A DNA stretch of 40,669 nt from Lachnospiraceae bacterium (GTDB taxonomy: Bacteria > Bacillota > Clostridia > Lachnospirales > Lachnospiraceae): positions 1 to 40,669 of the forward strand of contig JAGBBW010000113.1 of assembly GCA_017938285.1 (NCBI GenBank). The letters run 5' to 3'. The notes under the pieces were generated by a model. It was not told the DNA's origin. It searched no databases and worked only from the letters and a program-made list of their open reading frames with translations. Below are positions 1 to 40,669 of this stretch, one piece after another (positions within the stretch are counted from its first letter, which is position 1; each line of letters starts with the position of its first letter). Made by a program: the position numbers and the translations under genes.

Positions 1-170
1 ATAGCCGTACATTTCCTGGTGCGTGGCAATCACTTTTATCGGCATGTTCGACAAGAACGAACTGTTGTAGGAAGAGCTAGGCGGACATGGATATTTTCTC
101 TCCAAAAACTACCAGAACCGTAAAATAGTGTGAACAGTAACGAGCCTGCCCACACAGAAATCTGTTCTTT

Positions 171-213
171 CGCACTCCGACAGCAAGTATCTGAGTGCTC
201 TGTGAACATTAAC
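171..213 (-). repeat. Dispersed 43-bp repeat, copy 1
   Basis: Read on the minus strand from 213 to 171, this stretch matches 21453..21495 (plus strand) at 39 of 43 positions; all four differences are single substitutions. It begins on the stop codon of the ABC permease. Arms GCACTC and GAGTGC form a perfect 6-bp inverted repeat inside this copy. A second GTTACTGTTCACA block lies at 129..141 in the same orientation. No coding function is apparent. It is probably a member of an intergenic repeat family. Confidence 0.75.
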
Positions 214-997
214 CTGCAATATCCCGTTTTCCATACACAACACCTGCTGCCACGGCCGAAACTGCCGTCACAACCAGACCGATAACAATACAGCCAGCCT
301 CCATACCGCTTTTGCTGAACAAATCTGCCGCATTGCAGTAATAAAACGGTGTCATATATTTCGCTCCTTCCAGGTCCGGTACAATCCGGCACATCACATC
401 CAGCAGGTACAACAGAATCGAAAGTCCCAACGCCATACCAATCTGCTTTTTCTTTGTACAGGCTGAAACCAGGAAACACACACTGCCAAGCTCCAACTGC
501 ATCAGTAGGGATAACACATGATACAACACATATTCTTTCCAGGCAAATTCTCCACCAATGATTCCAATTCCCGTCATTTCAAACAGTATTCCAATTACGT
601 TGAACGCCAGTATCAGCGTCACCAGTGCCACATATTTTGATATGACAATCCTGTTCCTCCCTAATGGAAGGGTATGTAAAAATTCTGCGGTATGTCCCTC
701 TTCCTCCTTGGACAGCAGCGCTGCTCCGGTCATTGCCGCAAACATGGCACCGCCCAGAGAAAAAATCAGACTGATTTCTGCTGCATAAAATCCTTCCAGC
801 TTCGCAATGCTGATTTTGTCCATGCCAAAAGCCGTGGCAAAACTGCCCATTCCGGCAAAGCTTTCTGCCATCTGCTCCATGCTCTCCGCCACGCTGTCAA
901 ACATAAGCACGCAGCCGCAGCAGCAGATTCCTACTGCCAGACAAAAAATCAGCCAGACTTTACTGTTCTGTTTCCACTCATGCTTCCATATCACCAC
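209..997 (-). CDS. ABC-2 type transporter permease subunit
   Basis: Membrane subunit of an ABC exporter, paired with the ATPase encoded just upstream. The 262-residue protein has about six hydrophobic segments: one near the N-terminus (WLIFCLAVGICCCGCVL), one after a soluble stretch (ISLIFSLGGAMFAAMTGAALL), and several to the C-terminal end. The sequence EEEGHTAEFLHTLPLGRNRI between segments 2 and 3 is typical of ABC-2 permeases. I chose the GTG at 997 because AGGAGG lies 9 bases upstream; a longer open frame reaches 1054 without a better site. It overlaps the ATPase gene by 20 bases, so translation is probably coupled. It is the last gene of the LytTR-DUF3021-ABC operon. The substrate is unknown; a peptide, bacteriocin or drug would fit this operon type. 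Confidence 0.85.
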   Translation of the reverse strand: MVIWKHEWKQNSKVWLIFCLAVGICCCGCVLMFDSVAESMEQMAESFAGMGSFATAFGMDKISIAKLEGFYAAEISLIFSLGGAMFAAMTGAALLSKEEEGHTAEFLHTLPLGRNRIVISKYVALVTLILAFNVIGILFEMTGIGIIGGEFAWKEYVLYHVLSLLMQLELGSVCFLVSACTKKKQIGMALGLSILLYLLDVMCRIVPDLEGAKYMTPFYYCNAADLFSKSGMEAGCIVIGLVVTAVSAVAAGVVYGKRDIAG

Positions 998-1826
998 TTC
1001 GCTGCACCTCCTCATAATAATGCATAAAAATCTCCTCCAGGGACGGCTCCTCAATCAACACATCCTCCACTGCCATTTTCTGAAGCTTTCCCAGCAGTTC
1101 CTGCACATTTCCCTCATAGGAAAACCGTTCTTCCCTTCCATTTCTGACAATCCTCACCTGACGCAGGTTGCTCCTGGTCAGATTGTCAATGGAGTCCACC
1201 GTTACAATGTTTCCCTCCTTAATAAAAGCTGCATTCCGGCAGTATTTTTTTACTTCCGACAACACATGGGAAGAAAGAAAACAGGTGGTTCCTTTCTTGT
1301 TTGCCTCCTGTAAAAGCCCAAAAAACACATCCTGCATAAGAGGGTCCAGTCCGGAGGTTGGCTCATCCAGAATCAAAAGCTCCGGCTCATGCTGCATGGC
1401 GCAGACAATGCTGACCTTTTTCCGGTTGCCCAGAGACAATTCTTCGATTTTTTTCTGCAGCGGAACTTCCAGTGCCTCACATAATCTGGCAGCTTCCCTG
1501 TCACAGTTTACTCCTCTTGCCTCTGCCGCAAAACGTATTACATCCTTTACCTTCATTCCGGAATAAAACATGGTCTCTGATGGCATGTAACCAATATGCC
1601 GCAGTGTTTCCCTCTGTCCCGGATAACGGTTATCCAGTAAAGAAATACTTCCTTCCTGATACCGGATCAGTCCCAGCATACACCGGATGGTGGTGGATTT
1701 TCCTGCTCCGTTCGGGCCAAGAAAAGCAAACATATCTCCCTGCCCTACGGCAAAACTGACCTCCTTCACTCCCCGGTGTTTCCCATACTGTTTCGTCAAG
1801 CCTTTAATTTCAATCACATTCCCCAT
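978..1826 (-). CDS. ABC transporter ATP-binding protein
   Basis: Cytoplasmic ATPase that drives the permease encoded downstream. Length (282 aa) is usual for ABC-2 partner ATPases. Walker A is GPNGAGKST (about residues 38-46), the signature is LSLGNRKK in place of the canonical LSGGQ, and Walker B with the following loop is LLILDEPTSGLDP. The H-loop lies in FLSSHVLSEV. The C-terminal 70 residues form the extension seen in drug and bacteriocin exporters. GGAG lies 8 bases before the ATG at 1826. The start overlaps the end of the DUF3021 gene by 17 bases. The family call is firm, the substrate is not. Confidence 0.93.
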   Translation of the reverse strand: MGNVIEIKGLTKQYGKHRGVKEVSFAVGQGDMFAFLGPNGAGKSTTIRCMLGLIRYQEGSISLLDNRYPGQRETLRHIGYMPSETMFYSGMKVKDVIRFAAEARGVNCDREAARLCEALEVPLQKKIEELSLGNRKKVSIVCAMQHEPELLILDEPTSGLDPLMQDVFFGLLQEANKKGTTCFLSSHVLSEVKKYCRNAAFIKEGNIVTVDSIDNLTRSNLRQVRIVRNGREERFSYEGNVQELLGKLQKMAVEDVLIEEPSLEEIFMHYYEEVQRSGDMEA

Positions 1827-2286
1827 GCTCTCTGCTCCTTTCCTGAAAAGCTTTTAAATCTTCATTTAATGCTTTCGTATCCCCCAGCCGTTTTATTTTG
1901 TACATCCAGTAAGCACAAATATACGCCAGTAAAACATAGATATAAAACAATCCCAATGTCCCCATTGACTCATCAAACCACTTTCCCAGATATGCCACAA
2001 CCGTATACAGCCCGGAACAAAACGCAGAATAGAAAAAAGTCTTTCTGGTAAATGTATCCCCTTCATCAAAATTGGAGAATACATATACCTGCAGATACCC
2101 CATGGCATAGGTCGAAAAAATCATTTCCACCATGTGAATAATGCTTGCTTCCCATACTCCCTGAAAAATACGGTACAGGAAATAAAAAAATAAAAAGCAT
2201 AAAAAGTAAAGTGCTGCCTTCAGCTCAATTCCGGCCTCTTTTGCAAAGAAAATAAGCAGTCTGTCCTTTTTTTTCTTTAAATCCAC
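1810..2286 (-). CDS. DUF3021 family membrane protein
   Basis: A 158-residue integral membrane protein with four predicted helices (such as ALYFLCFLFFYFLYRIF and IYVLLAYICAYWMYKI) and a charged C-terminal tail. DUF3021 proteins are commonly encoded next to LytTR regulators and are thought to modulate them at the membrane; that role is inferred from the family. I prefer the GTG at 2286 because AAGGGAGAG sits about 8 bases upstream. The GTG at 2295 has this site directly against it. The gene follows the LytTR gene almost without a gap and overlaps the ATPase gene. The order LytTR, DUF3021, ATPase, permease suggests a self-contained sensing and export unit. Confidence 0.8.
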   Translation of the reverse strand: MDLKKKKDRLLIFFAKEAGIELKAALYFLCFLFFYFLYRIFQGVWEASIIHMVEMIFSTYAMGYLQVYVFSNFDEGDTFTRKTFFYSAFCSGLYTVVAYLGKWFDESMGTLGLFYIYVLLAYICAYWMYKIKRLGDTKALNEDLKAFQERSREHGECD

Positions 2287-2291
2287 CTGTT

Positions 2292-2729
2292 TCACTCTCC
2301 CTTCAGTCTTCTCCGGAACCCGGATGCATACGTTCTGGAAATCAGAAGGTGCTCCCCATTCCTCATGGTTGCATCGATCCGGTTGGAAGAAAGACTTTTC
2401 AGACCGGCAATACAGTCAATGTTTATTATCATGGATTTGCTGCACCGGTAAAAGTTGATACCACATAACAGCGCCTCTGCTTTTGCCAGACTGTAATTGA
2501 TTTTGTAAACTTCCTCTTCTGTATAGGCATACGTTCTTCCGTCCACACTCTCCACATAGAAAATCTCCTCCGGATTCAGCACCACCTGAACACTGTCTTT
2601 CCAACCCAGAATCTTTTTTTCATCTTCCCTCATAAAAGCAAGTACCCGCATTACTTCTTCTGACAGGCTGACATAATTTAATATCAGCTCATCCTCACCC
2701 CGTTCCACCTGATTCACCGTATATTTCAT
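2292..2729 (-). CDS. LytTR-domain DNA-binding regulator
   Basis: Transcription factor of about 145 residues with no receiver domain. The N-terminal segment KYTVNQVERGEDE resembles the start of the small LytTR group. The LytTR domain covers roughly residues 45-143, with EEIFYVESVDGRTYAYTEEE and the conserved FYRCSKSMIINI segment. It probably binds direct repeats near its own promoter and controls the ABC exporter behind it. The start is uncertain. ATG 2729 matches the family N-terminus, but a GTG at 2747 with AAAGGA upstream is also possible and would add six residues. First gene of the operon. Confidence 0.85.
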   Translation of the reverse strand: MKYTVNQVERGEDELILNYVSLSEEVMRVLAFMREDEKKILGWKDSVQVVLNPEEIFYVESVDGRTYAYTEEEVYKINYSLAKAEALLCGINFYRCSKSMIINIDCIAGLKSLSSNRIDATMRNGEHLLISRTYASGFRRRLKGE

Positions 2730-2773
2730 ACTCCCTCTGTGCGCCACACGCTTTCCTTTCTTTTGTTTTTCTT

Positions 2774-2802
2774 AGTGTAACAGGGATTTCTCCCAGTGGC
2801 AA
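2774..2802 (-). promoter_or_regulatory. Sigma-A promoter of the LytTR-ABC operon
   Basis: On the minus strand a -35 TTGCCA (2797..2802) and a -10 TACACT (2774..2779) are separated by exactly 17 bases. The spacer contains a small dyad, GGGA-GAAA-TCCC, which could be a regulator site. Transcription should start near 2767, about 20-40 bases before the LytTR start. Confidence 0.65.
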
Positions 2803-2845
2803 GCTCCGAAACCGTAAGTGACACTTTTTCCGGCGCAAAATGCAC

Positions 2846-2886
2846 AAAAGGCTGTCGCAGGAAAACCATTCTGCGACAGCCTTTTT
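2846..2886 (-). terminator. Rho-independent terminator of the CmpB-like gene
   Basis: A perfect 15-bp stem (2846..2860 with 2871..2885) and a 10-base loop directly follow the stop codon at 2901 on the minus strand. Both flanks are T-rich in their own direction, so it could work both ways. The only gene ending here is on the minus strand. Confidence 0.85.
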
Positions 2887-2900
2887 CACTGTTTCTTATT

Positions 2901-3992
2901 CTATTTCCCAAACTCCATATTTGCGTAAATCCGTTCCATCCTCTCATTATGGAACCGCTCATCCAGAAATTCTTCCACTGCGTTGGATGGTTCCAGCCCT
3001 TCCAGCCGTTCCGACCACCGCCCTACGGCTGCCAGTGACACCAGACTGTTAAAAATGAAAAATACGGTAAAACACCAGGTAATCGCCTTGCCCCAGGCAT
3101 TCGGAATTCTCAGAATCCACTTTGCCATACGGGGATACATATCTTTAATCCACCAGACCCCAAGGAATCCCCAGAAAAAAGAATATAACAGGCAGATACG
3201 CCCATTTAAGTTAAATGGTACTCCGCTGTAATCCCAGGAGCGGGAACCAAATAACATCTCCTGTCCCCAGGAACAAAGGTATTCCACAACGCTGCCCACC
3301 AGCATACCGCCTAAAAAGGAAATCCAGGCACCCTTATTCCGGAATTTATACAGACAGCCGCTCAGTGCCACCGCTCCTGCTCCATACAGCAGATTAAACG
3401 GTCCATATACCAGTCCGGACCTGCTTTCCAGATATCCATTCCGCAGCAGACACCAGAGCAGTTCAATGACAACACCGGCAAAGCTTCCGATAAAACAGAC
3501 CAGAAGCAGTTTATATGTATTCAGTCCCTGGGCAAAATGACCCGATTCGCTTTCCTTTACATCAATCGTTGTATTCGCAGGTGCATTCGGCAAAAACCTG
3601 CGTTTCTTTCTTTGATTGGTAATATCCTTGCTGCGGGCACTGAGTTCATCACTGACAGCGTAGGTCTGCGCCATTGCCCTGGACATATTGGCGGCAGCAC
3701 GTTTTAAGGATTCCACCTGTTGTTCCACTTCTGAAAAATCTTCCATCTCCGTCATTTGCGGATAGAACTCCTCTGCTTTGTTTTTCGTCTGCTCAGCAAT
3801 CTCCTGTAATTCCAGACTAAACTTCTCAATATTGGATATGTACGCATTCTCTGGCAGATGTTTTTCCTGATTCTGAAGTTCCATTTTCTTTTTTCTCATG
3901 TAACTATTCCCTCTTTCCTGTAACATAACAAAAACTATGACACATATCCCAAACAAATACATGCCATAGTATACTAATAGAATCTCAATCAT
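2901..3992 (-). CDS. Putative ABC transporter permease, CmpB/type IV family membrane protein
   Basis: Membrane protein of 363 residues. The C-terminal two thirds matches the family often named putative ABC-transporter type IV (PF06541, CmpB), with about five helices and the segments GLVYGPFNLLYGAGA, FLGGMLVGSVVEYLCSW and WDYSGVPFNLNGRICLLYS. These proteins have no proven transport role. The first 25 residues form one extra helix, followed by a charged, probably coiled-coil region (about 30-120). The start is doubtful. The ATG at 3992 has a weak ribosome site, while an ATG at 3899 (MRKKKMELQ) has AGAGGG at good distance and would remove the first helix. Transcribed alone, with a strong terminator behind it. 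Confidence 0.75.
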   Translation of the reverse strand: MIEILLVYYGMYLFGICVIVFVMLQERGNSYMRKKKMELQNQEKHLPENAYISNIEKFSLELQEIAEQTKNKAEEFYPQMTEMEDFSEVEQQVESLKRAAANMSRAMAQTYAVSDELSARSKDITNQRKKRRFLPNAPANTTIDVKESESGHFAQGLNTYKLLLVCFIGSFAGVVIELLWCLLRNGYLESRSGLVYGPFNLLYGAGAVALSGCLYKFRNKGAWISFLGGMLVGSVVEYLCSWGQEMLFGSRSWDYSGVPFNLNGRICLLYSFFWGFLGVWWIKDMYPRMAKWILRIPNAWGKAITWCFTVFFIFNSLVSLAAVGRWSERLEGLEPSNAVEEFLDERFHNERMERIYANMEFGK

Positions 3993-4005
3993 ATCTCAAC
4001 TTAAA

Positions 4006-4021
4006 TTCAACTTTTGTTGAA
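4006..4021. promoter_or_regulatory. 16-bp palindrome upstream of the CmpB-like gene
   Basis: TTCAAC-TTTT-GTTGAA is a perfect inverted repeat 14 bases before the longer start at 3992. It could be an operator or a small mRNA hairpin. No matching regulator is identifiable. Confidence 0.4.
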
Positions 4022-4051
4022 CTTTACTGTCTCACGCCATCCACCTACGAA

Positions 4052-4240
4052 TCATTGGCTCTGCATCTTTGCGTCTGGCTCTTCAATAATATTTACTTTC
4101 ATATCCTGTATTTCAATCAATGTTTCATTTTTACATTTCGGACAAAATAGAGGATAATTTTTCAACAAGGTATCCTTTCTTATCTTATTCCTCGTCTTAT
4201 TCCCACATATCGGGCACTTCACCCATTCTGTATTTAACAT
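4052..4240 (-). CDS. Cysteine-rich KTR-domain zinc-binding protein
   Basis: A 62-residue protein with two CxxC pairs (CPICGNKTRNKIRKDT and FCPKCKNETLI) that should bind one zinc ion. The WVKCPICGNKTR...KDT...LKNYPLFCPKC pattern is that of the cysteine-rich KTR family (PF14205), often found near conjugative transposons. Function is unknown. The ATG at 4240 follows GGGGTGAAGTGTG. It lies 45 bases behind the winged-helix regulator gene and is probably its operon partner. The family's link with mobile DNA, together with the DUF4143 ATPase, suggests acquired DNA, but no integrase or transfer gene is seen. Confidence 0.75.
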   Translation of the reverse strand: MLNTEWVKCPICGNKTRNKIRKDTLLKNYPLFCPKCKNETLIEIQDMKVNIIEEPDAKMQSQ

Positions 4241-4285
4241 CACACTTCACCCCTTTACCAGAATCCCAGAACAAACTCTCTTTAT

Positions 4286-4990
4286 CTACTCACATGGCGA
4301 TGATATTATACTAATTTGTCTCGCACGTCTTCCTTCGTCCGGCTCCTTAGACATATATTTCATCGCAACTTCATAAGCTTCCGTAAAAAACTTTTTAAAC
4401 TCTTCGTCTGTCAACATCAGAGTAACTCCTGTCATCATATACAAATCTTTTCGAGGATTTGCATTACCACTGGCAAAATACTTCGCAAAGGAAGTACATA
4501 TACTCATTATAGATGTCTGAATCGCTAATCCGTTATCATCTTCAATTGACAAGGGCTTCTCATTTAGTTGATAAACGCTTTCAATCGTTCCCCTTATCCT
4601 ATTTTCTTCTGCAACAATAATCACTGAATTATCTGCCAGAATTTTTACATGACGATACAGGCTTGGCGTTGGAACATCACTAAGCTTTCCTTTCATTTCC
4701 TTTACCGTTCCCTTCCCATGTATCATCAGAAACTGTATAATCCGGGCTGCCGTCACCTTTTTCAACTGCTCATAATCGTCCAGGGAATGTAACTGAAACC
4801 GTAGCTGCCTTGGATCTGTCAGATTCCGGTATTCCTCAAACAGTTCCTCCCGTTTCCGGTCAATTCCTTCATTCAAGCTGCGCAAATCCAGCATGAAATC
4901 AAACACATAATCGCTGGTAATTATGCAGCTTTCTTCCGGGAGGATACGTTCCGTTACATAATCACAAAGCTTTGATGTCCGGAAACTCAA
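4286..4990 (-). CDS. Winged-helix (ArsR/PadR-like) transcriptional regulator
   Basis: The frame encodes 234 residues. A winged helix lies at about 78-150: VTAARIIQFLMIHGKGTVKE, then PTPSLYRHVKILADNSVI as the recognition helix, then a wing with RGTIESVYQL. The C-terminal 80 residues are helical with LMLTDEEFKKFFTEAYE, a pattern I associate with small ArsR-type regulators of Firmicutes with an effector domain. The start is unresolved. The frame opens with a TTG at 4990 without a clear ribosome site, and internal ATGs also lack one. The first 75 residues do not resemble the usual start of the family. They may be a genuine extra domain or a fusion scar. It follows the ATPase gene by about 20 bases. 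Confidence 0.7.
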   Translation of the reverse strand: MSFRTSKLCDYVTERILPEESCIITSDYVFDFMLDLRSLNEGIDRKREELFEEYRNLTDPRQLRFQLHSLDDYEQLKKVTAARIIQFLMIHGKGTVKEMKGKLSDVPTPSLYRHVKILADNSVIIVAEENRIRGTIESVYQLNEKPLSIEDDNGLAIQTSIMSICTSFAKYFASGNANPRKDLYMMTGVTLMLTDEEFKKFFTEAYEVAMKYMSKEPDEGRRARQISIISSPCE

Positions 4991-5009
4991 ACTGAGATAA
5001 ATATAAACT

Positions 5010-6212
5010 CTACCCCTGTTCTTCTGTTAAAAATTTCAACACATTTTTATGAATAATCCCATCCCGCGAAAAATCCATTTTGTCAAATGACAATACAAAT
5101 TTCGGATAATTATCCGGCACTTCAGCAAAAGCTCCGAATTCCCTCTGTATTACCTTTTCATCATAAAGATAATATGCCACCTGATAATATTCCTTTTGAT
5201 TATCTTTTATTGCAACAAAATCTACCTCGCCTGTTCTCGTCTTACCAACATAAACCTCATATCCACGAATCAACAATTCAATATATACCACATTTTCCAA
5301 CAGCGCTCCCATTTCCAATTTAAATCCTGAATTTCGTATTCTTCCCAGACCCATATCCGTCAGATAATATTTATCCATTCTGGTCAAAATATGCCTGCCC
5401 CGGATATCATATCTGCAGGCTTTCGTCATAATAAAGGACGCTGTAATATTTTCCACATAATTATAAATAGTCTCTTTGGAAACCTTTCGGTCTATACTCA
5501 AAAAATAGTCTGACATGGATTTAGGTGAAAATGTCTGTGACGGATTACATACCAGATATTCTATAACTCTGCCAAAAAGTTCAATATCTTTGATTCCTGC
5601 CCGCTGCACAATATCCTTTAATACAATGGAATCATATACATCTCTCAAAAAGGTTTTCGTCTGCTCCTCATTCTCCATAAGAAACCTCTGCGGCAGTCCA
5701 CCCCACTGCATATAGTCCAGCAACAACTCATCACCGGCTTCACTGACCTTGATTTCTTTTAATTCACATACTTCTTTAAAAGAAAAGGGATATACCGAAA
5801 ACTGTACATATCTTCCCGACAAAAATGTCGCTAATTCTCCTGAAAGTAATTTTCCGTTCGAACCAGTAATAAAAATACTTGTATTATATTTCATTTTTAA
5901 AGAATTAATGACCCTTTCAAACTCCGGAATCACCTGAATCTCATCAAAAAAAAGATAATACTTTTCCTCGGAGACCAGTCTTTCTTTTATATATTCGTAT
6001 AAATCCGTTCCGGTCCGAAGAAAAGAGTAATCATAATCTTCAAAATTGACATAGAGTATCTGCGATCTTTTTATTCCTTCCCCTCGTAGTTCCTCCATTA
6101 TCTGAGCAAGCAGAACAGATTTCCCACATCTTCTGATTCCTGTAATAACTTTAATCAGGTCCTTATGATAAAAACCTCTGATTTTCTTTAAGTATTGTTC
6201 TCTTTTCACCAT
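5010..6212 (-). CDS. AAA+ ATPase with DUF4143 domain
   Basis: A 400-residue protein. An N-terminal P-loop domain has Walker A GIRRCGKS (residues 25-32) and Walker B YLFFDEIQVI. A sensor region lies in SIFITGSNGKLLSGELATF. The C-terminal DUF4143 part ends in TRTGEVDFVAIKDNQKEYYQV, which resembles a PD-(D/E)XK nuclease fold whose usual lysine is replaced. These proteins are widespread in anaerobes; the role is unproven, with defence and addiction proposed. ATG 6212 follows AGAGGTG by about 6 bases, whereas the frame extends to a GTG inside that site. The promoter at 6231..6259 gives an extremely short leader, and two large dyads upstream imply regulation. Confidence 0.88.
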   Translation of the reverse strand: MVKREQYLKKIRGFYHKDLIKVITGIRRCGKSVLLAQIMEELRGEGIKRSQILYVNFEDYDYSFLRTGTDLYEYIKERLVSEEKYYLFFDEIQVIPEFERVINSLKMKYNTSIFITGSNGKLLSGELATFLSGRYVQFSVYPFSFKEVCELKEIKVSEAGDELLLDYMQWGGLPQRFLMENEEQTKTFLRDVYDSIVLKDIVQRAGIKDIELFGRVIEYLVCNPSQTFSPKSMSDYFLSIDRKVSKETIYNYVENITASFIMTKACRYDIRGRHILTRMDKYYLTDMGLGRIRNSGFKLEMGALLENVVYIELLIRGYEVYVGKTRTGEVDFVAIKDNQKEYYQVAYYLYDEKVIQREFGAFAEVPDNYPKFVLSFDKMDFSRDGIIHKNVLKFLTEEQG

Positions 6213-6230
6213 AAAAATCACCTCTTTTTT

Positions 6231-6259
6231 ATCATAAAACCAAATTCTACTCTTGTCAA
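6231..6259 (-). promoter_or_regulatory. Strong sigma-A promoter of the DUF4143 operon
   Basis: Minus strand: consensus -35 TTGACA (6254..6259), 17-base spacer, -10 TATGAT (6231..6236). Predicted transcription start is about 6224, almost on the ribosome site, so the leader would be only about 12 bases. A half-site CAGACTAT directly abuts the -35 box. Confidence 0.8.
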
Positions 6260-6295
6260 GATAGTCTGTTTATATCGTACTTATTTTTGATTTTT

Positions 6296-6330
6296 ATAGA
6301 GATAGTCTATTATCATTAGACTATCTCTAT
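6296..6330. promoter_or_regulatory. Perfect 14-bp dyad, site 1 upstream of the DUF4143 promoter
   Basis: ATAGAGATAGTCTA, a 7-base spacer, and its exact reverse complement. It lies 37 bases upstream of the -35 box. The T-rich tail is on the plus side, where no gene ends, so a terminator is unlikely. Best read as a binding site for a dimeric regulator, or a cruciform. Confidence 0.6.
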
Positions 6331-6338
6331 ATTTTTTT

Positions 6339-6367
6339 AAAATAGTCTACTGTAATTAGACCATTTT
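6339..6367. promoter_or_regulatory. Dyad site 2, same core and spacing
   Basis: AAAATAGTCTA, a 7-base spacer, and TAGACCATTTT. The arms match at 10 of 11 positions. Core TAGTCTA and spacer length are the same as in site 1, and the two centres are 40 bases apart, about four helix turns. This argues for cooperative binding of one regulator to both. Confidence 0.55.
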
Positions 6368-6417
6368 GATATTACTTTAAAGCAATCCCTTTTACACGCG
6401 ATATCTAATCGTTCGCT

Positions 6418-6870
6418 TTATATCTCCGTCAGCATCTTTCCCGGATTTTCCGCCGCTTTCACGTTACCAAATGCCTTGCTGATCACTCCCTCTTCATCAA
6501 TCAGATAGGTTGTCCTCACTACACCCATGGAAGTTTTTCCGCACATCGTCTTTTCCTTCCAGACATCATAGGCCTGAATTGCCACAAGCTCCGGGTCAGA
6601 CAACAAGGTAAACGGCAGACCGAACTTTTCTTCAAATTTTTTGTGGGATGCCACACTGTCTTTGCTGATTCCAATGACAACCGCACCTTTTTCCATAAAC
6701 TGTGGATACAGTTCTGCAAAACCGCAGGCCTGCCTGGAACAGCCGGAAGTGTTGTCCTTTGGATAAAAATATAACACCACCTTTTTACCTTTGTATTCCT
6801 CCAAGGTATGAATGGTTCCATTCTGGTCCGGCAGGGAAAATGCCGGTGCTTTTGTTCCAACCTCTAACAT
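6418..6870 (-). CDS. bcp: Thioredoxin-dependent peroxiredoxin, BCP type
   Basis: Cytoplasmic thiol peroxidase that reduces hydrogen peroxide and organic peroxides with electrons from thioredoxin. The 150-residue protein has the active site PKDNTSGCSRQACGF: peroxidatic Cys44 and, five residues on, the resolving Cys49 typical of the atypical two-cysteine Bcp group. The usual Pro before the Gly-Cys is Ser here (TSGC rather than TPGC), a tolerated change. The ATG at 6870 has GGAGG 9 bases upstream; the frame extends to 6900 without support. A 55-bp dispersed repeat lies just upstream. Probably a single-gene unit. Confidence 0.93.
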   Translation of the reverse strand: MLEVGTKAPAFSLPDQNGTIHTLEEYKGKKVVLYFYPKDNTSGCSRQACGFAELYPQFMEKGAVVIGISKDSVASHKKFEEKFGLPFTLLSDPELVAIQAYDVWKEKTMCGKTSMGVVRTTYLIDEEGVISKAFGNVKAAENPGKMLTEI

Positions 6871-6908
6871 AATTCTGTTTCCTCCTTTTTTCATGTCCAT
6901 TTGGGAAT

Positions 6909-6963
6909 CACTGATTAATTCATTGCTTCCTTAGAAGTCTCCGGCGAATCGCACGAATTTGCA
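6909..6963 (-). repeat. Dispersed 55-bp repeat, copy A
   Basis: On the minus strand this stretch matches 38486..38540 (plus strand) at 51 of 55 positions. The four differences are all transitions. It sits between the peroxiredoxin gene and a broken reading frame. In this copy the hairpin arm that flanks copy B is degraded. Confidence 0.8.
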
Positions 6964-7045
6964 CTATCTGTTTCATCAACGGCTGATTTCTTTTTATAGT
7001 ATTTTGTTGTATGTTCCGAAATTATACGGACAAACATCCCGGCAT

Positions 7046-7156
7046 TTATGACAGCGTAATCAAGAGGGAATGTCTGCCTATCGTTCCAAGACCTGCTACC
7101 TGGGCCACGTGCTTCTGGGAAATAACCGAACGCCAGCGGTTCGTATTGCTGTCCAT
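7046..7156 (-). pseudogene. Truncated fragment resembling an epoxyqueuosine reductase-like Fe-S protein
   Basis: A 36-codon frame whose ATG overlaps the stop codon of the acetyltransferase gene (TAATG). Its segment KHVAQVAGLGTIGRHSLLIT resembles the AGLG.IG...LL.T motif of QueG-like 4Fe-4S proteins, but the rest of such a protein is missing and the frame stops at once. It looks like a remnant cut down by deletion. A short dispersed repeat (6909..6963) lies beyond it. The motif is short, so the family is a suggestion only. Confidence 0.3.
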
Positions 7157-7719
7157 TAGAGTCCTCCTTCTTTTATCCGGTACACCATCTGTACCTCATC
7201 ATGATAACTGCCATCCTTCAACCGGTATGCCCGGGGCATAACTCCCACTTTTTCAAATCCAGCCTTCTCGTATAAATGAATGGCCCGCATATTATCTGCA
7301 AACACCGTCAGTTCCATCTGTTCAAAGCTGGTACATCGTACTGCTTCCATAACCTCCCGTAGCAGTAACGTCCCCAGTCCCAGGCCACAGACTTCCTTCT
7401 GCAAAGAAATTCCGAAATTCGCCCGGTGACGGTACTTGATATTATCCCGTACCCTTGTCACACCCGCATTTCCAACCAGCCGTCCATCAATAAATGCTGC
7501 CAGCATAAAATTATCCGGATCAGTTTCCACCATTTGCAGAAAGCGTGCCTGATTCTCCACAGGAACGAGGATTTCCTCCGGATAGCGGGACATAAAATCC
7601 GTTTCCGTGGAAGTTATGCGCATGTGCTCCAGCAACTGTTCAGCGTCAAACATATCCGGACTGCGAAGAATCAGGTGCTGTCCATTTTTCAAGGAAATTT
7701 CCTTTGCTTTAATATACAT
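7156..7719 (-). CDS. GNAT family N-acetyltransferase
   Basis: Acetyl-CoA dependent acetyltransferase of 187 residues. The fold is visible as VGNAGVTRVRDNIKYRHRA (strands 3-4), the acetyl-CoA loop SLQKEVCGLGLGTLLLREVM (the Q/R-x-x-G-x-G/A motif), and the C-terminal FADNMRAIHLYEKAGFEKVG. This resembles the group that includes ribosomal-protein and small-molecule acetyltransferases; the substrate is unknown. The start at 7719 has GAGG upstream. It lies 88 bases behind the unknown 170-residue protein gene and may be the last gene of that operon. Confidence 0.88.
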   Translation of the reverse strand: MYIKAKEISLKNGQHLILRSPDMFDAEQLLEHMRITSTETDFMSRYPEEILVPVENQARFLQMVETDPDNFMLAAFIDGRLVGNAGVTRVRDNIKYRHRANFGISLQKEVCGLGLGTLLLREVMEAVRCTSFEQMELTVFADNMRAIHLYEKAGFEKVGVMPRAYRLKDGSYHDEVQMVYRIKEGGL

Positions 7720-7807
7720 AGTTTTCCTCTTTCTACTTTACATAATCAACTGGCAGAACGAAGCTTCACTGTTTTTTCATCGTTCCATACATTATATGTT
7801 GCGATTT

Positions 7808-8320
7808 TCATTCCGTAAAATATCCTTTCCTCCCAATAGACACCGTCTGAAAATACTTCGCCAGCTTCCACTCTGCTTCCACATCCGGGTTATTCTCTAC
7901 TGCAATACCATCTGCCCTCATATCCTCTATAAATTCGTCTACATCGGCTTCGGTACGTTCTCTCCAAAGAGCAGCATCCAACTCCGTCAGTACATACAGA
8001 TGTCCGTTTTCCCGTTCTTCTACCAGTCCATACTTTTCCAGCTGCCGCAGTACCTCATCCACTTCATTCTCAAAAACAGGCACATTGCAAAGCACAGTCT
8101 GCAGCATACCATCAGAATCTCTGCTCAGCTCTATAAATTCCACCTGATGCTTTTCATCAATATCCACCCGTAGATTCCTGCTGTCGTAATAATAGGAATT
8201 TCCATGTTTTTCATGATTTACATGCATATTGCACAATTCATACTCCGGGATACCAAGGCGAATTTCTCCTGCCTTCCAGGACACCCCTTCAAGTGGGGTA
8301 ACTATTACCTGTTCACGCAT
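7808..8320 (-). CDS. Hypothetical protein, soluble, acidic
   Basis: A 170-residue protein that I do not recognise. No signal peptide or membrane segment is visible. The N-terminal half is predicted mostly beta and contains NHEKHGNSYYYDSRNLRVDIDE. The middle part, NEVDEVLRQLEKYGLVEERE, looks helical, and the C-terminal part is acidic. The stop of the APH-type kinase gene lies 8 bases upstream, and AAGGAG precedes the ATG at 8320, so it is translated from the operon. Its neighbours modify small molecules. No function is proposed. Confidence 0.7.
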   Translation of the reverse strand: MREQVIVTPLEGVSWKAGEIRLGIPEYELCNMHVNHEKHGNSYYYDSRNLRVDIDEKHQVEFIELSRDSDGMLQTVLCNVPVFENEVDEVLRQLEKYGLVEERENGHLYVLTELDAALWRERTEADVDEFIEDMRADGIAVENNPDVEAEWKLAKYFQTVSIGRKGYFTE

Positions 8321-8328
8321 ATCCTTCG

Positions 8329-9240
8329 TTACTCCTTTTCCTCATACCAGGTCGGCACTACTCTCCGGAACCCATCATAATGCTCCATGGCTGCCCTGCA
8401 CCGTTTCACCATTCCGTCCACATCTTCCTGTCCAAACTTTTCTGCCCATTTGATGGAAAACAGGGACGCATGGGCTACATACACCGCCAGCGTTTCCCAG
8501 AACTGCATTGGAACCTTATCCTGAAAATATGCGTCAATCTGCCCGATACAATATGGCACACTGACCTCTACGCCAAAGCTTTCCAGTTTATAAAATTCCT
8601 CATACGGGTCACCCACTTCCCAACGGTTAAAATCAATAACACCCAGCGTTTTCTGTGGTGTCAGAATCAGATTTCCCGGATGAAAATCTCCGTGAAGATA
8701 TACCGGAGGTTCCAGCCAGAGTTTATCGATGTTATCCTTTACATACTGCACCGCTGTTTCATCCCCTGCAATTCTTACACTGGACTGTTCGTACCTTTCC
8801 AGTTGCAGCAGTTTCTTTTCCTTCTTTGTCTGGACCGGGACATCCCCTGATGCCACAGGAATGCCGTGAATCTGCCGCAGAATCCTTCCTGCACTGCGCC
8901 CTAACTGGTACTGCTCCTCCCTGGAAAGCTGTGCCATGGCAGTTTCCAGATCTTCGCCCTGCACCCAGGTCAGCAACATGTAACTATAGGTTCCATTGTC
9001 ACAAAGCCCACATTCCAGTGGCCGGGACATTTCAAACCCGAGCCTTGCATATTTACAGATGATTTCATATTCTTTCAGCTTCTGCTTATGTACGGATCCA
9101 TCTGCAATCCGAAGCAGCAGTTCTTCTCCTTTCTTTGTCATCACTTTATACTTCTGGTCAGAAGAATATCCCTTGTTGACCTGTTCTACACTCTCCCAGT
9201 CTGAAAAATACAAAATATCCGAAAATTGCTGTTTGTCCAT
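8329..9240 (-). CDS. Aminoglycoside phosphotransferase-family (APH) kinase
   Basis: Small-molecule kinase of the protein-kinase-like fold, 303 residues. The catalytic loop is YLHGDFHPGNLIL (H183, D185, N190) and the metal-binding loop is GVIDFNRWEVGDPYEEF (D203). The N-lobe lysine region is around ELLLRIADG. It resembles uncharacterised APH proteins of Firmicutes more than a known resistance enzyme, so drug resistance should not be assumed. It lies 6 bases behind the P-loop kinase gene and 8 before the unknown gene. The ATG at 9240 has GAGGTGG upstream. Confidence 0.87.
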   Translation of the reverse strand: MDKQQFSDILYFSDWESVEQVNKGYSSDQKYKVMTKKGEELLLRIADGSVHKQKLKEYEIICKYARLGFEMSRPLECGLCDNGTYSYMLLTWVQGEDLETAMAQLSREEQYQLGRSAGRILRQIHGIPVASGDVPVQTKKEKKLLQLERYEQSSVRIAGDETAVQYVKDNIDKLWLEPPVYLHGDFHPGNLILTPQKTLGVIDFNRWEVGDPYEEFYKLESFGVEVSVPYCIGQIDAYFQDKVPMQFWETLAVYVAHASLFSIKWAEKFGQEDVDGMVKRCRAAMEHYDGFRRVVPTWYEEKE

Positions 9241-9246
9241 TGTTTT

Positions 9247-9738
9247 TTACCACCTCTCCAAAAACACATCAGCCTCTGCCCTTGCTTTAAATATCAGTAT
9301 CTTTTTCCCCGCATATTTTTTAAGTAGTTCCAGCACCACCGGTCTGCTCACTGTATTATAGTTTTTGACAAACCCTATAAATTCCTCATCTTCTTCGTCT
9401 TCTGCCTCCACCCAGGGCATGTCTGTCCGTTCTTTTCCTCTTCGTTCTTTAATTCCTGCCAGACACACGTCCATGGGATAGTCCAGAAAAATAATGGTAT
9501 CACAGGCTTCCATCCGCAGTTCCATGGTAGAACCATAGTTTCCGTCAAGAATCCATTCTTCTTTTTCAATGGTCTCCTGCAGCCGCTCCCGGAAGATTTC
9601 CCGTGGTACTGTGGTTCTGTCGGCATTCCAGTATAACATATCCAGATGGTACAGAGGCAGACCTGTACTATGGTGCAGTTTTCTGGAAAAGGTACTTTTG
9701 CCGCTTCCCGGACAGCCGATTACGATAACTCTTTTCAT
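9247..9738 (-). CDS. P-loop kinase, FlaR/adenylate kinase-like
   Basis: A 163-residue nucleotide-binding protein. Walker A is GCPGSGKST (residues 8-16), followed by the LPLYHLDMLYWNAD segment and WILDGNYGSTMELRMEACDTIIFLDYP. This pattern is shared by small kinases misnamed DNA topology modulation protein (FlaR). The true substrate is unknown. The CDS starts 8 bases behind the 2H phosphoesterase gene and ends 6 bases before the APH gene, so the three are probably cotranslated. Confidence 0.83.
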   Translation of the reverse strand: MKRVIVIGCPGSGKSTFSRKLHHSTGLPLYHLDMLYWNADRTTVPREIFRERLQETIEKEEWILDGNYGSTMELRMEACDTIIFLDYPMDVCLAGIKERRGKERTDMPWVEAEDEEDEEFIGFVKNYNTVSRPVVLELLKKYAGKKILIFKARAEADVFLERW

Positions 9739-9745
9739 GATTTTC

Positions 9746-10453
9746 CTACCCTATATCCACATATTCATTCATACTATTGAACCACTGATAACATAATAGT
9801 GCCCTGTGCAGTTCCACTTCTAAGCCCACTTCTGTTTCACTGGAATTTAACTTATAGACCAGCTTCTCCAGCTTTTTGACTGCTTCTGCCGAAAAACCAT
9901 TCACGTTATAATACGCCAGTGTAATATGTGGCGTCAGTGGATAATTCAGTTGTTTTATGTCATCAAAAACAGAATAAAGCCCCATCAGCTTTTCATATTC
10001 CGCCTCATCCACCGGATACAATCCAAGAACCAGGCTCGTATTCACCATATTAAAGATATAGCTGCTGCGCATTTTAATCGTTCCAAAGTTCGGGAGCTCC
10101 TTTAATTTTTCCAAAACCCTGTCTTTATTTTGCTCCCGTTCGTCAGAAATATCTGACAGCTGTTCCGAATTACTCAGATCATGCAGCGTCATATGAAATG
10201 TATCCGAACCCAGTCTTTCACAAAAACACTCTGATGCCTCCGTATAAAACACATCCAGCCATTCTGCTAATTTACGTTTTACCGTTTCGTGCAAATGAAA
10301 CACTACCGTATCACCATAAAAAGGACGAAATTCATTATTGGTATTTACTTTCTTTACCAAAGATGGATTTCCAACAAATTTTTCTGTTCCTAAGTTCATC
10401 TCCATCGTTTCAAAAGAATTAATTCTATGTAAGAAATTCTGATAATTTTCCAT
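9746..10453 (-). CDS. 2H phosphoesterase-like protein
   Basis: A 235-residue protein with the two HxT motifs that define the 2H phosphoesterases: FHMTLHDLSN (H87, T89) and PHITLAYYN (H176, T178). Such enzymes open 2',3'-cyclic phosphates or ADP-ribose cyclic phosphate in RNA repair and related pathways. The substrate here is unknown. No signal peptide is seen. AGGGGAAGAGA precedes the ATG. Second gene of the operon after the methyltransferase, 68 bases behind it. The pairing with a P-loop kinase and an APH-type kinase is notable but unexplained. Confidence 0.78.
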   Translation of the reverse strand: MENYQNFLHRINSFETMEMNLGTEKFVGNPSLVKKVNTNNEFRPFYGDTVVFHLHETVKRKLAEWLDVFYTEASECFCERLGSDTFHMTLHDLSNSEQLSDISDEREQNKDRVLEKLKELPNFGTIKMRSSYIFNMVNTSLVLGLYPVDEAEYEKLMGLYSVFDDIKQLNYPLTPHITLAYYNVNGFSAEAVKKLEKLVYKLNSSETEVGLEVELHRALLCYQWFNSMNEYVDIG

Positions 10454-10521
10454 TCTCTTCCCCTATGCTTTGTCTTTATCCTGTCACTGTTCCTCCCCGA
10501 CGGAAGCACTTGATGTTTCTT

Positions 10522-11283
10522 TTACTTGCGGATCACATAAAGATACCTTGCCATCTTCTCTTTAAACTGCGCATACTCTTCCTTCACACATTCCGTCTGC
10601 CCCAGCAGCATCTCAAACCAGCTTTTATTTCCTTCTGCTTCAAACTCTGCCTGATATTTTTCCGCAGCCGCCCGTTTCTTTTTCAGAAGTTCATACGTCT
10701 CTTCCGTAATATCCTCTGCTTCATACACCATGCCATTCTGTCTCAGCGCTTTTGCCAGTACAGTTGTATGTACACCCTCTGTCTTTGGCATAACATCCCC
10801 TTCCTGATAGCCTACAAAAAAGACACCATCCGGTTTTAACCAGCGCTTCACCTGCGCCACAAATGCCGCCATATCCTTTGCAAAATACATCGTATCCATG
10901 GAAATAATCACATCAAACGATTCCCATTCATACTCCACTTCTCCAATGATGCCTTCTCTGAACTCTGCCTTCACCGGATATAACTTCTGTGCCGTCTGGA
11001 TTGCCTGTCCGGAATAATCGAACCCATGAATCCATGCTCCTGTTTTCTCCTGCAAGTAACCCAGCATTTTTCCATTGCCACATCCAATATCCAGAATATG
11101 TGCCTGTTCCTTCTTTGGTATGTAGGGAAGAATCCGGTCAATCTGGGTCAGGTTGCTGAAACCATCCTGGGAAAAATCTTCACCGAACGCCTCACGACAA
11201 AAATTTTGAAAAGCGTTTGAGGTTTCTGCCATGGTATAGAATTCTTCGTAGGCGGTGTAAAATAATAACTCTGTTTTGTCCAT
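10522..11283 (-). CDS. Class I SAM-dependent methyltransferase
   Basis: A 253-residue methyltransferase. Motif I is ILDIGCGNGKML (about residues 63-74), followed by IHGFDYSGQAIQTAQ with the acidic residue that binds the ribose, then FDVIISMDTMYF (motif IV) and LKPDGVFFVGYQ. The C-terminal part is helical and rich in charged residues. The acceptor is unknown. GGAG six bases before the ATG at 11283 fixes the start; the frame reaches 11322 without better support. A perfect ATACCGGTAT palindrome lies at 11309..11318. First gene of the five- or six-gene operon running down to 7156. Confidence 0.85.
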   Translation of the reverse strand: MDKTELLFYTAYEEFYTMAETSNAFQNFCREAFGEDFSQDGFSNLTQIDRILPYIPKKEQAHILDIGCGNGKMLGYLQEKTGAWIHGFDYSGQAIQTAQKLYPVKAEFREGIIGEVEYEWESFDVIISMDTMYFAKDMAAFVAQVKRWLKPDGVFFVGYQEGDVMPKTEGVHTTVLAKALRQNGMVYEAEDITEETYELLKKKRAAAEKYQAEFEAEGNKSWFEMLLGQTECVKEEYAQFKEKMARYLYVIRK

Positions 11284-11445
11284 GTCCTTCTCCATTTTTA
11301 CTGTATCAATACCGGTATCCACTATACTGTCACAACGTTATGTTGTCCTATAAAGTAATTTTCAAACACGTTCTAAATTATATCATATCTTCCTTAATAA
11401 AAAAATACATATTTTAGACTACCTTCGTCCCTCGTCCCCTCTCCA

Positions 11446-11693
11446 GGTGGGCATACATTTTCTCTTCGCCCTGCTTTCGGCACAGTTCTGTCTTGGCTAA
11501 AAGATATGGAGCACTTCCACTAAATTACGCAGAGTCCTATAGAAAGGAAATAGTTCAAGGAACCGTTAGCGCAGGCGGGTTCCGGAACTATTTCCTTTCT
11601 ATAGGACTCTCAAAATTTCAACCTATACCGCTCCATATCTTTTCACAATCCCCACCACGCCGAAAGCGGGCGCAGATAAAATCTACGCCCGCC
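11446..11693. repeat. Giant nested hairpin of 248 bases: candidate structured RNA or palindromic element
   Basis: No gene lies between 11284 and 11778. Instead there are nested inverted repeats on one centre. From inside out: a 13-base apical loop (11565..11577); a 6-bp stem GGAACC/GGTTCC; a perfect 26-bp stem (11531..11556 with 11585..11610); an 18 x 19 base internal loop; a perfect 14-bp stem (11499..11512 with 11630..11643); a 17 x 15 base internal loop; and a basal stem of 31 pairs (11446..11481 with 11659..11693) broken only by four mismatches and one bulge. A further 6-bp match, TAGACT/AGTCTA, closes at 11415..11420 and 11710..11715. Total 77 pairs. The transcribed strand cannot be decided. 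In the minus direction a T-run follows at about 11400, which might end a transcript. Confidence 0.85.
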
Positions 11694-11778
11694 CCCGCAT
11701 TAGAAAGAGAGTCTATAAAAAGTATGTAGTCAGCATATTTTATAAAGTTCTACCAACGCCATTCGCTAAGGCTGAACT

Positions 11779-12942
11779 TTAACCCTTTATGATGCGAACC
11801 TTTCTAACGCCCGCAATCGCTTCTAACTTTGCTGCAATCGCTTCATTGGCAGCATCCACGTCAAGCACGGTATAGGAAGATTCTCCCTTACTCTTGTTCA
11901 CCATGTTGTCAATATTGATTCCCTCAGCAGAGAATACAGAGGTGAACTGTGCTAACATGTTTGGTACATTATCATGGAAAATACCAACTCTTGCCGGTGT
12001 GGTGCAGATACCTGCATCTACTGCCGGATAGTTTACGGAATTGGTAATATTGCCGTTTTCTAAATAATCCATTACCTGCTTTACTGCCATAACTGCACAG
12101 TTGTCCTCAGACTCTTCGGTGGAAGCTCCAAGGTGAGGGATGCAGATAGCTCCCTTCATGTTGGCAGATGCTGTGTTAGGGAAGTCAGTCACATACTTTG
12201 CAACCTTGCCTGCCTCTAATGCAGCAGCCATATCAACGTCATTAATCAGGGCATCTCTTGCGAAGTTCAGCACTACTACGCCGTTCTTCATCATTGTGAT
12301 GGTGTCCTTGTTAATCATGCCCTTGGTGGAATCCATCAACGGAACATGAACGGTAATATAATCACACTCGGAATAAATCTCACCGAGAGACTTAACATTC
12401 TTTACATACTGGGATAACTTCCATGCATTGGCAACGGAAATGTATGGGTCATAACCATATACTTCCATACCAAGAGCTGCTGCTGCGTTGGCAACCTCAA
12501 CACCGATAGCACCAAGACCAATAACACCGAGCTTCTTGCCCTTGATTTCAAAGCCTGCATAAGCACCCTTTGCCTTTTCTACCTGCTTTGCCAGATCCGG
12601 AAGATCCTTATTTTCCTTTACCCAGTCCATACCGCCAATGACATCTCTGGCAGCCAGTAACAGACCGGCAATTACTAATTCCTTAACACCGTTTGCATTA
12701 GCACCCGGAGTATTGAATACTACGATACCTTCCTGTGCACACTTATCCAGAGGGATGTTGTTGACACCGGCGCCAGCTCTTGCGATTGCCTTCAAATTCT
12801 TGGAAAATTCCATATCATGCATTGCTGCACTGCGGACTAAAATCGCATCTGCTGCTTCGATAGTATCTGTTGTAATATAATTATCACTTAAGCAGGAAGT
12901 TCCCACTTTGGATATTTTATTCAGACAATGAACTTTAAACAT
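11779..12942 (-). CDS. serA: D-3-phosphoglycerate dehydrogenase
   Basis: Catalyses the first step of serine synthesis, oxidising 3-phosphoglycerate to 3-phosphohydroxypyruvate with NAD. The 387-residue protein is the short form. The substrate domain parts flank the NAD domain, whose dinucleotide motif is GVIGLGAIG. Catalytic residues lie in LNFARDALI (Arg) and IPHLGASTEES (His). The C-terminal 75 residues (PNMLAQFTSVFSAEGINI) form an ACT domain, so serine feedback is possible. GGAAGGAG precedes the ATG at 12942. It follows serC by 21 bases and is the last gene of the unit. The giant hairpin lies downstream. Confidence 0.96.
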   Translation of the reverse strand: MFKVHCLNKISKVGTSCLSDNYITTDTIEAADAILVRSAAMHDMEFSKNLKAIARAGAGVNNIPLDKCAQEGIVVFNTPGANANGVKELVIAGLLLAARDVIGGMDWVKENKDLPDLAKQVEKAKGAYAGFEIKGKKLGVIGLGAIGVEVANAAAALGMEVYGYDPYISVANAWKLSQYVKNVKSLGEIYSECDYITVHVPLMDSTKGMINKDTITMMKNGVVVLNFARDALINDVDMAAALEAGKVAKYVTDFPNTASANMKGAICIPHLGASTEESEDNCAVMAVKQVMDYLENGNITNSVNYPAVDAGICTTPARVGIFHDNVPNMLAQFTSVFSAEGINIDNMVNKSKGESSYTVLDVDAANEAIAAKLEAIAGVRKVRIIKG

Positions 12943-12963
12943 AATGGTTCTCCTTCCTGTCTC

Positions 12964-14052
12964 TTACTTTGTATTTTCAGCTTCAAACTTCTTCATGAAT
13001 TCTACTAACTTCTCTACACCTTCCTTTGGCATAGCGTTGTAAATACTTGCTCTCATACCGCCAACGGAACGATGTCCCTTTAAGTTTTCAAAACCGGCAG
13101 CCTTTGCTTCCTTAACGAACTTAGCGTCTAAGTCAGCGTCACCTGTTACGAAAGGAACGTTCATTAAGGAACGGTCTTCTTTACGAACAGTACCCTTGAA
13201 CATCTTGCTTTCATCAAGGAAATCGTAGAGAATCTTTGCCTTCTCTTCGTTCATCTTCTTAACAGTCTCAAGACCACCAAGCTTCTTTAACCACTTGAAT
13301 ACCTTGCCGCAGATATAAATACCATACGCAGGTGGTGTGTTATAAAGAGAAGCGTTATCTGCATGAATCTTATACTTTAACATAGTTGGTGTGCCTGGAA
13401 GTGTGTCCTCGGTAATCAGGTCTTCTCTGATGATTACGATTACGACACCGGCAGGTCCGATGTTCTTCTGAACACCACCGTAAATGACACCGTACTTGGT
13501 TACATCTACAGGCTCAGATAAGAAACAGGAAGATACGTCAGATACCAGTGTCTTACCTTTGGTGTTTGGAAGTTCTTTAAACTTTGTACCATAAATGGTA
13601 TTGTTTTCACAAATATAAACATAGTCTGCGTCCTCGCTGATTGGAAGGTCGGAGCAGTCCGGTATGTAGGAGAAGGTTTCGTCTGCGGAAGATGCAATGG
13701 CATTTGCCTTACCATAAATCTGAGCTTCCTGATATGCCTTCTTTGCCCACTGACCTGTGATGATGTAGTCAGCTACCTTGTTCTTCATCAGATTCATCGG
13801 AATCATGGCAAACTGCTGGGAAGCACCGCCCTGTAAGAACAGAACCTTGTAATTGTCCGGAATATTCATCAGATCTCTTAAATCCTGCTCTGCGGTCTGG
13901 ATGATTTCTTCGTAAGCCTTGGAACGGTGGCTCATCTCCATTACGGACATGCCTGTTCCCTTATAATCCAGCATTTCAGCTGCTGCTTCTTTTAACACTT
14001 CCTCTGGAAGTACTGCAGGACCTGCAGAAAAATTGTACACTCTACCCATCAT
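12964..14052 (-). CDS. serC: Phosphoserine aminotransferase
   Basis: PLP enzyme that converts 3-phosphohydroxypyruvate and glutamate to phosphoserine and 2-oxoglutarate, the second step of serine synthesis. Length (362 aa) is standard. The N-terminus VYNFSAGPAVLPEEVL is diagnostic, LQGGASQQFAMIPMN binds PLP phosphate, and the Schiff-base lysine lies in GGVQKNIGPAGV. The C-terminus has GHRSVGGMRASIYNAMP. Two ATGs follow each other at 14052 and 14049; GAGG is well placed for either. serC precedes serA, with a strong promoter 140 bases upstream. No serB is seen in the window. Confidence 0.96.
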   Translation of the reverse strand: MMGRVYNFSAGPAVLPEEVLKEAAAEMLDYKGTGMSVMEMSHRSKAYEEIIQTAEQDLRDLMNIPDNYKVLFLQGGASQQFAMIPMNLMKNKVADYIITGQWAKKAYQEAQIYGKANAIASSADETFSYIPDCSDLPISEDADYVYICENNTIYGTKFKELPNTKGKTLVSDVSSCFLSEPVDVTKYGVIYGGVQKNIGPAGVVIVIIREDLITEDTLPGTPTMLKYKIHADNASLYNTPPAYGIYICGKVFKWLKKLGGLETVKKMNEEKAKILYDFLDESKMFKGTVRKEDRSLMNVPFVTGDADLDAKFVKEAKAAGFENLKGHRSVGGMRASIYNAMPKEGVEKLVEFMKKFEAENTK

Positions 14053-14192
14053 CGTTTCCTCTCTTTCTCTCCTGGTGAACTTTTCTGTTATTCACCTTGT
14101 ATTTGCCTGATACAGGCACTCTCTTTCTCTTTCTTCACAATAATTCTACGACTCAATAACGCTTTACCTTATTAAACCGTTGAATTTCTCTT

Positions 14193-14221
14193 ATTGTAGT
14201 ACTTCTGAAACCATTTGTCAA
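14193..14221 (-). promoter_or_regulatory. Sigma-A promoter of serC-serA
   Basis: Minus strand: TTGACA (14216..14221), 17-base spacer, TACAAT (14193..14198). The leader would be about 134 bases and holds two small hairpins: TGCCTG-TAT-CAGGCA, and GGTGAA/TTCACC around an 11-base loop. No T-box motif or terminator is seen in it, so any leader control is unproven. Confidence 0.75.
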
Positions 14222-14261
14222 GGGTTTAACAGACTTTTTTCGAAAGTTTTTTCATTAATTG

Positions 14262-14297
14262 CAAAAGAGGCATGGGAACCTTCCCCTGCCTCTTTTG
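14262..14297 (-). terminator. Terminator-like hairpin behind ilvB
   Basis: An 11-bp stem (14262..14272 with 14287..14297) extended by partial pairing of the G/C-rich interior. It lies 30 bases behind the ilvB stop and before the serC promoter. The T-run is part of the stem, so efficiency is uncertain. Confidence 0.6.
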
Positions 14298-14327
14298 TAA
14301 TACCCGTTTCAGGGCACTATGTTCTTT

Positions 14328-16010
14328 TTACTTCTTCTCCTTCAAATCCTCTTCAGAGAATACTTCTTCATTGCCGCCGCCTGGAGCAATCATTGGCCAA
14401 ACCTTGTCATCGCTTTCAATCTGGAATTCAACAACCACAGGAATATTTAAGGAAATTGCTTCTTTAAGAACAGATTCCACTTCTTCCTTCTTGGTTACTC
14501 TGTAAGCTTTGGCACCCATAGCCTCAGCTAACTTTACAAAATCCACACAGTCATTTAAGGTAGTATAGGAGTATCTCTGTCCATAGAACAGGTTCTGCCA
14601 CTGACGTACCATACCAAGTACATGATTGTTAAATACTAACTGCACAATTGGAATGTTATATCTGGTTGCAGTTGCAATTTCGTTCATATTCATACGGAAA
14701 CAGCCGTCACCTGCAATATTAACCACTGTCTTATCCGGGCAGGCAACCTTGGCACCGATACATGCACCAAGACCATAACCCATGGTTCCAAGACCGCCGG
14801 AGCTGATGAAAGTTCTTGGATTCTTATACTTGTAGTACTGGGCAGCCCACATCTGATGCTGGCCTACTTCTGTTGTTACGACAGCGTCACCGTTTGTTAC
14901 CTTGTACAGGGTTTCCATGATGTATGGACCTGTCAGCTTGCTGTCATCATACTTCATCGGGAACTTTGCCTTTAACTCAGCGATATGTTCCATCCATTCC
15001 TTATGCTCTGTCTTTTCAATCATTGGATTTAAACGGTTCAGAACTTCCTTCACGTCACCAACAATCGCAGTATAAGAAGCAATGTTCTTGTTGATTTCTG
15101 CAGGATCAACATCAATATGTACTACCTTGGCATTTGGAGCAAACTTCTTTGCATTACCGGCAACACGGTCACTGAAACGTGCACCGATAGCAACTAAAAC
15201 ATCACATTCTGTTACTGCAAAGTTCGCGGTCTTTGTTCCGTGCATACCAAGCATACCAACATAATGTTCATCCGTACCATCCATGGCACCCTTACCCATC
15301 AGGGAATCACAGATTGGAGCATCTAATTTTGTTACTAATTCCTTTACTTCTTCGGTAGCTTCGGAAATAACTGCACCACCGCCGACAAAAATCATCGGCT
15401 TCTTTGCTGCATTGATAATATCTGCTGCTTCCTTCATCCAGCACTCACAGATATTTTCTGTGGAACGTTCCGGCTGTACCGGAGTGATTGGCTCGTATTC
15501 GGTTTCTGTTGCTGTTACATTCTTTGTAATATCCACTAATACAGGACCAGGTCTGCCGCTCTTTGCAATGTAAAACGCACGACGCATAGTCTCTGCCAGC
15601 TTGGTTACATCCTTTACGATGAAATTGTGCTTTGTAATCGGCATGGTCACACCGGCAATGTCAACCTCCTGGAAAGAGTCCTTACCAAGCAGGGAAACAC
15701 CAACGTTACCAGTAATCGCTACCATAGGAACGGAATCCATGTAAGCAGTTGCGATACCTGTTACGAGATTGGTTGCACCAGGACCACTGGTAGCAAGACA
15801 GACACCAACCTTGCCGGTCGCTCTTGCGTAACCATCCGCAGCATGGGCTGCACCCTGCTCATGGGAGGTCAGAATGTGTCTGATTTCAGACTGATGCTTA
15901 TATAATGCGTCATAAATGTTTAAAACAGCACCGCCCGGATAACCAAAGATGGTATCTACTCCCTGCTCTTTTAAACATTCAACTAAAATTTCGGAACCAT
16001 TTAACTTCAT
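14328..16010 (-). CDS. ilvB: Acetolactate synthase, large (catalytic) subunit
   Basis: ThDP enzyme that joins two pyruvates to acetolactate, or pyruvate and 2-oxobutyrate to acetohydroxybutyrate, at the head of branched-chain amino acid synthesis. Length (560 aa) fits. Catalytic Glu51 lies in LTSHEQGAAHAADGYARATG. The ThDP/Mg motif runs from GDGCFRMNMNEI to VQLVFNN. The FAD-binding middle domain contains GMHGTKTANFAV. AAAGGA precedes the ATG. It is 138 bases behind ilvD in the same direction, with a hairpin but no T-run between them. No small-subunit ilvN gene is adjacent, so the regulatory subunit must be encoded elsewhere or be absent. Confidence 0.95.
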   Translation of the reverse strand: MKLNGSEILVECLKEQGVDTIFGYPGGAVLNIYDALYKHQSEIRHILTSHEQGAAHAADGYARATGKVGVCLATSGPGATNLVTGIATAYMDSVPMVAITGNVGVSLLGKDSFQEVDIAGVTMPITKHNFIVKDVTKLAETMRRAFYIAKSGRPGPVLVDITKNVTATETEYEPITPVQPERSTENICECWMKEAADIINAAKKPMIFVGGGAVISEATEEVKELVTKLDAPICDSLMGKGAMDGTDEHYVGMLGMHGTKTANFAVTECDVLVAIGARFSDRVAGNAKKFAPNAKVVHIDVDPAEINKNIASYTAIVGDVKEVLNRLNPMIEKTEHKEWMEHIAELKAKFPMKYDDSKLTGPYIMETLYKVTNGDAVVTTEVGQHQMWAAQYYKYKNPRTFISSGGLGTMGYGLGACIGAKVACPDKTVVNIAGDGCFRMNMNEIATATRYNIPIVQLVFNNHVLGMVRQWQNLFYGQRYSYTTLNDCVDFVKLAEAMGAKAYRVTKKEEVESVLKEAISLNIPVVVEFQIESDDKVWPMIAPGGGNEEVFSEEDLKEKK

Positions 16011-16100
16011 ACAATGTCAATCCTTTCTCTTTATCCTGTCATAACCAAAACTCCTGCCAGACAGACTCTCTCCCTGCCCACGGTTCTGGTTACTGTATCA

Positions 16101-16131
16101 CGGAGTATCTGCATATGATACAGACACTCCG
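16101..16131 (-). other. Intercistronic hairpin between ilvD and ilvB
   Basis: An 11-bp stem (16101..16111 with 16121..16131, one G-T pair) and a 9-base loop. No T-run follows on the minus strand, so it is more likely an mRNA stability or processing element than a terminator. Confidence 0.45.
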
Positions 16132-16148
16132 TCAGTATACACTATTTT

Positions 16149-17813
16149 TTACTTAATTTCAAGTACTGCTCCTCTGTTTCCGGAGGTAACCATGGACGCA
16201 TATCTTGCCAGATAACCGGTGGTTACCTTTGGCTCACGAGGCTTCCACTCTTTTCTTCTTGCTTCCATTTCTTCATCACTTACTAAAACATCCAGCGTAT
16301 TGGCATCAATGTCAATCTTGATAATATCGCCTTCCTTTACAAGAGCGATTGGACCACCTACGGCTGCTTCCGGAGATACGTGTCCGATGGAAGCACCACG
16401 GGAAGCACCGGAGAAACGTCCGTCCGTAATCAGGGCTACGGAAGAACCAAGTCCCATACCTGCAATAGCAGAAGTCGGATTTAACATTTCTCTCATACCA
16501 GGACCACCCTTTGGACCCTCGTAACGGATAACCACAACATCACCAGCCACAATCTTACCGCCCTTGATGGCTGCAATGGCATCTTCTTCACAATCGAAGA
16601 CTCTTGCCGGACCTTCGTGCTGCATCATTTCCGGAACTACTGCGGAACGCTTTACAACACCACTGTCCGGAGCCAGGTTACCCTTTAATACCGCAATACC
16701 ACCGGTCTGGCTGTATGGATTCTCAATTGGACGGATAACTTCCGGATTTGTATTATATACATTCTTAATGTTCTCACCCACAGTCTTGCCGGTAACGGTC
16801 ATCAGGTCGAGATTTAAGAGATTCTTTTTGCTCAATTCATTCATAACAGCGTAAACGCCGCCAGCCTCGTTGAGTTCTTCCATATAAGTATGTCCGGCTG
16901 GTGCCAGGTGGCAGAGGTTTGGAGTCTTTGCACTGATTTCATTTGCAATGTCAAGATTTAAGTCAATGCCAACCTCATGGGCAATCGCCGGAAGATGAAG
17001 CATACTGTTGGTGGAGCAGCCCAGTGCCATATCTACAGTCAGCGCATTCATAAATGCTGCCTCTGTCATAATGTCTCTTGGACGGATATTCTTTTCATAT
17101 AATTCCATAACCTTCATGCCGGCATGCTTTGCCAGAATGATACGGTCAGAATAAACGGCCGGAATGGTACCATTTCCCTGTAAGCCCATACCAAGAGCTT
17201 CGGTTAAGCAGTTCATGGAGTTTGTGGTGTACATACCGGAACAGGAACCACAGGTAGGACAGGCCTTACATTCGAAATCTTCTAATTCTGCGTCTGTCAT
17301 GGTACCTGCACTATGGGCACCTACTGCCTCAAACATGGAGGAAAGACTGGTCTTGCTGCCATTTACCTTACCGGCAAGCATTGGACCGCCGCTGACAAAA
17401 ATAGTAGGTACATTCACTCTTGCCGCTGCCATCAGTAAGCCCGGTACATTCTTATCACAGTTTGGCACCATAACAAGAGCATCAAACTGATGTGCCATCG
17501 CCATACACTCCGTGGAATCTGCAATCAGGTCTCTGGTTACCAGGGAATACTTCATACCAATGTGTCCCATGGCAATACCATCACAAACGGCAATCGCCGG
17601 GAATACAATCGGAGTACCACCCGCCATGGCTACGCCCATTTTTACTGCTTCCACAATCTTATCCAGATTCATATGACCCGGAACAATTTCATTGTAGGAA
17701 CTTACAATACCAACCAACGGTTTCTTCTGCTCCTCCCTGGAAATACCAAGTGCATGGAACAGGGAACGGTGTGGAGCCTGCTGTGCTCCTGTTTTGACTG
17801 CGTCACTTCTCAT
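16149..17813 (-). CDS. ilvD: Dihydroxy-acid dehydratase
   Basis: Fe-S enzyme that dehydrates 2,3-dihydroxy acids to the 2-oxo acids of valine, isoleucine and leucine synthesis. The protein is 554 residues from [20 protein letters not shown]. Cluster ligands are visible in [10 protein letters not shown] and [17 protein letters not shown], and the C-terminal active-site part is [20 protein letters not shown]. The ATG at 17813 follows AAGGAGG by 7 bases; the frame runs up to 17879 into the leader terminator and is not used. First gene of the T-box-controlled operon, with ilvB behind it. Confidence 0.96.
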
Positions 17814-17875
17814 AAAAAATCCTCCTTGTTTTATTATCTCTCTTTCTGATTTGTAGTGTCTTAAATGACTATATA

Positions 17876-17914
17876 ACAAAAAGCCCTAAACAGTAATTCA
17901 CTACTGCTTAGGGC
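17876..17914 (-). terminator. T-box attenuator terminator of the ilv leader
   Basis: Stem GCCCTAA/TTAGGGC, extended by CAGTA pairing, followed by TTTTTG on the minus strand. It lies 62 bases before the ilvD start and should compete with the T-box antiterminator. Confidence 0.85.
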
Positions 17915-18210
17915 GAATAAACCGAAAATACTCCGATTGTTCAAATCCGTGGTACCACCTAAATTCAAGGACACCTGCCATATGCAAAACATCCCTGCAC
18001 TCAAAATCCCGGTAACGTGGGATGACTCCGTCGGATTCTACTCTGGTTTCCCATTTCTTTCCGCCGCTCCAAGGCTACCTTCCATATCTTTTTTTGTGAA
18101 AGACTTGCACCAACCGTCTTTTCTCTGGCACAAAAAAGTATGTACTCTTCCTTTTCTTCGCAATATCACTATGTTACGATATTTTCTGATAAAAAATATC
18201 TATGGATTTG
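17876..18210 (-). promoter_or_regulatory. T-box riboswitch leader of ilvD-ilvB
   Basis: The minus-strand leader carries the T-box core TTTAGGTGGTACCACGG (about 17949..17966) before the attenuator. Stem I features are present: an AGTA element (18143..18146), a long stem beginning CATAC and closing at GATATG, an AGAGA bulge and a GGTTGGTG apical element. Uncharged tRNA should stabilise the antiterminator and allow ilvD transcription. The specifier is not certain. By alignment with the usual GAA-codon-CCTTGGAG layout, GTA (Val) at 18076..18078 is my best guess, but this leader has one extra base there. Confidence 0.88.
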
Positions 18211-18216
18211 CACTTT

Positions 18217-18245
18217 AGTGTAGCAAACTATTAACGTATTGTCAA
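18217..18245 (-). promoter_or_regulatory. Sigma-A promoter of the ilv T-box leader
   Basis: Minus strand: TTGACA (18240..18245), 17-base spacer, TACACT (18217..18222). Transcription should start near 18210, giving a leader of about 400 bases. Confidence 0.78.
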
Positions 18246-18274
18246 GTAGTAATTTCAGATTTTTTTAACAAACT

Positions 18275-18370
18275 AACTATTCAAATGAGTAAAACGGACA
18301 GCTTCAACGCAACGACTGACAGCTTGCTGGCAGGTTTTACGAATGCGGATTCAGAGTGGGCTGAATAGTT
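18275..18370. repeat. 96-bp element bounded by 9-bp inverted repeats
   Basis: AACTATTCA (18275..18283) and TGAATAGTT (18362..18370) are perfect inverted repeats. Between them is another dyad, CTGACAGC-TT-GCTGGCAG (18316..18333, 7 of 8). The base composition differs from the AT-rich flanks. The right end runs into the birA stop codon. A 27-codon plus-strand frame (18285..18368) fills the element but has no evident ribosome site. It is probably an intergenic repeat unit. Confidence 0.5.
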
Positions 18371-19193
18371 ACAGCCGTATACTCACTTCCCCGGAATTCA
18401 GCTCCTGCCGCTTTCCGTCCCGCTCTATCAGCAGGTGTCCCATATCATCCAGATCAACAGCCCTGGCTGTATAAGAGCCACCATCTTCCAGTGTATCCAC
18501 CACCAGTATTTCTTTTCCAAGTAAAACAGAACGCCTCCGGCTTTCTTTCAGAAAACTTCCATCCCACAAGGATGGATACCAGTACGCCAGCTCCTTTAAA
18601 ATTTCCGCAATTAATATATTTCTGGAAACATTCTGTCCGCATTCATTACCAACGGAAGTTGCAATGGCTCCGAGTTCTTCCGGAAACTCCATTTTTCCCA
18701 CGTTGACACCTATTCCAAGCACAGCGTAATCCAGTATTCCTGTTTCATAATTAATACCGGCCTCGGTTAGAATGCCGCACACTTTTTTTCCATGCAAAAA
18801 AATATCATTGACCCATTTAATCTGTGCAGGAATACCGCTGACCCGCTCCACAGCCCGTGCCACAGCCACAGCTGCCATGGACGTAATACGCACCGACTTC
18901 TGCAGTTCGATTTCCGGCCGCAGCAGTACACTCATATAAATACCTTTTTTCCCAGGTGAAAAAAAATTTCTTCCATGACGTCCTCTTCCTGCACTCTGGC
19001 CTTCTGCCAACACCACAGTTCCTGCAGCCGCTCCATGCACTGCCTGCTCTTTCAGATAACGATTTGTGGAATCTGTCTCGGATAAAATGGTAATTTCCCG
19101 GATGAACTCCTTTTCACCCAGACTTTTCCTGATTTTTTTTTCCGACAGTTTTTCTTCCACACGTTCTTTGCCGGTCTGCATACAATTTAACAT
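18369..19193 (-). CDS. birA: Biotin-[acetyl-CoA carboxylase] ligase, monofunctional
   Basis: Activates biotin with ATP and attaches it to the biotin carboxyl carrier protein. The protein is 274 residues from MLNCMQTG. The biotinyl-AMP loop is GRGRHGRNFFSPGKKG; further signatures are KWVNDIFLHGKKVCGILTEA and LGIGVNVG. The C-terminal SH3-like domain is present. The N-terminal HTH of bifunctional BirA is missing, replaced by about 35 charged residues, so it should not be a repressor. The start is moderately certain: ATG 19193 has GGAG 12 bases upstream, and a TTG at 19211 also opens the frame. Confidence 0.9.
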   Translation of the reverse strand: MLNCMQTGKERVEEKLSEKKIRKSLGEKEFIREITILSETDSTNRYLKEQAVHGAAAGTVVLAEGQSAGRGRHGRNFFSPGKKGIYMSVLLRPEIELQKSVRITSMAAVAVARAVERVSGIPAQIKWVNDIFLHGKKVCGILTEAGINYETGILDYAVLGIGVNVGKMEFPEELGAIATSVGNECGQNVSRNILIAEILKELAYWYPSLWDGSFLKESRRRSVLLGKEILVVDTLEDGGSYTARAVDLDDMGHLLIERDGKRQELNSGEVSIRL

Positions 19194-19212
19194 GTTAATC
19201 TCACACTCCAAA

Positions 19213-19251
19213 GGGCTGCTGCAAACCCACTCAACTGTTTTGCAGCAGCCC
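19213..19251 (-). terminator. Terminator behind the PilZ chemoreceptor gene
   Basis: A perfect 13-bp G/C-rich stem (19213..19225 with 19239..19251) just behind the chemoreceptor stop. The following T-run on the minus strand is only TTT. Confidence 0.6.
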
Positions 19252-19260
19252 TGTTACCTT

Positions 19261-21345
19261 TTAACCTTTATGATGTCTTGCCACGTATTCCTGAATTTCC
19301 TTATTATCTTCACTCATACGGCAGCCGACATGGTATGTCGTACCATTTTGGGTAATACGGATAATTGTACCTTCCAGACGGCCTTTTTCCACAACAGGAA
19401 AATCATTTACTGCAAGATTTACCAGACAGCCTTTCTTATCCGCGATTGCGCTTTCATCTGTTGCAAATGCAAAGCCTCCGGCACTGATATTATCCAGTTT
19501 TCCATAAAACGCCTTATCAATTTCTGCCATACGTCCGGTATATGTATTATGAAGTACCATACGAGGATGCTTTCTGCGGTTGATTACCTCTGGATTGCCC
19601 TCAATCAGAATCCGGCAGCAACCGTCCGCCTGGGCATGCAGTCTGACGTCATTCCAGCCATACATACTGTTGTCAACCACAATCTTTACGTCATAGGTAA
19701 CCGCTTTGGAAACCTTAAGTCCCTTCATTGCTTCAGTAATAATATAGTTATCACCTATTTCCTTTGCAACGGTACGGAACTCCCTGCTCTTACCCTCAGC
19801 ATGTGCTTCCAGTATCAGGTGCATTCCTGCCCGGATATCTTTTAAGCCCATGAAACCGCCGCTGCCCAGTTCTTCAATCAGTTTTCCAACAACGTTCTCA
19901 ATCTGGGATACATTATCCGAAGTTTCCTGATACTTGCTGCGCATAAGTTTTGTATTGGCATTGGCATCCGAAATACGGTCGGTCATCATATCCATAACTT
20001 CTGTAACCTGGGTCATGTTTTCCACCATGTTGTGGTTGGAAACTTCTACTTCCTTCATCGCGCCATCAACAATCTGGATATTTTCACCAAGTTTTACAGT
20101 CTCGCTGGCAATACCATTCACACTGTGGTTGACCTCTTCCACCTGCTCCAGTGTAGTGGCAATCAGTTCCAGGGTTCTGGAAATCGCTGTTGTCATCTTG
20201 CCGGAAGTATCCTCCAGGTTGGCCAGAGCGTCCATAATACTTGTAGACGATGTCTGTGTTCCTTCACTTAAGTTACGGATTTCATCTGCAACTACTGCAA
20301 AACCACGGCCGGCTTCACCTGCTCTTGCTGCCTCAATCGAAGCATTCAGTGCCAACAGGTTGGTCTGGCTCGTAATCTGCTTAATGGTACCCGTTTCTTC
20401 CTTCACCATGTTAAATTCATTCTTAAATTCCCGTAAAATCTTTTCTACTTCAGCAGACAGCTGTGCCATCTCATTGGTAGATGTCATAACCTCATCCAGC
20501 TGGACAGAACTTGTCTTGGCAAGTCCTACCGACTGTTCCATCTCGGTTACCATTTCCTGAATCAGTTCTGCCACATGTTCTACCTGCATATTAATCTTCT
20601 GGGTCATTTCCATGGAAGAACTGGTCTTTTCATGCAGTATCCGGTTATCAGAGGTAAGCTGGTCCATGCTTTCCACGACATCATTGGCACTGGTCATGTT
20701 TTCATCCGAAAGTTCACGTACTACCGTAACACCGTCCACTACGGAATTACTTGCAATCTTTACCTTGTCTACCGTATCCACTACCTTGTCCAGATTTGCT
20801 TTTACAGAGTCCAGCATGGCACCATCGGATACATGCAGATGGTTGATTGCCATGGCATAGCTGACATAGGTAAGTACCACACAGGCAAGCATAATCTCAT
20901 AATCTGTCAGTTTTTCCGCAAACGTTGCACCGTTCATCATGTCACGGCCGACAACACAGGCCATTGCCAGCAGGTTAGCCACACCTACACGGATAATTAA
21001 AGCCCGGTCTTTATAAATAATCAACAGACTGGCGATTGGGAATACAAACGCAAACGCCAGCGGATTAATCGTTGTCACTACCACATACAAATAAAAGATA
21101 CCAAATCCTACCGCAATTATATGCTTATACACGGATGTGGACATTCCACGCATTTTCAGAACTGCCAGTCCAATAAAAAACGGTGTCCAGGCAACCACCA
21201 TAAACGTAATATAATATTCCATGGTTCGAACGCCCTTCACTACCTCCAGCGCATACGACACCATCAGAATAAGATTGATAATCAGCCATAACCCCATAGC
21301 TTTCTTATTCGCACTTCGTTTAAATTTCGCCTCATCGTACTCCAT
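19261..21345 (-). CDS. Methyl-accepting chemotaxis protein with C-terminal PilZ domain
   Basis: Chemoreceptor-like protein of 694 residues. Six membrane helices lie in about residues 17-175, with no large extracellular domain. A cytoplasmic coiled coil follows, with the hairpin tip [20 protein letters not shown] that contacts CheA and CheW. After the coiled coil, from about residue 590, comes a PilZ domain with RRKHPR (the RxxxR motif) and DNISAGGF (the NxSxxG motif), the two elements that bind cyclic-di-GMP. So one protein may report both a membrane signal and cyclic-di-GMP. GGGAG 9 bases before the ATG at 21345 fixes the start. Single gene with its own promoter. Confidence 0.9.
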
Positions 21346-21385
21346 ACAACAGTCTCCCTTCGTAGATAAAATTGTGCTTATGTCT

Positions 21386-21414
21386 ATTATACTTTTATTT
21401 TTTCCATCTTGCAA
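21386..21414 (-). promoter_or_regulatory. Sigma-A promoter of the PilZ chemoreceptor gene
   Basis: Minus strand: TTGCAA (21409..21414), 17-base spacer, TATAAT (21386..21391). Leader about 35 bases. Confidence 0.75.
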
Positions 21415-21424
21415 GTCTTTTTCG

Positions 21425-21440
21425 ACAATTATATAATTGT
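21425..21440. promoter_or_regulatory. Perfect 16-bp palindrome upstream of chemoreceptor 1 promoter
   Basis: ACAATTATATAATTGT, 10 bases upstream of the -35 box. Suggests a regulator site or AT-rich activating element; compare 34010..34025 at the second chemoreceptor. Confidence 0.5.
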
Positions 21441-21452
21441 AAGTACTTTCGT

Positions 21453-21495
21453 GTTACTGTTCACAGAGCACCCAGACACCTGCTGTCGGAGTGCG
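21453..21495 (+). repeat. Dispersed 43-bp repeat, copy 2
   Basis: Matches 213..171 (minus strand) at 39 of 43 positions. Here it lies upstream of a small plus-strand gene, whereas copy 1 lies behind a minus-strand gene. The GCACCC/GAGTGC arms are imperfect in this copy. Confidence 0.75.
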
Positions 21496-21547
21496 GATGA
21501 ACATGATTTCAAAGATTGCACCATGGTGCGGAAAAGAGGAAAAACCA

Positions 21548-21784
21548 ATGGCACGACTTATGAAATTTAAAATGGAACGTTCTGGTCTGGTTGAAGTCGG
21601 ACAGGAAGTAGAAATCCGTGAAGGAAACCTGCCAAACTCTGTGTTTTATTACGTCATTGAACCGGCTGCTGCCATGTCCGGCAACTTTCCATTAGGTGAA
21701 CGGCTGCTTGCCCGAAAAGGCACTGTGACAGAAATTGCAGAGGAGCCACGGGGATTCTATGTCACCGTTTCCTTTGATGAATAA
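21548..21784 (+). CDS. Small conserved-looking hypothetical protein
   Basis: A 78-residue soluble protein (start MARLMKFKMERSG) that I cannot assign. It is probably all-beta, with VGQEVEIREGNLP, PLGERLLARKGTVTEI and GFYVTVSFDE. A small barrel of the kind seen in RNA- or nucleotide-binding proteins would fit but is only a guess. AAGAGG lies about 8 bases before the ATG; the frame continues upstream to 21491 through the dispersed repeat, which is not used. A very strong bidirectional terminator follows. It is one of few plus-strand genes here. Confidence 0.7.
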   Translation: MARLMKFKMERSGLVEVGQEVEIREGNLPNSVFYYVIEPAAAMSGNFPLGERLLARKGTVTEIAEEPRGFYVTVSFDE

Positions 21785-21798
21785 TGCAGCCCTCACAG

Positions 21799-21868
21799 AC
21801 GAAAAATAACTGCTGCCGGCAAGAAACACTTTTTAATACCGTTTCTTCCGGCAGCAGTTATTTTTCGT
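21799..21868. terminator. Bidirectional rho-independent terminator
   Basis: Arms 21799..21827 and 21841..21868 pair over 28 bases with one bulged C and a 13-base loop. T-runs lie at both outer ends. It serves the small plus-strand gene and the convergent CarD-type gene ending at 21872. Confidence 0.92.
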
Positions 21869-21871
21869 TCC

Positions 21872-22372
21872 CTAATTTTTCACAGAATCCGACAGCCGTT
21901 CCAGTTCGCTGACTGTCTCCTCCTGTCCGATTACAAGATACAGTTCTTCTTTCAGACGTTCTTCCACGTTTTTTAAATAACGTTCGTCCGTAGCTGTACT
22001 CTTTTTTCCATTTGCCGCCCTGGCGGCCCTTCTGGCATACAGGGTCTTTAACAGCCCCAGCCACCGGTAACAATCCACGGAATACAGTTCCTCACGATAA
22101 ATACTCTCACACTGCTTTTCATTGGCAATCGCAGGACCTTCCATTTCCGGAGCTTTTCTCATCAGCTCCCTTACTTCTTCACTTGACAGAATTCGGCGCA
22201 TTTTTACTTTTGCATTATCCACCGGTGTATAAATTTTTTCTTCCTTGCGGCTCACCGGAATTAACAGATAACACTTCGTATCTTTCTGTAAACCTGGCAC
22301 GTCCTGTACAATTCCTTCCACTCTGCATACTCCGCTTGTTCCGTACTGTACAAGTTCTCCTATCTGATACAT
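21872..22372 (-). CDS. CarD/CdnL-type transcriptional regulator
   Basis: A 166-residue protein that should bind RNA polymerase beta and affect open-complex formation. The N-terminal 60 residues (MYQIGELVQYGTSGVCRVEG) form the CarD_TRCF RNA-polymerase-interacting domain. The rest is helical and basic, as in the CarD C-terminal domain, with RWLGLLKTLYARRAARAANG. TGGAGG lies 8 bases before the ATG at 22372. It is alone on the minus strand, convergent with the small gene at 21548. CarD_TRCF proteins are common in Clostridia but poorly studied there. Confidence 0.87.
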   Translation of the reverse strand: MYQIGELVQYGTSGVCRVEGIVQDVPGLQKDTKCYLLIPVSRKEEKIYTPVDNAKVKMRRILSSEEVRELMRKAPEMEGPAIANEKQCESIYREELYSVDCYRWLGLLKTLYARRAARAANGKKSTATDERYLKNVEERLKEELYLVIGQEETVSELERLSDSVKN

Positions 22373-22511
22373 TTCGCATTCCTCCATCTCGTATAAGAAG
22401 CCCTCTGCTTTTATACAACTATTATTTTAGCACGAAATTTTCAGATATGTAAGCACTTTTTTTACTTTTTTCCCTGCATTAACATATTTCTATGTCTGTA
22501 TTCCGCAGATT

Positions 22512-23846
22512 TTACTCTACCTGCTGAATATTTCCATCATTTTCTGCTTTTACAATTACCGCCTGGGAAATGACATAATCCACTACATAGTCCAGAAGCA
22601 CTACTTCCTCAATCATCTCTCTCCCATAATCTGCCTCAAAACTTTCCAGATCCTCATATCCGGCATCTGTCGCATATTCCAGTGCCTTTTTCTGGTAATA
22701 CTCTTCTTCCGGCTCCAACTGTTCTGTCTTTGCAATTTCTTCCAGAATCAGCATCTGACCTACGGTTTCATACGCATATGCTTCCGCATAAGCTTCCAAA
22801 TCCTCTGTCGACTGGAATCCAAACATATTCAATACAGAAGTCTCGTCCATTCCAAAGTACATCATATAAATCTGCGCCTGATTCATCACGGAATCTATGG
22901 TATACTGCTTTTCTTCCTCGAGCCTTGCTGCCGGATAGGTGAGTACTTCGCTGTTTTCGACCAGTGCCAGAATCGCCTGTTCCCGGAAACTCTGTTCATT
23001 CATCATGGCATCAATTACCAGCACCAGCTCCGCTGTTGTATCATATCCAATATTCTCTTTTACAAACTCATCGGTCAGTTCCGGAACGGTACTTTCCTTC
23101 ACCTCATTTACCGTAACCGTAAATACCACAGACTGACCTGCCAGTTCTGCACTGTGATACTCTTCCGGGAAAGTCAGGTTCAGATCCCTGACTTCACCAG
23201 CCACTGCTCCGACCAGGCCTTCTTCAAAACCATCAATAAAACTGCCGGAACCAAGTTCCAGATCTGTACCCTCTTCCGAATCATCTGTGCCGCCTTCAAA
23301 CGCCACTCCATCCTTCTTTCCTATGTAATTAATATTGACAGTATCCCCTTCTTTGGCAGCCCGGTCCACCGCCTTAAGTTCTGCAAAGTTTGCTTCCAGC
23401 ATGGCATGCAGATATTCTGCCACCTCTGCTGAATCCACTTCCTTAAGCTCCAGTCCCTTATACTGCCCCAGCACAACTTCTGCTTCCTCTGCTGGTGCTG
23501 CTTCTGTTGGTTCTGTTGTTGGCTCTGCCGTTGGTTCTGTTGTCGGTTCCACTGCTGGTTCTGTCGTTGGCTCCACTGTTGGTTCTGTTGTTGGTTCTGC
23601 CGTCGGCTCTGTTGTTGGTTCTGCCGTTGGTTCTGTTGTCGGCTCCACTGCTGGCTCTGCTGTCGGTTCTGTTGTCGGCTCCACTGTTGGCTCTGCTGTC
23701 GGTTCTGCTGTTGGTGTCAGCTCTTCCTCCACTTTTATAGTTGGAGACGGAGAGATTCCTTCTGCCTCCTTATTACTGCCGCAGCCAGTCAGCAGCATCC
23801 CCGCCACTACGCCTGTCATGCATGCCATCATCCATCTTTTCTTCAT
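22512..23846 (-). CDS. Secreted trigger-factor-like peptidyl-prolyl isomerase lipoprotein
   Basis: A 444-residue lipoprotein. The signal peptide ends in a lipobox, MLLTGC (Cys22). Residues 44-114 are a run of about 18 TEPT/AEPT/VEPT tetrapeptides, probably a stalk through the wall. An FKBP domain follows (about 160-255: GDTVNINYIGKK, FIDGFEEGLVGAVAGEVRDL), then a long helical region like the trigger factor C-terminal domain. The ribosome-binding domain of true trigger factor is absent. It is probably a folding factor for secreted proteins outside the membrane, comparable in role to PrsA. Its own promoter lies at 23902..23930. Confidence 0.87.
   Translation of the reverse strand: MKKRWMMACMTGVVAGMLLTGCGSNKEAEGISPSPTIKVEEELTPTAEPTAEPTVEPTTEPTAEPAVEPTTEPTAEPTTEPTAEPTTEPTVEPTTEPAVEPTTEPTAEPTTEPTEAAPAEEAEVVLGQYKGLELKEVDSAEVAEYLHAMLEANFAELKAVDRAAKEGDTVNINYIGKKDGVAFEGGTDDSEEGTDLELGSGSFIDGFEEGLVGAVAGEVRDLNLTFPEEYHSAELAGQSVVFTVTVNEVKESTVPELTDEFVKENIGYDTTAELVLVIDAMMNEQSFREQAILALVENSEVLTYPAARLEEEKQYTIDSVMNQAQIYMMYFGMDETSVLNMFGFQSTEDLEAYAEAYAYETVGQMLILEEIAKTEQLEPEEEYYQKKALEYATDAGYEDLESFEADYGREMIEEVVLLDYVVDYVISQAVIVKAENDGNIQQVE
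23505..23717 (-). repeat. 12-bp minisatellite coding for a TEPT stalk
   Basis: Tandem imperfect 12-base units encode about 18 tetrapeptides. The reading frame is also open on the opposite strand across the whole array. Length variation between strains is likely. Confidence 0.85.
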
Positions 23847-23866
23847 GTTCTTTCTCCTTTTAATCT

Positions 23867-23881
23867 TCCGGAATTTCCGGA
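23867..23881. promoter_or_regulatory. 15-bp palindrome in the lipoprotein leader
   Basis: TCCGGAA-T-TTCCGGA, a perfect dyad between the promoter and the start codon. It may be an operator or a leader hairpin. Confidence 0.45.
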
Positions 23882-23901
23882 GTTTTTCACAAACGTAGAC
23901 T

Positions 23902-23930
23902 ATTATATAACTTTTTCAGGTATAACGCAA
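23902..23930 (-). promoter_or_regulatory. Sigma-A promoter of the isomerase lipoprotein gene
   Basis: Minus strand: TTGCGT (23925..23930), 17-base spacer, TATAAT (23902..23907). It lies just behind the GH3 stop codon. Confidence 0.65.
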
Positions 23931-23948
23931 ATGAAATTCCTGTGAACT

Positions 23949-26168
23949 TTATACCAGACGGAATACCGCCTTGTTCTTCGTATCGCTGTCCGGTCCGATA
24001 TAAACTTCAAATTCTCCCGGTTCACTGGTATATACCATGTTACTATCATAAAATTTCAACATATCCTCCGTAATGGTAAATGTTACTTTTCTGCTCTCCC
24101 CCGGCTTCAAAGCAACTTTTTTAAAGCCCCGGAGCATCTTTACCGGACGCACCACACTTCCCTTCACATCCGTAAGATACATCTGTACGGTTTCCACCGC
24201 TTCTCTTGTTCCTGTATTTGTAACCGTTGCTTTCGCCGCGATTGTTTCTGTTTTCTTCATTATTTCCTGACTCACTGATACCTTGGAATACCCAAACGTT
24301 GTATAGGTCAGACCATAGCCGAACGGATACAGCGGATAAATGGATTCGTCAATGTAACCATGAATATACCCGACCGTTGTTCCCTCTTCATTCGGCCGTC
24401 CTGTACGGAATTTATTATAAAATACCGGCACCTGTCCTACGCATCTTGGCAGTGTCATGGAAAGCTTCCCTTCCGGCAGTACTGCCCCGGACAGCACATC
24501 TGCAATGGCACTGCCGCCTTCTGTTCCCGGCATCCAGACCAGCAGCACCGCTCTGGATAATTCCACCACCTCCGTCAGCACCAGCGGACGTCCGGAAAAC
24601 ACCACCGTTACAACATTCTTATTCACTGCCTGCACTCTTTTCAGCAGCTCCAGCTGATGCTTTGGCAGACCAATTTCTGTCCGGCTTGCTCCTTCCCCGG
24701 TATATTCCCGGTGTTCTCCAAGACAAAGTACCACAGTTTCAGATTTTCCTGCCAGTTTCTCTGCTTCTGCCAGCAAAGTCTCCAGTTCTTCCGTGGTATA
24801 TTTTTCTTTTACGCCAAACTTCGTCTGTTTATCTTCATCCTGCATAAAACAGCCCCTGCATACCTTGACAGAACCATACCTTACTTCCATGCCCTGTTTT
24901 ATGGTCACACCCTGCTCCGGCCGTTTTGGAAATGACCAGGCACCAAACATCTCCGTACTGTCCGCATACGGTCCTATCAGTGCAATCGTTCCGGCGTTTT
25001 CCTGTTCCAGTGGAAGAATTTCATCATTTTTTAATAACACAAAGGATTTTGCCGCCATCTCCCTTGCCAGACCTCTATGCTCCGGGCATAAAAATAATAT
25101 CTCTTCTTTTTCTTTTGCTCCATCTTTATAAGGATTTTCAAATAACCCCAGGTCATTTTTCAGCTTTAAAATGCGCCAGACAGCCTCATCCACCAGACGT
25201 TCTTCTACTTCACCGTCCCGTACCAGTTCTGCCAGATATTTCACATACGCATTGGACACCATATCCATGTCCACTCCGGCCAGAATTGCCAGCTTTGCCG
25301 CTTCCCTGCTGTCCTCCGCAATTCCATGACGGATCATCTCATCCACCGCAGAGTAATCGGATATCAGAACCCCGTCAAATCCCATTTCTTCCCGGAGCAC
25401 CTTCCGCATCAGCCACTGGTTTCCAGAAGACGGAATCCGGTTCAACGTATTAAACGAGGTCATTACCATCACACAGCCTTCCTCAATGGCAGCCTGATAC
25501 GCAGGAAGATAATCCTCCCGGAACGTCCGTTCCGAAAGCTCCACATTTTCATATTCCCTGCCGCCAAGCGGTGCTCCATAACCGGCAAAGTGCTTTACAC
25601 ACCCCGCAATATTTCCTTCCTTCGCCAAATCCAACAATTCTCCCTGTACCTTACTGCTTCCCTGGTAGCCCCGTACCATGGCACGTCCCAGTTCTGCATT
25701 CAGCCACGGGTCCTCCCCCGTGGATTCCATCACTCTTCCCCATCTGGCATCCCGCACCAGATCAAGCATTGGTGAAAACGTCACATGCAGTCCGGTTGCT
25801 GTTGCTTCCTTTGCCGCTGCATGCGCAGCCCGTTCCACCAGTTCCGGTGAAAAAGTACATCCCTGGGCGAGAGGAATCGGAAAAATTGTTTCCATTCCAT
25901 TGATGACATCATACATCAGAAGCAGAGGAATGTGATGCGGATGATTCTCCACAAACTCTTTCTGAATGTTATGCAATTCCTCTGCCCCTGTCTTGCCCAG
26001 AATGGAACCAACCAGCCGGGTCGTTTCCTCCGACATTTCCATCGTATCCGTCGGTCCGGTCAAAAGTCCTCCCTCCGTCAGCATATTTGCCGGAATCTGC
26101 ACCATCTGTCCAACCTTCTCTTCTAAACTCATATCCTGCAATAATTTTTCCAGTTGTTCAAGCTTCAT
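23949..26168 (-). CDS. Glycoside hydrolase family 3 beta-glucosidase-like enzyme
   Basis: A 739-residue retaining glycosidase. The N-terminal TIM barrel starts with MSLEEKVGQMVQIP and includes CVKHFAGYGAPLGGREYE and the nucleophile Asp271 in GVLISDYSAVDEM. The second domain carries the likely acid/base region GEHREYTGEGASRTEIGLP, and the C-terminal fibronectin III-like domain ends in PGEFEVYIGPDSD. There is no signal peptide, so it should act in the cytoplasm on imported beta-oligosaccharides (glucosides or xylosides cannot be told apart). The ATG at 26168 begins KLEQLEKLLQD, the usual N-terminus; the frame to 26306 is not used. No transporter is adjacent. Confidence 0.92.
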   Translation of the reverse strand: MKLEQLEKLLQDMSLEEKVGQMVQIPANMLTEGGLLTGPTDTMEMSEETTRLVGSILGKTGAEELHNIQKEFVENHPHHIPLLLMYDVINGMETIFPIPLAQGCTFSPELVERAAHAAAKEATATGLHVTFSPMLDLVRDARWGRVMESTGEDPWLNAELGRAMVRGYQGSSKVQGELLDLAKEGNIAGCVKHFAGYGAPLGGREYENVELSERTFREDYLPAYQAAIEEGCVMVMTSFNTLNRIPSSGNQWLMRKVLREEMGFDGVLISDYSAVDEMIRHGIAEDSREAAKLAILAGVDMDMVSNAYVKYLAELVRDGEVEERLVDEAVWRILKLKNDLGLFENPYKDGAKEKEEILFLCPEHRGLAREMAAKSFVLLKNDEILPLEQENAGTIALIGPYADSTEMFGAWSFPKRPEQGVTIKQGMEVRYGSVKVCRGCFMQDEDKQTKFGVKEKYTTEELETLLAEAEKLAGKSETVVLCLGEHREYTGEGASRTEIGLPKHQLELLKRVQAVNKNVVTVVFSGRPLVLTEVVELSRAVLLVWMPGTEGGSAIADVLSGAVLPEGKLSMTLPRCVGQVPVFYNKFRTGRPNEEGTTVGYIHGYIDESIYPLYPFGYGLTYTTFGYSKVSVSQEIMKKTETIAAKATVTNTGTREAVETVQMYLTDVKGSVVRPVKMLRGFKKVALKPGESRKVTFTITEDMLKFYDSNMVYTSEPGEFEVYIGPDSDTKNKAVFRLV

Positions 26169-26238
26169 AACCTTTTCATCCTTTCCCGTCCTGTTTGTAC
26201 TTTTCTTCCATTGTAACAATAGTATCTTTAAAAAGCAA

Positions 26239-26287
26239 TAAAAAGCAAAGCCTTCTTCCTGGTCTCCCACGAATAAGCCCTGCTTTT
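26239..26287. terminator. Terminator behind the DUF6514 gene
   Basis: AAAAAGCAAAGCCTT (26239 onward) pairs, with some G-T pairs, with the AAGCCCTGCTTTTTT end. T-runs exist in both directions. On the minus strand it separates the DUF6514 gene from GH3. Confidence 0.6.
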
Positions 26288-26321
26288 TTCCTGTTCCATC
26301 TGTCACAAAATCAACTACCTG

Positions 26322-26639
26322 TTATGCACAAAACGCAAATTCTCCATCCGTTCCATTGTCCTGCTCCAGAAGCTCACAGACAATCTCTTTTAAATGTACC
26401 GGAAACACCTGATTTCTTTTCAGGATGTGGACCATTTCATTTATCCTTGCAAAATTCGGAGTAATACACTTGATTTCCTCGGATGATACAATTTCCTGAT
26501 TCTCTCCATACAAACTACAACTGATACCATATTCACAAATTTCTTCCAATTCATAGTCGCTGGCATTTTTCGTAATCGTGTACTCTACTGTGTAGCTGGT
26601 CCCTTCTACTAAAGTCTGGGTGCTGTGCATGCGCAACAT
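26322..26639 (-). CDS. DUF6514 family protein
   Basis: A 105-residue soluble protein. The pattern LVEGTSYTVEYTITKN...EEICEYGISCSL, then CITPNFARINEMVHILKRNQVFPVHLKEIVCELL, is what I know from the clostridial DUF6514 family, of unknown function. It is probably a small beta domain with a C-terminal helix pair. AGGGAGG lies about 8 bases before the ATG. It is transcribed alone, with its back to the XRE-family regulator gene. Family name from memory of the pattern. Confidence 0.7.
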   Translation of the reverse strand: MLRMHSTQTLVEGTSYTVEYTITKNASDYELEEICEYGISCSLYGENQEIVSSEEIKCITPNFARINEMVHILKRNQVFPVHLKEIVCELLEQDNGTDGEFAFCA

Positions 26640-26799
26640 CGTTTTTAATCCTCCCTGGTTACGTCCAAACGTAATTAAGTGTTACAATTCACTCATCTCC
26701 CGTAAACTGTAACGATTCACAGGCTCATTTCGTTTTTTCTTTGCAAAAGGAGCCTGCTCACACCTGAATCATAGTGACAAATAAAATATAATCCAATTC

Positions 26800-26828
26800 T
26801 TGACAATTCTCAATATCACTGGTAACAT
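26800..26828 (+). promoter_or_regulatory. Sigma-A promoter of the XRE/S24-like regulator gene
   Basis: Plus strand: TTGACA (26800..26805), 17-base spacer, TAACAT (26823..26828). The -10 box forms part of an inverted repeat (26825..26859). Confidence 0.75.
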
Positions 26829-26859
26829 GTCTTTTGCGGGCAACTGCCCGAAAGCATGT
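26825..26859 (+). promoter_or_regulatory. Hairpin or operator over the -10 box and leader
   Basis: ACATG, CTTT and CGGGC pair in order with GCCCG, AAAG and CATGT around an AACT loop. As DNA it could be an operator, as RNA a leader hairpin. Confidence 0.5.
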
Positions 26860-26870
26860 CATTCATGACA
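26857..26870. promoter_or_regulatory. 14-bp palindrome before the regulator start codon
   Basis: TGTCAT-TC-ATGACA, between the promoter and the ribosome site of the XRE/S24-like gene. A likely autoregulatory operator. Confidence 0.5.
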
Positions 26871-26888
26871 CATAAGGGGGATATTATT

Positions 26889-27596
26889 TTGGAACAAAGC
26901 CTGTTAAGCGAACGATTACGGCAGTTATTCCTGGAACGTAAAATAACCTGGCAGGAATGTGCAGAACTTGCAAATATACCATTGGAAACCATGCGCAATC
27001 TTTATTATGGCAAGGTAAAAGACCCAAAAGTCTCTACCATGCTGAATCTTTCCCATGTCCTGCATGTCTCCGTCAACTGGCTCATGGGCGAAAGCGTTGC
27101 TTCCAAGGACGAAGACCTTCTGCTCCAGCATTACCGCATGTGCGGTGTTCATGGAAAAAGCATTTTACAGCAGACAGCCAAATACGAAGCCCACACCGCC
27201 AGAGACGAACGGGAAACTCCCGGCAGACACAGCATTCCCTGCATTGTACCAAACGTACTGGCATGTGAAGGCATGAAATACGGCACCGGTGAAACAAAAG
27301 AAATTTATACCACGGAATCTGACGCCTTTATGGCGCTGGAAGTTCCAAACAACAACTGGGCGCCCCGCTACTGTAAGTACGACCGTATTCTTCTGAAGGA
27401 CCGCTTTCCAAAAAACGGCGAAGAAGCCTTATTTACTTACAAAAACGAAATCTATTTCCGCAAGTACCTGGAAGGTGACCGGGAACACATCCTGCGCTGT
27501 ATCAATAACCGCCATGCCGACCTTGTATTTAAACGTATGGACTGCCAGTCACTGGTCTGCATTGGAACAGCCATTGGAATTGTGCGGGCAGAGTGA
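26889..27596 (+). CDS. XRE-family regulator with S24/LexA-like C-terminal domain
   Basis: A 235-residue repressor-type protein. A helix-turn-helix lies in about residues 5-65 (ITWQECAELANIPLETMRNL, then KVSTMLNLSHVLHVSVNWLM). The C-terminal half has the S24-like pattern FMALEVPNNNWAPRYCKYDR, then LFTYKNEIYFRKYL. The Ser residue expected after the NNW-type loop is not where catalysis would need it, so self-cleavage is doubtful. I chose the TTG at 26889 because AAGGGGG lies 8 bases upstream; the ATG at 26856 lies inside the leader hairpin. Two dyads near its promoter suggest autoregulation. No prophage genes are nearby. Confidence 0.82.
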   Translation: MEQSLLSERLRQLFLERKITWQECAELANIPLETMRNLYYGKVKDPKVSTMLNLSHVLHVSVNWLMGESVASKDEDLLLQHYRMCGVHGKSILQQTAKYEAHTARDERETPGRHSIPCIVPNVLACEGMKYGTGETKEIYTTESDAFMALEVPNNNWAPRYCKYDRILLKDRFPKNGEEALFTYKNEIYFRKYLEGDREHILRCINNRHADLVFKRMDCQSLVCIGTAIGIVRAE

Positions 27597-27616
27597 TTTT
27601 CACGTCTGCCCTTTTT
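27586..27616 (+). terminator. Terminator overlapping the XRE/S24-like stop codon
   Basis: GGGCAGA (27586..27592), a 12-base loop that contains the stop codon, TCTGCCC, then TTTTT. The stem begins inside the coding sequence. Confidence 0.85.
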
Positions 27617-27685
27617 GTGAACTTTTCCTTCCATATGCTCTTGTCACTTTACCACATATCTCTGCAAATGCTCCAGTATTCCATA

Positions 27686-30667
27686 TTACTTGTTTTTCTT
27701 TTTTACAACAAACACTATCATTCCTGCCACCAGTACGATTGCCAATACTGCGGCTGTAGCCAGACCACCATTGGCTGTATCTTCCGACACAGATGTTTCT
27801 GAAACTTCTGCCGGTGGCTCTGTTGGTATCATGGTTACCATTGGTTTCTGGCTCTCTGTTACTGTCGGCACCGGCGTTTCTGTTGCTGCTGGTATTTCTG
27901 TTGGTGTCACAACAGATTCCGGAATATCTGTCGGCACAGGTGTCTGCTCTGGAAATTCCACTTTTTCCGTATCGGACAATTCTGCCAGTTCAATGGTAAA
28001 ATATATCGTCAACGAATCTGTAAATTCCACCGTCTCTGGTTCCACTGCGGCATTTTCTGCTGTCGGACCATACATATTATAAAGTTCAATACGAAGATTG
28101 CCATTCGCTTCCGTATCCCCTACTACAACTTTCGCTGTATTTAACTCTGCTTCCATACCATCCTGAACAACAGATGTCACCCTTACCCGGACAGTTTCTG
28201 CTATCTTCTTGTTATACTCCGCTATATCCGCCTCTGATTTCAACTCACTCACGTCAATACCCGTCAGTTGTTTTGCATATCCAATCAAATCCATGCAAAA
28301 TACTACACTTCCCACAACCGGCGCACCATTTTCTGGTCCCGGTAATGTCATAGCATAGGTTCCATTTTCCATCGTACTCACTTTAATCCCTGTTTTTTCC
28401 AAAGCCAGTGTATCCATTACCGTATAACTCCAATCACCACTGGCAAAGCAAATACGTCCATCCACACTGTCTACAGCAGGAACCGGTCTGCCATCCACCA
28501 GTTCCACAACCACAGTATCCGAAGCTTCTTCCGGTTCTTCCACCTGCTGACTCAGTGTTTCCAGAACCACAGCCATATCATGAAAAGCCCCATCTACCAC
28601 AAAGGTTGTAACCGAATTCCCTTTAATGGTTGTTCTTAATCTGCCATCCAGCACCTGTAATTTTTCCAGCTGCGCCCAGTTTTCTCCTTCTGCATAATCC
28701 CCACTGGTGCGGGTAACAGAAACTGTGGTTCCAGGAAGTTCAAATGCACTTAAATCAAACTCCACTTCCCTGTCCGCAGCATAAGGATTATAAGTTACAA
28801 TCTTAATCTGCCCATCTGAAGCACTATAGGAAGCCGTAGTGTATGTATCACTGACAGCAATCAGATTATCGCCCGGACGAATATATTTCGTATACTGTCC
28901 GAATGCATAATATTTCTTTGTCTTTACAATCGTTTCCTCATTCATATCTGCATAACAGACACCCCAGAAACCATTCGTATCCAGCGTCTTCTGGTCCAGC
29001 GTATCCGGGTCAAACGGATTTTCCTTATCACAGTAAGATCCGATTGCCTGCCACATTATCCACGCTGACGGCTGAAGGTTGTTCAAATCACTGGTAATCT
29101 GGTAAGCCAGATTAAGCGCTGCTCCCATTTCTCCGGAATTTTCTCCCAGTACACCCCCATTGTCCGTTTCCGACATCCACAGCTTTTTATTCAGTTCCAA
29201 TGCAGTTTTATATAATTTCTGACTGGAAACCGCATTTCTGGAATAGGTATGGGTATTAATCTGATCCAATACTTCCATTGCTTCCTCAGAAAGCTTTTTT
29301 AATGACTGATTTGTAGTAGTATCATTCGTTTCATCACAACCAGCCAGTGCAATGTCGCCAATACCGTGCTTCTCCATAGCTTCCTGCATCATGGTAAGCA
29401 TGGCAGACTGTTCCACACCAGCTTCCACGGAACAGCCCTCCTGCTTTACACCATAGTGGCTTACATTCCAGCCATTGGAAGGCTCATTCATCGGTTCTAC
29501 ACTGACCACATTGATGCCCTGATCCACATAATATTCCACTACTGTTGCCATATAATCAGCAAAAGCGGACATTTTGCTTAACGTAATGTTGCTCTTGACA
29601 TTGTCTGTTGTTCCCGAAGTACAGCCACTCCGGGTCAGGAAATACGGTGCCGAATTAGAGAACATCTCCACCAGCATATCCGGGCATTCTTCAATAGATT
29701 TTAACAGCACATTTCTCTGATTGGCATCCTTCGTAAAATCGTACTCAAAATTTCCTGTTGTTGCATCATAATTATTCCAGTACCCAGGCATATTGGAATC
29801 AGAACGCTCGATATGGTTATGTGCCGGGTCATCACCACCGCCTACATTATAACGGATGATATTCAACCCAAGACCATTCTCTGCATTGTACAGAATCTTT
29901 GCCGCCTCACTGCCAGCCTGCCCGGAACCACCAATACGGTTGCCGTACCAGCAGAGACTCGTGCCCCAGCCCTCAAACACACCGTTATTAATACGGCTGA
30001 TATTCTCCGGAGCAATCACAATCGTATCTGCCTTCACTTCTGCACTCTCCAGAGCAGAACCTGTTTTTGTGGCATTATCGGCCGGAACCGATTCTCCCGG
30101 CTGATAAATTACCGCATCCTTAATCTCAATCACTGTTTTGTCGCCCTCTGTCAGATTGTCAATCACCATTTCACAGGTCTGCAGCCAGTCAATACCTTCT
30201 TTTCCATTTGCTTTGCAGAGTGCAGCAAAATCACAGGTCACAGTATAATCGCCTTCCCTGTCAATCACATAGGTAGAAATCCCTTCAAACTTTCCAGTGC
30301 CACACCAGGTAGAACCACTGTCCCCAAGGAAATTCAGATTACATCCCCAGCTGATCGGAAATACCACTCCGGACCAGTTGGAAATTTCAAAAGTAACCTG
30401 TAATGCTGCAACATTCGTCCCTTTTGGTACATCCTCGAACAGCTTCATTTTATTTGAATTCTGAACAATCTTAATCCAGTTTTTTGTTCCTTCAATACCG
30501 GTTCCACCTGTTTCCTCCGAACCAAGATCAAACTTACGTACATTGCCGGTAGGCGTCAGTTTCTGCCCTTCCGCTGCATACACTGACAGTTTTCCTATCG
30601 GAACTGCTGCCAGTAATACTGCCATCAGAAATGCCGCAACTGCCATTCTTCTCTTTCTCTTCTTCAT
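27686..30667 (-). CDS. Surface-anchored GH30 glycosidase (probably endo-beta-1,6-galactanase-like)
   Basis: A 993-residue secreted enzyme. The signal peptide is MKKRKRRMAVAAFLMAVLL... ending near VYAAE. Next is a beta-sandwich module (about 25-190) like the one in the neighbouring lipoprotein. The GH30 barrel follows, with FEGWGTSLCWYGNRIGG, the acid/base Glu395 in SVEPMNEPSNGW, and the nucleophile Glu500 in LWMSETDNGG. NSAPYFLTRSGCTSG fits the fungal and bacterial endo-beta-1,6-galactanases best; other GH30 activities are possible. Further modules lead to a Pro/Thr-rich stalk, a single C-terminal helix and KKKNK, without an LPxTG motif. GGAGGAG precedes the ATG at 30667. Cotranscribed with the lipoprotein gene. 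Confidence 0.88.
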   Translation of the reverse strand: MKKRKRRMAVAAFLMAVLLAAVPIGKLSVYAAEGQKLTPTGNVRKFDLGSEETGGTGIEGTKNWIKIVQNSNKMKLFEDVPKGTNVAALQVTFEISNWSGVVFPISWGCNLNFLGDSGSTWCGTGKFEGISTYVIDREGDYTVTCDFAALCKANGKEGIDWLQTCEMVIDNLTEGDKTVIEIKDAVIYQPGESVPADNATKTGSALESAEVKADTIVIAPENISRINNGVFEGWGTSLCWYGNRIGGSGQAGSEAAKILYNAENGLGLNIIRYNVGGGDDPAHNHIERSDSNMPGYWNNYDATTGNFEYDFTKDANQRNVLLKSIEECPDMLVEMFSNSAPYFLTRSGCTSGTTDNVKSNITLSKMSAFADYMATVVEYYVDQGINVVSVEPMNEPSNGWNVSHYGVKQEGCSVEAGVEQSAMLTMMQEAMEKHGIGDIALAGCDETNDTTTNQSLKKLSEEAMEVLDQINTHTYSRNAVSSQKLYKTALELNKKLWMSETDNGGVLGENSGEMGAALNLAYQITSDLNNLQPSAWIMWQAIGSYCDKENPFDPDTLDQKTLDTNGFWGVCYADMNEETIVKTKKYYAFGQYTKYIRPGDNLIAVSDTYTTASYSASDGQIKIVTYNPYAADREVEFDLSAFELPGTTVSVTRTSGDYAEGENWAQLEKLQVLDGRLRTTIKGNSVTTFVVDGAFHDMAVVLETLSQQVEEPEEASDTVVVELVDGRPVPAVDSVDGRICFASGDWSYTVMDTLALEKTGIKVSTMENGTYAMTLPGPENGAPVVGSVVFCMDLIGYAKQLTGIDVSELKSEADIAEYNKKIAETVRVRVTSVVQDGMEAELNTAKVVVGDTEANGNLRIELYNMYGPTAENAAVEPETVEFTDSLTIYFTIELAELSDTEKVEFPEQTPVPTDIPESVVTPTEIPAATETPVPTVTESQKPMVTMIPTEPPAEVSETSVSEDTANGGLATAAVLAIVLVAGMIVFVVKKKNK

Positions 30668-30689
30668 CCCTGTTCTCCTCCGCTTTGTA

Positions 30690-31367
30690 TTATTCTTCAA
30701 CTTTACCAGTTGCAAAAAAAGAAAGGTCTGCTTCCTCTGTCACTGCCTTGGCTCCGGTCAGTTCCACAATGGTTGTGGTATTCTCAGAAAGTCCTGGAAA
30801 TACCATCTGTAAAGACTCTACCTGTAAAATCGGTTCGCCAACCGCTTTCATGACATCAAACACAAACTGATATGTACCATCATCGGTAATAGTCAGCTGA
30901 TCTGCCTCCGATGTATCATTCCACAGGGAAACCGTTCCACTGGCTGTCTTAAACTGATAACACCAGTACATTGTCTGTTCTCCACAATCCATATCCTTTA
31001 CCTTAAAGTTCACTACAAATCCCTTTGTATTTTCAGGAATCAGGTCACAGCTGTATACAGATAACGTTGGATCAAATGCTGTAGATACCTTAATCCACGC
31101 TTTCCAGTCATCACCCTTTCCTTCCACAATATCCGCCAGACAAATTTTTGTCGGATTTCCCTGCTCTTTCAACGAACGTGCAGAAGCAGCCTGTGGAGCA
31201 GGCGTAGCCGTTGGCGCCGGGGTTGCAGTTGGTACTGATGTTGCAGTTGGAACCGGTGTTGCAGTTGGAACCGGTGTTGCAGTTGGTGCTGCTTCCTGAC
31301 TGGAACTGCATGCTGCCAATGTTATTACCGCCAATCCTAATACACCCAAAAATTTTTTTGTTTTCAT
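30690..31367 (-). CDS. Lipoprotein with a carbohydrate-binding-like module
   Basis: A 225-residue lipoprotein. The signal peptide ends in ITLAAC (lipobox, Cys20). It is followed by PTATPVPTATP repeats (about 28-55) as a stalk and then one beta-rich domain (about 65-225). That domain (DWKAWIKVSTAFDPTLSVYS, YWCYQFKTASGTVSLWND, DDGTYQFVFDVMKAVGEPI) has the same order of elements as the N-terminal module of the GH30 enzyme encoded 22 bases downstream, so the two are probably paralogous glycan-binding modules. AGGAGG lies 6 bases before the ATG at 31367. Probably displays the binding module at the cell surface beside the enzyme. Confidence 0.8.
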   Translation of the reverse strand: MKTKKFLGVLGLAVITLAACSSSQEAAPTATPVPTATPVPTATSVPTATPAPTATPAPQAASARSLKEQGNPTKICLADIVEGKGDDWKAWIKVSTAFDPTLSVYSCDLIPENTKGFVVNFKVKDMDCGEQTMYWCYQFKTASGTVSLWNDTSEADQLTITDDGTYQFVFDVMKAVGEPILQVESLQMVFPGLSENTTTIVELTGAKAVTEEADLSFFATGKVEE

Positions 31368-31409
31368 CATAGACCTCCTCATATAGAACAAACTGAATGT
31401 TTTTTATAA

Positions 31410-31442
31410 ACTGATATTATCAGTACTTGCACTTTAAAACAA
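31410..31442 (-). promoter_or_regulatory. Promoter of the lipoprotein-GH30 operon, with palindrome at -10
   Basis: Minus strand: TTGTTT (31437..31442), 17-base spacer, TAATAT (31414..31419). The -10 box lies inside a perfect dyad, ACTGATA-T-TATCAGT (31410..31424). Confidence 0.6.
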
Positions 31443-31460
31443 TGAATGGTATTATCTTTA

Positions 31461-31484
31461 TTGAACAATTTGAACATTTTGAAA
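31461..31484 (+). promoter_or_regulatory. Three direct repeats of TTGAAC/A, period 9
   Basis: TTGAAC at 31461, TTGAAC at 31470 and TTGAAA at 31479, ending 10 bases before the AraC-type start. AraC proteins bind direct repeats, but they usually prefer a period near 10 or 21. Confidence 0.45.
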
Positions 31485-31494
31485 GGAGCATCCT

Positions 31495-32358
31495 ATGTGG
31501 TATTTCATGTATCCCGACACCACCCAGGTCAATGACCTTCCATATTTCCTGCACAGCATTGGTCTGCATGAACTTCAGCCACAGGTTGTAAAGCCAGAAG
31601 GACACACCTATGACCAGTTCTTTTACAGTACCAAAGGAAATGGTATATTAATTCTGGACGGAAAAAAATATGACATTCCTGCCGGTGATGGTTTTTTTCT
31701 TCCTGCCCATACGCCTCATGAATATTATCCCAAAGATTCTGTATGGGATATCCGGTGGATGGAAGCCCGGGGGGATCGTCTGTCACAGCTCTACGAGAAA
31801 CTGGGACTTCATGCCGGTGTATACCACCTCTGGAATCTGACCGGTCTGGAAATCCAGATGAACAAAATGAGGGAAGAGCTGCTGAATGATGAGCAGTTTG
31901 GTATCTATTACGCCTCTTCCCATGTACAGGAATATATTATGGAGTTTGCTAAACAGTCAGGAACCTTAAAACATAAAATGCAGCCACAGGACTCCTCTGG
32001 TTCCTCAAAAGATAAAAAGAAAGTTTACAATAAGCACATGAATCTCCTTGCAGACTATGTAGACCATCATTTTATGAACCAGATTACAGAAACAGAACTT
32101 TGTAATATTTTGAATATCACCCCACAGCATTTAGGTCGAATCACCCGGTCCTGCTGCGGAATGACACCAATTGAATACATTAACCACATCCGCATCGAAA
32201 AGGCACGTTCCTATCTTGGATTTACTAACGTGAACGCCTGTGACATAGCCAGATACTGCGGATTTCAAAATAATAATTACTTTTGGAAACTATTTAAAAA
32301 ACAAACCGGATTGACCCCGGGCGAATACCGGAAACGATACAAACATACAGAAATATAA
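31495..32358 (+). CDS. AraC-family regulator with N-terminal cupin domain
   Basis: A 287-residue regulator. The N-terminal cupin (about 1-105; GILILDGKKYDIPAGDGFFLPAHTPHEYYP) should bind a sugar or other effector. The C-terminal double HTH (about 185-285) has ETELCNILNITPQHLGRITR and ACDIARYCGFQNNNYFWKLF, then KKQTGLTPGEYRKRY. AAAGGAG precedes the ATG. It diverges from the lipoprotein-GH30 operon with 127 bases between starts, so it very likely controls that operon in response to a glycan product. A shared terminator lies behind it. Confidence 0.92.
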   Translation: MWYFMYPDTTQVNDLPYFLHSIGLHELQPQVVKPEGHTYDQFFYSTKGNGILILDGKKYDIPAGDGFFLPAHTPHEYYPKDSVWDIRWMEARGDRLSQLYEKLGLHAGVYHLWNLTGLEIQMNKMREELLNDEQFGIYYASSHVQEYIMEFAKQSGTLKHKMQPQDSSGSSKDKKKVYNKHMNLLADYVDHHFMNQITETELCNILNITPQHLGRITRSCCGMTPIEYINHIRIEKARSYLGFTNVNACDIARYCGFQNNNYFWKLFKKQTGLTPGEYRKRYKHTEI

Positions 32359-32396
32359 GCTCACTGAACCGGATATTATTCTTCCATAAAGCATTA

Positions 32397-32440
32397 TCAG
32401 GTGCGGTTGCAAAAAAACATCTCTTTGCAACCGCACCTGA
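32397..32440. terminator. Bidirectional terminator between AraC and chemoreceptor 2
   Basis: A perfect 17-bp stem (32397..32413 with 32424..32440) and a 10-base loop, between convergent genes. Confidence 0.88.
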
Positions 32441-32466
32441 TTTCCTCGTTTTATATTATGTAAGCA

Positions 32467-33939
32467 CTATACATTCTTTAATAAAGCAGTACTTTCATTA
32501 ATCTTCTGAATAGACTCCCAGGTCTGCCCTGCATAGTTTACATTCATTTCTGTCAGATGATTTGTTTCTTCTGCACTGACACTTACCTCTTCTGATAACG
32601 CCGACAGCTGGGTAATACTCTCAACAATCTGGTTGTTTGCTACTGATAAACGATCAATCCGATTTCCAATCTCCTGCGTATTCTTAATTAAAATATTCAT
32701 ATTGCCGCTCAATTCATCAAATGCCTCCGCAGCAGTACGAATCATTTGCTTCTGGTTGTCCGCTGCGTTTAACGAAACCTCCATGGCATTCACCACAGTC
32801 TTTGCATTCACATTCAGTTCTTCAACGGTATTTGTAATATTCTTTGTAAAATCCTTTGTTTCCTCCGCCAGCTGACGAATCTGTTCGGCAACAACCGAAA
32901 AACCCTTTCCTGCTTCTCCCGCCCGGGCACTTTCTACAGAAGCATTTAACGAAAGAATCGTCGTCTGATTGGAAATTCTTAAAATCATATTGGCAATGGA
33001 ATCTACTTTATCAATCTTATCCTGTAACTGTTCCATTGCTGCCGTTACCAGAGCATTATTATCCGCAATCTGCTCCGACTGCTCCTTTAATGTCTCCATC
33101 ATCTTCTGGTTGGTGCGTATTTCTTCATTGGAAACAGTCGCAACCGATACCATTTCAGAAGAATATTCCTGGGTATTGTTTATCGCATTCTGAATATTTT
33201 GTGTCATGCAATTCTGCTCTGTAATGTTTTCCACTATTTTTTCCGTTGACAAAGATATATCCTGCATGCTTTGTGCAATATTTCCGGAGGCTTTGTATAA
33301 ACTATTTACCATTTCCGTACTGCTGCTTGTTTCTTCCGTTATCACTTTCATAATCTGCATCTGGATTTCACTTTGCTCTTTAACGGCTCCCAGAGCATGA
33401 TCATTGAACATCTCCGATAACCTGTTTATAATAAAAAACATAATAAATATTGCAAAGGTCATAATCACATTACAAACACCATTTACATCCGCAGACACTA
33501 CACCTGTATTCACTCTGGCAACCTGTCCCACAACATAAAGTACAACACTAAATAAAAGGGTCCCCATATAATACGCCGTATCAAAATATAAAACTGATAC
33601 TCCCAAAACACCAACAAATGCCATACCCAGAAAGCTGCCTGGCGTATTCAATACAAAGAACAGATATGCTGTCCCAACTTCAAGCGTAATACATATCCGC
33701 AAATATTTACTGGATTTATTCACTAAAAACAGAATAGCATCCAATAAAAGAATGCCTACCATTGCTGTCTTACTATACGATTCCAGCGAATCCGGAAATG
33801 TTCCTTCCTTCACCAGCATGGACTGGTATACCAGAAGCACTCCAAACAGAATCACTATAGCCAGCAGATACACCCGGTTGACACGTTTCATTCTCTCCAC
33901 AGGATTATTATAGAGAAATTTGTTCATAACATCAGACAT
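32467..33939 (-). CDS. Methyl-accepting chemotaxis protein
   Basis: Chemoreceptor of 490 residues, lacking the PilZ domain of its relative at 19261. Six membrane helices lie within about residues 20-175 (VYLLAIVILFGVLLVYQSML is the first) with no extracellular sensor domain. Then follows a coiled coil with the tip LSLNASVESARAGEAGKGFS. The sequence ends at LLKNV without a CheR/CheB-docking pentapeptide. The membrane part may itself sense a ligand or membrane state. AGGA lies 9 bases before the ATG at 33939; an ATG at 33927 is possible. Single gene with its own promoter. Confidence 0.92.
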   Translation of the reverse strand: MSDVMNKFLYNNPVERMKRVNRVYLLAIVILFGVLLVYQSMLVKEGTFPDSLESYSKTAMVGILLLDAILFLVNKSSKYLRICITLEVGTAYLFFVLNTPGSFLGMAFVGVLGVSVLYFDTAYYMGTLLFSVVLYVVGQVARVNTGVVSADVNGVCNVIMTFAIFIMFFIINRLSEMFNDHALGAVKEQSEIQMQIMKVITEETSSSTEMVNSLYKASGNIAQSMQDISLSTEKIVENITEQNCMTQNIQNAINNTQEYSSEMVSVATVSNEEIRTNQKMMETLKEQSEQIADNNALVTAAMEQLQDKIDKVDSIANMILRISNQTTILSLNASVESARAGEAGKGFSVVAEQIRQLAEETKDFTKNITNTVEELNVNAKTVVNAMEVSLNAADNQKQMIRTAAEAFDELSGNMNILIKNTQEIGNRIDRLSVANNQIVESITQLSALSEEVSVSAEETNHLTEMNVNYAGQTWESIQKINESTALLKNV

Positions 33940-33971
33940 CCTTTCTTTTCCTGATTTCTAACTTTATGAAC

Positions 33972-34001
33972 ATTATATCATTCTTTTTCGAACAAATCCA
34001 A
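33972..34001 (-). promoter_or_regulatory. Promoter of chemoreceptor 2
   Basis: Minus strand: TTGGAT (33996..34001), 18-base spacer, TATAAT (33972..33977). Confidence 0.6.
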
Positions 34002-34009
34002 CATATTAT

Positions 34010-34025
34010 TGTAAAATTTTTTACA
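34010..34025. promoter_or_regulatory. 16-bp palindrome upstream of chemoreceptor 2 promoter
   Basis: TGTAAAA-TT-TTTTACA, 8 bases upstream of the -35 box; the layout parallels 21425..21440. Confidence 0.45.
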
Positions 34026-34106
34026 CCATGATTGTCCTTATTACGAAAACACCCTATGGCAGCTTCTCGTTATCACCACAATCGGTATACAATCGTTTCA
34101 AAAAAA

Positions 34107-34880
34107 TCAATCGTCTCCCAGCAGGCTCTCAATCATTTTCTCCGGTGCATCCATAAACCGCTTTGTCACTATGTAATGCTCCGTATCTTTATAGTCCACA
34201 GACTGTATTCCCCCGGATGTTATTTCCAACACTTCCGCATCAGGAAATGTCATAAGTATTGGAGAATGTGTGGATATGATAAACTGGGAATTCTTCTCTA
34301 CCAGTTTCTTCATACAGACCATCAACCGCATGAGCCGCGTTGGTGACAATGCCGCCTCCGGCTCGTCCAGTATGTACAGCCCATTTCCCCAGAAGCGATT
34401 TTCCACTAATGCCATAAAACTTTCCCCATGCGACTGCTTATGCAGGGATACTCCTCCATAACCTGAAATTATAGGAGGACCGAAGCCTGGTTCTGAATCC
34501 AGTTCATCTATGTTAGATGCCACATTGTAGAAACTTTCCGCCCGGAGAAAAAAGCCGTCCTTATGCCGCTTATATCCCTTACACACTGTAAGATACTCGT
34601 GTAAATCAGAATGTGAATCATTCGTAGAAAAATTGAAATTCACCGTTCCACCTTCCGGATTAAATCCCATCGCTACAGCAATCCCCTCAATCAGTGTAGA
34701 TTTTCCGATTCCATTTTCTCCAACAATAAATGTCACATTCCTGTTAAATTCCAATCTGCCCATTTTTCGCAGATTGCGCACTACCGGCAATTTGCTGAGA
34801 TAATTGTTACGTGGAATTTCCTTAGATATCCTCACATCCCGTATGTATAAATTACCGTTTGTATTTTTCATATCGTCCAT
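34107..34880 (-). CDS. SMC/ABC-type AAA family ATPase
   Basis: A 257-residue soluble ATPase of the AAA_23/RecF-like kind. Walker A is VGENGIGKST (about 53-62), an ABC-type signature lies near SHGESFMALVENRF, Walker B is LYILDEPEAALSP, and the H-loop is FIISTHSPILM. No membrane partner is nearby, so it is not a transporter. Comparable single ATPases appear in phage defence and in housekeeping; neither can be claimed. The ATG at 34880 is chosen with GGGGTG about 9 bases upstream; a GTG at 34892 opens the frame earlier. Stands alone between chemoreceptor 2 and a membrane protein gene. Confidence 0.83.
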   Translation of the reverse strand: MDDMKNTNGNLYIRDVRISKEIPRNNYLSKLPVVRNLRKMGRLEFNRNVTFIVGENGIGKSTLIEGIAVAMGFNPEGGTVNFNFSTNDSHSDLHEYLTVCKGYKRHKDGFFLRAESFYNVASNIDELDSEPGFGPPIISGYGGVSLHKQSHGESFMALVENRFWGNGLYILDEPEAALSPTRLMRLMVCMKKLVEKNSQFIISTHSPILMTFPDAEVLEITSGGIQSVDYKDTEHYIVTKRFMDAPEKMIESLLGDD

Positions 34881-35043
34881 AACAAAAATCACCCCGGAAT
34901 ATAATAGTTTTCAAAATTCTCTGCTGTGTCTGATTTACTAATAAAGCTTGTTTACTTCCGCCTCATACACCTTTTCCGTATGCTCCGTGTATTGCTCCAT
35001 CCACACCGCCACCACCCCAAATTATATTATCGGCACAAATCAT

Positions 35044-35088
35044 AAAAAGAGACAGACCACCATACCAAATATAGTCATCTGCCCCTTT
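35044..35088 (-). terminator. Terminator behind the membrane protein gene
   Basis: An 11-bp stem with two G-T pairs, followed by TTTTT on the minus strand. It lies 60 bases behind the stop at 35148. The rest of 34893..35147 shows nothing I can identify. Confidence 0.5.
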
Positions 35089-35147
35089 ATTCTTACATAT
35101 GCTTACTTACCATCCGCCTTGTTTATCTTATGCTCCGGACATTTCAA

Positions 35148-35771
35148 TTAAATCTCCGCTACTTCTTTCTGCTCCAATTTTTCCGCCCTGCGTTTCAGAA
35201 AAGAAAAACTCCTGCCAAGGAATACTATGTAAATCACATGCACCACCATGTAACACAGTCCCAATGAAAGAATAACTATTTCCAAAATCGCAGGCACCGT
35301 AAAGAACCAGGAAAATACGCCATAAATAATATTAAATACCATCCGGATAAAGTAGAAAAGGTACACTATTTTTCCCATTTTGGCAATTCCCTTTTCTTCC
35401 TGCTCCAACAACAGTTTTTCTGTGGTGTGGCAAAGCAGATATACCAGCCATACCTCTAACAACGATTTTCCAATGATATATAAAAAGGAAGCTACATCAC
35501 TTACCAGAAATTCTGCTAAAAGTTCCTCTGCCTGACCATAAAAGTAATATAGCACATAGACACACAATACGTTGTGATATCTCCTGTCCCTTTTTCCGGC
35601 AATCCATAAACCTGCCAACATCAAAATTGCTTCTGCATATATTGCTGTCAACGTCAGAATTGCTCCGTATGGTATCAGCAACGCAATCACCGAAACCATC
35701 CGCAAAAGAATTCCAATAAAAATCAGTTTTAATCCCAGACTGATTTTAGATAATTTCACCGATTCTCTCAT
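35148..35771 (-). CDS. Hypothetical multi-pass membrane protein
   Basis: A 207-residue protein with about six helices (LKLIFIGILLRMVSVIALLI, ILTLTAIYAEAILMLAGLW, FLYIIGKSLLEVWLVYLL, and two more) and a charged C-terminal tail KRRAEKLEQKEVAEI. I do not recognise the family. I chose the ATG at 35771 (MRESVKLSK) because GGGG lies 6 bases upstream. The frame is open to 35846, but those 25 codons fall in an inverted-repeat element (35786..35842) and are probably not part of the gene. It follows the DUF6512 gene in the same direction after about 190 bases. Confidence 0.65.
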   Translation of the reverse strand: MRESVKLSKISLGLKLIFIGILLRMVSVIALLIPYGAILTLTAIYAEAILMLAGLWIAGKRDRRYHNVLCVYVLYYFYGQAEELLAEFLVSDVASFLYIIGKSLLEVWLVYLLCHTTEKLLLEQEEKGIAKMGKIVYLFYFIRMVFNIIYGVFSWFFTVPAILEIVILSLGLCYMVVHVIYIVFLGRSFSFLKRRAEKLEQKEVAEI

Positions 35772-35785
35772 TCTAATCCCCATTC

Positions 35786-35842
35786 CGAGAACGTCTTTTT
35801 GTTCGAGGAATCGCGCAACAGGGCTCATTCGTAACGTTCTCG
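35786..35842. repeat. 57-bp element bounded by 9-bp inverted repeats
   Basis: CGAGAACGT (35786..35794) and ACGTTCTCG (35834..35842) are perfect inverted repeats around 39 bases. G/C-richer than its flanks and in an otherwise plain intergenic gap. It may be an inserted repeat unit that now borders the start of the membrane protein gene. Confidence 0.5.
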
Positions 35843-35963
35843 ACACAAATAGCCAGCGAAATTTTATTTTGTTTGTGAAACAATCCGCATATCACTGTGA
35901 TTTTTCACACTAATCTCCTCTGGTATAGAATACCGCAGAACAATTCCAAACGCAAGCATTACT

Positions 35964-36461
35964 TTACGGCTTAGCAAAAATCCCAAGTTCCGGTGGATAT
36001 ACCGTAAAAACCATAAATGCCACGAGAAAAGCATACATCATATAACGGAGCACCCTGGAATCCTTTCCTGCACTCTTCCCTGTTATTTTATACACTACGA
36101 AATATGCTGTAAAAACACTGACTACATACAGCGCAATATTAAGCCAGTCTATGCGGAAACCCAGGATTCCTGTATATGTGTAAAAAAGAACTGGAATCAT
36201 TGCCAAACCAGTCAAAATACCTAGAAACATGGAATTATAAATACCAGGATACTGCTGTTCCACTCGTTTTCCCGCAATTACAGCATACAAAAACATCGGA
36301 AAAAAAATCAGCTTCATATGCTCCCACGTAGATTCGTTCACAGAAAAAAACAATCCTGCCAGAAAATTGTTGCCAGACCATTCATACACAAAGTGAGAAA
36401 TAATTCCAATGATAGTGGTAACTATTGCACCGATGATACAGAAACGTTTCAATAAATTCAT
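35964..36461 (-). CDS. DUF6512 family membrane protein
   Basis: A 165-residue protein with five predicted helices. The segment AGLFFSVNESTWEHMKLIFFPMFLYAVI is what I know from DUF6512 proteins of Clostridia; their function is unknown. TTTGGGGG lies 5 bases before the ATG. It is separated from the beta-solenoid-like gene by 154 bases that contain a 14-bp palindrome. Family name from memory of the pattern. Confidence 0.7.
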   Translation of the reverse strand: MNLLKRFCIIGAIVTTIIGIISHFVYEWSGNNFLAGLFFSVNESTWEHMKLIFFPMFLYAVIAGKRVEQQYPGIYNSMFLGILTGLAMIPVLFYTYTGILGFRIDWLNIALYVVSVFTAYFVVYKITGKSAGKDSRVLRYMMYAFLVAFMVFTVYPPELGIFAKP

Positions 36462-36550
36462 AAAAATCCCCCAAAGTATATAAACTTTATTTTACTTCCA
36501 GTTTACGCACCTTGAGGGAAACTTTATTCCAATATATATTTTTTTGATCT

Positions 36551-36564
36551 TTCAATTAATTGAA
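36551..36564. promoter_or_regulatory. 14-bp palindrome upstream of the DUF6512 gene
   Basis: TTCAATTAATTGAA is a perfect palindrome 90 bases before the start. No clear promoter could be aligned to it. Confidence 0.35.
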
Positions 36565-36615
36565 TGCTTTCTTGATGCCTAGTAATATCAGAACACTCCA
36601 CAGCAGAATTGCTCA

Positions 36616-37839
36616 TCACATAATATAACTATCTGCAGTAATCATATTTGTAGAGCGCAAATCCTTTATTCCTTCCATCATTCCAGAAGATTCATCTTCG
36701 CCTGATTCTCCAATTTTTGCCACATTTTGAGTAATGGCAGCAATAGCACTTTCCTGCTCTTCCCTGCAGAAAACTTTAGCACAGTTTTCAATCATCAATC
36801 GTTCCAATATCAGTTCCGGTGTTACATCTGACGCAATCTTTATCGTAGCAGCATTTCTCACAAGAAGCTTAGCAGGAGAGCCATCAAGCAATGATTTATC
36901 AACTCTGATACCTGGCTTGTTTTCGATTATTCTGCCTTCCCACTTAAATTCAAGCTGACTATACTCAACATTTAATTTTCTGAAACACTTTTCCTGAGTT
37001 TTCTTCAAAGCTACATTTCCTCTCACAATGAGTCTGGTAATTAAATCAGACAATCCTTCTAATTCAATATCATCAGAAACATTTAAGTCTCCGTACACAT
37101 ATATATTACTTCCTTCTTTCTTCAGCAATTCTTCATTTAAATCCGCATCTCCATAGTGAAATGTCATTCCGGCAGGAATAACTACAAACTCTGCTTTCTC
37201 ATCAAACAATTCTACACACGATTCTGCCAATTCTTCAGGAACAATTATTTGCCTGGTAATAAACTGTACTTTTTTCTGCACTAATTTTTCCAGAGCTACC
37301 ATTTTATCCTGAATAATTACTTTACTTTCCACATAATATTTCATTCCTTCTTTTGCTCTCATAGTAAAATACTTATCCATAATAAACGTATTGTCTAATA
37401 TCACACACTTGTCAGGATATACTAATACAGAGCCATTTACAGATAGCTTTGTTAAATAGGCCTCAAGACTTTCCGGATATTTGACAGAACCATTCACATA
37501 AATTTTCTCATATTTTTCCAAAGTATTTTCTGTCCCGGAATGAATATTCAGTGCCCCATTTACAACTAACAATGTATGTTCCTGAACAGCAGTATTCCCA
37601 GTAATCTCATAAGACCCATTCACTGTTTTTAACTCCACCTCTATATCATCCGCAATTTCTATGGTACAATCCTGATTAATCATGACAGGAAGTCTGTTTA
37701 AAACACCTTTACTGTAAGCATTGACCACCACAACATCTGCGTTAATTATTATTTTTTCATAGCCGCTGTAATCCTCTTCTTTCATCTTTCTTGTATCACA
37801 AACGTCACAATTTAATAATAACTTTTTCTTGTTACACAT
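36616..37839 (-). CDS. Uncharacterised beta-solenoid-like protein linked to an ECF sigma factor
   Basis: A 407-residue cytoplasmic protein without signal peptide or membrane helix. The N-terminus has a CxxC (LLLNCDVCDTRKM). The rest contains recurring strands with a VNG motif: ELKTVNGSYEITGN, LLVVNGALNIHSG, IYVNGSVKYPES, KLSVNGSVLVYPD, then YVYGDLNVSDDIEL and LIVRGNVALKK. The spacing of about 22-45 residues suggests a beta-solenoid, as in bactofilins, although it is not a bactofilin by sequence. GGAGGG precedes the ATG, which lies inside the sigma factor gene (8-base overlap), so the two are coupled. It might be an anti-sigma factor, a scaffold, or an effector. Confidence 0.8.
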   Translation of the reverse strand: MCNKKKLLLNCDVCDTRKMKEEDYSGYEKIIINADVVVVNAYSKGVLNRLPVMINQDCTIEIADDIEVELKTVNGSYEITGNTAVQEHTLLVVNGALNIHSGTENTLEKYEKIYVNGSVKYPESLEAYLTKLSVNGSVLVYPDKCVILDNTFIMDKYFTMRAKEGMKYYVESKVIIQDKMVALEKLVQKKVQFITRQIIVPEELAESCVELFDEKAEFVVIPAGMTFHYGDADLNEELLKKEGSNIYVYGDLNVSDDIELEGLSDLITRLIVRGNVALKKTQEKCFRKLNVEYSQLEFKWEGRIIENKPGIRVDKSLLDGSPAKLLVRNAATIKIASDVTPELILERLMIENCAKVFCREEQESAIAAITQNVAKIGESGEDESSGMMEGIKDLRSTNMITADSYIM

Positions 37840-38302
37840 ATTTTTGCCCTCCTAAAGCCTCTTTTAAATGTTGACGAGCAGAAGAAAGTTTGAATCGAAC
37901 CGTTCCAGGCGGAAGAGAAAGTATTTCTCCAATTTGTTTGGAATTGTACCCCTCCAGATAACGCAATGTAAAAATTACACCCTCCAAATCCGGCAAAGTT
38001 TCCAGCAATTGCTCCCACTCCAAACGACTCATTTCTTCAGGATATTTTTGTCGCTGTGGAAACTCTTCCACGATTGTTTCTTTACTCCTATGCCTGATAC
38101 AATCCACATACAAATTTTTGATAGTTCGATATAACCATGAACGACACTGCTGTTCCTGCAATACAGCCAGAACCTCTTCATGAAGCATTGCACGCAAAAA
38201 TGCTTCTTGTACCAGTTCTTCTGCAGTATGCAGGTTTCCTGTCATGTTATGACACCAGCTTATCAATTCCTGATGATATTTTTTATACAGTTCCTCTATC
38301 AT
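37832..38302 (-). CDS. ECF-type RNA polymerase sigma factor
   Basis: A 156-residue sigma factor of the extracytoplasmic function type. Region 2 covers about residues 1-70 (LISWCHNMTGNLHTAEELVQEAFLRA, then WLYRTIKNLYVDCIR). Region 4 covers about 95-150 (LETLPDLEGVIFTLRYLEGYNSKQIGEILSLPPGTVRFKLSSAR). Region 3 is absent, as usual. AGGA is 9 bases before the ATG at 38302; an ATG at 38311 directly follows that site. An ECF-like promoter upstream suggests it activates itself. No membrane anti-sigma factor is next to it; the downstream protein is soluble. Confidence 0.9.
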   Translation of the reverse strand: MIEELYKKYHQELISWCHNMTGNLHTAEELVQEAFLRAMLHEEVLAVLQEQQCRSWLYRTIKNLYVDCIRHRSKETIVEEFPQRQKYPEEMSRLEWEQLLETLPDLEGVIFTLRYLEGYNSKQIGEILSLPPGTVRFKLSSARQHLKEALGGQKYV

Positions 38303-38336
38303 TCTTTGCATTCCTTTCTTTTCCTCTCACTTATAA

Positions 38337-38360
38337 GACGGACAATCAGGCAAAAGTGTT
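38337..38360 (-). promoter_or_regulatory. Candidate ECF promoter of the sigma factor operon
   Basis: Minus strand: an AAC -35 core (38358..38360) and a CGTC -10 core (38337..38340) separated by 17 bases, like the AAC/CGTC pattern of Bacillus ECF promoters. It lies about 35 bases upstream of the sigma start, consistent with autoregulation. Confidence 0.45.
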
Positions 38361-38423
38361 GATAAAATCTTTTTTGTTTATTTTAAAGATCAAGGTTTCT
38401 TTCATTGTATTACTGAGAGACTC

Positions 38424-38455
38424 AAAAAAAGCTCCCGAAAAAATACTCTGAGAGC
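38424..38455 (-). terminator. Candidate terminator before the sigma operon
   Basis: GCTCTC pairs with GGGAGC on the minus strand, followed by seven T residues. Weak stem but good T-run. It would end transcripts of the MerR-type gene or of the repeat region. Confidence 0.45.
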
Positions 38456-38485
38456 CCTTAAAACCTTTATTTATGCAATTTCTAA

Positions 38486-38540
38486 TGCAAATTCGTGTGA
38501 TCCGCCGGAGGCTTCTAAGGAAGCAGTGAATTAATCAGTG
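38486..38540 (+). repeat. Dispersed 55-bp repeat, copy B, with flanking hairpin
   Basis: Matches 6963..6909 (minus strand) at 51 of 55 positions. In this copy TTCTAAGGAAGCA (38513..38525) and its exact complement (38539..38551) form a 13-bp stem around 13 bases. The region 38460..38640 has no gene. A short minus-strand frame ending AAKAGKF abuts the repeat, possibly a gene remnant. Confidence 0.8.
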
Positions 38541-38643
38541 CTTCCTTAGAATTTACCAGCCTTAGCTGCTTCCTTGATGCTTACCACAACTGTTACTGCC
38601 ATAACGACTTTTTTAATCCAAAAAAGAGAATCATTTAACTTTG

Positions 38644-39486
38644 CTAAATTATACCATAATGTTCCCGGATTGCTCTTACAATATACGAAGCAATCCCCAT
38701 TCCATATTGCTTGTCTGTTGCCGCACTCAACAGTTCATTATCTTCAAGCTGATCAGCTAATTGCAACAGAAAATATCTTGCATTTTCTATGTGCCACATT
38801 TTCTTGTTACTTTCTGCCAGCTTTTTTATTGCTGCCTCCTTCAGTTCATTATCTTCATTTGCCATGGCAGCCGCAAACATTTTATAGGTTTCCTCTGTTT
38901 CCTGTTGAAACTTTTGCATCTCCTCCATACTTCCGGTTGCAGAAAGGGAGGCTGCAACTGCCTTATCTTTTCCACCATATAATTTAATCAGGTTTGCTTC
39001 TATTTCCTCATCTTTCAATTCTTTCTTTAATGCAGCTGAAAAACTCTCTATACTGCCAAACCTTTGGACAAAATCCTGTAACTGCTCCGGCTTTATCTTT
39101 TCCATGGTATGCTCTGTTATTCTCTCAATATCATCTTCACTAAATGCTTCAAAACTCATGGTATTCACACCCTCTCTTACATCTTCAATTAATTCAATCA
39201 TTCCATTCAGACGATTACGTTCTCTTTCCAATAAGGCTTTTTGAAACAATAGTATCTCTTTTCTGTCCAATTCCGGATTTGCCAATAGTTTTTTTATTGT
39301 TTCCAAAGGAATGTCCATCTCTTTAAAAAACATAATTTCCCGCAGTTTTTCTAAGTCCTTCTCATCATAAAGCCGATATTGGTTTTCAGAAATCCTTGCA
39401 GGCTTCAACAAACCAATTTCATCATAATAACGTAATGTCCTGATACTGATTCCTATCATCTGTGATACTTCCTTTACGGTTTTCAT
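38644..39486 (-). CDS. MerR-family regulator, TipA-like
   Basis: A 280-residue activator. The N-terminal winged helix is TVKEVSQMIGISIRTLRYYDEIGLL, then NQYRLYDEKDLEKLREIMFF; a long dimerisation helix follows to about residue 125. The C-terminal part (about 140-275) resembles the TipAS antibiotic-binding domain. Such proteins sense hydrophobic or peptide drugs and activate their own and exporter genes. GGAGG lies 5 bases before the ATG. The promoter has the 19-base spacer that MerR proteins twist open, so autoactivation is likely. No exporter gene is adjacent. Confidence 0.9.
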   Translation of the reverse strand: MKTVKEVSQMIGISIRTLRYYDEIGLLKPARISENQYRLYDEKDLEKLREIMFFKEMDIPLETIKKLLANPELDRKEILLFQKALLERERNRLNGMIELIEDVREGVNTMSFEAFSEDDIERITEHTMEKIKPEQLQDFVQRFGSIESFSAALKKELKDEEIEANLIKLYGGKDKAVAASLSATGSMEEMQKFQQETEETYKMFAAAMANEDNELKEAAIKKLAESNKKMWHIENARYFLLQLADQLEDNELLSAATDKQYGMGIASYIVRAIREHYGII

Positions 39487-39506
39487 GACTGCCTCCTTCC
39501 TGTTTC

Positions 39507-39537
39507 ATCTTAAACCGTAACGTAGCGAGAGTGTCAA
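39507..39537 (-). promoter_or_regulatory. MerR-type promoter with 19-base spacer
   Basis: Minus strand: TTGACA (39532..39537), 19-base spacer, TAAGAT (39507..39512). The spacer carries a partial dyad around CTACGTTACGG, as in MerR/TipA operators. Confidence 0.75.
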
Positions 39538-39594
39538 TACTACAATCATTTTTTTCATACTCCAAATAGTTCACCTTAATCACTGCTTCCAGTT

Positions 39595-39825
39595 TTAAAT
39601 ATAATGCTTTGCTTTTTTACTGTTTGCAATCTTTTCAATATCTTCCTTATCAATCCATTCTTCCGTGAATCCACAATTACAGCATATGTATCTGTTTACA
39701 TTTACTGCGGAAAAGATTGTACTGCCGGTCATCACATTATTTCCAGAACCATATGCACCCGCATAACCATCAATTCGAATAATATTTGACGACTGACATT
39801 TCGGACATATTTTTGTAGTTTTCAT
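39595..39825 (-). CDS. Small zinc-ribbon protein
   Basis: A 76-residue protein with CPKC near the N-terminus (CPKCQSSNIIRIDG) and CCNC further on (YICCNCGFTEEWI), which together form a zinc ribbon. A glycine-rich loop lies between (GYAGAYGSGNNVMTG). Function unknown. AGGAGG lies 9 bases before the ATG. It is the last of three small minus-strand genes spaced 16-30 bases apart, so they are probably one transcript. Confidence 0.75.
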   Translation of the reverse strand: MKTTKICPKCQSSNIIRIDGYAGAYGSGNNVMTGSTIFSAVNVNRYICCNCGFTEEWIDKEDIEKIANSKKAKHYI

Positions 39826-39841
39826 ATGTAATATCCTCCTG

Positions 39842-40006
39842 TTAGGCTTCCCTGCAAAATGTTACAACAAAATAAAACGTATTATACGGCGGTTCTGCTG
39901 ACATGCAGACGACCTCCCAGCCTTCCTTTGCCATATCATTCATTGCCTGATTCAGTTTTTCCAAATTTACATCCCATTTTACTTTAACTGCCTTATACTC
40001 TTTCAT
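39842..40006 (-). CDS. DUF4177 family small protein
   Basis: A 54-residue protein starting MKEYKAVKVKWDVNLEKLNQ and continuing MAKEGWEVVCMSA, the strand-helix-strand pattern of DUF4177. Function unknown. AAAGGGA lies 8 bases before the ATG at 40006; the longer frame to 40027 is not used. Middle gene of the three-gene set. Confidence 0.78.
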   Translation of the reverse strand: MKEYKAVKVKWDVNLEKLNQAMNDMAKEGWEVVCMSAEPPYNTFYFVVTFCREA

Positions 40007-40033
40007 GGCAAATCCCTTTCTCTCCAAAATTAT

Positions 40034-40231
40034 CTACCGCAACTTATCCATTTCTGTTGCTCTTAATTTTTGAATCACACCACAGTTCTTGCAGCAATAG
40101 CATACAACCGCACTCCGCTTTGGATTTAATAACTTTTCAAATTCTCCTGCCGGATAAAACTGCATGCCATGCATTCCGGCAAGCTTGCCCTCCATCAGTT
40201 CTCCACCACATGCTTCACATCTTTCGTCCAT
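40034..40231 (-). CDS. Small zinc-ribbon protein
   Basis: A 65-residue protein with CEACGGEL near the start and CYCCKNCGVIQKL near the end, giving two cysteine pairs for one zinc. The middle (GMHGMQFYPAGEFEKLL) resembles the nucleic-acid-binding-like zinc ribbons of unknown function in Clostridia. TTTGGAGG lies about 8 bases before the ATG. First gene of the small operon; its promoter is at 40273..40301. Confidence 0.75.
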   Translation of the reverse strand: MDERCEACGGELMEGKLAGMHGMQFYPAGEFEKLLNPKRSAVVCYCCKNCGVIQKLRATEMDKLR

Positions 40232-40272
40232 TGCGTTACCTCCAAATACACTTAATACAAATTACACCTGTA

Positions 40273-40301
40273 TCATACCACAATTTCCACTATATCACAA
40301 T
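40273..40301 (-). promoter_or_regulatory. Promoter of the small-protein operon
   Basis: Minus strand: TTGTGA (40296..40301), 17-base spacer, TATGAT (40273..40278). Confidence 0.65.
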
Positions 40302-40451
40302 GTTCTAAATCCCATTTACATGCTTTTTTCGCTATCTCCCCCAGCCTCTGCAATAACCTGCTGTATCAGTTCCAGTGCATTTGTATATAAAACATGTATC
40401 CATACCGCTGACTTCAAAAACTCGGGGACAGGCAGAGTATAGACCGGCAGA

Positions 40452-40497
40452 AAAAAATGAGGGCAGACCACGCCATACCATGACCTGGTTTGCCCTC
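40452..40497 (-). terminator. Rho-independent terminator facing left
   Basis: A 7-bp stem GAGGGCA/TGCCCTC (40459..40465 with 40491..40497), extended by ACCA/TGGT after a mismatch. On the minus strand it is followed by ATTTTTTT (40451..40458). It would end transcripts entering from beyond the right edge. Confidence 0.75.
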
Positions 40498-40560
40498 TAA
40501 AATAAAGTTTTTTCTATGTTTATTAGAATTACACCAGTTTACAACTTTTTAAATAAAAAA

Positions 40561-40669
40561 TAACGTACAGACCACCTTTTGTTGTATAATAAGTTTGCAG
40601 ACAAATTCCAACGAAAGAGGTGTTCTGTACGTCAAACCCATTATACAACAAAAAGAATTTAATTGGTAG
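40561..40669. mobile_element. Possible end of an insertion sequence (partial)
   Basis: Two interleaved inverted repeats lie here: ACGTACAG (40563..40570) with CTGTACGT (40625..40632), and a 14-bp TTTTGTTGTATAAT (40577..40590) with its complement (40640..40653). A TATAAT-like box lies within. The order is A-B-A'-B'. The window stops at once after it, as contigs often do at transposons. No transposase motif can be read in the few codons left, so the call is tentative. Confidence 0.3.

Follow-up and report, generated by a model that had tools for sequence, protein, structure and literature searches.

A giant palindromic rod behind serA in a Lachnospiraceae bacterium and its relatives with a conserved loop and variable arms

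The region behind serA in the Lachnospiraceae genome examined here carries a giant palindromic rod that is probably, in our view, a REP/MITE-like palindromic DNA repeat seated at the serA 3' end, terminator-like and lengthened by fold-back template switching. Comparison of related genomes documents the dispersal of the repeat, its common loop, the co-variation of its stems, its placement at gene 3' ends, and the pairing of an older arm with an inverted-copy arm; template switching as the process, and transcripts that end in the rod, are what we infer from the sequences.

Results

A palindromic rod behind serA

The rod occupies approximately positions 11406-11727 of the window (the whole 40.7 kb stretch of DNA that was analysed), with serA on one side and a methyltransferase gene on the other. 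The genome of the window (G000) is a draft of 3.2 Mb in 154 contigs, 86.7% complete, and all compared genomes of the genus (G001, G002 and G003) are likewise drafts. The features referred to below are:

10522-11322, minus strand: methyltransferase gene, the other neighbour of the rod
11399..11405, minus strand: run of seven T closing the rod in the serA sense, read from the sequence, directly after the basal helix
11406..11727, minus strand: whole rod palindrome in the serA sense, from folds and inverted repeats
11446..11481, minus strand: inverted copy of the terminator region, apparently the newer arm; absent in G001
11499..11512, no strand assigned: 14-bp middle arm, pairing perfectly with 11630..11643
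11531..11556, no strand assigned: one 26-bp arm, pairing perfectly with 11585..11610
11534..11606, minus strand: family core hairpin (covariance model R1; 55.1 bits, E 1.8e-10 in the window and 1.4e-8 in the genome)
11562..11580, minus strand: conserved asymmetric apical loop ACCCGC-CTG-CGCTAACGGT, from a pattern match and loop columns
11585..11610, no strand assigned: partner of the 26-bp arm
11630..11643, no strand assigned: partner of the 14-bp middle arm; its G003 counterpart differs by paired changes
11666..11692, minus strand: serA terminator hairpin, apparently the older arm; present in G001, G002 and G003
11736..11780, plus strand: probable second, degenerate family member, ~44 nt inserted immediately after the serA stop and containing a 7-bp hairpin; G001-G003 lack it
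11779..12942, minus strand: serA, with D-isomer specific 2-hydroxyacid dehydrogenase domains PF02826 and PF00389

The initial annotation had described a giant nested hairpin in a gene-free gap, and its 26-bp, 14-bp and basal stems were all recovered around a common centre, the basal stem containing CTTTCGGC/GCCGAAAG and the serA terminator region. A palindrome scanner returns 11446-11693 as a palindrome of 77 pairs, and the RNA fold reveals an extra basal helix (~11406-11420 with 11710-11727) that closes the rod. The RNA fold reaches -132.8 kcal/mol on the plus strand and -152 on the minus strand (z -12.1 and -12.5), and 0 of 100 shuffles on each strand fold as low, in agreement with the claim that chance could not produce such a structure; our own scanner picks up no second palindrome in the window that reaches 50 Watson-Crick pairs. 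Open reading frames of at least 60 aa do overlap the rod (for example 11493-11729 on the plus strand, 78 aa), and none of them accounts for the pairing, as had been proposed. The description of the gap as gene-free needs one correction: the serA-proximal end is the serA 3' UTR and terminator, so that the gap is partly explained.

The apex of the rod belongs to a dispersed family

A DNA similarity search of the draft genome finds the whole rod in a single copy in G000, and a search with the serA rod of G003 reveals that its apex is multi-copy. Eighteen core copies, selected for equal loop length, align without gaps over 74 columns, with the loop ACCCGC-TCAT-CGCTAACGGT conserved and the stems varying by copy; among these copies 17 of 17 outer pairs have double changes, and 83.6% of cells are paired vs 61.5% after shuffling. 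Covariance model R1 yields 28 match rows in G002, 37 in G003, one in G000 (that of the window) and none in G001, whose genome is 97% complete. Merging strands over the fetched loci leaves 61 sites (34 in G003, 26 in G002 and 1 in G000), of which L323, L334 and L335:1252 are weak members. The draft genome G000 has just one rod, and the two sister species have dozens of hairpins with its loop; the rod is not a single copy with no relatives, and the earlier suggestion of a mobile palindromic unit comes close, the apex being a dispersed repeat in those species.

Across 299 genomes of the family (298 genera), R1 with stricter filters finds only G000 and one weak match, in G028, which was rejected as a family member because its hairpin has a different loop; on 80 serA loci of other genomes R1 gives no match at E up to 1. 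A looser loop pattern occurs in the window and in two other places among the 299 family genomes, neither of the two being such a rod, and in at least 120 stretches of viral contigs, in which the exact strings of the two loops occur 0 times. When 128 pattern places were folded, giant rods were found in G000, G002 and G003 only (119-134 loop-spanning pairs, the next having 71). A one-mismatch loop match on C130 of G000 is not palindromic, looks like coding sequence and was set aside, and a plasmid or phage origin was rejected after a DNA comparison with 72,556 plasmid and 50,697 phage records gave nothing.

The serA 3' end in congeners

The giant rod lies at the same serA place in three of the four congeners (G000, G002 and G003). 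The rods of G002 and G003 fold at -201 and -196 kcal/mol (z -14 and -17), and they share the apical loop of the window rod, with arms that are mostly different; counts from a MAFFT alignment that misaligned the three serA rods are left out. The serA 3' end with its terminator is common to G001, G002 and G003 at 90-96% identity, and in G001 the terminator stands without the rod, in the company of other short inverted repeats. Since the terminator occurs alone in G001, one arm of the serA rod looks old and the other looks like its inverted copy. The proposal of a 3' UTR element of serA is thus close to the mark for the base of the rod, which is the serA terminator plus its inverted copy.

Behind serA in G001 (L005:1264-1407), several CCAACAAAAT-type inverted repeats stand in place of the rod. 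In the window, the ~44-nt insertion directly behind the serA stop is probably a second, degenerate family member, with a loop that resembles the family loop; it has no score with R1 and its fold is weak (z -1.7), and the assignment is therefore only suggestive.

Placement behind genes and resemblance to terminators

By crude ORF calls, 38 of the 61 sites lie between convergent genes, 12 stand after a tandem gene read in the loop's sense, 8 after one read in the opposite sense and 0 between divergent genes, with 3 lacking a neighbour call; of the 35 remaining gaps of 40 nt or more between genes of these loci, 3 are convergent, 13 divergent and 19 tandem. Dozens of copies stand behind unrelated genes, and a called ORF overlaps the loop at 4 of the 61 sites. 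We claim no bias of loop orientation relative to tandem genes (12 to 8). T-runs of at least five accompany the 3' arm at 39 of 61 sites vs 35 of 604 flank windows.

Ordinary terminators are found at orthologous sites in G000 or G001 (L361, L359 and the G000 copy of site B), two of which (L361 and L359) have stems of ~20 bp and 4-nt loops, and at site C the G000 stem is 11 bp long and its loop 42 nt. Given these orthologous sites, the family copies look like terminators that replaced ordinary ones, and they would themselves end transcription; likewise, the seven T at 11405-11399 fit intrinsic termination of serA transcripts. A simple terminator scan reports no terminator-like site at the rod, the stem and loop limits of the scan being such that rods of this kind are excluded.

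The same observations could be taken to mean that the hairpins are ordinary strong terminators and no more, with a loop held in common through selection on termination or through a loop-binding protein, and without mobility. The location at gene 3' ends, the T-runs and the ordinary terminators at orthologous sites all agree with that explanation. We nevertheless consider it very improbable, because copies at unrelated loci have arms in common, newer hairpins lie inside old ones (see below), and two congeners have 1 and 0 copies vs dozens in the sister species.

Rods contain inverted copies of gene ends

Palindrome extension, scored at 60 of the 61 sites, gives 24 long rods (38-123 pairs) and 36 short hairpins (16-31 pairs). 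A comparison of outer left and right arms, from which two sites were dropped for their short flanks, placed 15 of the other 59 above the 99th percentile of swapped pairs; the test is conservative, since some of the swapped pairs are orthologs. The coding end of the upstream gene was tested for copies in the far arm at 15 loci, and at eight of these the right arm resembles the inverted coding end and lies entirely or almost entirely clear of the next called gene (L309_2475, L325_1355, L290, L344, L309_4957, L310_1442, L324_1361 and L280; the copy at L325_1355 extends ~15 nt into the next called ORF). The eight score 12.6-21.0, the swapped 95th percentile being 12.2, and they are not all independent, as L325_1355/L310_1442 and L324_1361/L309_4957 are orthologs. 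At L322, L331 and L321_1112 the inverted copy lies within the called convergent gene, at L312_7917 and L335_1421 the signal is weak, and at L318 and L287 it may stem from convergent genes that are related to one another.

For L309_2475 and L309_4957 the coding arm appears to be the older one, because G000 or G001 has the same conserved coding end with an ordinary terminator after it; these assignments of older and newer arms draw on few relatives, with gene ends taken from crude ORF calls. Among rods with one coding arm, the direction of copying relative to the loop appears to be 8 to 1 (the exception being L311), from which we claim no bias, as 4 of the 8 are tandem without another gene end nearby. 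As single-stranded DNA the loop has no exceptional stability (z -0.5 to -1.5). Near 1330 of L331 (G002) and near 1112 of L321 (G003), the last codons of convergent called genes resemble mutual inverted copies, up to the same stop.

An older terminator or coding end paired with its inverted copy fits fold-back or template-switch copying. Template switching is reported, in the part of PMC8794818 considered here, to create perfect stems, to extend them and to invert loops. Under the reading that we favour, a core with the conserved asymmetric loop would land behind genes and serve as, or replace, intrinsic terminators, and its arms would drift in sequence without losing their complementarity. A strand folded back at the loop would extend on itself, or replication would switch templates across the palindrome, and the older flank (the serA terminator here, a gene's last codons elsewhere) would be copied in inverted form onto the opposite side, giving rise to the giant size. 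The core itself may have been spread by an enzyme or by long-range template switching.

A second lineage with an unrelated loop

Palindromes of at least 50 pairs were sought in the 538 kb that make up the 80 serA loci from other genomes, giving six matches in four loci. Those of L031, L075 and L063 are modest or a tandem array, the latter being seen at L063:5661-5945, from a Goat rumen Lachnospiraceae MAG, as alternating inverted units (TTTAGTCCGTATATTTT..CGGACTAAA). The fourth locus, L081:4172-4633, carries a giant rod of 175 pairs directly behind serA, with a different loop; its source is a MAG named Bacillota bacterium (JAUNDN010000023.1, here G301), the serA of which is 62% identical. The apex of this rod is dispersed in G301 (18 match rows, 14 distinct loci bearing the loop), and in a subfamily of 7 copies 116 of 119 cells in the second helix are Watson-Crick, with two Watson-Crick types at 8 of 17 pairs; counts for the apical helix, in which MAFFT put half of the second-family rows out of register, are left out. 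That both lineages were met at serA is a search effect, since only serA loci were scanned.

Two G301 copies match closely over ~320 nt and then diverge, which indicates that in this genome the arms travel with the element rather than coming from a neighbour, and this counts against the reading that we favour. A further reading, which we advance tentatively and regard as unlikely, is that a short conserved loop, once landed behind a gene, primes self-templated copying of the adjacent strand and so turns a gene 3' end into a giant rod, a capacity that would have arisen at least twice in Bacillota with unrelated loops (in the present genus and in the L081 MAG). The conserved part would then be a turnaround primer, and the arms, whether from the host or from the element, would be kept matched by repeated fold-back copying.

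Gain, replacement and loop inversion

At site A, a hairpin stands directly behind the stop codon in G003 and is cleanly absent in G002, and the ends of the site are palindromic A/T runs, where a target-site duplication would not stand out. Because site A in G002 has neither arm, simple copying of a resident arm was rejected as the origin of every member, and this site counts to that extent against the reading we prefer. Stretches of as much as 82 and 101 nt are shared, with 84% identity, between copies at different loci. Among 21 G002/G003 pairs with a common flank, some arms are kept with paired changes and some are wholly different; the loop is inverted in 5 of the 21, supported by both flanks in 3 of the 5, and we count these inversions for template switching because the effect is described for it in the portion of PMC8794818 referred to above. 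At three places an older hairpin is interrupted near its loop by a newer one, half of the old one being gone.

At L358:4749-5749 (G002:C32), G002 carries ~1 kb of different nested fold-backs that contain no large ORF of their own; the corresponding place holds a family hairpin in G003 and an ordinary terminator in G000. This suggests that further rod families exist.

Candidate movers

No transposase or reverse transcriptase could be linked to the hairpins. Y1 transposases comprise one intact gene in G003 and a single IS200-like type in G002, found twice on one contig; matches in G000 are weak or truncated, and G001 has none. No family hairpin occurs in the 16.7 kb around the IS200-like Y1 genes, and the 10.7 kb contig of the G003 gene has two hairpin sites, at distances of ~3.3 and 6.9 kb from that gene. 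A Y1 enzyme was not adopted as the mover, since its presence roughly tracks hairpin number but its genes have no adjoining hairpins. Reverse transcriptase was rejected too, being present in 2 of the 4 congeners without tracking hairpin numbers; the contig of the window has no RVT_1 match, in keeping with the earlier remark that the lack of an adjacent reverse transcriptase speaks against a retron.

These results bear on whether the family is a non-autonomous transposable element of MITE or REP type, moved by a transposase and carrying its giant arms as part of itself. Dispersal and presence/absence at single sites are what such an element would produce, the two second-lineage copies that are alike over ~320 nt behave accordingly, and Y1 genes are intact in the two species rich in hairpins. 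On the other hand, many rods of the genus have outer arms resembling the gene end beside them, the Y1 genes, of IS200-like type, lie apart from the hairpins (with the two sites a few kb away on the G003 contig as a partial exception), and GTAG/CGTC tags are not enriched: 13 of 61 sites have one (on either strand, at most 12 nt from an end) vs ~11 expected from a background of 9.8% per end. We therefore judge this explanation to be improbable.

Upkeep of the stems at the level of DNA or RNA

Selection on one RNA strand is expected to favour G-U pairs. The 61 cores contain 1360 Watson-Crick, 22 G-U, 27 A-C and 99 other cells, and since A-C is as common as G-U, the cores look as if kept up as DNA or on both strands. 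In the long rods, 91 G-U and 37 A-C stand against 59 and 47 predicted from composition (orthologous, non-independent rods are included in this count); the G-U excess runs against a purely DNA-level reading and suggests possible selection on RNA in the long rods. Compensating changes in relatives, whose absence the initial annotation would have held against an RNA, were indeed found, but the base-pair types in the cores point to DNA, or to both strands, as the level of upkeep.

The rod might instead be a structured RNA, either a long rod at the 3' end of the serA mRNA or an sRNA cut from it, recognised by its loop and with arms under RNA selection. Strong co-variation, the G-U excess of the long rods, the conserved loop and the persistence of the rod at serA in three species would all follow. 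We think it a poor prospect, however, given cores with no preference for G-U, the searches that found it neither in G001 nor in other sampled genera, and the dozens of copies behind unrelated genes. Further, Rfam yields nothing at gathering score at the rod, the sub-threshold matches of rods being mostly eukaryotic microRNA models that fit any long stem, and no promoter-like site was found inside the rod; with arms that also turn over, the suggestion of a 6S-like RNA is unsupported.

Discussion

Relation to known systems

Taken together, the family behaves like a dispersed extragenic palindrome of REP or MITE type and also like a template-switch hot spot. REP and REPIN elements are, in the parts of PMC3733652 and PMC3116915 consulted, GTAG- and CGTC-tagged extragenic palindromes, with REP stems of 5-13 bp (PMC3733652). 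As described there, they share with the rod family a short, dispersed, non-coding and palindromic nature, a position mostly between convergent or tandem genes and 3' of coding regions (for the rods, by crude ORF calls), and an occurrence that is often lineage-specific. The rod family differs in lacking the tag, in having stems of 16-123 pairs at 60 of 61 sites against the 5-13 given for REP in that source, in conserving the loop and not the arms, and in holding copies of neighbouring gene ends; unlike GTAG-type REPs, it has no RAYT flanked by repeats, no core hairpin lying in the 16.7 kb around the Y1 genes.

MITEs are likewise dispersed, short and non-coding, and the enterobacterial MITE-like RU-1 to RU-3 elements (PMC2759123) are intergenic sequences of 100-170 bp that resemble the rod family in these respects, although the portion of that description considered here does not contain the pattern of conserved loop and variable arms. 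The template-switch hairpins of PMC8794818, again as far as the consulted part goes, have perfect stems, stem extension, block changes in arms and inverted loops, as the rods do, and an inverted copy of adjacent older sequence is present in the rods as well; those hairpins concern rRNA and short stems, the largest pattern, of up to 59 bp, having failed quality control, whereas the rods form a dispersed family with one conserved loop and up to 123 pairs. Intrinsic terminators share with the family the position behind stop codons and, at most sites, the T-run near the 3' arm, and differ from it in that the family has very long stems and a conserved loop of ~18 nt. In the titles and abstract openings of a partial literature, we found no description of conserved-loop hairpins with host-copied arms.

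Significance

Orthologous gene ends that bear an ordinary terminator, a short hairpin or a giant rod in which the gene end apparently recurs as an inverted copy provide a natural series for the origin of long perfect stems, in which the apparent steps from terminator to giant rod are visible in living relatives, and the template-switch theory of stem origin becomes testable in bacteria. The family is also a caution against taking strong co-variation and a very low folding energy alone as proof of a functional RNA, because its hairpin cores show none of the G-U preference expected from selection on one RNA strand.

Two other structures were seen in the window: a T-box leader (RF00230, 104.5 bits) at 17906-18167 on the minus strand, which is the only family returned by the Rfam scan of the window, and at 21799-21868 a perfect 21-bp stem with a nested AAGAAAC..GTTTCTT loop, which is terminator-like.
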